A stretch of 49,916 nt of DNA from Nitrososphaeraceae archaeon (GCA_019246625.1 JAFAQB010000276.1:1-49916); one strand, 5' to 3'. Counted from the first letter of the stretch, positions 1-49,916 are shown. Numbers and translations are program-made. The notes: generated by a model not told the origin, from the letters alone.

Positions 1-112
1 GATTTAGAATCAATACCTTAAATCCATTATCATGTAGATATTTCATTTCTCTAGCAAATTCGGGAACAGTAATAGTAGTAGACTGGTCTGATTGCTAATA
101 TGATAATAACAA
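1..112 (-). pseudogene. Polysaccharide deacetylase-like remnant (partial, frameshifted)
   Basis: Read on the minus strand, two adjacent frames give pieces that fit together: a stretch around HISNQTS (about 112-80) and, after a shift of frame near 75-80, STTITVPEFAREMKYLHDNG (about 78-20) running off the window edge. The pattern of a Thr/Ser stretch followed by FxxxMxYLxDNGFKVL is what I associate with the NodB-type polysaccharide deacetylases of Nitrososphaeria. No start codon region could be recognised and an in-frame stop separates the halves, so this looks like a decayed gene or a gene with an indel. The family assignment rests on a short match and is tentative. Confidence 0.42.
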
Positions 113-907
113 TCACCCTGACAAGTGAAAACAGGAGTTAGGAAAAAGTTGTTAGTGTGGCCTCATAGCATTACCTCTCACTAGCTTAATTGCTACCGGG
201 GTTTCTAACAAGGTTGACCTGTGGGCGAAATTGGTGTATTTTACGTTACATCCAACAAAGAAAAAAGGTTACCCAATATAGAACATCAACAACGCCTGAT
301 CTTGCTATAGAATATCAATGTCTATGAGATCACATTCGACAATCCCTATATGTAGACTTTCGGATAATAAAATTAGATAAGGAGCAAAATATCTCTCCTC
401 GCCATAGGTAACAAAAATCCTTGGGTTTCCAAGGTTAATCATGCCAACTATGGACTTTTTTTGCTACTTATCAGAATGTTTGGATTTAGCAATCATGGAT
501 ATGGATTGTTGTAGATGTGTTTCCGCTGGATATTATACAAATGAACCTTATTCTTTATGATAATTTTAATTGTTGCTAAATCTATATATTCAAAATAAAA
601 GGCAGTTAGGATGGTGCTGTGAAAGGAGCGGGGTATTAACTCTTCTGTTGCTAACTCTGCTACTACTCTGCCATAATGGATACCACCACGGCTGCTAGCA
701 CTACTACCACTATCAAATTCACGACAAGTCTTTAATTTCTTGCTAATGCTGATTACTTTTATAACATTACTAAGGAAGAGCACATGAATAGTATTTATTT
801 TGTAGTCTTTTATTTATAGATCTATTTAGCTGTTAATAGACTCTGTCTCAACATGATCACAAAGTGTTGGACGTTGTTCTATATAGGACAATGACTTATA
901 GCAGTAA
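113..907. other. Gene-poor stretch, nothing recognisable
   Basis: About 800 bases with no ORF I can support. The longest open frame (minus strand, 493-783) gives a low-quality translation with no recognisable domain. No tRNA-like fold, array or long repeat was seen. It lies between two remnants and is probably eroded accessory DNA. Confidence 0.5.
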
Positions 908-925
908 ATACAATATGTATTGTAT
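908..925. promoter_or_regulatory. Inverted repeat upstream of RNase H-like gene
   Basis: Two 8-bp arms, ATACAATA and TATTGTAT, flank a 2-bp centre (TG). The element ends 12 bases before the preferred ATG of the downstream gene and covers a possible alternative TTG start at 920. Its position and symmetry would suit an operator or simply an AT-rich promoter element; neither is shown. Confidence 0.3.
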
Positions 926-937
926 CTGTCGAACATC

Positions 938-1459
938 ATGATAGATGTGGATGGCTCGCCATCTGGATATGTTGCGTGGTATAATCACTATAACATGACA
1001 AGTGGGATTAGGATGCTCCGTCCTGTTGTAAAAAATGACAAGTTTGGGGTCCAGAGAATGGAGATGTTAGCAATATATTTTGCAATAGCAGACAATTGTA
1101 TTCATTTTAGAAAGATCAAAAATTCCGTCAAAAACAAAAACATGCGGCACCAAAAAAAAGAACAGCAGCAAAAGATTACTATAGAAATTAGAAGTGATTC
1201 AAAATCAACTATAGAGCAATTACGAGGGTTATCAGAGATCCGAGATATGATATTACAGAGAATCTTCAGAACAATCAGGAAATTTCTGAAAGGGCTAACA
1301 ACAACATCCTCTTGTATTATATTATTCAATTATCTTGAAAGAACTAGAAATCTTGCTGGCTTGATGCTTGAGCAATTGAGAAGAAAGAAGAAGGAACAAC
1401 AGTTAGTCCTGCTCAATCAAGACAATATTGTGGCAAGGTATAGACGCAGATATTTGTAG
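938..1459 (+). CDS. RNase H-fold protein (RNase HI-like), variant active site
   Basis: The 173-residue product shows the order of RNase HI active-site motifs: DVDGSPSG at residues 3-10 (Asp5), RMEMLAIYFAI around Glu42, and EIRSDSKSTIEQL around Asp87. The C-terminal helix motif, normally RxxNxxAD, reads RTRNLAGLML at about 135-144, so the fourth acidic residue is Gly (about 141). RNase HI enzymes cut RNA in RNA-DNA hybrids; with three of four carboxylates present, activity here is uncertain. A Lys/Gln-rich insert lies between motifs two and three (about 60-80). I chose ATG 938 because it puts the first motif at the extreme N-terminus as in the family; a TTG at 920 would add six residues. It stands alone in a gene-poor region. 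Confidence 0.6.
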   Translation: MIDVDGSPSGYVAWYNHYNMTSGIRMLRPVVKNDKFGVQRMEMLAIYFAIADNCIHFRKIKNSVKNKNMRHQKKEQQQKITIEIRSDSKSTIEQLRGLSEIRDMILQRIFRTIRKFLKGLTTTSSCIILFNYLERTRNLAGLMLEQLRRKKKEQQLVLLNQDNIVARYRRRYL

Positions 1460-1882
1460 ACGGGTGTCTATCTATATTAGATATCTATTTTCGATTTTCC
1501 AACATGATTTGAGAGACTAGATCCCTCAATTGCAAAGAGACTGTTATTAGTAAAAACAGCATCTATCCTTCATAATTTTTTAGATTATATAGATTTTCTG
1601 CCAGTGTTCTTTTTGTTCAAGTCAAACAAGCGTCAGTTAATCCAGCCAAGATCTGATCTGTTCTGTGCTTTGATACTCTATTCATTGAACCAAGTAGTTA
1701 CGTGTGGCCTCACTTTCTTACTTTTATTCGGCGCATATATGAGATACATGTGCAAGGTTAACAAAATATGATAACCATATTTTACTACTGGTAATAACAA
1801 AGAAGCTTAATATAAACAACGTATGATTTATCATATATATCGATGAGGCTGCTTAATCTATCAAAGAAATAAGATACTTATT
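1460..1882. other. Intergenic stretch, nothing recognisable
   Basis: About 420 AT-rich bases between the RNase H-like gene and the small zinc-finger gene. No ORF, RNA fold or repeat could be supported. Promoter-like AT-rich sequence occurs near 1800-1870. Confidence 0.4.
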
Positions 1883-2107
1883 ATGATGGTTGTATCAAAG
1901 CCATGCAACAGTATAACACAAGAAGTGCTACCAACTCGAAAAACGACCAGTAAAATCAAAATGATAGCAGCAGCTGCTGCTGTACAAGGCAAGTTAATAC
2001 ATGAACATGATTTTGCTATAGTACAACTCGACAAGAAAACAAGTTGTCTTATTCAATGTGTAACATGTAATGAATACTTTTGTCAATTATGTGGTAAAAC
2101 ACATTGA
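1883..2107 (+). CDS. Small Cys-rich (putative zinc-finger) protein
   Basis: A 74-residue protein of unknown function. The C-terminal third has CVTCNEYFCQLCGKTH, that is C-x2-C-x4-C-x2-C followed by His, a spacing typical of a small zinc-binding knuckle. The middle has a short Ala run (about residues 30-36) and an LIHEHDF segment. No membrane segment is seen. Two ATGs are available at the start (1883 and 1886). It has no obvious operon partner. The gene is likely real because the metal-ligand pattern is coherent, but no function can be assigned. Confidence 0.5.
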   Translation: MMVVSKPCNSITQEVLPTRKTTSKIKMIAAAAAVQGKLIHEHDFAIVQLDKKTSCLIQCVTCNEYFCQLCGKTH

Positions 2108-2274
2108 GGTTGTGATGAAGTAGTGAGTTAATTTTTATATAGGCTATAGGCAGTACAGCGCCAGTCTTTCATAATCTTTCCAATCTTTTCTGAATTGTAT
2201 ATATATCTTCTTGGGTAAGGTTCATAACATTGAAAAAATATTGACAATAGATAAACAAGTCCAAAAACACAATA

Positions 2275-2904
2275 ATGATAATAAGAATCAAAAAGATTAA
2301 GATTGGATTGGAAGTTAAAACAAGATCTCTCTTTATAATTATAATTATCGGTATTATCACTATTGTTGTTGCTACAGAAATTTATTACTATGCCTACAAT
2401 AGGCCACAGCGTCCACGTATTATTATTGGTTTATCAGTAGACAGATTTGGAATAAGGGAATTATATCTAACTAAGAAAGGAGGCGAACAGTGGTATTTTA
2501 ATACAAATGATCCTAATCATGATGCTAGAGCAGGAATAGGAGATGGACCCCACACAACATTTATTCAAAGAAATAGCGATGGTAGTTGGAAGGTAAAAAG
2601 CAGTCAGGTACGATATGGTGCACTCACTTCCTCTGGATGGCGTCCAGACTTGATTACAACCCTTAATCAACAAGATTTGGCAGCAAAAGGATACATGCAA
2701 TCACCTAATGACTGGAAGAATGTAGAAATGACAGGATATCTTAAAGTAAATAGTTTTAGTGATTCCACGAAAAATGGTGCAGCTCACATAGAATTTCTCG
2801 CACGCGGGGCGAGAAATACAAACGAACAAACAAAGGTTAACGGTTTGACACTCCAGTGTGAGGGTACAACATATCATTCAAATACGTATAACAACCACAC
2901 ATAG
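2275..2904 (+). pseudogene. Membrane-anchored extracytoplasmic protein, truncated
   Basis: The 209-residue frame starts with a basic segment and a hydrophobic helix (about residues 19-35, Ile/Val-rich), giving a membrane anchor or uncleaved signal. The remainder is Asn/Gly/Thr-rich with WYFN, NDWKNVEMTGYLKV and HIEFLARGAR, resembling secreted concanavalin-A-like or polysaccharide-binding proteins that I associate with Nitrososphaeria genomes. The frame stops at YNNHT, where such proteins normally continue; open sequence in the next frame (2858-3067) and the third frame does not clearly restore the domain. I read it as a 3'-truncated or frameshifted gene, though a short natural protein cannot be excluded. 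Confidence 0.45.
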
Positions 2905-3232
2905 AAATCATGTGGAGCAGATATACACCATTGATAATTGCAACGCCCTTCCCTGTCGAGAACAACCTCAGATGAAGACGAAAGAGGTACAGTTAGTATA
3001 TTTATTTCTCCTACGTGGATTAGCAAACCACAGTAACTATGCGTATCCTGGAAGAAGTCCTATCTGATACGAAAACTATCAAGACTATGTTGATAGTTAA
3101 TTGCTTATGGAATTTCGTATCATTAGTGACATTTTCTATTCCGTTTGTCCACCGAACAATTTCATCTCTCGTCATTTAGCCGAAAATTATGGCAGACAAT
3201 TTTATTCTATGAAAAATCATAATACGATGTTT
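2905..3232. other. 3' debris of the truncated surface-protein gene
   Basis: No complete gene. A second-frame ORF continues to 3067, rich in Cys, Gln and Asn and probably formerly part of the upstream coding sequence. The rest is AT-rich spacer with a TATA-like stretch near 3190-3230, but the next gene ends here on the opposite strand. Confidence 0.35.
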
Positions 3233-3457
3233 TTATAAAGACCTTGAGTTTACCGCAGTTTCAATCCTTCGTTTATCTTTTGTAACCCATGAGACCCTAA
3301 TCAAGCCATATATTTCCAGATCGAGTAAAATCTTGTTTAAGTCCGCCTCATTCAAAGATATAGCATCTTTACTCAATGCATTTACCAAATCCGAATCTGT
3401 TATGTTACCTGCTTGCTTTACTTTCTCATAAACAAGGTTGCGTAAAGGGTACTTCAT
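3233..3457 (-). CDS. Conserved small protein, probable winged-helix fold
   Basis: A 74-residue protein with predicted helices and a terminal segment DLEIYGLIRVSWVTKDKRRI that looks like the recognition helix and wing of a winged-helix domain: helix, short turn, then basic beta hairpin. The N-terminal part (LRNLVYEKVKQAGNITDSDL) has the spacing of the first two helices of such a domain. It follows cdc48 on the same strand (47 bases between the two), so it may be cotranscribed. A DNA- or protein-binding role is inferred from shape only. Confidence 0.6.
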   Translation of the reverse strand: MKYPLRNLVYEKVKQAGNITDSDLVNALSKDAISLNEADLNKILLDLEIYGLIRVSWVTKDKRRIETAVNSRSL

Positions 3458-3504
3458 TGTATATACTAATAACTACATGGTGATAACGTTATATCAACTC
3501 TTTT

Positions 3505-5703
3505 TCATCCATAAAATACTTTGTCTATGGGTTTGGGCAATGCATATGTAACATGCTTCTTTATGGATTCGTACCAGTCTTCTACATCCTTAGTTATCGA
3601 TGGTTTTACCATATGCAATGATTTAGCGAAGTCGCCTTTACAAACAATATCTGCTTTACGTCGCATAGCATTAATTGCTGCCTCTCTGCATAGTGCAACA
3701 AGATCCGCACCACTAAATCCTTTTGTGGATTGTGAGATATCATATAAATTTACGTCTTCTGCAAGTGGCATGGAAGACGTCAATATTTGCATAATTTCTA
3801 GTCGTGCTTTATTTTCCGGCGGACCAATATACAGTATCAAGTCTAGCCTTCCAGGACGAAGTAAGGACACATCTATAAGGTCAGGTCTATTAGTAACACC
3901 GATTACTATTACATCAGAGCTGCCTGAATCATCCATCTCGGTTAGAATCTGCGAAAGTACTCTTTCATTGCCAGAGATATCATCATCACCTCTAGGCCTA
4001 GCAAGAGAATCAAGTTCGTCAATAACAACTACACAAGGTGAGGAAGATTTTGCCTTTCGGAATATTTCACGTATTGCCTTCTCAGATTCTCCAACCCACT
4101 TGGATAATATCTCAGGGCCACGCACAATTATTATATTAGCATTACTCTCAGTTGCCAAAGACGTTGCGATCAACGTCTTTCCGCAGCCAGGAGGACCAAA
4201 CAATAGTGCTCCTCTTGGCGGTTCTATTCCCATTTTGCTGAAACTTCCTGGTTCCTTTATGGCAGTGATAAGGTTGTCATACAGTGTTTGTTTCGCATCA
4301 TATAATCCACCAACATTATTCCACCTAACATGTGCAACTTCAACATAAAATTCTCTCATTGCAGTAGGGATTATTTCTTTCATCCCTTCTTTGAAATCTT
4401 TATTCGTGATCTCAATTATTCCTAAAGTATCAGGAGAAATCTTCTCTCCCTCCACATCAATCTCTGGCAAATAGCGTCTTAGGGCTTTCATAGCGGCTTC
4501 TCTACATAATGCTTTGATGTCAGCACCAGTATATCCATGAAGTTCAGACGCTAGTTGTTGGAGATCAATATCTTCTCCAAGAGGCATCCCTCTGGTATGA
4601 ATTTGAAGAATCTCCAACCTTCCCTCTGCATTTGGGACACCTATTTCTATCTCTCGATCAAATCTTCCAGGACGCCTCAGAGCGGGATCAATACTTTCAG
4701 GCCTATTCGTAGCCCCAAGCACTATCACATTCCCTCGCTCTGACATACCATCCATTAGAGAAAGTAACTGTGCGACAACCCTTTTTTCGACATCGCCAAA
4801 AGCCTCTTCTCTCTTGGGTGCTATGGCGTCAATTTCATCAATAAATATGATGCTTGGGGCAGAATCCCTTGCCTCTTTGAATATATCTCGCAGTCTTGCT
4901 TCTGTTTCACCATAATATTTATTTACAATTTCCGGACCATTTATAATGTAGAAGTTTGCTTCTGATTCTGCCGCGAGTGCCTTAGCAATTAGCGTTTTCC
5001 CGCAGCCAGGTGAACCGAACATAAGTATGCCACTATGAGGTTCAATACCAAGCCTAGAGATTACCTCAGGATGTCGTAAAGGTAATTCAACAATTTCTCT
5101 TAAGCGTTTAATTTGCTCTTTGAGTCCACCAATCTCCTCATATGTCACTCGAGGTTTTTTATCAACAACAATTTCCGACAATATGTGTAACTTAGTTGAG
5201 AGTTCAATTTTTACAATCGAATGTGGCGATACTCTTTTGATTCGGAAATTTATCGGATTACCCAAAATTACTACAGATATTTCGTCACCTTCGTTTACTG
5301 GAAAACCCCTAAGTCTATTTTTTACAAATTCGCAGAATTCTTTATCAACATTAATAGTGCTATTCACCAAAGGCATCAAAACTGCAATTCTAGCAGTTTT
5401 TGCTTCAATCCTTCTTACAATCAAGAGATCGTTTAGACCCACGCCTGCATTCTTCCTTATCTGACCATCCATTCGAATAATGTCTGTCTCTTTTTCTTCT
5501 TCATCAGAAGGCCAAGCAGTCGCTGCAGTGTTGCGTTTGCCGATCAATTCAATAACTTCACCTGCCTCAATCCCCAATATTCGCAAGTAAACAGGATCAA
5601 TTCGTGTTCTACCTTTGCCTATATCTCTATGTTTTGCTTCGGCCACCCTTAATTGAACTTTTGGTAATGATGATTCATTACTGGATCCGTTAGACTTTTT
5701 CAA
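3505..5703 (-). CDS. cdc48: CDC48/VCP family AAA+ ATPase
   Basis: A 732-residue double-ring ATPase that unfolds or extracts protein substrates, feeding the archaeal proteasome. Order of domains: CDC48 N-domain (about 13-200, starting [20 protein letters not shown]), D1 AAA module with Walker A GSPGCGKT (about 228) and Walker [11 protein letters not shown], then D2 with GPPGCGKT and [13 protein letters not shown]. The second-region Arg motifs [13 protein letters not shown] and [12 protein letters not shown] are intact. The C-terminus ends in KVFYG, without the eukaryote-like long tail; a Tyr near the end is a common peptide motif for proteasome or adaptor contact. The start at 5703 leaves a short Ser/Asn-rich leader before the N-domain. 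The aEF1-beta gene lies just upstream on the same strand. Confidence 0.96.
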
Positions 5704-5755
5704 GTCTTACCTCCAAGAGATTCGCAGTTGATTTTGGCATCCTGCTGTGCAATTT

Positions 5756-6040
5756 TTATGTCGTTTTTACAAATTGTCTGCTTATGTTAATTATTTCTAT
5801 TTCACCAACTCCCTCTGTCGTTTTTATTGAATCTTCGAGTGTGTCAATTTGACCCTCTTCATCATTTATTAGAAAATCAGCAATAATTGCCTGTAAGCCA
5901 AAAGCAATAGGCTCTTTAGCATGGGCCTTAAGTCGCATATCTTTTGGAATTTTGTTTTTTAAACCACCTATTATATTATCCAAATCAGAGTCTGCTTCGG
6001 CCGGCAGAATTCTAATCCTTGCAACAACGCGTGAAGCCAT
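5756..6040 (-). CDS. ef1b: Translation elongation factor 1-beta (aEF1B)
   Basis: A 94-residue protein matching the archaeal EF-1 beta family, the guanine nucleotide exchange factor for aEF1A. It starts MASRVVARIRILPAEADSDL, with the ferredoxin-like fold pattern of beta strand, helix, the EPIAFGLQAI segment (about residues 43-52) and a terminal strand GVGEIEIINISRQF. The length is that of archaeal members, lacking the eukaryotic N-terminal extension. It follows the small zinc-ribbon gene by only 2 bases, so both are probably in one transcript, with cdc48 next downstream. Confidence 0.93.
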   Translation of the reverse strand: MASRVVARIRILPAEADSDLDNIIGGLKNKIPKDMRLKAHAKEPIAFGLQAIIADFLINDEEGQIDTLEDSIKTTEGVGEIEIINISRQFVKTT

Positions 6041-6042
6041 TT

Positions 6043-6222
6043 CTAGGGACCCTCAAACCCACATCCTATACATTTATAACTTCTAGCAAATTCTCTGCAG
6101 CTTTGACATCGCCAAATCAGAACATATCCGCAGTTAGGGCAATAATATTTTACGCATTCATCATTAGGCATTATAGGTCTGCTACATGATGTGCAAATAG
6201 GCAATTGCAACGGTTTTGACAT
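6043..6222 (-). CDS. Zinc-ribbon RNA-binding-type protein, 59 aa
   Basis: A short gene of 59 codons. It carries four CxxC knuckles: CTSC (10-13), CPNC (28-31), CQSC (39-42) and CIGC (51-54), plus a Cys at 23. This is the archaeal small zinc-finger protein that regularly sits immediately upstream of aEF1-beta and is annotated as a Zn-ribbon protein possibly involved in translation. Its stop is 2 bases before the aEF1-beta start, so the two are surely cotranscribed. The ATG at 6222 is the only suitable start. Two double-CxxC zinc ribbons are the likely fold; the binding partner is unknown. Confidence 0.88.
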   Translation of the reverse strand: MSKPLQLPICTSCSRPIMPNDECVKYYCPNCGYVLIWRCQSCREFARSYKCIGCGFEGP

Positions 6223-6264
6223 ATATAGATACCTTGAAGATTGATATCCGAATTTATATCTTGC

Positions 6265-7452
6265 TTAGAAATTAATTAAACGCCTAATTTCATTATCAAA
6301 TATGGTTTTTGCAATCTTCAGGCTTATTGTACTATGTAATATCCTTGACAGAGCAGTCGAATGAAAATCAAAATCTCCAGTTTTGGATATATCATCAATT
6401 TCTCCCTGAGAAATTGTTGAAAGTATCTTATCTATAGCCCTATTATCTAGTCTTTCTAACACTTTTCTAAGAATAAGCATCTTATCAAATTCGCTTTTGA
6501 AAATTGAAAACCACTTTCTCTCATAATAGTACATTAAATTGCGGTCATTTTTTTCTATAGATTTTGTTAGCGCTTTTCCAGCCAATATACCACCAATGCC
6601 ACAAGTGTATATCCCTCCTGCAGTAGTTGGTTTGGTCTGACCTGCAGCATCACCAATCACCATACTTCGATCAATAACGAAATGTTCTAACGGACCCATG
6701 ATCCAAATCGGAGCATATACTTTCCGAACTACAGAATATTTTTCTCCTTTGCCTTCCATATATGATTTTAAGGAATTTGCAGCATTAATTGATCTCCCTG
6801 CAACACCAACCTTTCCCTTTCCTGAACCGGTAGGAATAATCCATGCAAAGAAGCCAGGATATCTTTCTCTGTCAAAACTTATCTCAATGGTATTGCGATC
6901 GATCCACGAAGCATATACTTCGTACTGAGCGGATTGCAATAATCCCTGTCTATTATGCTTAATTAATGATCCAATTCCCCTAGCATCTATGAAGTAATTG
7001 CATGTCAGCAGACCTTCAGACGTTTTTATGATGTAATAGCTGTTATCACTATTGCTATTGTCAGTATTATTTCTTTTGGAAATGGAATGCATGGAACATT
7101 TAGTTCTAATTTCTGCGCCGATCTTTTGGGCTTGGAACGCAATCTGTTTATCAAATGTACGCCTGTCTAAAACAACAACCTTTTGCTTTTCTGCATTTAG
7201 TTCGAATGATTTTGAAGGAGAAAATATTTTTGCATATTTGATGCTGTTATTCTCAATAGCATTACTTGAAGGCATTATGCCGAGATTCTTTATTCCGTTA
7301 ATACTTACAAGTCCGCCGCAATGTTCCGGAGTACCAATTTCTGTGTCCTCTTCAAGGACAACTACAGAAAGTCCAGTTGCTGCTGCTTCTCGAGCAGCCA
7401 ACAAACCAGAGATACTACCTCCAGCTACTATTATATCATAGTAATCTGCCAT
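6265..7452 (-). CDS. Geranylgeranyl reductase family flavoprotein
   Basis: A 395-residue FAD-dependent reductase of the geranylgeranyl/digeranylgeranylglycerophospholipid reductase family, which saturates the isoprenoid chains of archaeal membrane lipids. The N-terminal dinucleotide-binding fold is IIVAGGSISGLLAAREAA (variant GxGxxG, about 8-25) followed by VVLEEDTEIGTPEHCGG, where the family keeps a conserved Cys. FFAWIIPTGSGKGKVG and MVIGDAAGQTKPTTAGG (second FAD motif) are typical. A second family member is at 43420-44886. It is separated from the zinc-ribbon gene by 42 bases on the same strand. The exact lipid substrate or a quinone/other isoprenoid substrate cannot be decided. Confidence 0.85.
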   Translation of the reverse strand: MADYYDIIVAGGSISGLLAAREAAATGLSVVVLEEDTEIGTPEHCGGLVSINGIKNLGIMPSSNAIENNSIKYAKIFSPSKSFELNAEKQKVVVLDRRTFDKQIAFQAQKIGAEIRTKCSMHSISKRNNTDNSNSDNSYYIIKTSEGLLTCNYFIDARGIGSLIKHNRQGLLQSAQYEVYASWIDRNTIEISFDRERYPGFFAWIIPTGSGKGKVGVAGRSINAANSLKSYMEGKGEKYSVVRKVYAPIWIMGPLEHFVIDRSMVIGDAAGQTKPTTAGGIYTCGIGGILAGKALTKSIEKNDRNLMYYYERKWFSIFKSEFDKMLILRKVLERLDNRAIDKILSTISQGEIDDISKTGDFDFHSTALSRILHSTISLKIAKTIFDNEIRRLINF

Positions 7453-7644
7453 ATTGACATATAGAAGTTTATTTCTTAGTTTATTAATTAAACGCTAGTG
7501 AATGCTACTGATCGTTATCAAGACAGGATGATGATGGAACTGTACGCGAAGTATGGGAAATTAAAATTACTATCTATTACATATAGTGCCTCAAAATCGT
7601 ACATCTTAGGAACGGTCATATAGTTATTATGTTTGTTACTATAC

Positions 7645-7932
7645 ATGAGTGAGATCTCAGGTGTAAAGTACTTAGTACCAGTAAAACAAGTGGAAAAAAC
7701 AATCAAGGTGTCTGATGACGCAAAAGCTGAGTTACAAAGCGTTGGCTTAATGGATGAAAAAGGTAGATTAAAGCTAAAAGGAGTTAGCCCAAAAATGATT
7801 AAGCGCATGAAAGTAGAGGCGGTTGACTGTCCAGTACTTAATACACAGATAGGATTCATACAATGTTACGTATGCAAGAACTTTCATAGTAGAGTTACTG
7901 GTCAAGTATATTGTAAAGGCGAACCTCTATAA
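7645..7932 (+). CDS. Conserved hypothetical Cys-containing protein
   Basis: A 95-residue protein with no recognised function. A basic first half (KQVEKTIKVSDDAKAEL, LKGVSPKMIKRMKVEAVDC) is followed by a Cys set: C in VDCPVL, CYVC and YCKG near the end, a plausible zinc site. I prefer the ATG at 7645 over a TTG four codons upstream because it fits the spacing to an AT-rich promoter region. It is divergent from the geranylgeranyl reductase gene and lies 48 bases before proS, so it may be cotranscribed with it. Confidence 0.7.
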   Translation: MSEISGVKYLVPVKQVEKTIKVSDDAKAELQSVGLMDEKGRLKLKGVSPKMIKRMKVEAVDCPVLNTQIGFIQCYVCKNFHSRVTGQVYCKGEPL

Positions 7933-7980
7933 CATATAGAATCATTAAAAACTAAAACTTGATAAAGCGAATAATTCTCC

Positions 7981-9447
7981 GTGTCAATAATATTGGATTC
8001 TTTAAAACAAAGTGGAATAAACGTAAGAAAGGATGCGAGTTTTAGCGATTGGTATATCCAGGTGGTTTTAAAAACAGAGCTTGCAGACTATGCCCCTGTC
8101 AAAGGTTTGATAGTTCTTCGACCCTATGGCTATAGTATATGGGAAACCATTAGATCTATTTTGGATAAAAGGTTCAAAGAAACAGATCATCAAAATGGCT
8201 TTATGCCTGTGTTGATCCCTGAGAGTTTACTTTCGCGTGAAGAAGAACACTTTGAGGGGTTTACTCCTGAAGTTTTTTGGGTTACGAAGACAGGCAATAA
8301 TGAACTCTCAGAGAAGCTTGCTTTACGTCCTACATCTGAAACACTTGCATATCCGATATTTTCCAGATGGATCAGCAGTTATCGAGACCTCCCCATGAAA
8401 ATTAATTTCTGGAACTCGGCTCTGCGGGCAGAGATAAAATCAACTAAGCCATTTGTTAGAACGTCTGAATTTCTATGGCAAGAGGGGCATACGGTTCACG
8501 CTACCGAAAAAGAAGCGGAACAAGAAGTTATGTTGATCTTGGAGATTTATCGTGAGTTAATAGAAGATCATCTATCCATTCCATTATTAAGAGGATTTAA
8601 GAGCGACAAAGAGAAATTTGTTGGCGCGAAATATACCATGACCTTGGAAGGGTTAATGGCAGATGGGAAGGCTTTACAGATGGGCACCTCGCATCATTTA
8701 GGACAAAACTTTTCAAAGCCTTTTGAAATAAGATATCTAGGAAGGGACAATCAGCAACACTTTGCATGGCAAACCTCTTGGGGTGTCTCTTGGAGGTTGA
8801 TCGGAGCATTAATAATGGTTCATGGCGACGATAAAGGGCTTGTCCTTCCGCCCAGAATTGCCCCTATTCAAGTTGTAGTCGTACCGATTTTCAGAGATAA
8901 GGATGCTAAATGGATTATATCTAAAGCAAACGAAATTGCATATGACCTGAAAAAATCAGATATCAGAGTATACGTTGACCATCGAGAAGAATACACTGCA
9001 GGATGGAAATTCAATGAATGGGAGACAAAGGGTATACCTCTTAGAATTAATGTTGGAATGAGAGATATTGAAAATGATCAAGCAGAATTAGTTAGAAGGG
9101 ACACATCAGAGAAATCTTTTGTAAAACGTGCTATTTTAACTGAATCTGCAATTTCAATTTTGGAACAAATTCAAAATAATTTGTTCCTTAGAGCTAAGAG
9201 ACAACTGGAAGACAATATATCTGAAGCCTCAAACTATGACACTCTAAAATCAATTCTTGATAAGAAAGGTGGATTTGTCTCAGCAGGATGGTGTGGGGAT
9301 CAAAGGTGCGAAGGTATAATAAAACAGGAAACAGGAGCAGATATCAGACTAATTCCATTTGAAGGTCAAGATGCTTCAGCGTCCAAAGTCTGTATTTATT
9401 GTAGCAAACCTTCAAAGAAAACGGCTATTTTTGCAAGGGCTTATTGA
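7981..9447 (+). CDS. proS: Prolyl-tRNA synthetase (archaeal/eukaryal type)
   Basis: A 488-residue class II aminoacyl-tRNA synthetase that charges tRNA-Pro. Motif 2 region is FWNSALRAEIKSTKPFVRTS; the class II core shows LRPTSETLAYP earlier and GTSHHLGQNFSK in the active site. The anticodon-binding domain follows (VVVPIFRDKDAKW onward), and the C-terminal zinc-binding-like domain has GWCGDQRCE and CIYCSKPS, ending in Tyr as archaeal-type enzymes do. The start is GTG 7981; no ATG gives the complete N-terminal helix. Confidence 0.97.
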   Translation: MSIILDSLKQSGINVRKDASFSDWYIQVVLKTELADYAPVKGLIVLRPYGYSIWETIRSILDKRFKETDHQNGFMPVLIPESLLSREEEHFEGFTPEVFWVTKTGNNELSEKLALRPTSETLAYPIFSRWISSYRDLPMKINFWNSALRAEIKSTKPFVRTSEFLWQEGHTVHATEKEAEQEVMLILEIYRELIEDHLSIPLLRGFKSDKEKFVGAKYTMTLEGLMADGKALQMGTSHHLGQNFSKPFEIRYLGRDNQQHFAWQTSWGVSWRLIGALIMVHGDDKGLVLPPRIAPIQVVVVPIFRDKDAKWIISKANEIAYDLKKSDIRVYVDHREEYTAGWKFNEWETKGIPLRINVGMRDIENDQAELVRRDTSEKSFVKRAILTESAISILEQIQNNLFLRAKRQLEDNISEASNYDTLKSILDKKGGFVSAGWCGDQRCEGIIKQETGADIRLIPFEGQDASASKVCIYCSKPSKKTAIFARAY

Positions 9448-9778
9448 TTGATACCAGAAACTTAGGTCGTGTTGAACTATCTGGATGCTGAGTAATGTTA
9501 TTGAAATTCTGTTGGCAGAATGAAAAGTCTAGATTTATTAAGTATCCCTTTACGTTGTTTGTTCATCAACCATTAGCGATGTAGATTTATTCAAGCTCGT
9601 ACACTGATGGTATTGAATCTGTTTCTGGTAATGAACTGTAGAAGCCCGAAAAGCATAATATGCCGATACTTCAATAGATGTTTGAATTTTACAAATTCCA
9701 TTGCCGTTTGTAAAATGAATGTATTTAAATCACAGCGAAAATATAAGTGATAGGTAATAATCTGATGATGGGTGAGAA
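9448..9778. other. Intergenic stretch, nothing recognisable
   Basis: About 330 bases between proS and the next small gene. I saw no ORF of quality and no tRNA. A GGTG-containing ribosome-binding-like sequence (9771-9776) precedes the TTG start at 9779. Confidence 0.4.
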
Positions 9779-10078
9779 TTGAGTAATAACAAGGATTTCC
9801 TGTTACAACAGTTGATGTGGATTGGTATTTCACTTGGCATTAGTCTTGCTATTTCATTATTTGTTCCTTTTCCTTACTCTTTACCAATCATAATGGCAGT
9901 TTTTATATTGCTAAGCTTTTACATGAGAAAAAGGGCATTACGAAGAATGGGTATACCTGGAACAACAGGAATGTTTGGCAGCAGCTCGTTAAGCTACTAT
10001 TGTATGACCTGTGGAACAAAGCATAATCAAGCTGCTTGTCCTAAATGTGGCTCCAAGATGAAGAGGGTTGGATCTTGA
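9779..10078 (+). CDS. Small membrane protein with C-terminal zinc ribbon
   Basis: A 99-residue protein with two adjacent membrane helices (about 11-29 and 33-50), then a basic stretch RKRALRRMG and a C-terminal zinc ribbon made by YCMTCG and CPKCGSK (about 77-93). The topology suggests an N-terminal hairpin in the membrane with the ribbon in the cytoplasm. It begins with TTG, supported by the GGTGAG five bases upstream; no in-frame ATG lies before it. The function is unknown, but the layout is common among archaeal conserved proteins. Confidence 0.75.
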   Translation: MSNNKDFLLQQLMWIGISLGISLAISLFVPFPYSLPIIMAVFILLSFYMRKRALRRMGIPGTTGMFGSSSLSYYCMTCGTKHNQAACPKCGSKMKRVGS

Positions 10079-10422
10079 CAGTAGGCTAGATGAATTAAAT
10101 TAATTACAATGTGGCTATTGAGAGGAGTACACAACCTCACTAGGCAACAGAATGTGTTAGAATGCAATTGAAAAATTTATCATCATAATTATAACCCTAG
10201 ACAGTCATGAATATATTATTCCATTGATAAGAAGCGATGTTGAAGAAAAAACAGTAAAAGTGAGGAGAACAGTGAATTCACTCTGTACATTCAGCATGTA
10301 TATATTGATAGATTCAAGGAGTGTGCAAAACGATGCTGACAATACGTACTTCTCATCTTATTGATTGTTTTATATATATTAGCACTACATTTTAGTAACA
10401 CCATCTTTGGATAATAACTTTA
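10079..10422. other. Intergenic stretch, nothing recognisable
   Basis: About 340 bases with no supported ORF or RNA fold. A TATA-like segment at about 10370-10380 could serve the following gene at 10423. Confidence 0.35.
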
Positions 10423-10683
10423 ATGGGTAACAAAATTGATTACTCTGGCAAGGTATATGTTTATAGTAGTGGGATGTCTGAAGACATTATCACGCTTAGT
10501 AAGGAAAAGTTAAGTGAATATGGTGTTAATCAAAACGATATTGTGGTTATTGAAGTCCCCGAGGATGTTCCACAAGGAGCGATTATGGTCACGATCTGGC
10601 CTCACTATCTTTCAGTTGCAAAGGTAAAACGCCTCAGAGAGGGATCAATTTATGCGCCGCAGCTATTCAACATCGATCTTTAG
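10423..10683 (+). CDS. Conserved hypothetical protein, 86 aa
   Basis: A soluble 86-residue protein starting MGNKIDYSGKVYVYSSGMSE and containing acidic/beta-rich NQNDIVVIEVPEDVPQGA and a Trp/His segment TIWPHYLSVAKVKRLREG. It looks like a small beta-barrel or AbrB-like fold at best; no motif proves this. It stands alone upstream of the dead transposase. It is probably real because its codon use and composition match neighbouring genes, but no role can be assigned. Confidence 0.6.
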   Translation: MGNKIDYSGKVYVYSSGMSEDIITLSKEKLSEYGVNQNDIVVIEVPEDVPQGAIMVTIWPHYLSVAKVKRLREGSIYAPQLFNIDL

Positions 10684-10769
10684 TTTTATTATGCATATGA
10701 TCCAATATGTAGTCTGTAGCTTAATTTCACATTGATACTATCAATACCGTTTCAATTTAGATGTTATCG

Positions 10770-11626
10770 CTATTCTACAGATTCATGAACTGGTTGTAAA
10801 GCATGACTTTCAATCCACCTATTACTCTTAATTGAAAAAAAACACTATTTCAGCCATCCATCTTCTGCCAGCACCTTTTAGCTGCTTCCACGGTTCATAT
10901 CCTAGTTTTTTGATCAGCAACACTTCATCTCTTCTTAATGGACATCCCTTGGATCTGGTGGTAGATGCGTTCTTTCTAATACTACTAATAGCTGGTTCAG
11001 CATTCATGTCGCCTGGCATATTGAAGTTCTTTCTGTTGTCATAAGCTTTGTCTCTATACGCCTTATCTATATCATGTCTCTTAGCTGCTTCCTTTACCAG
11101 AGTACCAAACTGGTTTGTATCATGTACATTTCCTTTTGTTATCCTAAATGACACTACTTTTCTGACTTTTCATCTAAGCAATATATGCAGCTTGATGAAC
11201 TCTTTCTCATGTATCCATTTCTCCTAGGTATGGTCTCCTTTCTTTGATACAGTTAGTTAGACCTGATCCGTCAACTATTAGTGTTACTGGCTTGTCATCA
11301 TTACCTTGATTTAGATTTATTACTACAGATGGTTTAATCTTTAGAATCCTTCTCCTGATACGTGTAAAATGAATTTCTTCAATCCTGATGTATTCAGATA
11401 ATCCGCGTACTATTCTTTGTACTGTACGATATGGGATCTAAAAACCAACTTTCAAGAATGCAACGAACTCTATATAACTATGAGGATGCTGAAATAGGGC
11501 TCCTTTGCCTTTACTCATCTTCTTTATTTCATCATTAGCTGATTTTAGGAAACTTATGTTGATTAGAACTCGTCCTCGTTCAACCAAGGATTCATTATAA
11601 TCATGCCATGACATGTTTGCTGGCAT
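10770..11626 (-). pseudogene. IS5-like DDE transposase, multiply inactivated
   Basis: Reading the minus strand in several frames recovers one transposase. The N-terminal part (SWHDYNESLVERGR, from 11626) ends in an in-frame TAG at 11438-11440, then continues through VQRIVRGLSEYIR to LIVDGSGLT (first catalytic Asp). A frameshift near 11215-11240 leads to KWIHEKEFIKLHILL, a TGA at 11170-11172, then RITKGNVHDTNQF, DKAYDNRKNF (second Asp) and RRWMAEIVF (Glu). A further shift in the run of eight A bases near 10834-10841 restores SIKSNRWIESH up to a TAG at 10770. All triad residues are visible but spread over several frames, so the element is dead. Terminal inverted repeats were not found. Confidence 0.85.
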
Positions 11627-11755
11627 CGTTTGATACCAAATGGAAGAAAGCTATAAAATTTATACCACAAACTATCCAATATGAAAATTTTTAAATCCAT
11701 TGTCATAATATATATTTGATTGACTTTTACTTTCTTTTGTAAGCATGGACGACAT

Positions 11756-11863
11756 ATGGATTGTCCAGGAGAATGGCCGATAGGGGATTCACCCGGATCT
11801 ACTCAAGATTGTTCTTTTGATATCAAAATAGTAAAATGCCAATGTGAATGCCATTCTGATTGA
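11756..11863 (+). CDS. Very small Cys-rich ORF, 35 aa
   Basis: Thirty-five codons starting ATGGATTGTCC, product beginning MDCPGEWPIGDSPGS and ending KCQCECHSD. Cys/His positions (C3, C19, then KC-QC-ECH) give a possible metal-binding set in a protein too short for the usual gene finders. An upstream in-frame TTG at 11720 would add FFCKHGRH, bringing another Cys and two His. It may be a genuine small protein or chance. No neighbour supports a role. Confidence 0.35.
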   Translation: MDCPGEWPIGDSPGSTQDCSFDIKIVKCQCECHSD

Positions 11864-12205
11864 TCGTAATAATGTCAAATCTCATTGACATTTTAAATTG
11901 ATTGACTGAGACTTCTTTCTAATACAAAAAGTACATGCATGGCTGTATGAAAAATTGTAATATCCAAATTTCTTATCTTAAAGAAGATGGCAAAGAATGC
12001 AATAAAAAGAACATGAATTAATATTTGTTATTTCATTGTATTACATAGAAATATCTACAGCGAGTTAATTCATAGATTGTATTTATCTGCGTCAGTTCAA
12101 ACTTTATTTGACAACGAAAAATTTTGGCGGGGTCAGAGATTGGTACATGTAATCATTTTTTCTTTTTGAAAATCATGTAGCCACCACATCATCATTCCCT
12201 GGAGA
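11864..12205. other. Intergenic stretch, nothing recognisable
   Basis: About 340 AT-rich bases between the small Cys-rich ORF and the end of the dephospho-CoA kinase gene. I saw no ORF, RNA or repeat. Confidence 0.35.
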
Positions 12206-12715
12206 TTAGGTTATTCCTATTTTGTCAATTATAGCTTTAGCCTTTTTGCGCATCGCTGGCGTAATAGTGACTACAACTATTCCCTCTAATGGTTGACCAT
12301 ATAAAACAAATGTGCGGTAAGGAGCGGCAGCAATGATGGGTAAAGCCAGCATATCTTCCTCTCCATAGACTACGACTTTAACAGGAGTGGGTATTCTTAA
12401 TGCCTTGTGCAAAATTGAAACAGCCTCTCTACAGATACCGCCAGCAGGATTGGTACAATGCAGTTCATGTATGTTGGTATTCTGATTGTGTAAGCTTCCT
12501 TTGCGTTTTCTTCGTCGCTCTTTGTTATCAACAACCGATATATGGGGCAAAATGTCATAGGATATCAGTCGATCTGTGGTCGAATCACCTACCGACACCA
12601 CCTTCTTAGCGTTATATAAGACGCCTTTAATTTTTTCTTTGGTTAGATCTTCATCTTTTATTAGGATACCAAAGGGCTCTTTGAGAATATATATTTCACT
12701 ACAAGTGAGGGGCAT
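12206..12715 (-). CDS. GTP-dependent dephospho-CoA kinase
   Basis: A 169-residue protein of the archaeal family (formerly DUF359) that phosphorylates dephospho-CoA with GTP, the last step of coenzyme A synthesis. Family hallmarks are VGDSTTDRLISYDILP, SVVDNKERR, NPAGGI and GEEDMLALP, then LYGQPLEGIVVV. I chose the ATG at 12715, overlapping the last codons of the Mrp gene by 17 bases; the longer frame from 12805 would add 30 residues lying inside the Mrp reading frame and lacking family character. The overlap implies translation coupled to the Mrp ATPase gene. Confidence 0.88.
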   Translation of the reverse strand: MPLTCSEIYILKEPFGILIKDEDLTKEKIKGVLYNAKKVVSVGDSTTDRLISYDILPHISVVDNKERRRKRKGSLHNQNTNIHELHCTNPAGGICREAVSILHKALRIPTPVKVVVYGEEDMLALPIIAAAPYRTFVLYGQPLEGIVVVTITPAMRKKAKAIIDKIGIT

Positions 12716-13829
12716 TATGAGCCTCAGCTTGGCTAAATGAATCTCCAGCCTGTGATTGATTGGATTCGGCTTCTTGTTGCACCCGCATCTCTGCAGCGAT
12801 GACACTAATCCTGCCTGCTATAGTCTTAGCAACCTTGCTAAATACATGAGAGTGAATAGAATCAGGATCAGAAATGATCACGGATTTGCCAATGTCACTT
12901 CCAGTCATAATCTGAGGATGAAGTGGGATCTCTCCAATGAATGGAATTTTGAATTGTTCACTTACTAACTGCCCGCCTCCCTTACCAAAGATATGTGTAT
13001 GCTCTTTGCAATGTGGACATTCGAGGTAGCTCATATTCTCGATAACACCAACAATCGGTACATTTAGTTTATTGAACATGCCTATTGCTTTGACAGCTAC
13101 ATTCATGGCAACATCTTGTGGTGTTGTTACTATCAATATTCCAGTAATGGGAATTGTTTGAGCTATGGTTAACGGTGCGTCACCAGTACCTGGCGGTAAG
13201 TCTATTATCAAATAGTCAAGGTCGCCCCAATTAACATCGGTTAGAAATTGCTTCACTATGCCTGAAATAATTGGACCTCTGTAAATTCCAGCTTGCTGTG
13301 ATTGTTCATAGAAGAATCCCATAGAAATTACTTTGATGCCCTCGGAAATTGGAGGCTGAATCTTATTGTTAATCACTTCTGGAGACGCCTTTAAACCAAG
13401 CATTAATGGAACACTAGGGCCATAGATATCTGCATCCAATAATCCAACTTTTGCGCCTGTCTTTGCCAATGCCATAGCTAAATTTACAGATACTGTTGTC
13501 TTTCCTACACCTCCTTTTCCACTGGCGACTGCCAAAATATTCTTAACCCCAGGCAATAGCTCATCCATAGATATAGCACGCCCTTCCATTACTCGAGCTG
13601 TAACTTTCAGCTCAAGTTCCTTCACTCCCAGGTTTGCAATGGTATTCCGAACGTCCTGTTCAATATCGCTATTGAAGGGACATGCAGGAGTGGTTAGTTC
13701 AAGTGTGAATGCAACTTTGCCATTATTAATGGCTAACTCCTTTATCATACCCATAGAAACTATGTCTTTATGTAGTTCAGGATCAACAACCTTCTTTAAT
13801 GCAGAAAGAACCGTGTCAACAGAAACCAT
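12699..13829 (-). CDS. Mrp/NBP35 family Fe-S carrier ATPase
   Basis: A 376-residue P-loop ATPase that carries and delivers iron-sulfur clusters. The N-terminal domain (about 1-85) is MIP18/DUF59-like with VVDPELHKDIVSMGM and TTPACPF. The ATPase domain follows with the deviant Walker A ASGKGGVGKTT (about 102), DADIYGPSVP and DLPPGTGD; the CxxC ligand pair is ECPHC near residue 271. A polar C-terminal tail (QQEAESNQSQAGD) is extra. It is the first gene of a pair with dephospho-CoA kinase. Promoter-like AT sequence lies just upstream (about 13835-13865). Confidence 0.93.
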   Translation of the reverse strand: MVSVDTVLSALKKVVDPELHKDIVSMGMIKELAINNGKVAFTLELTTPACPFNSDIEQDVRNTIANLGVKELELKVTARVMEGRAISMDELLPGVKNILAVASGKGGVGKTTVSVNLAMALAKTGAKVGLLDADIYGPSVPLMLGLKASPEVINNKIQPPISEGIKVISMGFFYEQSQQAGIYRGPIISGIVKQFLTDVNWGDLDYLIIDLPPGTGDAPLTIAQTIPITGILIVTTPQDVAMNVAVKAIGMFNKLNVPIVGVIENMSYLECPHCKEHTHIFGKGGGQLVSEQFKIPFIGEIPLHPQIMTGSDIGKSVIISDPDSIHSHVFSKVAKTIAGRISVIAAEMRVQQEAESNQSQAGDSFSQAEAHNAPHL

Positions 13830-13964
13830 ATTATTAATAAAAATTTTACATATATGATATTTAAACTATTCATCTAATCCTCTGCTGAGCCATCCGCAGA
13901 TACGTTGTGAAGTGGCAAATACCGGATACCTTCGTGGTCGTCTTTTTGAAGCGAATAAAAATTA

Positions 13965-14891
13965 CTACGGAAAGATCTTCTTCACATCTTGGAACCGTTT
14001 TCTTAATGTTACTATGCTAGTATCCCCAGCAACAGCAATCTGTGCTTGGCTAACTTTTTCACTCTCCTTTAGACACGCAGCATACAGTACCGCCACAGCA
14101 AGAGCATTAGGGTCTTTGCCATGTGAGATAGGATTCTCTTTTATTGTAGTTAGCATTTCAAGAGCTCTTCTATATGTCTTTTCGCTCACCTTTGCTTTAT
14201 TAGCTATCTTGGCAAGGTATACGTTAGAGTCTATTACCGGCAAATGAAGCTTCAAATGTCTAACCAATAACCGGTAACATTTTCCTGCAAATATTGAATC
14301 AGTATTCGCAGTCTCTGCGATTTCGTCTAGAGTTCTGGGAATGTTTAATTCTCTGCATGCTGCGTAAACAGAGGCAACAACTAATGCTCTGATTGATCTT
14401 CCTTTAATGATTCGCCTATCAAGTGCCTTACGATAATTATAAGCCGATTTTTCTATTAAAGCATCATTTAAGGAGAGTTTATCTTTTATTGTGCTCAAAA
14501 TAGCAAAAGCATTCTTAAGGTTCCGGTGATAACTTCTATTGTTGCTAGAGATTTTATTCCATCGTCGCATCCTCTGCACCTTGCTCATCTGTTCAGGGCT
14601 GATTGCGGCACCGTTTGCATCTACGTTAGAGTAAGATATGAAGGTAGATAGGCCCATATCATGGAATGCTAAGGATGTGGGCATCCCAGTCCGGCTCTTG
14701 CTCTCAATATCATCACCTGAATAAATTCTCCATTCAGGTCCCAATGACTCATTATTATCATGTATCACCATTCCACATGAACTACAAACTGTTTCGCTAG
14801 TTTCTGCATCGAAGATTAAAGCTCTGCTATCGCAGAGCCCGCACACTTCATTACTAACCCTTAATGGAACAGCGGGTTCTTGTTTCATCAA
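13965..14891 (-). CDS. tfb: Transcription initiation factor TFB (TFIIB homologue)
   Basis: A 308-residue TFIIB-type factor that bridges TBP at the promoter and RNA polymerase. The N-terminal zinc ribbon is CGLCDSRALIF and CSSCGMVI, followed by the B-reader/linker (GPEWRIYS, SRTGMPTS, a typical TFB sequence). Two cyclin-fold repeats follow, with ASVYAACRELNIPRTLDEIA and AVAVLYAACLKESEKVSQAQIA. Length is normal. It is transcribed divergently from the gene at 15004, with about 110 bases between. Several TFB paralogues are usual in this lineage; only one lies in the window. Confidence 0.96.
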   Translation of the reverse strand: MMKQEPAVPLRVSNEVCGLCDSRALIFDAETSETVCSSCGMVIHDNNESLGPEWRIYSGDDIESKSRTGMPTSLAFHDMGLSTFISYSNVDANGAAISPEQMSKVQRMRRWNKISSNNRSYHRNLKNAFAILSTIKDKLSLNDALIEKSAYNYRKALDRRIIKGRSIRALVVASVYAACRELNIPRTLDEIAETANTDSIFAGKCYRLLVRHLKLHLPVIDSNVYLAKIANKAKVSEKTYRRALEMLTTIKENPISHGKDPNALAVAVLYAACLKESEKVSQAQIAVAGDTSIVTLRKRFQDVKKIFP

Positions 14892-15003
14892 TTCTTATTC
14901 TTCCAATAAGAGGATTGTAGTCAATATAGGGAATCTGTTTACAGACACACTAAAAGTGATTATTTCACTGGTGTTAGGTACAAGTAACATCAATAAAACA
15001 CTG

Positions 15004-15609
15004 ATGCAAACATTTTATTACAATGGATTCGATATAACTACATTGATACCAAATGTAACCGGAGATGCCCGCTCAGCTACGGTAACGAGATCATTTAGAT
15101 TTGATATCGATTTATCAAAAATCTTAGATGAAGAGGCAGAAAGAATGGGTGTTTCTGTGAATGCGCTGGTGGGCATCATCCTGAGGAGGTATAGTGAGTT
15201 CACTAGATATTTGTCAAAGATAGACATGATTGTAATCAACCGTGAGTTATTGATCTCCTTGCTTGAAACAAGAGATTGTGAATATCTTTACAAGTTGGGT
15301 ATGAAATTAGGTGAAACGGTACCGGTCGATACAATCATGTTTTGGAAAAAAACTCTTACAGAACAATCTGTATTAGAGTATATCGAAAAGATTATCTGCA
15401 GATATGGTCATCTCGGTACCTACGACGAAGTATCTCAAACGAACACTCGAACTATTGTGATAAGACATAGATTAGGAAGAAATGGATCGAAATTCTTTGA
15501 AGGATATCTTAAGTCCACACTAAAAAATACTATTGCAAAAGACGCTACATTTGACGTGACGGATTCTTCAGTCAAATTCGAAATAAAGAGTGAAATTACC
15601 AACGCCTAG
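15004..15609 (+). CDS. Hypothetical protein with RHH-like N-terminal segment
   Basis: A 201-residue protein without a recognised family. After a short lead (MQTFYYNGFDITTLIP) it has TRSFRFDIDLSKILDEEAER and VSVNALVGIILRRYSEF, a beta strand and two helices in the order of a ribbon-helix-helix DNA-binding domain. The remaining part is mixed alpha/beta and ends with FDVTDSSVKFEIKSE. I favour ATG 15004; an ATG at 14956 would add 16 residues. Placed between divergent tfb and rpo7, it could be a regulator, but that is inference. Confidence 0.65.
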   Translation: MQTFYYNGFDITTLIPNVTGDARSATVTRSFRFDIDLSKILDEEAERMGVSVNALVGIILRRYSEFTRYLSKIDMIVINRELLISLLETRDCEYLYKLGMKLGETVPVDTIMFWKKTLTEQSVLEYIEKIICRYGHLGTYDEVSQTNTRTIVIRHRLGRNGSKFFEGYLKSTLKNTIAKDATFDVTDSSVKFEIKSEITNA

Positions 15610-15660
15610 TATATTTATCCAAAGGTTCATAAATTGATATTTAGATTATCAAATGATTAA

Positions 15661-16257
15661 ATGTTTGCCAGAGTGTATATGAGCGACGTAGTGAGGATCC
15701 CTCCCAACAGACTGACAAACTCTCTGAAGGATACTGCTATCGGAATTCTAAAGGAAAAGTATGAAAGTATGATCAGTCCTGAGCTTGGTTATGTTGTAAT
15801 GATCATAGATGCGACTGCAAATACTGTTGGAAAGTTGGTTGCAGGTGACGGTGCAACATATCACAGAGTTACTTTTGAGGCCCTGACATTTTATCCAAAA
15901 CTACAAGAAGTAGTAGAAGGCGAAGTTGTAGAAATTACCGACTTTGGAGCATTTGTCAGAATAGGACCGACGGATGCTCTTCTACATTTATCCCAAATAA
16001 CTGATGATTACCTAAGAAGCGATGTTAAACAGGGAGTAATTATAGCTAATCAAAGTGCGAAGTCACTTAGGATCGGTTCAAGAATTCGTGCCAGGGTGAC
16101 CGCTGTAAGTCTTGGTAAAGGAGCGGCAATGGGCAAAATCGGTATAACATGTCGACAACCATTTCTTGGCGCAAGCGAATGGATAGAGCAGGAAATTAAG
16201 AAGGCAAAACAGCCGCCTACACCAGCAACTACAAAGAAAGGAGGAGGAAGCAAGTAA
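15661..16257 (+). CDS. rpo7: RNA polymerase subunit Rpo7 (RpoE')
   Basis: A 198-residue subunit of the polymerase stalk, partner of Rpo4, contacting the emerging RNA. The N-terminal RNP-like domain (MSDVVRIPP, LTNSLKDTAIGILKEKYE) precedes an S1 domain with VVEGEVVEITDFGAFVRIG and DALLHLSQITDDYL (about 78-108). The tail has an Ala/Lys/Pro-rich end (PTPATTKKGGGSK). Its TAA is directly followed by the spt4 ATG. Confidence 0.96.
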   Translation: MFARVYMSDVVRIPPNRLTNSLKDTAIGILKEKYESMISPELGYVVMIIDATANTVGKLVAGDGATYHRVTFEALTFYPKLQEVVEGEVVEITDFGAFVRIGPTDALLHLSQITDDYLRSDVKQGVIIANQSAKSLRIGSRIRARVTAVSLGKGAAMGKIGITCRQPFLGASEWIEQEIKKAKQPPTPATTKKGGGSK

Positions 16258-16446
16258 ATGGCTAGAGAAGTTGCCTGTAAAAAATGCAAAGCTGTTACAA
16301 TTGGAAAAGTATGTCCTATATGTAAAGCAACTGATCTTACTCTGGATTGGTCTGGAATTATCATTATTTTTGATGCTTTAAAATCTGAAATAGCAGCTAC
16401 TCTTGATATCTCGATTCCTCATAAGTATGCTCACAAAGTTTCATAG
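16258..16446 (+). CDS. spt4: Transcription elongation factor Spt4 (RpoE'')
   Basis: A 62-residue protein with the Spt4 zinc knuckle: CKKCKAV at residues 7-13 and CPICKATDL at about 21-29, then the SGIIIIFDALKSEIA strand and helix. Spt4 pairs with Spt5 to keep elongating polymerase processive. It starts immediately after the rpo7 stop without a spacer, the usual archaeal arrangement, so translation is almost surely coupled. The nadC start follows 11 bases later. Confidence 0.95.
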   Translation: MAREVACKKCKAVTIGKVCPICKATDLTLDWSGIIIIFDALKSEIAATLDISIPHKYAHKVS

Positions 16447-16457
16447 CAGACACAAAA

Positions 16458-17336
16458 ATGGGAAACTTGCAGGCATACTTTAACGTTCGAGAATCATTAA
16501 TAAATTTTCTTATTGAAGACATCGGAACTGGAGATATTACAAGCAATACCACTCTTTCGCCCAGCACTTTTGCGCGCGCCCAAATTGTCTGCAAAACTGA
16601 GGACACAGCAATGGTTTGTGGTCTCAAAGAGGCGGGTATGATTTTTGACATTTGTGATTGCAGAAATCGCACATTAGTTAAGGACGGCACAATAGTAGAA
16701 AAGCAAACTATAGTAATGGATATAACTGGAAAAGCACTATCTATTTTAAAGGCAGAGAGAACTGCTCTCAACCTAATAATGAGAATGAGCGGTATCGCTA
16801 CAGAAACCAGAAAGTTCGTTGATGCAGTTAATCATTACAAAGGCTCCATTAGAATTGCTTGTACACGTAAAACCGTGCCAGGCTTGCGATTTTTCGACAA
16901 GAAAGCGGTCTCTATAGGTGGAGGAGACACACACAGAATGGCGCTTGATGACATGGTTTTGATAAAGGATAATCATATTTTTTTTTCTGAATCTGTGGAA
17001 AAATCTGTTAAACTAGCAAGACAGAATGTTGGTTCTTCAGTAAGAGTAGAATGTGAAGTCACAACTTTGGACTCTGCCATTGCAGCCATAAATGCCGGTG
17101 CAGACATTATAATGCTCGATAATTTTTCTCCATCAGATGTATCTAGAACAATAAAGGAGATAACAAAGAAGGGTATTCGAAAGAGGGCTAAACTTGAGAT
17201 CTCTGGGGGGATAAGCTTGCAAAACGTTAAATCCTATGCAAAATCAAGACCTGATATAATTTCAATTGGTCGTCTAACTCATTCTCCAGAGGCAATTAAT
17301 TTCAGTCTCGAAATGATCGAGAAAATCAGATCATAG
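16458..17336 (+). CDS. nadC: Nicotinate-nucleotide pyrophosphorylase (quinolinate PRTase)
   Basis: A 292-residue enzyme converting quinolinate and PRPP into nicotinate mononucleotide and carbon dioxide. Typical marks are EDIGTGDITS (about 22-31), KAERTALNLIMRMSGIAT, TRKTVPGLRFFDKKAV (active-site Arg/Lys) and DDMVLIKDNH, then EVECEVTTLDSAI-like and MLDNFSP, ISGGISLQNV. Starting only 11 bases after spt4, it is likely in the same transcript. It is convergent with nadA, and nadX lies 3 kb away, so the whole quinolinate route is present. Confidence 0.96.
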   Translation: MGNLQAYFNVRESLINFLIEDIGTGDITSNTTLSPSTFARAQIVCKTEDTAMVCGLKEAGMIFDICDCRNRTLVKDGTIVEKQTIVMDITGKALSILKAERTALNLIMRMSGIATETRKFVDAVNHYKGSIRIACTRKTVPGLRFFDKKAVSIGGGDTHRMALDDMVLIKDNHIFFSESVEKSVKLARQNVGSSVRVECEVTTLDSAIAAINAGADIIMLDNFSPSDVSRTIKEITKKGIRKRAKLEISGGISLQNVKSYAKSRPDIISIGRLTHSPEAINFSLEMIEKIRS

Positions 17337-17464
17337 TTGTAGTCTTTAAAGTTCAATAAATCTCATCAAAGCTCGTTCCTATATTGTTTTTATTGGACTC
17401 TGAAGTGGGCAAGCAGGTTCGAAAAATGTCATTTGTGTTTATATGATTCAAAATCGCATTGCTT

Positions 17465-18415
17465 CTATAATATCGTCAGCATTCGGTCGATTGAAATCTT
17501 TGCCTTCTCAGCAATGTTAGCAGGCACCTTGACCTCATAAATGTCATTTACGAGTGAATTATAAACCTTTTCTAAACTGATCTTTTTCATATATTTACAT
17601 ACTGCATCTTCTTTGAGAGGAATGAACTCTTTATTTGGGTTTTCCTTCTGCATTCTATGAATTATGCCTGTTTCTGTTGCGATTACAAATTGCTTTGCAT
17701 CTGATGTTCTGACATGATTCATCATTCCTTCAGTTGACAATATGTGCCCTCTCTTTGTCAATTCACCTGTAGCCATATGATATAATGTAGAGGATGTACA
17801 GCTGCATTCCGGATGAACCAGAAACTCCCCGTTGCTAAAAGTTGCGAGCATCTTGTTGATTTCTTCTGCATGGATGCCAGCATGTACATGACATTCGCCG
17901 GGCCAGATATACATGTTTTTTCTCTTAGTTATCTCTGCTACATAAGATCCTAAGAACATATCTGGCAAAAAAAGGACTTCTCTATCTTTGGGTATGCTAT
18001 TCACTACTTTAACTGCATTGGAGGACGTACAACAGTAATCAGACAGTGCCTTTACTTCAGCGGAGGTGTTGACATAACATACTATTACAGCATTTGGGTG
18101 CTCTGTCATCCATGCTTTTAGCTCATGAGCATTAATGGTCGAAGCCAAGGAACACCCTGCTCCAAGATCTGGAATCAGGACTGTCTTCTCTGGGCAGATA
18201 ATCGAGGCCGTTTCAGCCATAAAATGGACACCACAGAATATTATTGTGTCAGCATTAGTTTGCGCCGCATTTCTTGATAGAGCTAATGAGTCACCAACAA
18301 AGTCGGCTATGTCCTGTACTTCAGGAGGTTGATAGTTATGTGCAATAATTACAGCGTTCTTCTTCTTCTTCACAGCCAATATTCGATTCCTATAGTCAGT
18401 ATCCAGCATTGTCAT
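17465..18415 (-). CDS. nadA: Quinolinate synthase
   Basis: A 316-residue iron-sulfur enzyme that condenses iminoaspartate with dihydroxyacetone phosphate to quinolinate. Signature segments are IIAHNYQPPEVQDIADFVGD, IIFCGVHFMAETA and SVLIPD-like VLIPDLGAGCSLA. The three cluster Cys candidates are in DYCCTSSNA, HPECSCTSS and DAVCKYMKK. It is convergent with nadC across a 128-base spacer. Confidence 0.96.
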   Translation of the reverse strand: MTMLDTDYRNRILAVKKKKNAVIIAHNYQPPEVQDIADFVGDSLALSRNAAQTNADTIIFCGVHFMAETASIICPEKTVLIPDLGAGCSLASTINAHELKAWMTEHPNAVIVCYVNTSAEVKALSDYCCTSSNAVKVVNSIPKDREVLFLPDMFLGSYVAEITKRKNMYIWPGECHVHAGIHAEEINKMLATFSNGEFLVHPECSCTSSTLYHMATGELTKRGHILSTEGMMNHVRTSDAKQFVIATETGIIHRMQKENPNKEFIPLKEDAVCKYMKKISLEKVYNSLVNDIYEVKVPANIAEKAKISIDRMLTIL

Positions 18416-18645
18416 TTTGATAGATAATAATGATCCGATGTCAACTATGACATTTAAAGTAGTATAATTTAGGACAACATTGCCTTACTTATACACATTA
18501 TAGGCAATACTTGCCTCCATTACATTGTCAACATCACAGCATCTACCGCCTTCTGTAGCTATAGCTTATTATAGACACAACTAATCAAAGATATCTTTGC
18601 AGAATAATTAAAAACAAGGTTATTACTGCTGCCTCGTGCAGTAGT

Positions 18646-18909
18646 TTAGCTTGTTGTCTGTTCGGACGTTGTTGCTGAGGAAGCGCCATTAACTATTTCT
18701 GCAATGGCAAATCTGTTTCCTACCTGAAGTACACGAATCTTTGCATTCTGACCTACCTTTCCATCCTTAACAAAGATTACAAATCCTTGTATTCTAGCAA
18801 TACCGTCTCCCTTTCTACTGATCTCTGTGACCTGAACATCATATTCTTTGCCAGTTTCAACTGGCTTGGGACCAAAGTTGTCACTTCTTCTAAATCCTCC
18901 GTAGCTCAT
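18646..18909 (-). CDS. TRAM domain protein
   Basis: An 87-residue protein consisting mainly of one TRAM domain (a small RNA-binding beta-barrel): KEYDVQVTEISRKGDGIAR, GFVIFVKDGKVGQNAKIR and FAIAEIV. It begins MSYGGFRRSDNFGPKP, a basic/Gly lead typical of thaumarchaeal single-TRAM proteins. The ATG at 18909 is preferred; the open frame extends to a TTG eight codons upstream. The last residues (SSATTSEQTTS) are Ser/Thr-rich and probably disordered. Archaeal single TRAM proteins have been described as RNA chaperones; a similar role here is inferred. Confidence 0.88.
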   Translation of the reverse strand: MSYGGFRRSDNFGPKPVETGKEYDVQVTEISRKGDGIARIQGFVIFVKDGKVGQNAKIRVLQVGNRFAIAEIVNGASSATTSEQTTS

Positions 18910-18989
18910 TCTTTCTACCTTAAATGGAACCAAAACAAAACCATATATAAACTGTCGAATACACCTAATGAGATCATCATATTCACCTA

Positions 18990-19838
18990 CTATGTTCCTA
19001 TTCTAATGCCATCATCACAAACTGACCGTAAACATTCTATTGCGGACAATATTGCAAGAAAACTTGTCTTTGGATTAGTTGTACTAGGTAGGTTACGAAC
19101 TGACACTGTAATCTCACCGAACTTACCACTGGCATTAATTTCATGTTGGTTTATGCTAGTGTAAGGATCGACTATAATTTTGACCTTTGTTTTTTCAAGT
19201 CCAATTCCAGCTAAACTTAGTATTGCAGCAACGTTTACATTTGTCGGGAATTTTTTTACAGCGTCAGCAGCGGGGCCTTCATAGATCAATGTTTTCTTAG
19301 TTATTGCAAATAGATCAATTCCAGAGATATCGAAAAAAGGAGCATCAACCAAGGCCTTAGGATTTTTTGTTGTAGTGAGACTGACTGAATCAAGTAGGTG
19401 TTTTACACTACGTACAGCATCTATTCCAGCTATGGCACCAGTAGGCACATAAATGCGAGCTGAATTATGAGATGCAATATCAAGTAGTTCCGATAGGAAA
19501 TGAGGGTCCGCAAGAGCCCCAACACTCATTACGATCAAACTCTTGCCATTTTCCACTATTTTTTTGCCAAACCTCTTAATAGCATCCTGTGAGGCAGACT
19601 CAACAATAATATCTGCATCTCTGAAAGAAGGCGATGAAATAAATTCTTCAAAATCAGTAAATATGCGAGGATTATTGTTTCTGAGCCTATATTGTAATGA
19701 GAGAGCGACTTGGTTTACCCAATCAAAAAGAGCAACAACAGATGCATTCTTTACCCTTCCACTATCAATGGCTAGGGCAAGCTCAGTTCCAATAGTGCCA
19801 CATCCTATAATTCCTATGACTTTAGACACTGTACCCAT
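18990..19838 (-). CDS. nadX: L-aspartate dehydrogenase (NadX)
   Basis: A 282-residue NAD(P)-dependent enzyme that oxidises aspartate to iminoaspartate, the first step of de novo NAD synthesis, replacing NadB. The Rossmann motif is GIIGCGTIGTELALAI (about 8-23). Later marks are DIIVESASQDAI, MSVGALADPHF, YVPTGAIAGIDA, FPTNVNVAAILSLAGIG and SINQHEINA (conserved His). It is separated from the TRAM gene by 80 bases on the same strand. With nadA and nadC nearby it completes the aspartate-to-NaMN route. Confidence 0.92.
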   Translation of the reverse strand: MGTVSKVIGIIGCGTIGTELALAIDSGRVKNASVVALFDWVNQVALSLQYRLRNNNPRIFTDFEEFISSPSFRDADIIVESASQDAIKRFGKKIVENGKSLIVMSVGALADPHFLSELLDIASHNSARIYVPTGAIAGIDAVRSVKHLLDSVSLTTTKNPKALVDAPFFDISGIDLFAITKKTLIYEGPAADAVKKFPTNVNVAAILSLAGIGLEKTKVKIIVDPYTSINQHEINASGKFGEITVSVRNLPSTTNPKTSFLAILSAIECLRSVCDDGIRIGT

Positions 19839-19945
19839 AAATCAGACAGTGTAGACATTTATATAGTCACTGCTCTACCTCGACATTTTAATCTGATCGA
19901 AAAAGGATATAATTTGCATAAGGGTACTGATATTAGGTATGATAA

Positions 19946-20125
19946 CTACCTTCTTCCCCCTCGCTCTGGCTTTTTCTGTCCAGGCAACCTCCTTTTTTCA
20001 AACCGTTTGATAAAATTATTCTTATTACGAACCTTTGATACCGGGCTCAGTCTGGGTCTAGGCTGAATTTTTGGTGTCTGCCCTCTTACCTTTCCAGCTT
20101 TAGTCAATGATCCGTGTGTTGGCAT
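19946..20125 (-). CDS. rps30e: Small ribosomal subunit protein eS30
   Basis: A 59-residue very basic protein beginning [20 protein letters not shown], which is the highly conserved eS30 N-terminus; the rest is Lys/Arg-rich ([18 protein letters not shown]). ATG 20125 reproduces the family start; five upstream codons from 20140 appear not to be used. eS30 is found in eukaryotes and some archaea including this group. Confidence 0.92.
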
Positions 20126-20369
20126 ATTTGTTTTATCCAAATATTGTCAATTTAAACTGTTGCATTTCTAAAGCGATTTAGAGCGATAATGATCATATAT
20201 TCATTATCAAATGTGAACACAATGTACCATAGTATTGTCTTCATGAAAATTCTATAGTTATTAGTGGTGAATTCTGAAACTTGTGTTCCTCTAAAACTAG
20301 TTAAATGTACTATAAAGATTATGTAGCAGGTATATATATTGCCCATTTATAAACCCCATTGTTAGCAGA

Positions 20370-20933
20370 ATGCCCCAAACTAAGCCCATTGTTAGCATAG
20401 AGAATGTAGTTGCTTCGGCCACTGTTAATCAGACCGTAAATCTAAACTTGATTACGCAAATCTTTCCTGATGTAGAGTATCATCCTGATCAATTCCCAGG
20501 ACTTGTTTTCAGATTAAAATCGCCCAAAACTGCTACACTAATTTTTAGTTCTGGTAAGATGGTGTGTACTGGGGCTAAGTCAGAAGAGCAGGCCATTAAA
20601 GCAGTGCGAAACGTAGTTCAAAAACTAAAGAAGGGTGGAATCCCAGTTGAACATGAGCCCCAAATAGAAATCCAAAATATCGTTGCCTCTGCAAGCCTTG
20701 GAGGAAAAATTCATCTTGAACTTGCTGCTAGGGTACTCCCTAGAAGCATGTATGAGCCAGAACAATTTCCGGGTCTCATACATAGGATGCTGGATCCAAA
20801 GACGGTAATCCTCTTGTTTGCGAGTGGTAAATTAGTTTGTACAGGCGCAAAGAAAGAAAGTGAAGTTTACAGAGCGGTCCACAATCTGCATACTCTGCTT
20901 GAAGAAAAGAATTTGATGATCTATGAAAGCTAA
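20370..20933 (+). CDS. tbp: TATA-box binding protein
   Basis: A 187-residue factor that binds promoter TATA boxes. The two saddle repeats are clear: IENVVASATVNQTVNL ... QFPGLVFRLKSPKTATLIFSSGKMVCTGAK and IQNIVASASLGGKIHLE ... QFPGLIHRMLDPKTVILLFASGKLVCTGAK (each quoted in part, about 10-75 and 100-165). Length and ends are normal for archaea. Confidence 0.97.
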   Translation: MPQTKPIVSIENVVASATVNQTVNLNLITQIFPDVEYHPDQFPGLVFRLKSPKTATLIFSSGKMVCTGAKSEEQAIKAVRNVVQKLKKGGIPVEHEPQIEIQNIVASASLGGKIHLELAARVLPRSMYEPEQFPGLIHRMLDPKTVILLFASGKLVCTGAKKESEVYRAVHNLHTLLEEKNLMIYES

Positions 20934-21066
20934 ATTTCCACAACCATTTTGTATTTTAAAATAGTATTCATATCTGGTTAAATTCACCAAATTTAGCATT
21001 TTTAACCAGTCTACCGACACCATATTAAATATGAAATGTATTTATTTTTAACTATTTCAATTACCG

Positions 21067-22182
21067 ATGATGCCTGAGATATGGCTAAAATATGGCAGTA
21101 CTGATATTGTACTGAATATTCGATATGAAAATTTGCTTAAACATGTCTCTTCAGACTTTGCATTATTGAAGGAAGATGAAATCAGATTATGTCTAAGCAA
21201 TGTCGTCTTGGCAGATGATACACTGATTTTTGCCTTATCAGACACAAAATTAACTGCCAAGATTGTTATTTTACTGCTTGACATGGCGCAAGCCAGAGGA
21301 TTTGCAAACGTGACTATCGGTGTTCCTCGAAGGACTGAATATATATTGGGGAATAACCTCGCTGGGAAGGCAACGTCAGTAAAGGAAATTACTTATCAAT
21401 CATTTCCTAATATAATTAATAAGTTTCGAAATATTCTTTTTATTTCTCAGGCAATATATGATCCTTTATTTGGATATGGCATTGCTCCTACTAAGTTGTT
21501 GCGTAATTATTACCTCGAGGCTATGTCAGAGGCTTTCAATGCAAGGCAAGATAATCTTCCCAAACCAGGAGTTAGGGGTCCACCTCTAAAAATTGCTCTC
21601 TCTAATGCGGAAAATATCCAAGCTAAATCTATTGAGCTGGTAGCGAATTCTTTTGGCATTGTTGGAATTCATTATGGGAACATTATCGAGGCTTCCGAGA
21701 ATGCGATTTGGCATTTAGACTCTATTTCGACAATTGAAATAGAGCCAAGCAAATCTGCAATTATCAGCGCTAGTAGTGAAATAGGGGGGCATTCAACACT
21801 TTCGGACTCGTTAAATTCGTTGTGGAACACAATCCATATTGTTAGAGAAAATGGATCAGCTATACTTGTTTCGGAAAACCAAAGAGGAATCGGAGGAGGT
21901 GCATTACAAATGTATATTGAAGGAAGGTTAAAAATGGAAGAACAACTAAAAAGCAGCTATACACATGGTCTTGAACATATGCTATATCTTGATGAGTTAG
22001 GACAGAAAGGTCAATTAGGAATAATATCAACTCTACCACAATACTATTTAAAAAAATTGCGGCTTTATACATATACAAGTTTAAGGAATGCCTTAGAAGA
22101 ATTACTTGTCAAGTATGGGAAAAACCATAAAGTCCTTGTAGTGTCTGATGCTGATATTGTTTATCTAAAAAAGAAAACATAG
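21067..22182 (+). CDS. LarA-like (DUF2088-type) protein, divergent
   Basis: A 371-residue protein that resembles the nickel-pincer lactate racemase family in layout: WLKYGSTDIVL at the N-terminus, a Rossmann-like LVVLADDT / FALSDTKLTAKIVILLLDMAQARGF segment (family: DxTRPxP then helix), and a C-terminal ISASSEIGGHST...GSAILVSENQRG-type region. The catalytic DHTRP-like motif reads SDTKLTAK and the expected His-rich HxxH sites are not evident, so racemase activity is doubtful. In related genomes such proteins are usually left as DUF2088 or hypothetical. The choice between ATG 21067 and 21070 is arbitrary. Confidence 0.5.
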   Translation: MMPEIWLKYGSTDIVLNIRYENLLKHVSSDFALLKEDEIRLCLSNVVLADDTLIFALSDTKLTAKIVILLLDMAQARGFANVTIGVPRRTEYILGNNLAGKATSVKEITYQSFPNIINKFRNILFISQAIYDPLFGYGIAPTKLLRNYYLEAMSEAFNARQDNLPKPGVRGPPLKIALSNAENIQAKSIELVANSFGIVGIHYGNIIEASENAIWHLDSISTIEIEPSKSAIISASSEIGGHSTLSDSLNSLWNTIHIVRENGSAILVSENQRGIGGGALQMYIEGRLKMEEQLKSSYTHGLEHMLYLDELGQKGQLGIISTLPQYYLKKLRLYTYTSLRNALEELLVKYGKNHKVLVVSDADIVYLKKKT

Positions 22183-22276
22183 GTCTAACACTTCATAGCT
22201 GAAGTATTATGGCTTGAAAGTGATTGTACTCTCAATTGATAAGGTTAAATAATTTGTTCTGTCATATTCGGACAGT

Positions 22277-22774
22277 TTGCAAACGGCTCTACGGAGAGTA
22301 GGTGATTACATCATTCGCAGATGTGAAGAGAGAGATCTTCCCTCTACGATCAATATTAATAGTGTTACGCTTCCTGAACATTATTCGGACTATTTCTTTG
22401 AATCTATCTTACGTGAGCTACCGGAAGCATTTATTGTTGCAGAATTTAATGACAGTATCATAGGTTACATAATGTGCAAAATCGAATTTGGTTTCTCTAA
22501 CTTTAGGAAATTGGGTTTTGTAAAGAAAGGACACGTAGTATCTGTGGCTGTTTTAGAACAGCATCGTGGCAACGGAGTCGGCAAGGCATTAATGCTAGAG
22601 GGTATTAATGGTGTAGTTACTAGAAAGAGTGATGAAATTTATCTTGAAGTTCGAATTAGCAATGAACCAGCCATCAAAATGTATGAAAAATTGGGTTTTC
22701 AAATAAAATCTAGACTTCGCACATATTACAGAGATGGAGAGGATGCCTATCTTATGGCATTGGAGTTTATCTAG
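22277..22774 (+). CDS. GNAT N-acetyltransferase (RimI/Ard1-like)
   Basis: A 165-residue acetyltransferase of the archaeal N-terminal acetyltransferase type. The acetyl-CoA motif is HVVSVAVLEQHRGNGVGKAL (about 94-113; QxxGxG core) and the C-terminal motif has YLEVRISNEPAIKMYEKLGF, typical of RimI/Ard1. PEHYSDYFFESIL early is the substrate-side motif of Ard1-like enzymes. The start is TTG 22277; no closer ATG keeps the first helix. Probable substrates are ribosomal or cytosolic protein N-termini. Confidence 0.88.
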   Translation: MQTALRRVGDYIIRRCEERDLPSTININSVTLPEHYSDYFFESILRELPEAFIVAEFNDSIIGYIMCKIEFGFSNFRKLGFVKKGHVVSVAVLEQHRGNGVGKALMLEGINGVVTRKSDEIYLEVRISNEPAIKMYEKLGFQIKSRLRTYYRDGEDAYLMALEFI

Positions 22775-22810
22775 ATATCTAAATAAGATGCTCGAGGTGT
22801 CAGGACAAAA

Positions 22811-23020
22811 ATGGGAAAAAGACGTAGCAAAGGTGTAGGGCTGGCTCTCTTGATCTTTTCTATTATAGTATTCATTATTTATGCCTATTTTCTACTTGCA
22901 TCAGAGTGGGGAATAACGATACTTAAATTTACTGTACTTGGGGCGGCAGCAACTTTATTGGCGGTCTTAGCATGGATAGGATATACGATGGCTACAGCTC
23001 CAGAACTTGAAAGACAATAA
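22811..23020 (+). CDS. Small two-helix membrane protein
   Basis: A 69-residue protein with a basic N-terminus (MGKRRSKG), two hydrophobic helices (about 9-29 and 36-58) and an acidic C-tail (ATAPELERQ). The positive-inside rule places the N-terminus in the cytoplasm. It follows the acetyltransferase gene closely (36 bases) on the same strand, and converges on trm5. The function is unknown; the gene looks conserved in style, not random. Confidence 0.65.
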   Translation: MGKRRSKGVGLALLIFSIIVFIIYAYFLLASEWGITILKFTVLGAAATLLAVLAWIGYTMATAPELERQ

Positions 23021-23030
23021 CCTTTATATT

Positions 23031-23872
23031 TCATACAATAACGCAAACGTCAGATACAACCTGATATATCCTTGGTCCTACCGCTCTAACGACTCTCATA
23101 GCATCAATTCTATGTTTATATTTAACAAATGCATGGTTGGTATCTATTGCTGCCTCATCTATAGCAAGTTTTTTTGAGCGAGCCTTTACATGAGCAAAAT
23201 AATGAATAACTCCTTTTCCTTTTAGGGCTAATACTGCTGAATCTACAAATTCTTTTGCCTTCTCGGGTAATGGCATCAATACTCGGGTACTCGACCCTCT
23301 AAGTTGATCATTAATGACTTCCCTTGCGTCTCCACAAATCGGAAACACTCTGTCTTGTACCTTGTTTAATCCTGCATTGATAAGAGCTAATTCATTTGCG
23401 TGGGGGTTCGAATCTATATTATAAACCTTGCAGGTCGGATTTTTTTTAGCTATCAAAATAGAGAATGTTGCTACCCCTCCAAACATGTTTGTAATAATTT
23501 CATGGTCAGTTATCAATTTCGTCATTCGAGATCTTTCTGTTGACAACCTGGGAGAAAAATACGTTTTTATGACGTCTACTTTGAACCGACAACCATGCTC
23601 TTTATATTCGGTCACGGTGCTGTTGATACCTGCAAGATATTCTAAACTACGGATTCTATAATCTCCCCTAATGGCTGAAACCTGTGCAAAAACAGATTTC
23701 GCTGGTTTAACATTCGTAAGGATTGTTTTCGCAATTAACTTTTTTTTTGATTTAAAGATTCTGGAATTCTTATTATTACTATATCGCCAATTATATCAAA
23801 CGCAGAATATATTTTAGTTGCTTCTTCATGAGTCAGAACTTCTTTTAGAATATCCTTTAGCATGTGGGCCAT
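23031..23872 (-). CDS. trm5: tRNA (guanine-37 N1)-methyltransferase Trm5-like, frameshifted
   Basis: Two frames together make a 280-residue Trm5-type enzyme that adds the N1 methyl at tRNA G37. From ATG 23872 the first frame reads MAHMLKDILKEVLTHEE ... IIGDIVIIRIPESLNQ and then meets a run of nine A bases on the coding strand (T run 23740-23748). In the sequence as given the frame ends in a stop just after the run; adding one A makes it continue into LIAKTILTNVKPAKSVFAQ and TEYKEHGCRFKVDVIKTYFSPRLSTER, FGGVATFSILIAKK (SAM motif) and RVLMPLPEKAKEF. Total length from 23872 to 23031 (842 bases) is one short of a multiple of three. Both halves look intact, so a one-base sequencing error, recent loss or slippage are all possible. 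Confidence 0.85.
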
Positions 23873-23884
23873 AATTGATCAAGA

Positions 23885-25705
23885 CTAATTCCTAATGTAA
23901 TAATAGTTACCAGATTCTTTTTGCATTCTGTCTAGCCTCCCGCCTTCTTTATTTACACGTGGCCTACCAGTATGTTCATCTCTTCTATACGTTACAGAAA
24001 GCTGCTTTAAGAATTGATTCATTCCATCCTCTTTGCGTAGCGAAGAGCCAGCAGAACCCTCGAAACTAGGACATCCAGTAAAAATCACTAATGAATCTGC
24101 AATAAGATCTATTAATTGCATGTCATGATCTATGACTATGGCAGATTTTCCTTGTGATTTGATGTAACGTTGAAGGAATTTTGCCAGCGAAATTCTGTCC
24201 TCTATATCCAAGAATGCAGATGGTTCGTCTAATGCATAGATATCTGCCTGTCGTAACAAAGATGTTGCTACCGCAACCTTTTGTAATTCTCCTCCACTAA
24301 GGTTTTTAACATTTTTTTCATAGAGTTTTTTCATTCCCATTGGCAACAAAATCTGCTCTTCGATCTGAGAATTTTCTATCTCGTTTTGATAAGCTACATA
24401 CAGTAATGAGCGTACATCACCATCATAATCCTGACTAAGGTATTGAGGTTTTAACGAAATTCTAGCGCCAATTTCGATCATTCCCGAATCAGGCTTTTCC
24501 AGTCCTGCCAACATTCTTATGAACGTCGTCTTTCCTAATGCGTTAGCACCCACTATACCCAAGATCTCTCCTCTTCTCAACTTACCTTTGGATATTTTCA
24601 GCTTAAACGTTGGAAATGACTTAGTGATATCTGTATAACTAGCTACAGTAATATCTGAAATGATGTCATCAATAGAGCTAGTAGTATCAAATCTAAAAGC
24701 TTTTTCTCTAAATCGAACATTTTCTGACGGGCTGAACCCTTCTAGGAAGTTGTTGATGCCAATTTTTGTACCTTGTAAGCTCGAAACAATACCATATGCC
24801 CCAGGTTCTCCATATAGGACATAAATATAGTCTGAAAGATAGTCCAAGAGCGTCATATCATGTTCTACAACCATAACACTCTTTCCTTCGGCTGCAAGAT
24901 TTTGGATAACTTTAGCAACAGCAAGTCGTTGATAAATGTCATTATAAGAAGAAGGTTCATCAAAAAAATAATAGTCAGCATCCTTAGAGGCTGCTACTGC
25001 GACTGCTAATCTCTGCAATTCCCCACCGCTTAACTCATTCACATTCCTATTAAGTACCTTCTTAAGTCCAAGATCTTCCACCAATATTTCGGCCCGTTTT
25101 CGCTCATCATACTTCTTTAACAATTCTTCAGCAGTACCTCTGAATGTTTTTGGAATTAGGTAAACTAACTGAGGCTTAATTGAAGCACGCATAGTGCCAT
25201 TAGCAATCTTCTCAAAATGCATCTTTAGTTCCGTTCCTTGAAAGTTTTTAAGAACTTGGTCGTACGTTATATTGTCATTATAATTACCAAAGTTAGGTTT
25301 AATGCTTCCAGATAAAATATTTACTATGGTGGATTTGCCTATACCATTCCTTCCGAGCAAACCTACTACGGACCCTTTCCTTGGTGATGGAAGACGGTAC
25401 AGCCTGAAGGAATTAATATTGTACTGATGAATTTTATCTTCCCCCAATTCCTTTGCTAAGTTAACAATAACAATTGCATCAAAAGGACACTTTTTAACAC
25501 AAATGCCACAGCCTGTACAAAGATCTTCTGAAATTACCGCTTTTCCGTCTTCTGGACGTTGAACTATGCACTCTCCACCAGTCTTATTTACTGGACAATA
25601 AATAATACATTCCAGTCCACACTTTTTAGGTTGACATAATTCCTGGTCTAGAACGGCCACCCTATGCGTGGATTCCGTTGAATTCCCCAATTTGATACAA
25701 TTCAT
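23885..25705 (-). CDS. rli1: ABCE1/Rli1 ribosome-recycling ATPase
   Basis: A 606-residue protein that splits terminated ribosomes. The N-terminal Fe-S domain has two Cys sets, QPKKCGLECIIYCPV and DLCTGCGICVKKCPFDAI (about 28-85). Two ABC modules follow with Walker A GRNGIGKST and GANALGKTT, signatures LSGGELQRLAVA and LSGGELQKVAVA and Walker B FFDEPSSY and ALDEPSAFLD. The C-terminal tail is short and polar. It is followed 12 bases later by trm5 on the same strand, so one transcript is likely. Confidence 0.96.
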   Translation of the reverse strand: MNCIKLGNSTESTHRVAVLDQELCQPKKCGLECIIYCPVNKTGGECIVQRPEDGKAVISEDLCTGCGICVKKCPFDAIVIVNLAKELGEDKIHQYNINSFRLYRLPSPRKGSVVGLLGRNGIGKSTIVNILSGSIKPNFGNYNDNITYDQVLKNFQGTELKMHFEKIANGTMRASIKPQLVYLIPKTFRGTAEELLKKYDERKRAEILVEDLGLKKVLNRNVNELSGGELQRLAVAVAASKDADYYFFDEPSSYNDIYQRLAVAKVIQNLAAEGKSVMVVEHDMTLLDYLSDYIYVLYGEPGAYGIVSSLQGTKIGINNFLEGFSPSENVRFREKAFRFDTTSSIDDIISDITVASYTDITKSFPTFKLKISKGKLRRGEILGIVGANALGKTTFIRMLAGLEKPDSGMIEIGARISLKPQYLSQDYDGDVRSLLYVAYQNEIENSQIEEQILLPMGMKKLYEKNVKNLSGGELQKVAVATSLLRQADIYALDEPSAFLDIEDRISLAKFLQRYIKSQGKSAIVIDHDMQLIDLIADSLVIFTGCPSFEGSAGSSLRKEDGMNQFLKQLSVTYRRDEHTGRPRVNKEGGRLDRMQKESGNYYYIRN

Positions 25706-25853
25706 TTTTACAATAATGTATTATATAGCTTATCAGCGTAAGTTAAGTTAACTTATTAAAAATATTATAACTGCGTATTTATCTTGCTTATGGATATACA
25801 CTGCACTGCCTCCATAGTGAGGCTTATGTGATTGCTTAAGAACTAACAGGAAC

Positions 25854-25862
25854 GTTAAATTA
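25854..25862 (+). promoter_or_regulatory. TATA-like box for 5S rRNA
   Basis: The sequence GTTAAATTA centres about 25 bases before the 5S start, the distance expected of an archaeal TATA box. This is position-based only. Confidence 0.35.
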
Positions 25863-25881
25863 ACCCCTTTGTTAATGTATA

Positions 25882-26001
25882 GGCAAGCCGGCCATAGCGA
25901 TAGGGCGCGACCCGGTCCCATTCCGAACCCGGAAGTCAAACCTGTCGACGCTGCTGCGTTACTGACCTGCGTGAGCGGTTGGAAAACAGCAGTGCTGGCA
26001 T
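25882..26001 (+). rRNA. rrf: 5S ribosomal RNA
   Basis: About 119 bases with the universal archaeal 5S core: GCCATAGCGATAGGG, CCCGGTCCCATTCCGAACCC and GGAAGTCAAACC, then a 3' arm TGACCTGCGTGAG with AGTGCTGGCA. The 5' GCAAGC and 3' GCTGGC (read in opposite direction) make the closing helix with one mismatch. It is a single gene not linked to 16S or 23S in the window, as usual in Thaumarchaeota. Boundaries are good to a few bases. Confidence 0.93.
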
Positions 26002-26713
26002 TTAATAAAACAGCCATTTGTACTTTTGTAAAGCTATTTAAATTTTAGTCTTGAATGCTATCTTGAGTTCCCTCGTTCGAAGATGTTAGATTATGGCACG
26101 ATGATATTGTACCATCATTGCCATATATGGCCAAAAAGAAGATATTTTTGAAGTACGAATTTATAATTACCGTTGGCTAGATTTAGCTTGCAAAATAAGT
26201 GACTATTTGCCATAGTCTTATCTAATATTCAACCTTTATTAGATGAGATGTAATATCTATCTGTGTAGAATTTTTGTTAATATCAGGCACAACTGAACAG
26301 TCATTCTGTTAAAGCCGTCAATAGACATAAATCTGAAGTTGCAACATAAGTGCTGTTTCCATTTTGGTTTATCTCTATTCACAGTGAAGATGAAAATTTC
26401 TTATAAATATCAATCTCAGATAGAATTACTACGAGTACTCAAAATTCTAGAAGATTTAATTATTTCTATATATACCCTATTTATATCAATAAGAGATTGA
26501 TCCTGCTACTTGTTTCCTGGCATCATATAGATAATATCTTACCAGAGAATAACCAGATGGGCCTTAATTTTAATTGGATGATATATCGTATTTTCCAAAC
26601 GTTTCAATCAATGTCATCTGATTTTTACAATGCAGCTAATTCCTTGAAACTAAATTAGTGTTTCTTGATTGTATTTTCTTGTTATATGCAAAAGCAATTA
26701 AGTGATTATCATT
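26002..26713. other. Long non-coding stretch after 5S rRNA
   Basis: About 710 bases with no ORF I can support and no tRNA fold. At 26094-26123 there is a hairpin of ten base pairs (TGGCA + ATGAT arms, 2-base bulge, 8-base loop). It is followed by a perfect 12-bp palindrome GCCATATATGGC (26120-26131). Nothing else was seen. Confidence 0.4.
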
Positions 26714-27286
26714 TTACTCATCATCGTCTGCAAGATGTATTTGTTTTAGCAATTCCTTAACATTTAATCCTATACGATCAATGACTTGATAGATTGATGC
26801 TAAACCAGATGGGTCCCATGCTCTGGTTTCTACAATACATGCGTAGTCTGCTACTTTAACTGAGATTTTCCTTATTTCTTCCTTCATTATGTCATTGGCA
26901 AATAAATCACATAAGATTATGTCCTTTGTTAATATGTCTGCTAGAACACCGCCACTCCAGCCTAGTTTAGTTACCTTTCCATCCCGAAGATCAAAGTACG
27001 GATTGGCGCAGAAGAGTTTGAAGGCATTATTGTCATTTTCTATAATATGCTGATTTTGTATCAAACAATAAACGTTGTAAAAAGGTCCCATACGTACTAT
27101 ATCTTCAATTCCTATATAGTCAATATTTGTACCGTACATCCTAAGAAATCCATCCCTATGAAACAGCCATCTTTCAAAATAAGGACGAAGGGAAGATGGT
27201 ATATCCAGTACCATATTGCCTACCTTGCAATAAATGCCTAGTGAAAATAATTGATCGGCAAGTTCCTTCATCTGAAATATGGGCAT
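26714..27286 (-). CDS. Hypothetical protein, 190 aa
   Basis: A soluble protein of 190 residues without recognisable family. It has LFSLGIYCKVGNMVLDIP, RYG-like FLRMYGTNIDYIG and a C-terminal helical ELLKQIHLADDDE. The pattern of WDPSGLASIYQVIDRIG looks like a small alpha/beta domain. No metal, membrane or nucleotide motif is seen. It is isolated from its neighbours by several hundred bases on both sides. It is probably a lineage-specific gene. Confidence 0.55.
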   Translation of the reverse strand: MPIFQMKELADQLFSLGIYCKVGNMVLDIPSSLRPYFERWLFHRDGFLRMYGTNIDYIGIEDIVRMGPFYNVYCLIQNQHIIENDNNAFKLFCANPYFDLRDGKVTKLGWSGGVLADILTKDIILCDLFANDIMKEEIRKISVKVADYACIVETRAWDPSGLASIYQVIDRIGLNVKELLKQIHLADDDE

Positions 27287-27586
27287 TAGATTACAGATAT
27301 ATATCCTAAATTATTATAGTTTTTGGCTTTAAAGTTATTAGAAATGAAAATTATATCATATCTTTGACAATAACTACCAATACAATTTGGATAGTCATAT
27401 GGTATTAAAAATTTCGCTATCTTCAAGGAGGATTTTAGTAGAAGAAATATTTAAGATGTTATTATAAATATCTGATCTGGCCCTATTCATGCATATATTG
27501 AAAAGGATGCAATGGAGACACATTCAGTGCATAAAGATAAGAGTGCCTTGATGATTAATTTTCCGTAAATATAAGTTGAAAAGGGA
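27287..27586. other. Intergenic stretch, nothing recognisable
   Basis: About 300 AT-rich bases between the hypothetical gene and pepA, with no ORF or RNA that I can support. Confidence 0.35.
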
Positions 27587-29083
27587 TCATGTGTTCTCCT
27601 CCTCTGCTAATAACCTTACTAGCGTCCTTAGTCCAAAACCCGTGGCACCTTTAGGATTATAGCTTCGCTCACTTGTCCCTTCTTGGGTCCAAGCAGTTCC
27701 TGCAATATCCAAATGGATCCATGGAATACTGCCTGTAAAGTTTGATAGGAATGCAGCAGCAGTTATGGCACCTGCTGGCCTTCCTCCAATATTTTTAATA
27801 TCCGCTACCGTGCTTTTAATCTGATCATGAAATTCATCTAATAGAGGAAGCTCCCATGTCTTTTCTCCTGTTTTCTCAGATGCCTTTAACAGTCTTTCAT
27901 TAAGATGTTTGTTTGTTCCAATTGCTGCGGCTATGTTGGCGCCAAGTGCAATAATGCACGCACCAGTAAGGGTAGCCAAATCGACGATTAGCTTAGGGTC
28001 GTAGATTTTGATGCCATAAGCCAATGCATCTGCAAGAATCATTCTACCTTCTGCGTCAGTGTTTAAAACTTCTACAGTTTTACCATTGTACATGCGTATT
28101 ATATCTCCAGGTCTATATGATGTAGCTGACGGCATATTTTCAACAGCGGGTACAATAGCAACAACGTTTAGTGGAAGTTTTAATGATGCTATTGCTCTTA
28201 GGGTGCCAAGAACTATACAGCCACCGCATTTGTCAAATTTCATTTCATCCATCTTATCACCTGGCTTCAGTGAGATTCCACCCGTATCAAAGGTAACTGC
28301 TTTTCCAATTAGCAGATATGGTTTTTGAGTGTCTGATGCTCCATTGTATTCCAAGATTATCATCTTAGGAGGACTATTACTTCCCTTTCCAACAGCAACT
28401 ATTGCTGCTAAGCCTATTGATTCCATTTCATACCTTTCTATAATTCTTACCTTCATTGAATATTCATTTGCAAGTGACAATGCAGCACTGCCTAAATGCG
28501 CCGGATTGCATTCGTTTGGAGGAAGGTTGCATAAATCACGCGCAAAGTTTACTGCTTCAACTATTATGTTCGTCTTATCTACTATAGGTTGTAACATTGT
28601 CGGTTCTTCGTTTACAAGGATCGTAACTTCCTTAACGTTTAGCGATTGTTCGGCGCTGTTTGTCTTGTATCGAGTAAAGGAATAAAGTGAAAGACATATT
28701 CCTTCACACAATGCTTCAATTGAGCCGTCTTCCAAATGAGAAAATGGTAAAATAGAAAACTCTGCTGATGCTCTTTCTTTTGCATTCAAAGCTGCTTTCC
28801 CTCCAATAATCCTTGCAGTTTCATTAGTAAATTTTTCGCGGTTACCCAGTCCAATAAGCATAATTTTTTTCATAGGTCCTTTTCCCATTGTATATAAAGT
28901 GATGGTCGAACCAAAACTACCGTTGAATTCTTTATTATCAAAGATTTCTTTGATTGTGAAGGCTATGAATGGATCAAGTTCATTTAATTGAGGGAAACTC
29001 CGTTCATTTTCAAAAATACCAACTACTAAAAGCGAGGTCTTTTTTTGGTTAATTTTCGCCTTTTCGACTCTAATTTGAACCAT
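27587..29083 (-). CDS. pepA: Leucyl aminopeptidase (M17 family)
   Basis: A 498-residue metallo-aminopeptidase that releases N-terminal residues from peptides. The catalytic C-terminal domain has VTFDTGGISLKPG (Lys/Asp metal site, about 273), MKFDKCGGCIVLG, the diagnostic NTDAEGRMILADAL and ATLTGACIIALG. The N-terminal macro-like regulatory domain occupies about 1-165. The enzyme family uses two zinc or manganese ions. Confidence 0.96.
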   Translation of the reverse strand: MVQIRVEKAKINQKKTSLLVVGIFENERSFPQLNELDPFIAFTIKEIFDNKEFNGSFGSTITLYTMGKGPMKKIMLIGLGNREKFTNETARIIGGKAALNAKERASAEFSILPFSHLEDGSIEALCEGICLSLYSFTRYKTNSAEQSLNVKEVTILVNEEPTMLQPIVDKTNIIVEAVNFARDLCNLPPNECNPAHLGSAALSLANEYSMKVRIIERYEMESIGLAAIVAVGKGSNSPPKMIILEYNGASDTQKPYLLIGKAVTFDTGGISLKPGDKMDEMKFDKCGGCIVLGTLRAIASLKLPLNVVAIVPAVENMPSATSYRPGDIIRMYNGKTVEVLNTDAEGRMILADALAYGIKIYDPKLIVDLATLTGACIIALGANIAAAIGTNKHLNERLLKASEKTGEKTWELPLLDEFHDQIKSTVADIKNIGGRPAGAITAAAFLSNFTGSIPWIHLDIAGTAWTQEGTSERSYNPKGATGFGLRTLVRLLAEEENT

Positions 29084-29468
29084 TTAAAGACTAGAGACTA
29101 CAACTTTATTTAAACCATTGAATAGAACACTTTTCGACACGAGATTGACTGGTTAGTCTCTAACAATTAAACCACGTATATATAATAATAATATAACTAA
29201 GCTGCATTTCAAATGCCCTTTGTACAATCTATAACTCTTTTCTTAGATTAGCTGAAAAATTGAAAATTTACAATTTAAACATGACATAAACGTTCGCAGG
29301 CAAGGCGACTCGGGAATATTTGCCAGTACTACTAACAATAGCAGTAAATAACTCCTTTGAATAGTTCAGCCCAAAAACGAAGGTTTGGATTAAGGCTATA
29401 TGTTTTTATCCTCCCTGCTTCACTTTTTCATATAATGATATCAGAAATATCAGACGGTTGTCATCTAT
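29084..29468. other. Intergenic stretch, promoter region of the pentose-phosphate operon
   Basis: About 385 bases between divergent pepA and the transketolase-epimerase gene, so promoters for both lie here. TATA-like sequence is at 29175-29195, and GGCTATATG at 29393-29401 lies about 70 bases before the operon start. No ORF or RNA fold is supported. Confidence 0.35.
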
Positions 29469-31109
29469 ATGACTTTTAATATGCGATATCTGGACTTGAA
29501 AAGGAAAATACGAGATGTGCGTATGTTAGCAATTCAAGGCATTGCAGAAGCAGGCTCGGGTCATCCTGGAGCATCATTGTCAGCAGCAGAAATTATGGGT
29601 ACCTTATATTTTAGGAGGATTAAACACGATTCGTCAAAACCGAATTGGGGAGAAAGAGACTATTTTGTAGATTCGAAAGCACATTCGGCACCAGCATATT
29701 ATGCCACATTAGCAGTTGCAGGCTACTTCCCCATTGACGAAATAAAGACTTTGAGAAAGATTGGTAGTAGGCTCCAGGGACACCCTGTGAGATATTCAGA
29801 ACAGCAAAAACACCATAGCGTGCCGGGAATTGAATATTCAGGAGGCTCTGAGGGTATAGGTTTATCTGTGTCCATAGGTATCGCAATTGCCCATAAACTT
29901 GATGGCAAAAATAACCGTGTGTATGTTTTGATTGGTGATGGAGAATCAAACGAAGGTCAAGTTTGGGAAGCAGCAATGGCTGCTTCTAAATTCAAATTAG
30001 ATAATGTTATCGCAATATTAGACCGCAACCGTATACAACAAGACGGCTTCACTGAGGATATCATGCCTCTTGATCCAATGCGTGACAAATGGTTGGCATT
30101 CAATTGGAATGTAATTGAGATCGATGGTCATAGGGTTGAACAAGTCATAGATGCTCTTAACAAGGCAAAGCAAGTAGAAGACAAGCCCACCATAATTATA
30201 GCTAATACTATCAAGGGTAACGGCATCAAACATATGACGAATAATCCCCAATGGCATGGCAAGGCCCCTCCAAGAAAACATACCCCAATATTATTGGAAG
30301 AACTTGAAAGTGAATGTTTGATTGCACCATCGATTATTGCTGGAGAACGCGAAAATTATGATGAAAAGATTAGAAAGGCAGAGCGCGGCGGAGCAGACCT
30401 TGTACATCTAGATGTTATGGATGGAAGATTTGTACCAAACACAACATTCTCTGCAAACACAATTAGAAAACTACGTCATATCACTAGCCTCCCATTTGAT
30501 GTTCATCTTATGATTGAAAATCCATTAAAACATATACGAGACTATATTGAAGCTGGATGTGATATTATTACAGTTCATGCAGAGGCTTGTGATGAAAGCG
30601 AGTTTGCCTCTATAAAGGAATCTTTACTATCCAAAGGAATTAGCCCAGGGATTGCAATTAATCCTTCCACAGATATTCCAAATTGGATTTATTCATATAC
30701 AGAAAATATTGATGTTGTAATAATAATGTCCGTAAATCCAGGTTTTGCAGGACAAAAATTTATTCCAGAAGTTTTGCCCAAAATGGTAATGATAAACAAA
30801 AAACTCCGAGAGCACGGGTTCAAGGGGTATATCGAAGCTGATGGCGGCATTGATGATACTACCTTGCAGCAGGTCTATGACTCAGGTGCTAGAATACTGG
30901 TTGCAGGCAACGCAGTATATGGAAGTTCGGACATTCATGGAGCAATTATCCAATTGAGGCATAAAGCGAATGTAGCGTTAGAGAGGAGACTTATAGAACA
31001 TGCAAGTGCGATTGGAATAAGATCCGAGTGGATAAAGATACGTAGACATATATTGATTCCTCTTGCAAATGAGCTAGGTATAGAAGGCGAACTTCATGCA
31101 ATTGAGTAG
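29469..31109 (+). CDS. Fusion: transketolase N-terminal subunit + ribulose-5-phosphate 3-epimerase
   Basis: A 546-residue two-enzyme protein. Residues about 1-275 are the thiamine-diphosphate-binding half of transketolase: GSGHPGASLSAAE (29-41), HSVPGIEYSGGSEG, and IGDGESNEGQVWEAAM ... ILDRN (155-187). From about 284 the protein becomes ribulose-phosphate 3-epimerase: IAPS (Ser288), VHLDVMDG (His313, Asp315), FDVHLMIE (His346), MSVNPGFAGQKF and EADGGID (Asp458), all catalytic or metal positions present. The last 45 residues (from about 500) are an extra helical tail. Both chemistries belong to the non-oxidative pentose phosphate pathway. The next gene, the matching C-terminal transketolase subunit, starts inside this one (14-base overlap). 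Confidence 0.93.
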   Translation: MTFNMRYLDLKRKIRDVRMLAIQGIAEAGSGHPGASLSAAEIMGTLYFRRIKHDSSKPNWGERDYFVDSKAHSAPAYYATLAVAGYFPIDEIKTLRKIGSRLQGHPVRYSEQQKHHSVPGIEYSGGSEGIGLSVSIGIAIAHKLDGKNNRVYVLIGDGESNEGQVWEAAMAASKFKLDNVIAILDRNRIQQDGFTEDIMPLDPMRDKWLAFNWNVIEIDGHRVEQVIDALNKAKQVEDKPTIIIANTIKGNGIKHMTNNPQWHGKAPPRKHTPILLEELESECLIAPSIIAGERENYDEKIRKAERGGADLVHLDVMDGRFVPNTTFSANTIRKLRHITSLPFDVHLMIENPLKHIRDYIEAGCDIITVHAEACDESEFASIKESLLSKGISPGIAINPSTDIPNWIYSYTENIDVVIIMSVNPGFAGQKFIPEVLPKMVMINKKLREHGFKGYIEADGGIDDTTLQQVYDSGARILVAGNAVYGSSDIHGAIIQLRHKANVALERRLIEHASAIGIRSEWIKIRRHILIPLANELGIEGELHAIE

Positions 31110-32067
31110 TGAGAAAAAGACAGCCGATATGAGAGGAGTCTACGGAGATACGCTAGTAGAGCTAGGTCGAATATACAAGGAAGTGGTCTGTGTTGGAGCT
31201 GATACAACAGATTCGCTCAAGACCAAGAAATTTGGCGACAAATATCCTGATAGAATGTTTAATGTAGGAATCGCAGAAGCGAACCTTGTTTCCATAGCGG
31301 CTGGATTAGCAATAGCTGGTAAAATTGCATTTGCCAGCACGTATGCAGCTTTTCTTCCAGGTAGATGTTTGGATCAAATTCGTAATGCCATATGTTATCC
31401 AAATCTCGATGTAAAGCTCGTTGTCTCGCATGCTGGCTTGACTGTAGGTCCTGACGGAGCATCGCATCAGCAAATTGAAGATTTCTCAACCATGCGATCA
31501 ATTCCAAACATTCGAATAATTGTACCTGCGGATGCGGTTTCAGTGAAGCACTTGATAAACTCAATAGTGCAAATGCATGGTCCATTTTATGTTAGACTTG
31601 CAAGACCATCTAGCGATATCCTTTATGCAGAAGAATCATTATTCGAAATAGGCAAAGGAAATATTTTACGTGATGGATCAGATGCAACGATTATATCATG
31701 TGGATTAATGGTAACAAGATCGTTGGAGGCAGCAGATATCTTGAAAAGAAATGAAGGTATTTCATGTAGAGTTGTAGATATGTTTTCGATCAAACCTATT
31801 GATACAGATCTGGTGGAAAAATGTGGCAGAGAAACTGGAGCTATTGCGACTGCTGAAGAACACAATGTTATTGGAGGACTTGGAGGAGCTGTAGCTGAAG
31901 CATCCGCTGAGAGTTATCCTGTCCCGATTAAGCGCATAGGCATTCGTGATACATTCGGGGAATCTGCTAGGGATGAAGAGATTGAAGCGCTTCTTGAAAA
32001 GTACGGGTTAACGTCTACGGAAATAGCTAGAGCAGTAATGGATGCAAGAGGTAGAAGCAAAAGATGA
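31096..32067 (+). CDS. Transketolase C-terminal subunit
   Basis: A 323-residue split transketolase subunit holding the pyrimidine-binding and C-terminal domains. Marks are MRGVYGDTLVELGRI, FNVGIAEANLVSIAAGLA (catalytic Glu), FASTYAAFLPGRCLDQIRN, GLTVGPDGASHQQIED and AIATAEEHNVIGGLGGAV. It must pair with the N-terminal half in the upstream gene. The ATG at 31096 lies 14 bases before the upstream stop and the 3' end overlaps transaldolase by four bases (ATGA), so all three are translationally coupled. Confidence 0.95.
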   Translation: MQLSSEKKTADMRGVYGDTLVELGRIYKEVVCVGADTTDSLKTKKFGDKYPDRMFNVGIAEANLVSIAAGLAIAGKIAFASTYAAFLPGRCLDQIRNAICYPNLDVKLVVSHAGLTVGPDGASHQQIEDFSTMRSIPNIRIIVPADAVSVKHLINSIVQMHGPFYVRLARPSSDILYAEESLFEIGKGNILRDGSDATIISCGLMVTRSLEAADILKRNEGISCRVVDMFSIKPIDTDLVEKCGRETGAIATAEEHNVIGGLGGAVAEASAESYPVPIKRIGIRDTFGESARDEEIEALLEKYGLTSTEIARAVMDARGRSKR

Positions 32068-32729
32068 AAATATTTCTCGATACTGCTAATCTTGAGGCCA
32101 TAAAGATATACAATGATATGGGAATCGTGGACGGTATTACAACTAATCCTACCCTTCTCTCAAAGGAGAAAGGGAATCCAGCAGAAATAATGCAGGAAAT
32201 TGTTAGAATTGTAAATGGGCCAGTAAGTTTAGAAGTTATAGCTACGAGGATTGATGAGATAATAGATGAAGCACATAAGTTAAAGAAATATGGGCAAAAC
32301 GTTATTGTAAAGATTCCAATGATTCCTGATGGTATGAAAGCAGTCAAAAAGCTAAAAGAAGAGGGAATTGAAACCAACGTTACACTTGTTTTCTCTGCAA
32401 ATCAGGCAATTCTGGCAGCAAAGGCAGGGGCATCATATGTAAGCCCATTTATAGGAAGATTAGATGATATAGGAAACGAAGGGATGTTGGTTATTAAAGA
32501 AATTGTACAGATATTTAGAAATTATGAATTTAGAACGCAAGTTCTTGTCGCAAGTATAAGACACCCTGTTCATGTTACAGAGGCGGGGAAAGTTGGAGCA
32601 GATGTAGTCACGCTTCCTCCAGACATATTGGGAAAAATGCTATTGCACCCTCTTACTGATAAAGGTCTTGTAGCATTTCTATCTGATTGGGAGAAAGTTA
32701 AGAAAGAAAACCCTCAGCTAACGATTTAA
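32064..32729 (+). CDS. tal: Transaldolase (small, TalC/fructose-6-phosphate aldolase type)
   Basis: A 221-residue protein of the short transaldolase subfamily, moving dihydroxyacetone units between sugar phosphates. It begins MKIFLDTANLEAIK, then DGITTNPTLLSKEK, VIVKIPM (catalytic Lys) and TNVTLVFSANQAILAAKAGA, SPFIGRLDDIG, later VLVASIRHPVHVTEAGK and VVTLPPDILGKML. The start overlaps the transketolase stop as ATGA. It is the third gene of the operon. Confidence 0.94.
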   Translation: MKIFLDTANLEAIKIYNDMGIVDGITTNPTLLSKEKGNPAEIMQEIVRIVNGPVSLEVIATRIDEIIDEAHKLKKYGQNVIVKIPMIPDGMKAVKKLKEEGIETNVTLVFSANQAILAAKAGASYVSPFIGRLDDIGNEGMLVIKEIVQIFRNYEFRTQVLVASIRHPVHVTEAGKVGADVVTLPPDILGKMLLHPLTDKGLVAFLSDWEKVKKENPQLTI

Positions 32730-32872
32730 TGGTTTTAGCAAATGTTATAAACAGTGATTTATCACAAGATAGAAGAAGTTGTATATGTGAAATAGGCTCT
32801 TCCCTTTATGAGCCATTTGAGAAAAATATTAGACATTGGGAGAATAACCAGACTAAAGAAATTGATATGTAG
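32729..32872 (+). CDS. Possible small ORF coupled to transaldolase, 47 aa
   Basis: The transaldolase stop and an ATG share bases (TAATG), starting a 47-codon frame with product MVLANVINSDLSQDRRSCIC ... NQTKEIDM. It has two Cys in SCIC and no membrane segment or known motif. The overlap argues for coupling, but the size makes chance possible. Confidence 0.3.
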   Translation: MVLANVINSDLSQDRRSCICEIGSSLYEPFEKNIRHWENNQTKEIDM

Positions 32873-32929
32873 TTATACCACAAGGAATCTTAGAATAAGC
32901 ATACATTACTACTCGTTCTTATTTATTAA

Positions 32930-33079
32930 TTACTTCTTTAATCTTGTTCTTGTTTTTCGCTTATTCAGTTTAAATAGTATTATTCCTGCGATACCCCATA
33001 GCATTACTGCGAAAAGTGTCTGTTGAAAAAACCAAGCAACGCCACCAGTTATTGCGAAAAACATACCTAAGATTCCCAT
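32930..33079 (-). CDS. Small single-pass membrane protein, 49 aa
   Basis: A 49-codon gene translating as MGILGMFFAITGGVAWFFQQ ... FKLNKRKTRTRLKK. One or two hydrophobic segments (3-20 and 23-35) are followed by a strongly basic tail, a coherent membrane topology that is unlikely by chance. A TTG seven codons upstream is an alternative start. It lies 66 bases downstream of the last gene of the AAA/VWA block on the same strand and could be its fifth member. Confidence 0.5.
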   Translation of the reverse strand: MGILGMFFAITGGVAWFFQQTLFAVMLWGIAGIILFKLNKRKTRTRLKK

Positions 33080-33145
33080 CGCCTGTCTTTGTCTGACCAA
33101 TTTAATACTATTTTGTTAAAAGGAAGTCTTATAATAATTAAAAAG

Positions 33146-34708
33146 TTAGGCTCTCAGCAGATTTATGACTTTTTTAGGCATGTCTTGTAACCTGCTTACA
33201 GCAACTGTTTTCTCATAGTTTAAGTACTTTAGATTATGAGTTATACCCACAGAATCATTTAAATTTCTACCTACCCCAAGTGCCACCATTTTTATTCCCA
33301 TTTTTCTATATGTCAGAACCATTTCACGTACTGCATCAAAATCGGATGGTTCGCCATCAGTTAATGTGACCATGATATCTGGCTTGAATGATTTTGTGAC
33401 GGGAATTAGTAAACCATATATTTCTGCAAGTGGAGTCCCACCACTTGCCTTTATCTGCACCAATCTTCTCGCGCTAATTAATGACCATTTTACGTTTGGA
33501 GGTTTTACTATCCAGCATTTTACTTGTCTTGCTTCCGTATTAAAAGCATAAACTGCAAATTTTATTGCAAGGTAATGCAACGCTTCACAGAGAGCAATCG
33601 TTGCCTGTTTGTATCCTAATTCTGCATCTTCGATACTGCTAGAGTGATCCAGCAAAATTGTAACTTTTGTTTTAATCGAAAGTTTAAAGTCTGTCAAAAA
33701 TGGTTTTGGCAGTGATTCAGTATAACTCTCAGGGTCAAATTCCTCGCCAGTTTTATCATGCCGTTCTATCCAGCCAGTTCTCCAATCTCTAAATGCTGCC
33801 TTTATTTTTCGAATTAAATCGATGTCATAAATTTGAGTTTCATCCAAATCCATTCTTTCAGGAATACTTAAACCAATGTTTTCTAGACTTTCGTATCCCT
33901 TATTTTCAGTTTTTTTACTTTCGTTTACAAGGGTTTCAAATTCTCCCAATACGTCATTTCCTTCGATAATGTTTTTTGCTGCCTTGTCAATGTCATCGTA
34001 TTTGTGTTTGGCAATGACTACTTTTTCGATCTGCTTTAACAAATCACTTTGGTTAATTGACATACCCAGTCTAGTCCTTGGAGCAATGATGGGAATAGAC
34101 ATTAGAGGATCTATTTCAAGCATTTTGATTAGCTTGGGAATATGTTGTTCAATCCAATTAGTCGAATAACCGTTTTTAATTGCCTCCTCAATCAACTCAT
34201 TCGCGAAGTCTGACGCCTTCTTCAACCTATCAAATTCACTTCCAAATACTTCACCTTTTAGATATCCTGTCAGAAAGTATTGTGAAAATGCTTCGACAAC
34301 CTTGTACCTTCCATAAAGCGAATTCAGAAGAGGACGGGATAGCCAAGAGATACTTTCGTTGAAAATAATCTCCTTTATCATACCTTCCCATTCACGAAAT
34401 CCAAGAAACTCGACACGCTTAGTTTCAATAGTATTAAGCAGTAATCCAAATGCGTGATCATAACTTAGTACCTTTGTTGAATAATGCATCCTCATTGATT
34501 CATACCATAATGCAACACGCCATTGCCTATACTTTTGAAAATCAGTTCCAGGATAGTAATTGATAATAGGAAGTATGATTTGGTTTTTGTCAGGTTTAGA
34601 TATAGGAGTTTTGTCTTCTGACAGAACGATCACAATCTTAGAATTACCGGACCACCTTCTCGCCAGAAAGGTTGCAATGTCCAGCAAGATATCATTTCGC
34701 ATAATCAT
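33146..34708 (-). CDS. VWA-domain protein (NorD/CbbO-like partner of AAA+ ATPase)
   Basis: A 520-residue protein with a C-terminal von Willebrand A domain: LLDHSSSIEDAELGY (MIDAS DxSxS, D354-S358), a Thr in ASGGTPLAEIY and TLTDGEPSDFDAV. The N-terminal 300 residues are helical and Glu/Lys-rich, as in NorD, CbbO and similar AAA partners, with no transmembrane segment. Such proteins act with MoxR-type ATPases to remodel enzyme complexes or insert metal. The next gene upstream, 34739-35542, is that ATPase and ends 30 bases before this start. Confidence 0.85.
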   Translation of the reverse strand: MIMRNDILLDIATFLARRWSGNSKIVIVLSEDKTPISKPDKNQIILPIINYYPGTDFQKYRQWRVALWYESMRMHYSTKVLSYDHAFGLLLNTIETKRVEFLGFREWEGMIKEIIFNESISWLSRPLLNSLYGRYKVVEAFSQYFLTGYLKGEVFGSEFDRLKKASDFANELIEEAIKNGYSTNWIEQHIPKLIKMLEIDPLMSIPIIAPRTRLGMSINQSDLLKQIEKVVIAKHKYDDIDKAAKNIIEGNDVLGEFETLVNESKKTENKGYESLENIGLSIPERMDLDETQIYDIDLIRKIKAAFRDWRTGWIERHDKTGEEFDPESYTESLPKPFLTDFKLSIKTKVTILLDHSSSIEDAELGYKQATIALCEALHYLAIKFAVYAFNTEARQVKCWIVKPPNVKWSLISARRLVQIKASGGTPLAEIYGLLIPVTKSFKPDIMVTLTDGEPSDFDAVREMVLTYRKMGIKMVALGVGRNLNDSVGITHNLKYLNYEKTVAVSRLQDMPKKVINLLRA

Positions 34709-34738
34709 GCCAGATGATCTATACTCTTCCCGTATTCA

Positions 34739-35542
34739 TTAGTCGCCAAAAAGAGATGTTATCATGTCCATAACCTTTCGATATTCTACTTCACCCCATT
34801 GATCATATACATTTGCATATACAATTTCCGCTGCCTGATTGCTCTTAATACCTGTATTAAGCAATTTTGCAAAAGCGATTGTTTCTCTCAAACTAGGACT
34901 ATAGTATAGTTCTTCTAAAGCTGCTGCATCTCTCAAATTCTTTGCAAGCTTAATAGCACGTTTTACATCGTTTAGTTTCGAGCTATCTACTTCTGTGTGC
35001 CGATTAATGATCTGAAGCTCTACTTCTTCTGGGGGATATTCTAATCTTAGTCTTATAGGAAATCTGCTCAGGAGCTGTGGAGGCAACTCCTTTGTTCCGA
35101 CATGCGACAACGGATTGATTGTAGCAATTACAAACCAGTCTGAAGCCGCATTAACGAGCTGACCTTCAGCCTCTTTAAGGACTAATTGTCTTCTATCATC
35201 TAATGCTTCATCTAGTCTTAACAAGACATCTGCTTCCGCTGCATTTAGCTCATCAAGGTATAGCACGCCAGCATCACGCATGGACTTTACAAGGATGCCC
35301 TCTACGAAGCTAATTTCTCCTTTATCAAGAGTTTTTGTTCCAATTAAGTGAGATTCTCTTGTACGAAGACTGAAGTTTACAGAGTATAATTCTTTTTTCA
35401 CTTGGGATGCAAATTTCCTTACCAAGGTTGTTTTGCCAGTTCCTTTTGGACCTATTATTAAAGCAAACAATCCTGTTTGGTATGCCTTGCTTAATACACC
35501 AAGGGCATTATTCCAGTCAAGGTAATCAACCTCGAGCATCAT
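34739..35542 (-). CDS. MoxR-family AAA+ ATPase (NorQ/CbbQ-like)
   Basis: A 267-residue ATPase with Walker A LIIGPKGTGKTTLVRKFA (about 33-48), Walker B AGVLYLDELNAAEADVLLRL, sensor ATINPLSHVG and Arg finger-like PQLLSRFPIRLRLEYP. The small size and the ELNAAEADVLLRLDEALDDRR segment fit the NirQ/NorQ/CbbQ subgroup, which activates enzymes together with a VWA protein. TATA-rich sequence at 35565-35590 just upstream could start a separate transcript from the second pair. Confidence 0.92.
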   Translation of the reverse strand: MMLEVDYLDWNNALGVLSKAYQTGLFALIIGPKGTGKTTLVRKFASQVKKELYSVNFSLRTRESHLIGTKTLDKGEISFVEGILVKSMRDAGVLYLDELNAAEADVLLRLDEALDDRRQLVLKEAEGQLVNAASDWFVIATINPLSHVGTKELPPQLLSRFPIRLRLEYPPEEVELQIINRHTEVDSSKLNDVKRAIKLAKNLRDAAALEELYYSPSLRETIAFAKLLNTGIKSNQAAEIVYANVYDQWGEVEYRKVMDMITSLFGD

Positions 35543-35652
35543 TTTCTATTCTAATCCTGTTATAACTTATAATATAATAATATAATGATATGTCCTCCTT
35601 CAAGAAGCAACGCCAAATCAATATTTGTTCTTTGTAGGGTTGAAACTGATTG

Positions 35653-37065
35653 TTAGGTACGAGCTCGAATGGTCTTTTTTTTGTTGTTCAAATAGTCTGT
35701 AAGGAGCACCCTGTCGATTATTCCTGGATTAATATAATATGATCTACCTCTAACATTTTTTTCCATTTCATTTACATAACCTAGCAATGAATCTTCTTCA
35801 CTTATCATAATTGTGTCAATTTCAACTCCTAACCTATGGCATTTTTTCGCTTCTCGAATTGTTCTTTCTCCAATATACTGATCCACCTGCTTATAGCGAT
35901 AACATAGATACACTACTTCTCCTGATGTAATATCAAGGCTCATATCCTGATTTTCTTTGAAAAAGTGAAGAGTTTCTTTATCTGCAATATAAAAATGAGA
36001 ATACGGTTTTCGAGACAGAATTTCATCCTGCTCCTTCTTATTATCTATAAAGCAAGCACTTGGATGGCCATCAGTTATCAAGACTATTCGTTTATTTGTT
36101 GCACTATGAGTTTGGAGGATTTTATTACTCAGTCGAAACGCTGATTGATAATTTGTATAATGTAAAAAATCAGAACCTGGTTCAAATGTCTTTAGATATG
36201 GGATATCATAAGGAGCAACCTTTGACGCCAAAGCTCCAAAGCCGACAACATAGATTGAATCTGACGGGAAATATCTCCGATTTAATAGAAATAGACTCCA
36301 GAGGGCTCTTTTGGCTGCTTCAATTCTGCTCATATCGCCAGACATAGAAGAATAACGCATAGTTGAGCTTAAGTCGATGCAATAGACTAATGCAACTGTG
36401 ACATCTCGCATTGTTTCATATTCTTGAAAATCATCTACGTTGAGTTTCAAGGGGATTTCAATTTGCTTGCTTTTCTTTGCTACCCTTTGAATAGTATTTA
36501 GCAACGAATTTGGAACATCAAGAAGTCTAATATCATCTCCGGGTTCATATTTCCTGTTCGTGTCTAATGTAACAGAACCGTATCCAATGGAGTTAGTATT
36601 ATGAACTCCAAAGTCACCAGCTTTCAAAGCCTTCATTACATCATTTAAAATCTTTCCACCGATAGTTATGAAACCCTTTGAGCTGAGCCATTTTTGTGAG
36701 TCTTTAAGATATCCTTTTTGTATAAGATGTCTTATTATGGGTTGTGGAGCAGAATTCCTGCTTGGTATTCCTGTAACCTTCGCACTTTGATTTCTTTCCT
36801 GCTGTTGGTTATTGCTTTCATGATTGCTATCATGTGACGTCAAAATATCCTGTAACGATTGTTCAAGTTGTTGCAGATTTGGAACCTTTTCTCTCAATAC
36901 TTCCCTACCAATAGTTTTTAATAATTTATCTAACATGTCGTTAGATAAATTTTGATCTTCTTGTTCCTCTCTTCTATTTTGAAGCTCTAAATCGTCACAG
37001 GGAAAATAAACAAACCCTTTTGTGCCAAGAGTATTATTGCTAAACGAATTCATATCTGTTGTCAT
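35653..37065 (-). CDS. VWA-domain protein of the second AAA/VWA pair
   Basis: A 470-residue protein with Gln/Asn-rich linker (about 78-105) and a C-terminal VWA domain: ALVYCIDLSSTMRYSSMSGD (MIDAS starts Asp231; variant DxSxT), SIYVVGFGALA and LITDGHPSACF. After it, a helical region ends NKKKTIRART. It resembles the ChlD-like VWA proteins paired with ChlI-like ATPases in bacteria, without the cobalamin or chlorophyll chelatase genes. Its start overlaps the end of the ATPase gene by 26 bases, so the two are translated together. Confidence 0.85.
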   Translation of the reverse strand: MTTDMNSFSNNTLGTKGFVYFPCDDLELQNRREEQEDQNLSNDMLDKLLKTIGREVLREKVPNLQQLEQSLQDILTSHDSNHESNNQQQERNQSAKVTGIPSRNSAPQPIIRHLIQKGYLKDSQKWLSSKGFITIGGKILNDVMKALKAGDFGVHNTNSIGYGSVTLDTNRKYEPGDDIRLLDVPNSLLNTIQRVAKKSKQIEIPLKLNVDDFQEYETMRDVTVALVYCIDLSSTMRYSSMSGDMSRIEAAKRALWSLFLLNRRYFPSDSIYVVGFGALASKVAPYDIPYLKTFEPGSDFLHYTNYQSAFRLSNKILQTHSATNKRIVLITDGHPSACFIDNKKEQDEILSRKPYSHFYIADKETLHFFKENQDMSLDITSGEVVYLCYRYKQVDQYIGERTIREAKKCHRLGVEIDTIMISEEDSLLGYVNEMEKNVRGRSYYINPGIIDRVLLTDYLNNKKKTIRART

Positions 37066-38695
37066 CCTTTTTATCTAGCAATGGAGGTTGGATCCATCTT
37101 AAACCCTCTAGAACTACTTCGGTAACCGATGCAAAAAATTCCCCATCTAAGTCTTGTGTTATACATATGTTTTCGGTTTTTATCCCAAGCTGATTTGCTT
37201 TATTTACAAAATTATTTTGATCTTCTTTGATGTATACCATGGTTTCATCCAACACTTGTTTTAGGTTGGGAAACCTTATTAATTGTGATTTGTAGTCGCC
37301 AGAATTACATTTCTTGTCACCTAGCATCATCTGAGATACCTGAAAGGTTTTGTTTTTTGCAAACTCGCTTTTCAATTTCGTTATTTGCTCAGAAGATAGC
37401 CTTTCGACATATTCAAGTGAAACCTCCTTTATTGCTCTGCTGATTAGTGATTCGAGTATATTTATCCTATTTTGGCGGTTATCTTCTAATTCGGATAACT
37501 CGAACTTAGATGACTGATGGATGCTATGGATATCACAAAATCGGGGCACTGCATTTACAGAATGTAATATGGATCTAGTTCTTTCTACTTCACTTATCAA
37601 AAGCTCCAAAGAGTGGACCCCCATTCTAACACTTACGCCTTTATCCTGATTAATATCATGATGATTTCTAGCTAAATGCGTAATCTTAGCTACGGATTTT
37701 AGGATGAAAACTGGTACAAAAACATTTTTGGTATCAGCAATTCGTGCTTCCTGAACTATGATGAGCATCTCGTCAAAAGTATTCTTTGGATAGTGAGTAT
37801 TTATATGACTTCTGAGTCTATCAAACAAAGGTTCGATAATCTTGCCAGAATGTGTGTAGTCTATTGGATTTGATGTTGCAATAATTTTTACATCTGGCTT
37901 GAAAACTACAGGATAAGAGCCTGTCGTGAACTTTCCTTCCTGCAGAACACTTAGCAGTGCCACTTGTTTTCGTGGATCGAGTACAGGCAACTCGTCAATA
38001 CATAGAATTCCATGACGGGCTTGTAACAATTGACCAGGAGAATAAGATTCAATACTATACAACTCAACGCCTTTCTTGGCAATTTTAATTGCATCAATTT
38101 GACCGACAAGATCTTTTACCGAGATATCGGGTGTAGCAAGTAGATACCTATATCTTTGTATCCCACTTTTCCAGTCGATCTTAGTTTCCAATTTATTATC
38201 ACTTATAATATCTTCGCATTCTTTAGAAACAGCAAATTCAGGACAAGTGTGGAATACTTCCGAACCATTTAGTAGGCCTATAAGTTGTTCTTCAGGAATC
38301 GAACTTGGGATGTCATTTGTCATGGTACCTCTTACCACAGGAATCAACGAAAGAAGATTCTTTGCAATTGATTCGGCAACTTTTGTTTTTGCCTGTCCGA
38401 TCTGTCCTACGAAAAGAATATCGTGACCTGATAAAATAGCTCGGTTGATTGCAGGAATAACATCGTCATCATATCCAATAATACCTGAATATGGGTGCTC
38501 GCCATTTTTCATTTTTGCTATAAGAGTCCCACGTATTTGTTCTTCGACTGAAATATGCTTATAATTGATCTGTAGTAGATCCCCTAATGTTTTGATCTCT
38601 TTATACTCCTCAGGAACACCGGGTAATATTTCTGTATATTTTGGCTTTAAATTATATGAGCGGTGTACAATCTCTTCTATATGTTTTGAACTCAT
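37040..38695 (-). CDS. ChlI/MoxR-like AAA+ ATPase of the second AAA/VWA pair
   Basis: A 551-residue ATPase. An unusual N-terminal 70 residues precede the AAA core: SGHDILFVGQIGQAKTKVAES (Walker A G97-T104, with non-standard GQIGQAKT), GILCIDELPVLDPRKQVALL (Walker B, D234/E235), KIIATSNPIDYTHSG (sensor 1) and IEPLFDRLRSHI (Arg finger). The insert around residues 140-220, with PEFAVSKECED, is longer than in magnesium chelatase ChlI. A C-terminal region of about 200 residues is specific to the gene. The target is unknown. Confidence 0.85.
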   Translation of the reverse strand: MSSKHIEEIVHRSYNLKPKYTEILPGVPEEYKEIKTLGDLLQINYKHISVEEQIRGTLIAKMKNGEHPYSGIIGYDDDVIPAINRAILSGHDILFVGQIGQAKTKVAESIAKNLLSLIPVVRGTMTNDIPSSIPEEQLIGLLNGSEVFHTCPEFAVSKECEDIISDNKLETKIDWKSGIQRYRYLLATPDISVKDLVGQIDAIKIAKKGVELYSIESYSPGQLLQARHGILCIDELPVLDPRKQVALLSVLQEGKFTTGSYPVVFKPDVKIIATSNPIDYTHSGKIIEPLFDRLRSHINTHYPKNTFDEMLIIVQEARIADTKNVFVPVFILKSVAKITHLARNHHDINQDKGVSVRMGVHSLELLISEVERTRSILHSVNAVPRFCDIHSIHQSSKFELSELEDNRQNRINILESLISRAIKEVSLEYVERLSSEQITKLKSEFAKNKTFQVSQMMLGDKKCNSGDYKSQLIRFPNLKQVLDETMVYIKEDQNNFVNKANQLGIKTENICITQDLDGEFFASVTEVVLEGLRWIQPPLLDKKDDNRYEFV

Positions 38696-39172
38696 ATAAT
38701 ATGTAGTTCGCGTACTGTTTCATGGATTTAAACATTTCAATTAAAAGTCGGCTCTGTTAACTTAAGGTAATCTGTATATCTAGGCATGTGCTAGCTTTGA
38801 TTGCTATGAGCAGAGCTAGAACACACCCAGCTATAGCTTGTACCTTTAAATCGATTATTAGCCATTAATTACGCAAGAGGTTTTATGTACACATGGATAT
38901 GGATAGAATAAGGTTTATGATATTCTTAATTATGGATGGAGGTTAAGTTAAGAGCCAAAAGTCAAATAATACATATAAGAATTATTGCATTTTTCCATAG
39001 ATTTACGTAAGGTCAACAAATTCATAAACCCAAAAGTCAGGTCGTTTACTTAACAATCACATTGTTGTATTATCCGTAAATATAAACGAGTCTTCCCGAT
39101 GGATAGTTCATCAGGGTCAAATATGATAAATCCAGATGGTTTTTATTGCGGAAGTTATTTTTAGTCTTTAGC
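38696..39172. other. Divergent promoter region with a hairpin and TATA box
   Basis: About 475 bases between the divergent ATPase gene and rps13. At 38787-38825 there is a stem-loop: TGTG + CTAGCT on one arm and AGCTAG + (AA bulge) + CACA on the other, with an inner TGC/GCA pair. A TATA-like box TAAATATAAA (39077-39086) lies upstream of rps13. No other gene or RNA is supported; a 13-codon ORF (39123-39164) in the leader is probably chance. Confidence 0.45.
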
Positions 39173-39724
39173 TTGTCCGCATCAGACTATAAACACATTC
39201 TTAGAATAGCGGGTAAAGACATCACAGGAAGCAGGAAATTGATTGTTGCATTAAGTGAAATCAAAGGGATTGGATATAATTTCGCTCAAGTTTTACTACA
39301 GTCTTTAAACATAAGTCCGAACATCCGGGTAGGGTTTTTAACAGATAAAGAGCTATCAGACATTGAGGCAGCTATTAAAAATCCATCAAGGTCAGGCATG
39401 CCATATTGGTATGTAAACAGAAGAAAGGACATGGATACGGGTTCTGATCAGCATCTCATTACTTCTGATCTTGACTTTGCAATCTCAAATGACATTGATC
39501 GTGAAAAGAATGTAATGAGTTGGCGTGGTTATAGACACATGTTTGGTCTTAGGGTAAGAGGCCAATGTACCAGAACGACCGGGAGAAGAGGTGGAGCAGT
39601 AGGAGTCAAGAAGACGGGTAAGCCTATGCCAGGAGGCCCATCACCCGCAGCGGGATCTGGTGTGACAACAGCCCAAACACCTGTAACAGAGCCAGCTAAA
39701 ACTACCGAACCATCCTCAAAATAG
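39173..39724 (+). CDS. rps13: Small ribosomal subunit protein uS13
   Basis: A 183-residue ribosomal protein contacting the subunit head, beginning MSASDYKHILRIAGKDITGS and containing LSEIKGIGYNFAQ, SWRGYRHMFGLRVRGQCTRT and TGRRGG, all typical of archaeal uS13. I chose the TTG at 39173 because it gives the usual N-terminus; an earlier TTG at 39146 adds nine hydrophobic residues. The last 30 residues (GKPMPGGPSPAAGSGVTTAQ onward) are Pro/Thr/Ser-rich and not part of the fold. The uS4 gene starts 31 bases later. Confidence 0.94.
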   Translation: MSASDYKHILRIAGKDITGSRKLIVALSEIKGIGYNFAQVLLQSLNISPNIRVGFLTDKELSDIEAAIKNPSRSGMPYWYVNRRKDMDTGSDQHLITSDLDFAISNDIDREKNVMSWRGYRHMFGLRVRGQCTRTTGRRGGAVGVKKTGKPMPGGPSPAAGSGVTTAQTPVTEPAKTTEPSSK

Positions 39725-39755
39725 CCAGTCAAGAGGCAATTGGAGAGAAGTGTGA

Positions 39756-40262
39756 ATGGGAGATCCTCGTAAATCAAAAAAGACATTTCATAGACCAAGA
39801 AGAATATGGACTGCAGACCAGCTTAATGCCGAACTTTATATTATTGGATCATATGGATTACGAAATAAACGTGAGTTGTGGAAAGCACAATCAGAGGTTG
39901 CTAGATTAAGAAACCAGTCAAGAGCATTACTAGCACTTCCATCAGAGCTAAGGGCTGAGAAAGAAACACAATTGTTAGGCTTCTTAAAGAGACTTGGACT
40001 TGTAAATGAATCAGCTACCCTTGACGATGTTTTAAATCTGAAGATTGAAGATCTCCTTGAGCGTAGACTTCAAACAATAGTAATGAAGAAGGGGGGTACA
40101 AAGTCGCCCCACCAGGCACGGCAAATTGTGGTTCACGGACATGTTTCCTTGGGAGACAGAATTGTGAATATACCAGGGTACCTAGTGAGACGGGAAGAAG
40201 AACCATCTATTATTCTATTACATACAGCCGGGGTTGCTTCCCAAACCCAAATACATTCTTAA
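39756..40262 (+). CDS. rps4: Small ribosomal subunit protein uS4
   Basis: A 168-residue protein with the S4 fold: MGDPRKSKKTFHRPRRIW, ELYIIGSYGLRNKRELWKAQ and an S4 RNA-binding domain in LERRLQTIVMKK and ARQIVVHGHVSLGDRIVNIPG (about 102-145). It follows uS13 in the usual archaeal uS13-uS4 order and is probably cotranscribed. The stop sits 2 bases before the end of the convergent gene at 40265. Confidence 0.96.
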   Translation: MGDPRKSKKTFHRPRRIWTADQLNAELYIIGSYGLRNKRELWKAQSEVARLRNQSRALLALPSELRAEKETQLLGFLKRLGLVNESATLDDVLNLKIEDLLERRLQTIVMKKGGTKSPHQARQIVVHGHVSLGDRIVNIPGYLVRREEEPSIILLHTAGVASQTQIHS

Positions 40263-40264
40263 CT

Positions 40265-41221
40265 CTATGCTACTGACTTAATGTCTACATGGTCGATTTT
40301 CCCATCAGAGTTCATATCAAATCCCTGTACTATTAAGGCCCATTGATCTTGATCTTGATAATTTTTTAAAATCTCCTCGCTATAGTTTGTCAAAGCAATA
40401 ACTGCGGATTTAGTCCCCACCGATCTTACGCCGGCAATTACAATTACAGTTCCATTATTGTTATATGGGTTTTTTATTCTTGCAATCAAACCATGGTTAT
40501 TTGAGTTGTAGAGGTTGCCGGCTTTGTCGACTAAACCTGACCAAAAATTTGTTTCATTGAATTTTATCGGTAAGTATTTGTTAAAATGTGCTGTTACGAT
40601 ATTTGTACCCGGACCACCAATTGAAATCAGGTTACCACGATCAAGAACTTTTTCTGCTTTTGCATCAGCATCCAACTTTACTATGAACTCAGTTGAAATC
40701 TCTCCAAGCGTTCCTAAGAAAAATGCCAAATGTACGGCATAGTGTCCGTCTCTTGCAGACGATTTATATGGCCCATGTGGATCTGGAGCACCTACTATTA
40801 TTAGGCCGTGGAATGAATTATTTACAATATAATTACCAAAAAATTTATGGGCGTGCTGATGTTTCTTTTGAATGTTTGCCCGAAAATCTAATTGTTTTTC
40901 TCCCCAATTCATTTCGATACCAAATGATGGACTTGAGGGGCGATAAAGTCTTGCAGTGCCGCCCTTAACAAGATTAGTTGTGACTTCTTCTATTGCTCCA
41001 CTCGCTAGTAGCTTGCGAACATAGTAATATACACTTTGCTCATAAATCTGTAGATTTTTTGCAATTTCTGCAGGATACATAGGCCTATGTGATAACAACT
41101 CCATTATTCTCCAAGCTAAAGGATTAGAGAGAACACGTATATCTTTCACATCATCAAAGACGATCATTTTTTTGCCAAAGATTCTGCCATTTGCATCGTA
41201 TACTATAATCTTTTCTTGCAA
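40265..41221 (-). CDS. Winged-helix regulator fused to S-layer-like domain
   Basis: A 318-residue protein. An N-terminal ArsR-type winged helix occupies about 25-95 (IRVLSNPLAWRIMELLSHRP, YPAEIAKNLQIYEQSVYYYV, LVKGGTARLYR). The remaining 200 residues look like archaeal S-layer C-terminal domains: ISIGGPGTNIVTAHFNKYLP, GLIARIKNPYN and VIVIAGVRSVGTKSAVIAL. The end DMNSDGKIDHVDI is a dockerin/EF-hand-like calcium loop. No membrane helix or signal peptide is seen. It is divergent from glmS. The combination of DNA-binding and surface-type domain suggests a sensor or regulator, but the ligand is unknown. Confidence 0.72.
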   Translation of the reverse strand: MQEKIIVYDANGRIFGKKMIVFDDVKDIRVLSNPLAWRIMELLSHRPMYPAEIAKNLQIYEQSVYYYVRKLLASGAIEEVTTNLVKGGTARLYRPSSPSFGIEMNWGEKQLDFRANIQKKHQHAHKFFGNYIVNNSFHGLIIVGAPDPHGPYKSSARDGHYAVHLAFFLGTLGEISTEFIVKLDADAKAEKVLDRGNLISIGGPGTNIVTAHFNKYLPIKFNETNFWSGLVDKAGNLYNSNNHGLIARIKNPYNNNGTVIVIAGVRSVGTKSAVIALTNYSEEILKNYQDQDQWALIVQGFDMNSDGKIDHVDIKSVA

Positions 41222-41379
41222 GTGCGAGTTATGAGGCTCGCAGTTATATATTGTTATTTACCGGTAAGAGAATTTGTTTACCTTATTTTACCCTTTTTGG
41301 TACATATGCACAAAATAATATTATATCGGTATGTCAGAATTTTGATAAAGGTTTTAAGATCTAATTTCTTTTGTTATTC

Positions 41380-43152
41380 GTGTGTTCTATCATAGGCTAT
41401 AAAGGAAAATCGCTTGCAGCTCCCGTACTAATTGACAGTCTTAAAAGGATGGAATATAGAGGATATGACAGTGTGGGTATTGCCACGATTACTGATGGCA
41501 AAATTCTTGTGCGAAAAGGAGTAGGCAAAGTAGCAGAAGTAAACAAATCTCTTGAGTTAGTCAGAATGCCAGGACTAGTGGGGATTGGACATACTAGATG
41601 GGCCACACATGGTGGAGTAACCGGCAATAACGCACATCCGCATTCAGCTTGCACAAAAGATATTGCAGTTGTTCATAATGGAATTATCGAAAACTACGAT
41701 GCATTAAAAGAGGAATTGATTCTTCTTGGTCACAGATTTAAAAGCCAGACCGATAGCGAAGTCATAGCACACTTGCTTGAAGCTCATTATTCAAGAGAAA
41801 GGAATATAAAACAAGCGATGATCGAAACCTGTAACAGGCTAAAAGGAACTTATGCCTTTGTCGCAGTCTTTGAAGAAGGTGCCATCAGCGGTGCAAGGTT
41901 TGATGAACCATTAATAATCGGGATAATGGATAACGGATATTTCATATCAAGTGACATCCTTGGCTTTCTGAAATATACAGATAAAGCTATTTTTCTAGAT
42001 AATAAAGACATTGCAATTATTAACGCAGGAAAATTAGAATTATTTGACTTTGAAGGTTTATCTGTTAAACGACCTACTACTCAGGTAGCTTGGGAACTAG
42101 GAGCTGCAGAAAAGGGTGCGTATGCTCATCACACTTTAAAAGAGATCCATGAACAAGTCCGCACCGTAATTGAAGGAATAAGTAGTGATAATAAGGAAAA
42201 GATAGGGACATTTTGCAATTTTCTGACCAATGCTAAAAGCATATACATTACAGGGAGTGGAACAAGTTATCATTCTGCGCTAATTCTAAAGCACATCTTT
42301 GGCAAATTTGCTAAAATCAGATCTGAGACTATTATGTCAAGTGAATTTCAATACATCGCATTAGATTCTATTGATGAAACTTCAGTGCTAATCGCGATTT
42401 CCCAGAGTGGGGAAACAGCCGATGTATTGCAATCTGTTAAAGCAGCTAAACAAAAGGGAGCAAAGATACTTTCTGTAGTAAATGTTCCAACTTCATCATT
42501 AGCTCGAATTAGTGATTCCTTTCTTAATGTAAATTGCGGACCTGAAATCGGAGTTGCAGCCACAAAAAGTTTTACTGGGCAACTTTCGGTTCTTTATAAC
42601 CTTACAGATAGGTTGTGCAATGGTTGCGTTGGGATTGCAGCGAACAAAAACGAACTTATGACAGCGCTGAATCTTATTCTTGCTGCAGAGAATAATATTG
42701 CCAATATGGTAGATATAATGGATGACATAAAGGACATTTATATTTTAGGAAGATCGTTGCATTATCCTATCGCTCTTGAAGGCGCATTGAAAATAAAAGA
42801 ACTAGCATATATACACGCAGAGGGTATTGCAGCAGGTGAATTAAAACATGGGCCACTAGCACTAATAGATAAGAACACTATGGTGGTAGTAATTAATCCA
42901 TTAGACGCAACATTCAATGATACTATCTCAAGTGCACACGAGATCAAAGCTAGAGGTGCAATCGTGATTGGGATTTCAGACAAAGAGAACGATCTCTATG
43001 ATCACTTTATCAAACTACCAAAAATCAAGGAGACTCTGTTCCCATTGATCGAAGTGATTCCACTGCAAACTGTTGCATACTATCTAGCTCTTAAGAAAAA
43101 TGCCGATCCTGATTACCCCCGTAATCTAGCCAAATCAGTCACAGTAAAGTAG
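41380..43152 (+). CDS. glmS: Glutamine--fructose-6-phosphate aminotransferase (isomerising)
   Basis: A 590-residue enzyme making glucosamine-6-phosphate, the entry to UDP-GlcNAc and surface glycans. The start is decided by chemistry: the N-terminal glutaminase needs Cys as residue 2, and GTG 41380 gives MCSIIGYKG; a TTG three codons upstream would bury it. Marks are RWATHGG (about 71) and HNGIIENY in the glutaminase, and SIS domains with TGSGTSYHSALI, ISQSGETADVL, AATKSFTGQ, ALEGALKIKELAYIHAEG and GELKHGPLAL. The C-terminus ends NLAKSVTVK, typical. It is divergent from the winged-helix protein. Confidence 0.97.
   Translation: MCSIIGYKGKSLAAPVLIDSLKRMEYRGYDSVGIATITDGKILVRKGVGKVAEVNKSLELVRMPGLVGIGHTRWATHGGVTGNNAHPHSACTKDIAVVHNGIIENYDALKEELILLGHRFKSQTDSEVIAHLLEAHYSRERNIKQAMIETCNRLKGTYAFVAVFEEGAISGARFDEPLIIGIMDNGYFISSDILGFLKYTDKAIFLDNKDIAIINAGKLELFDFEGLSVKRPTTQVAWELGAAEKGAYAHHTLKEIHEQVRTVIEGISSDNKEKIGTFCNFLTNAKSIYITGSGTSYHSALILKHIFGKFAKIRSETIMSSEFQYIALDSIDETSVLIAISQSGETADVLQSVKAAKQKGAKILSVVNVPTSSLARISDSFLNVNCGPEIGVAATKSFTGQLSVLYNLTDRLCNGCVGIAANKNELMTALNLILAAENNIANMVDIMDDIKDIYILGRSLHYPIALEGALKIKELAYIHAEGIAAGELKHGPLALIDKNTMVVVINPLDATFNDTISSAHEIKARGAIVIGISDKENDLYDHFIKLPKIKETLFPLIEVIPLQTVAYYLALKKNADPDYPRNLAKSVTVK
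41656..41680 (+). repeat. 25-nt segment of glmS repeated downstream of the gene
   Basis: This internal glmS stretch, encoding around KDIAVVHN, is copied exactly at 43217-43241 in the same orientation (it starts AAAGATATTGCAG and ends CATAATG). See the second copy for details. Confidence 0.9.
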
Positions 43153-43216
43153 TATGAAGCACAGGTCCCTGCGTTAATTATAGTGGACATGGACCTTTAC
43201 TGATGAATAGCGATCT

Positions 43217-43241
43217 AAAGATATTGCAGTTGTTCATAATG
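43217..43241 (+). repeat. Second copy of the 25-nt glmS segment in the 3' flank
   Basis: Sixty-five bases after the glmS stop, 25 bases match glmS 41656-41680 exactly and in the same orientation. The flanks on both sides do not match, and the copy is not in an ORF. Its distance from the original is 1561 bases. Chance is very unlikely at this length in 50 kb. Confidence 0.9.
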
Positions 43242-43419
43242 TATGGTTTTTGTTATTGATTCATAGAGCAGGACATTGTGTTTTTTGATCGGCTCTGATT
43301 TTATTCTTGCAAATCCAAGGTCTGTGATATACCACATTATCAAAAATGCCTTGACTATACTTACTACAACCTTAATTAACTATAAATAGTCTTTAGATAA
43401 TTCACGCGTTATCAGTTCA

Positions 43420-44886
43420 ATGACGTCTCTAGATAAAAGAGATCATGACATTATAATAGCAGGAGGAGGTCTTGCAGGAATGATCGCGGCCTCATCAGCA
43501 GCATATTATTCAGGACAAACTCTAAGCATTCTCGTTGTCGATAGGAATCCATTATGCGAAGTAGGTAAAAAAACTATTACAGGATGGGTATGCGGCGACG
43601 CTGTTGGAAAAAATACGGTTGACTACATGTCGAACCGGATTGGCATTAAATGGGGTTATCCTGAAATTGAGCATCCTGTAAAAGGTGTAATGGCGTACTC
43701 ACCTGATCATGAAACAGCTGTGCCTTTTGATGGAGATGGGTACATTCTAAATAGAAAACTTTTACCTCAAAAACAAACCAAGGATGCATTGAAAGCCGGA
43801 GTCGAAGTGAAAGACATGGTTGCTTTACGCTCATTAATTGTAGAGAATAATAGTAATACAGTAATTGGGGTTGAAGGTGATGACCCTGCCAACAAATCAA
43901 CTTTCAAAAAGACTGCAAAACTAGTTATAGATTGTACTGGTGTTACCTCAGTTTTGAGAACAAATCTTCCCGTAAAGTCATTTATTCAAAGGAGAATACA
44001 TAGAGATGATCTCGAGGGCACTGGCAGATACATTTACAACTTCGACATTGCAAATGAAGACAAAACATTTTTTGATCCAGATTACTGCATTATACATCTA
44101 GATCAGAAACTTGCACCAGGAGGCTACGCCTGGGTATTTCCCAAAGGAAAGAACAAGGTCAACATTGGTCTTGGCATACAGCAAAAAGCGTTTGATGCGA
44201 TGAACAAGAGGGAGGGTGTTCATAAGAGCCTGAAAACACTGATAGATGAATACGTACAACTGAACACTGTCATTTCGAAGCCAAAACTTTCTAAAAGCGA
44301 AACTGATGAAGGCAATAGTTGGGGCACCTGGCAAGTCTCTGTCAGAAGGCAGAATGATTGCATGGTTGCGAACGGATATATGCTTGTTGGAGATGCTGCT
44401 TGGATGCCAAAACCACTTGACGCTGGAGGGATTGGCCCTGCAATTATTGCAGCTACTATTGCCGGAAGAGTTGCCGTGGAGGCGATTCAGTCAAATGATA
44501 CATCCCAGAGGAGTCTGTGGAAGTATAATAAAGAATTTATCAATGATTATGGATATAAGACAGCAGGCCTTGAAGTATTTCGTAGGATGTTACAGGGATT
44601 GACAAATGAACAAATTAACTATGGTATGAAGCATTTTTTGTCGAAGATGGATGTTGATAAGATCAGCAAAGGGGAACATCCAGAATTCAGCACTGTGGAC
44701 AAAATAGGCATTTTTATAAGAGGAGCACTTAACAAGAAGTTAGCAGAGAACCTAGCTTATACTTCCAGATTAAACGAAAAACTCGTAGAACATTACTATA
44801 ACTATCCAGATAACCCTGAGACCTTTACCCATTGGCAGCAGATTTTGAATAATTACTTGGATGAAGCATTTTCGAAATTCAAATGA
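43420..44886 (+). CDS. Geranylgeranyl reductase family flavoprotein (second copy)
   Basis: A 488-residue FAD enzyme of the same family as the one at 6265-7452 but longer and divergent. Marks are IIAGGGLAGMIAASSAA (about 11-27), VCGDAVG, GGYAWVFPKGKNKVNIGLG (about 230) and LVGDAAWMPKPLDAGGIGPAI. The extra 100 residues are mostly in the C-terminal helical region. It probably hydrogenates isoprenoid chains of lipids or menaquinone; which of the two paralogues does which step is unclear. It starts 267 bases after glmS. Confidence 0.85.
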   Translation: MTSLDKRDHDIIIAGGGLAGMIAASSAAYYSGQTLSILVVDRNPLCEVGKKTITGWVCGDAVGKNTVDYMSNRIGIKWGYPEIEHPVKGVMAYSPDHETAVPFDGDGYILNRKLLPQKQTKDALKAGVEVKDMVALRSLIVENNSNTVIGVEGDDPANKSTFKKTAKLVIDCTGVTSVLRTNLPVKSFIQRRIHRDDLEGTGRYIYNFDIANEDKTFFDPDYCIIHLDQKLAPGGYAWVFPKGKNKVNIGLGIQQKAFDAMNKREGVHKSLKTLIDEYVQLNTVISKPKLSKSETDEGNSWGTWQVSVRRQNDCMVANGYMLVGDAAWMPKPLDAGGIGPAIIAATIAGRVAVEAIQSNDTSQRSLWKYNKEFINDYGYKTAGLEVFRRMLQGLTNEQINYGMKHFLSKMDVDKISKGEHPEFSTVDKIGIFIRGALNKKLAENLAYTSRLNEKLVEHYYNYPDNPETFTHWQQILNNYLDEAFSKFK

Positions 44887-44997
44887 TTAATTAGTTAGTC
44901 TATTTCGTCGTTGAAAGCACCTATTTTAACAATAATATAATAAAGAACCAAACCAACTTTAGATTGTTACTTTCCAAACTATGGCCTCAGCAGCCCG

Positions 44998-45675
44998 TTA
45001 ATTTGTATCATTTTGAATTTTCTTTTCTAAACTATCAATTGCCTGTATAATTACTTGCCGCCTTGACTCTTCAGTTACGACTGCTCGAACATCTTCTATC
45101 AGCATCTTTGCAACATCCAATTTTCTCCTCATCCCTGATACTAAATGGTCATAGACAGCGAATGGATATACGGCTCCATAAATATCTTGCATTAGCGAAA
45201 ATAATTTTGCAGCATCTTCTGCTCTTCCTAATCTCATTTTGTCGTATACCATTCTCTTTATTTCTCCTATGCAGTCCAGTAATCCGGTTATATATGACGG
45301 TCCCGAGACATTCAATTCTTTCATGCCCGGTATTGATGAACCTAGTAACACACACCTTAGTCCATATGCCTCAACAATTTCCTGTTCTGCAGTTGCTATA
45401 TACTTGTATAAATCAGTTTTTGAATATTGCTTGAACTCTTCAAGCATGGATTTGGCTTGATGCATATTTATTTGCGCTTGTTCCATTTCATTACGGTGTA
45501 ACGCGACAATAGATTTGCTACAAAGCGCAACCACATCCCGAGTTCCTTTGATTAGTTTTTCTCGTCGTTCTTCAACATTTCTTAGGTCATAATTAATCTC
45601 ATCTAATGAAGTCTGTACATTGTTAAGCAACGTAAAGAACGTTACATCGGATTTAAATAAAGACTTTGCTATCAT
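44998..45675 (-). CDS. Translin family protein
   Basis: A 225-residue helical protein matching the archaeal translin homologues, which bind and in some cases cut short RNA or single-stranded DNA. Key stretches are REKLIKGTRDVVALCSKSIV, EQEIVEAYGLRCVLLGSSIP, LLDCIGEIKRMVYDKMRLG, and YPFAVYDHLVSGMRRKLDVA. Length is family-typical. It is divergent from hjc over a 550-base spacer. Its role in this lineage is unknown. Confidence 0.88.
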   Translation of the reverse strand: MIAKSLFKSDVTFFTLLNNVQTSLDEINYDLRNVEERREKLIKGTRDVVALCSKSIVALHRNEMEQAQINMHQAKSMLEEFKQYSKTDLYKYIATAEQEIVEAYGLRCVLLGSSIPGMKELNVSGPSYITGLLDCIGEIKRMVYDKMRLGRAEDAAKLFSLMQDIYGAVYPFAVYDHLVSGMRRKLDVAKMLIEDVRAVVTEESRRQVIIQAIDSLEKKIQNDTN

Positions 45676-46229
45676 GTAGGTGTAATATTAAGATGTCAAT
45701 GTGAAGATAGGTGAGATATCATGAGCAGTATGAGTTGTTAAATAAGAGGATTGAGTTTGAAAATAGTACAACCTATAATGAAATCACGTTAAGATATATT
45801 GTCTGCTGCTAGATCAGAAGCTGGCAACATCCTTTTTCCACTTCTACCAATCCAACTCTAATAAACCGCTATTATAATAATAGGCATGAATGCATTTTAG
45901 AGATAGCAAAAGTCCCATAAGATCCATTTAAATCAGCTACCGGATAAGACTATGGTAATACTAAAATAACTAGTAGTACATAATTTGTTATCTCTATTTA
46001 ACGAGGGATTACGAGAAGGTTTATCCATTATCCACAAATCTCCAAGAATAGTACTATTGTAAGTTAGGATTTCAAATAATTATGATAGGAACTATTTCGA
46101 GCTCTAAACTCGCATATTTAACATGTTGATATAATCGATCAAGTTATTATATACTCCTTTTATCATCAACATCCATCAATATTGCTCGTGAGGAGTCAGA
46201 GAATGTACATTGTAAGGGGAGTGACTTAA
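45676..46229. other. Intergenic stretch, nothing recognisable
   Basis: About 550 AT-rich bases between divergent translin and hjc. No ORF, tRNA fold, array or clear hairpin was seen. Confidence 0.4.
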
Positions 46230-46805
46230 TTGGGTAATGTTCGTAGAAGCAGAGGATATAGTTTCGAACACACACTGGTACAAAGGCTTAATAGTGGAGA
46301 TTGGAATGCCAGACGGTTGGGCGGTTCCAGCACTGGCTTGCCGGACATCATTGCTGTTAACAATATCGATGCTACTTTGTTATCAATAGAAGCAAAGTCA
46401 GGAACAGGGAACATTCTATATGTCCCTCAGGATCAAATAAAAAGAAGTTTAATTATACGAAATATGTTTAGTTTTTATAAAACTAGACATTTTATATTGG
46501 CCTTCAAATTTATGACAAAAAAGAGATTCAAAAGAAAGGGTGCAGTTGTTTATGAACATCGTAAATTAATTGAATATTATAAGGTAGCAGACATCTTTGA
46601 CGATATGCAGGACATTCCCATTGTGAAGTGCACTTATGATGGAAAAACTTTTGCCATTCAGCGTAAAAAATCTGTAAAGATTAATCTGCCAGATTATATT
46701 ATGCCATTTCAAAAAATATCATCCAAGGCTCTTTATACTGAACCTGTTCAATCTTCTTCGCTTTCGTCTTCAACAAAATCTGTTCGTATAAAAAAGCATA
46801 TTTAG
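46230..46805 (+). CDS. hjc: Holliday junction resolvase Hjc
   Basis: A 191-residue structure-specific endonuclease cutting four-way junctions. The catalytic core shows RGYSFEHTLVQRL (Glu about 13), GGSSTGLPDIIAV (Asp about 37) and LLSIEAKSG (ExK, about 54). The family is normally about 130-140 residues; here a Ser/Lys-rich tail of some 55 residues (from about 135) is extra. It starts with TTG at 46230. The next gene begins 32 bases after the stop. Confidence 0.9.
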   Translation: MGNVRRSRGYSFEHTLVQRLNSGDWNARRLGGSSTGLPDIIAVNNIDATLLSIEAKSGTGNILYVPQDQIKRSLIIRNMFSFYKTRHFILAFKFMTKKRFKRKGAVVYEHRKLIEYYKVADIFDDMQDIPIVKCTYDGKTFAIQRKKSVKINLPDYIMPFQKISSKALYTEPVQSSSLSSSTKSVRIKKHI

Positions 46806-46837
46806 TAGTTACTTTTTTCTCATAATGGCATCAGTCT

Positions 46838-47536
46838 TTGAAGAAAAAGCAGATGGCAAAAGAAAAGGCTATCACTTCAGATCAAATGTATAAAATAGAA
46901 GAGAATGGGCATAATCTGTTAGGGATGTGTAGAGTTTATATGATGGAAAATGCAGGTCATGGACTTGCAGACTTCATAATTACCAAGTTTAACACAAATT
47001 TAAAGGGAAAAGCAATTGTTGCCATATGTGGTAGTGGCAATAATGGAGGAGATGCTTTTGTCGCGTCAAGACACTTATCAGGTTATTATAATGCCAATGT
47101 GACAGTAATTTTGTTAGGCTTTCCAGCTGATCTACGAACAGAGGAAGCTAAGATTAACTGGGGAATAATAGAAAACATGGATTCCATAGAAACCATATTT
47201 GGCAATGGAGTGAATGACAAAATTAAAAGGAAAATTTCCAAGGCTAATATTATTATCGATGGGATTTTTGGAACTGGAGTAAAAGGAGAAATTCGTGACC
47301 CACATGCGTCTGCTATTGAACTGATAAACAAATCAAAGGCATATGTTGTATCAGTTGATATTCCTTCTGGGATAGATCCTAACACAGGTGAGGCGCATGA
47401 TATCTGTGTAAAGGCTAATGCAACAGTTACATTTCATAGGATGAAAATTGGACTCGTCAATAACAGAAAATACACTGGCTTGATTCACTTGGAGCGGATA
47501 GGGATTCCTCAGGAAGCTGAAATGGGAGTAGTGTAA
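46838..47536 (+). CDS. nnrE: NAD(P)H-hydrate epimerase
   Basis: A 232-residue YjeF N-terminal-domain enzyme that epimerises damaged hydrated NAD(P)H. Marks are MENAGHGLADFI, CGSGNNGGDAFVASRHL (about 67-83), IDGIFGTGVKGEIRDP and VVSVDIPSGIDPNTG. The companion dehydratase domain, fused in many archaea, is absent. A TTG at 46838 opens the frame; ATG 46853 would remove five residues and is equally possible. It is in a plus-strand run with the next two genes (6 bases before the next start). Confidence 0.92.
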   Translation: MKKKQMAKEKAITSDQMYKIEENGHNLLGMCRVYMMENAGHGLADFIITKFNTNLKGKAIVAICGSGNNGGDAFVASRHLSGYYNANVTVILLGFPADLRTEEAKINWGIIENMDSIETIFGNGVNDKIKRKISKANIIIDGIFGTGVKGEIRDPHASAIELINKSKAYVVSVDIPSGIDPNTGEAHDICVKANATVTFHRMKIGLVNNRKYTGLIHLERIGIPQEAEMGVV

Positions 47537-47542
47537 TTTGCA

Positions 47543-48169
47543 TTGAAATTGAAAATTATACAAATTCCAGTTGGCCAAATGGCAAATTTTAGCTATGTTA
47601 TAGCTGATGAAGAAAGCAGTCAAGCTGCTATAATCGATCCATCGTGGGATTTAGAAAAAATTTTTGATCTGTTAAAGAGGAATAAATGGATTGCAAAGTA
47701 CATTGTCAATACTCATACTCATTTCGATCATGTTCTGGGCAATGAACAAGTGGCTGAAATCACCGGCGCTCCCATCGTTCAGCATAAAAGTTCGAACCTT
47801 ATTAAGCAAGTATCTGTATCTGACGGCGATATAATTAAGGTAGGAAACGTTATTATAAAGACATTGCATACACCGGGCCACTCTCAGGACAGTATTTGTC
47901 TTGTAGTTAATGACGAGATGGTGTTTACCGGTGATACATTATTTGTTGGAAATTGTGGAAGGGTAGACCTTCCAGGAAGTAACCCTAGAGATATGTATAA
48001 TAGTCTGTTTCAAAAAGTTGCAAAGCTTAAAGATTCTCTTATCATGTATCCAGGACACGATTATGGACCGCATCCAACATCCACAATTGGTCAAGAGAAA
48101 AAAACCAATTATGTATTGCAACCAAGATCATTACAAGAATTTCTTGGATTTATGGCAAGTGATGACTAG
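47543..48169 (+). CDS. Metallo-beta-lactamase-fold hydrolase (glyoxalase II-like)
   Basis: A 208-residue metallohydrolase with the five usual motifs: TNTHTHFDH-type VNTHTHFDHVLG (about 52-63), IVQHKS, TLHTPGHSQDSICL, VFTGDTLFVGNCGR and YPGHDYGPH. It is of the glyoxalase II/persulfide dioxygenase group; the second metal site is complete. The TTG at 47543 starts it, and the run continues with cobT 3 bases after the stop. Substrate unknown; thioester or persulfide is likely. Confidence 0.88.
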   Translation: MKLKIIQIPVGQMANFSYVIADEESSQAAIIDPSWDLEKIFDLLKRNKWIAKYIVNTHTHFDHVLGNEQVAEITGAPIVQHKSSNLIKQVSVSDGDIIKVGNVIIKTLHTPGHSQDSICLVVNDEMVFTGDTLFVGNCGRVDLPGSNPRDMYNSLFQKVAKLKDSLIMYPGHDYGPHPTSTIGQEKKTNYVLQPRSLQEFLGFMASDD

Positions 48170-48172
48170 CAG

Positions 48173-49303
48173 TTGTATGAAGAAAAAAGACAAGCAGAGT
48201 ATCGTGACATAGCAAGTTTAAATCAATCATATTCTAGGTTGGATGAATTTTCAACATCAAATCCAATTTTTATTTGTGTAATATCCTACACTGCAACTAG
48301 TGAAATCCCGGGTATCACTATGGCAGGCGCAAACGGAGATCTTTTAAAATTTACTTCAGCAGCAGATTCAGAATTTCTTTATTATGGATATTGCAAATGC
48401 ATTAATGGAGTTCCAGCTACACCTGATGGAAAGCCCACTCCTGCCATTGTCACTAGAAGTGCTTTACTATTAACAGGTATACCATTTCTTATAGTTGATG
48501 CAGGTTCAAAAATTAAACCTTACATTCCGTATATTTCGTTTAATGTTGGATCTGGAAATAATATCAAAAGCCATGATGCCATAGATATTGGCGATGTTAA
48601 AAAAGCCTATGATTATGGCATTGTACTTGGTAAACAACTTTCAAAAAGTAATGATTTGGTAGTAGTAGGCGAAAGTATTCCTGGTGGCACCACTACTGCG
48701 TTAGGAGTTTTAATTGCACTTGGAATTGATGCAAAATTTAAAATGAGTAGTAGTATGCCAGAGAATCCTCATGTTCTCAAAAACGATATTGTTGATGAAT
48801 GTATGAAAAGGGTTGGAATAAGCTATGGTGGGTTGAAAGATGACCCATTCAAGGCAATATCTCTATTTGGAGATCCAATGATACCTTCTGTTGCTGGTAT
48901 TGCTGCTGGTGTAATGATCTCCAGGGGTAGAGTTATGCTTGCTGGTGGAACACAGATGTCTGCAGTAGTTGCTATATTAAATTCACTACGCATACCAATT
49001 GATAATTTGTGTATCGGAACAACGTCATACGTAGCAAGAGATCGATCTTCAAACCTTGTCGACCTTATGAACTCAATTTGTGCAGACATTCCAATTTATT
49101 CGTCAAACCTTCATATGATAGAATCCAGCAAACCTGGGTTACAGGCCTTCGCAAAAGGTTATGTAAAAGAAGGCGTAGGATCCGGCGGGGTTTCAATTAC
49201 TTCAATGCTTAGATCAAAAGGCAGCATAGATGGAACAATTCTACTAAAAGCTATTGAACATGAGTATGAAAGTGCCTTGGAGAAAGCACTTATTGAACCA
49301 TGA
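48173..49303 (+). CDS. Nicotinate-nucleotide-dimethylbenzimidazole PRT-like (archaeal CobT type)
   Basis: A 376-residue protein of the archaeal CobT-like family, which links the lower-ligand base to ribose in cobalamin synthesis. Marks are IFICVISYTATSEIPGITMA, VVVGESIPGGTTTALGVL, FGDPMIPSVAGIAAGV, AGGTQMSAVVAIL and EGVGSGGVSIT. The first 30 residues are extra and polar; the start is TTG 48173. Organisms of this group make cobalamin, which supports the role, but the archaeal family is divergent from bacterial CobT. Confidence 0.85.
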   Translation: MYEEKRQAEYRDIASLNQSYSRLDEFSTSNPIFICVISYTATSEIPGITMAGANGDLLKFTSAADSEFLYYGYCKCINGVPATPDGKPTPAIVTRSALLLTGIPFLIVDAGSKIKPYIPYISFNVGSGNNIKSHDAIDIGDVKKAYDYGIVLGKQLSKSNDLVVVGESIPGGTTTALGVLIALGIDAKFKMSSSMPENPHVLKNDIVDECMKRVGISYGGLKDDPFKAISLFGDPMIPSVAGIAAGVMISRGRVMLAGGTQMSAVVAILNSLRIPIDNLCIGTTSYVARDRSSNLVDLMNSICADIPIYSSNLHMIESSKPGLQAFAKGYVKEGVGSGGVSITSMLRSKGSIDGTILLKAIEHEYESALEKALIEP

Positions 49304-49916
49304 AGGAATGAGCCGGCGTATTAAAAGAGTGACGTCTTACGATTTATTTATTTCTGGTCATAATGCAACATCTATAAATAGGATACATCAAGTGAATTTG
49401 ACTGCCTTACTGGATGGGAAGACAAGCAATTGTTTTCGATTATAATGCCAACGATAAGAATATCATGATAATATAAAACAAACGACATGACGTGTATTGT
49501 GTTCAACGGTCCTGTCAAGTTAGGCTATGATAACTTGACTTGATACGGCTATTTTTTGCTGTTCAGCTATTGCTTCTACTCTTTTATGACCTAGCCAGGT
49601 TCTGCAAAATATGATATAATAAACTTTGCAAGCTTGGTTACAGTCACTTGCTTATTATGAGTCTGGATTCGAAAACTTGAAGTTCAATATCTTCTTCGTA
49701 TAGGAAAGCTTTGATGCTATGCTATTCTATAGTCCATAAGTGGCAACCTTTGTCATTGGGATTAGGGGGATCATCAATTAAATCATTATAGGATAATGGT
49801 GTTTAGGATAAGGATAATGGTGATGTCACTATTTATTATTATTTTACATTACAGGGCTTAGATTTTGTAAAATAATGTTAAATAATCACGTTAAAACAAT
49901 CACAGCTATGTCTTTA
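49304..49916. other. Non-coding right end with inverted repeat
   Basis: About 610 bases with no supported gene. A perfect 9-bp inverted repeat, GTCAAGTTA and TAACTTGAC with an 8-base loop, is at 49514-49539, and six T bases follow at 49552-49557. This could be a transcription terminator or a small structured RNA for the plus-strand run ending in the CobT-like gene. A 12-base direct repeat (49790-49801 and 49811-49822) is also present. Confidence 0.45.
49514..49539 (+). terminator. Hairpin followed by a T run
   Basis: A 9-bp perfect stem (GTCAAGTTA / TAACTTGAC), 8-base loop GGCTATGA, then six T bases 12 bases further on. It is 210 bases beyond the CobT-like stop. Archaeal termination depends mainly on T runs, so a hairpin is not needed; the call is tentative. 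Confidence 0.3.

Follow-up and report, generated by a model that had tools for sequence, protein, structure and literature searches.

A predicted NorQ/NorD-like AAA+/VWA pair confined to AmoA-bearing families of Thaumarchaeota, and its separability from a neighbouring ChlI-like pair

We identified four adjacent genes on the minus strand of DNA from a Nitrososphaeraceae archaeon (GCA_019246625.1 JAFAQB010000276.1:1-49916; the whole stretch of 49,916 nucleotides that was analysed is referred to as the window). They encode two pairs of an AAA+ ATPase and a VWA protein. Pair A comprises a 551-aa ChlI-like ATPase (AAA-A, 37040..38695), assigned by Pfam, a ChlI profile match and similarity to a Thermomicrobium protein, and a 470-aa partner (VWA-A, 35653..37065), assigned by Pfam and a variant MIDAS. 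Pair B comprises a 267-aa, single-module ATPase that resembles NorQ and CbbQ (AAA-B, 34739..35542) and a 520-aa NorD-like protein (VWA-B, 33146..34708), for which the evidence is Pfam, a fold model and a MIDAS. AAA_5 was the Pfam domain found on both ATPases, with VWA_2 on VWA-A and VWA on VWA-B; none of the four proteins reached an NCBIfam equivalog cut-off. The AAA-A and VWA-A genes overlap by 26 nt, and gaps of 110 nt and 30 nt separate VWA-A from AAA-B and AAA-B from VWA-B, respectively. Given the overlap and small gaps, transcription of all four genes as one unit is possible in this species. The reading frames are intact, with stops very rare, in relatives from AmoA-bearing archaea that are 39–83% identical, and thus we consider the genes to be real. 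An earlier note on this DNA had reported two pairs with these sizes and this overlap, and all of these features were found.

The Walker and MIDAS motifs, described in that note as intact, are present and conserved in alignments (columns were judged across 13 diverse relatives). In AAA-A these are Walker A GQIGQAKT, Walker B CIDEL, sensor-1 N276 and R293; the equivalents in AAA-B are GPKGTGKT, LYLDE, N143 and R160. Arginine-finger residues are among the conserved columns of both ATPases. The conserved MIDAS of VWA-B consists of DHSSS, T425 and D451, and that of VWA-A is a conserved DxSxT variant (DLSST, with T304 and D332).

Plus-strand genes flank the locus. The C-terminal half of transketolase and transaldolase (31096..32729, identified by eye) are convergent with pair B, and ribosomal S13 and S4 (39146..40262, identified by Pfam and by eye, respectively) are divergent from pair A. 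Downstream of pair B, a hydrophobic ORF of 49 aa (32930..33079, minus strand, with an internal ATG as its start) exists as previously noted. A tblastn search of 80 related loci found no match to it, which is a weak test for a short query where many loci are truncated. This membrane ORF is at most a putative gene and probably not part of the system. Further out, a 546-aa ORF (29469–31109 of the window) appears by eye to be a fusion of the N-terminal half of transketolase and ribulose-phosphate 3-epimerase; Nitrosocaldaceae have two separate ORFs in its place (L035:2019-3625). On the other side of the locus (40265–41221) is an HTH protein (HTH_20/TrmB-like) whose score for S_layer_C (PF05124) is likewise above threshold, which is an unusual combination.

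Profile searches with AAA-B gave end to end matches to NorQ (9qhd, 3.4e-24) and CbbQ (5c3c, 1.8e-23), and a weaker match to CobS. Midasin, which has several AAA modules per chain, outscored NorQ and CbbQ. The protein is 64–83% identical among relatives in ammonia-oxidizing archaea (AOA), and its score against the CbbQ_C Pfam domain is 19.7 bits (cut-off 20.6). The profile match of VWA-B to NorD is weak (E=0.018). The best PDB matches found by Foldseek for its AlphaFold2 model (pLDDT 82.7) are the VWA domains of NorD (9qh6, 9qh8 and 9qhd). This model has a folded N-terminal domain, a linker with low-confidence stretches (~206–345), a C-terminal VWA domain and a hairpin (384–402), which we take, in a single-chain model, for the putative counterpart of the NorD finger. 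From sequence and modelled fold, we classify pair B as a predicted NorQ/NorD-like MoxR AAA/VWA pair. NorQ/NorD of Paracoccus denitrificans and Jhaorihella thermophila (PMC9976466, PMC13036017) likewise combine a single-module MoxR AAA+ protein with an adjacent partner that has an N-terminal domain, a linker, a C-terminal VWA domain with MIDAS, and a hairpin at the finger position. However, NorD is longer (~640 aa) than VWA-B and the sequence similarity is weak. The logic of an AAA ring and a VWA partner is common to both pairs of the locus and to CbbQ/CbbO, CobS/CobT, ChlI/ChlD and RavA/ViaA, and the earlier assignment to MoxR-type AAA/VWA pairs holds for both.

AAA-A has a Mg_chelatase Pfam domain in addition to AAA_5, and its profile matches ChlI (8osf, 5.6e-10). 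By sequence, it shares 38% identity with an ATPase from Thermomicrobium roseum that carries the annotation "sigma 54-interacting transcriptional regulator", and VWA-A is 28% identical (E=3e-41) to the 699-aa VWA protein encoded next to that ATPase (TRD_RS11480/11485). An adjacent AAA and VWA counterpart is also present in Tsukamurella, and weak relatives of pair A, likewise adjacent, occur in a non-AOA family (f12, L048). Gene order is the same in the Thermomicrobium pair and pair A, but the bacterial VWA partners (659–699 aa) have a longer N-terminus than VWA-A, and the bacterial ATPase is shorter than AAA-A (466 aa). The VWA-A model (pLDDT 62.9) is too poor for an argument from fold. Based on sequence similarity, we place pair A in the bacterial family of sigma-54-interacting ATPases with VWA partners (Thermomicrobium, Actinobacteria), which is presumably the Rv0958/Rv0959 type of mycobacteria. 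Both pairs belong to already known kinds of system.

AOA genomes encode a third AAA/VWA pair, located beside T2SSE/T2SSF pilus genes (L051:7078-9626, L052:5141-7962, L053:6943-9706). It matches the type IV pilus-linked MoxR/vWA pair of Thaumarchaeota (arCOG00441/arCOG02900; PMC4858521), has a CbbQ_C domain and an AAA identity of ~30%, and lies outside the window. Around pair B, annotation of the neighbouring genes in several families turned up no pilus genes. As the pilus-linked pair is a separate, third paralogue, a function of the present genes as a type IV pilus regulator is rejected. PADLOC defence models gave weak, generic AAA matches only and thus no support for an anti-phage defence system.

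Among 61 order-level relatives, strong matches to all four proteins are confined to the four families with archaeal AmoA: Nitrososphaeraceae, Nitrosocaldaceae, Nitrosopumilaceae and another Thaumarchaeota family (f3). A wider survey of 275 genomes of the order (≥85% complete) identified VWA-B in 207, AmoA in 200 and VWA-A in 106. All 207 genomes with VWA-B are among the 221 from the AmoA-bearing families. AmoA and VWA-B occur together in 187 of these 221, AmoA alone in 13, VWA-B alone in 20, and neither in one. Both are absent from all 54 genomes of the order's other families. The idea of a system restricted to ammonia oxidizers is thus borne out for pair B, although a single phylogenetic association of this kind does not tell which protein is the client. 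Genomes that encode AmoA and lack both AAA-B and VWA-B are those of Nitrosothermus koennekii (G100), all four of genus g43, G111 and G113 (at least seven genomes in total, from Nitrosothermus and three Nitrosopumilaceae genera). VWA-A is retained in G100, g43 and G111, but not in G113. The rest of the genomes with AmoA and no VWA-B are scattered singletons in genera that normally have VWA-B, and these may reflect assembly gaps.

The distribution of VWA-A is different. Two of its 106 matches are weak and fall in f12, and the remaining 104 are among the 221 genomes of the AmoA-bearing families (47/47 in Nitrososphaeraceae, 6/6 in Nitrosocaldaceae, 1/1 in f3 and 50/167 in Nitrosopumilaceae). In ten Nitrosopumilaceae genera, among them the large genus g52, no sampled genome has VWA-A, and nearly all of these genomes have pair B. 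Overall, more than 100 genomes have pair B but lack pair A, and several have pair A but lack pair B. When placed on a tree from concatenated AAA-B and VWA-B, the losses of pair A number at least three (a clade of g32, g48, g50 and g52, with support of 1.0; g51; and G220 within g53). VWA-A and VWA-B have no BLASTP similarity to each other and are unlike beyond the domain.

It had been proposed that the two pairs could form a single maturation or remodelling machine with two rings, and that conservation of the four-gene order would bear on this. The four genes are contiguous, on the same strand and with short gaps, in 9 of the 12 Nitrososphaeraceae genera sampled, and the cluster may, by parsimony, predate the split from Nitrosopumilaceae, as pair B adjoins transaldolase in both families. 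Thus the order is conserved in most genera of this family, but not in the other AmoA-bearing families. Within Nitrososphaeraceae, contiguity was lost in Nitrososphaera (g12) and g4, sister genera in the pair B tree, and the pairs are ~10 kb apart in g2. The pairs are also distant in Nitrosocaldus, f3 and Nitrosopumilaceae. Distant or independent occurrence in most relatives was what the earlier note itself regarded as the mark of unrelated modules, and by that measure pairs A and B are two independent MoxR-type AAA+/VWA modules. A single four-protein machine is largely refuted as a general statement by the independent losses and the genomic separation, and we consider it very unlikely overall. 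Later studies need not treat both pairs as one system.

VWA-A adjoins AAA-A in 79 of 80 loci, and S13-S4 is upstream of and divergent from pair A in 64 of the 80, including loci from all four AmoA families. S13 and S4 mark the position of pair A, and transketolase and transaldolase that of pair B, with which they are convergent in Nitrososphaeraceae and in g53 (Nitrosotalea-type, Nitrosopumilaceae). In Nitrosocaldaceae, transaldolase adjoins pair A instead. The simplest history would be an ancestral block of transketolase-transaldolase, pair B, pair A and S13-S4, disrupted on more than one occasion. The adjacency is real and regionally conserved, yet dispensable for either pair. Taken as a whole, we consider it probable that pair B is a NorQD-like metal-insertion machine, that pair A is a separate ChlI-like pair, and that the four genes are neighbours through conserved regional gene order rather than as one complex.

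Pair B is not new: it corresponds to the norQ/norD already annotated in AOA. We base this on a nirK-like neighbour in G031, which fits the description "nirK near norD,Q" for N. evergladensis (PMC4084955); norQ/norD are noted in AOA elsewhere as well (PMC6790972). The present analysis adds where the pair occurs, that it is separable from pair A, and that NirK, oxidase and cobaltochelatase fit poorly as clients. In bacteria, NorQ/NorD provide cNOR with iron, but norB and cNOR are reported to be lacking in AOA (PMC4084955, PMC6790972), and no nor genes were found in annotated pair B neighbourhoods. A NorQD-like pair that is nearly universal in AOA, with no reported NOR, points to another client, and we agree with the earlier suggestion that the client gene lies outside the window, as regards pair B. 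What makes the locus interesting is the orphan NorQD, and the question of what such a pair acts on in archaea without NOR is sharpened by these results.

Copper nitrite reductase (NirK) is one candidate client. Pair B in G031 and G025 adjoins a gene for a multicopper oxidase fused to a cupredoxin domain, and the proximity was noted previously (PMC4084955). However, NirK-like genes were found in only 69 of the 275 genomes (a lower bound, from a single query at E<=1e-60), and at this threshold they are missing from many genomes with pair B and present in G105, which lacks it. This patchy occurrence does not track pair B, and NirK is rejected as an obligate client; that pair B serves it at all seems highly improbable. 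Still less credible is the idea that either pair drives a cobalt or magnesium chelatase in the manner of CobS/CobT or ChlI/ChlD. The AAA-B profile does resemble CobS and that of AAA-A ChlI, but the large subunit CobN/ChlH (PF02514) is absent from 274 of the 275 genomes (control genomes were positive); the sole genome with PF02514 is not an AOA. A classical CobN/ChlH chelatase motor is thus refuted.

NorB belongs to the same superfamily as the heme-copper terminal oxidase. Pair B could therefore mature the oxidase of AOA, as a relative of NorB, in place of FeB insertion, and COX1 is present in the AOA genomes tested. However, COX1 also occurs without pair B in seven non-AOA families, and it is retained in the AmoA-encoding genomes that lack pair B. 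With COX1 in so many genomes without pair B, the terminal oxidase is a poor fit, and we regard this reading as unlikely. In the window's own genome (G000), two COX1 (SoxB/CtaD-like) genes are truncated at the ends of contigs C191 and C211 (L155:4312-5499, L156:4422-5618), one of them following COX2 and a cupredoxin gene. The partial matches had looked odd, but apart from this truncation both are ordinary oxidase genes.

The most likely client of pair B is a membrane metalloenzyme typical of AOA, and we rank AMO above the terminal oxidase here. AMO is the best fit of the four candidates, and our suggestion that pair B is a copper-insertion or remodelling factor of archaeal AMO is a tentative one. 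The shared distribution described above (both in 187 genomes, neither in any of the other 54) is consistent with it, as is the action of NorQD on a membrane enzyme (PMC13036017). In many Nitrosopumilaceae genera, amoA, amoC and an amoB-like gene are ~10–12 kb from pair B (e.g., L032:2250-19514, L057). However, housekeeping genes (S15, SerRS, S3Ae and geranylgeranyl reductase) lie between, and the AmoA-encoding genomes of G100, g43, G111 and G113 lack pair B. As at least seven genomes are of this kind, pair B is not essential to AMO everywhere. The more specific proposal, that pair B is a dedicated AMO metallation or activation machine derived from a NorQD-type ancestor and that these lineages use another route, is more doubtful.

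In NorQD structures, the finger sits in the pore of the hexamer, and rotation of the VWA domain stretches the linker, leading to metal insertion (PMC13036017, PMC9976466). By analogy with NorQD, AAA-B would assemble as a hexamer, with its pore plugged by the hairpin finger of VWA-B. VWA-B would hold a membrane metalloenzyme through its MIDAS face and its N-terminal domain. Powered by ATP, the VWA domain would rotate and thereby stretch the linker, so that the client would open and metal could be inserted. Pair A would presumably remodel a different client by transfer of force from AAA to VWA; we infer that this client is dispensable from the repeated loss of pair A.

AOA are major nitrifiers, and if the AMO reading is correct, pair B would be the first maturation factor for archaeal AMO. 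We found no paper on archaeal AMO assembly, and a search of the literature on thaumarchaeal MoxR/VWA proteins and AMO maturation returned only norQ/norD annotations and the type IV pilus census. The pair is not mentioned in the main text of a paper on copper limitation in N. viennensis. Set against the distribution across 275 genomes, NirK, cobaltochelatase and the oxidase become less plausible clients, and AMO stays a candidate. Nitrosothermus and g43 are lineages in which the relationship between pair B and AMO can be addressed directly.

Two genomes merit separate mention. G102 (L151, genus g42) is a very large Nitrosopumilaceae genome (a single contig of 3.17 Mb), and its pair B is on a long branch. 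An intact pair B was identified in G044 (1,620,156 bp; L032), which we assume may be Nitrosotenuis cloacae SAT1. If so, its pair B is at odds with PMC4814877, in which SAT1 is stated to lack NorD/NorQ.
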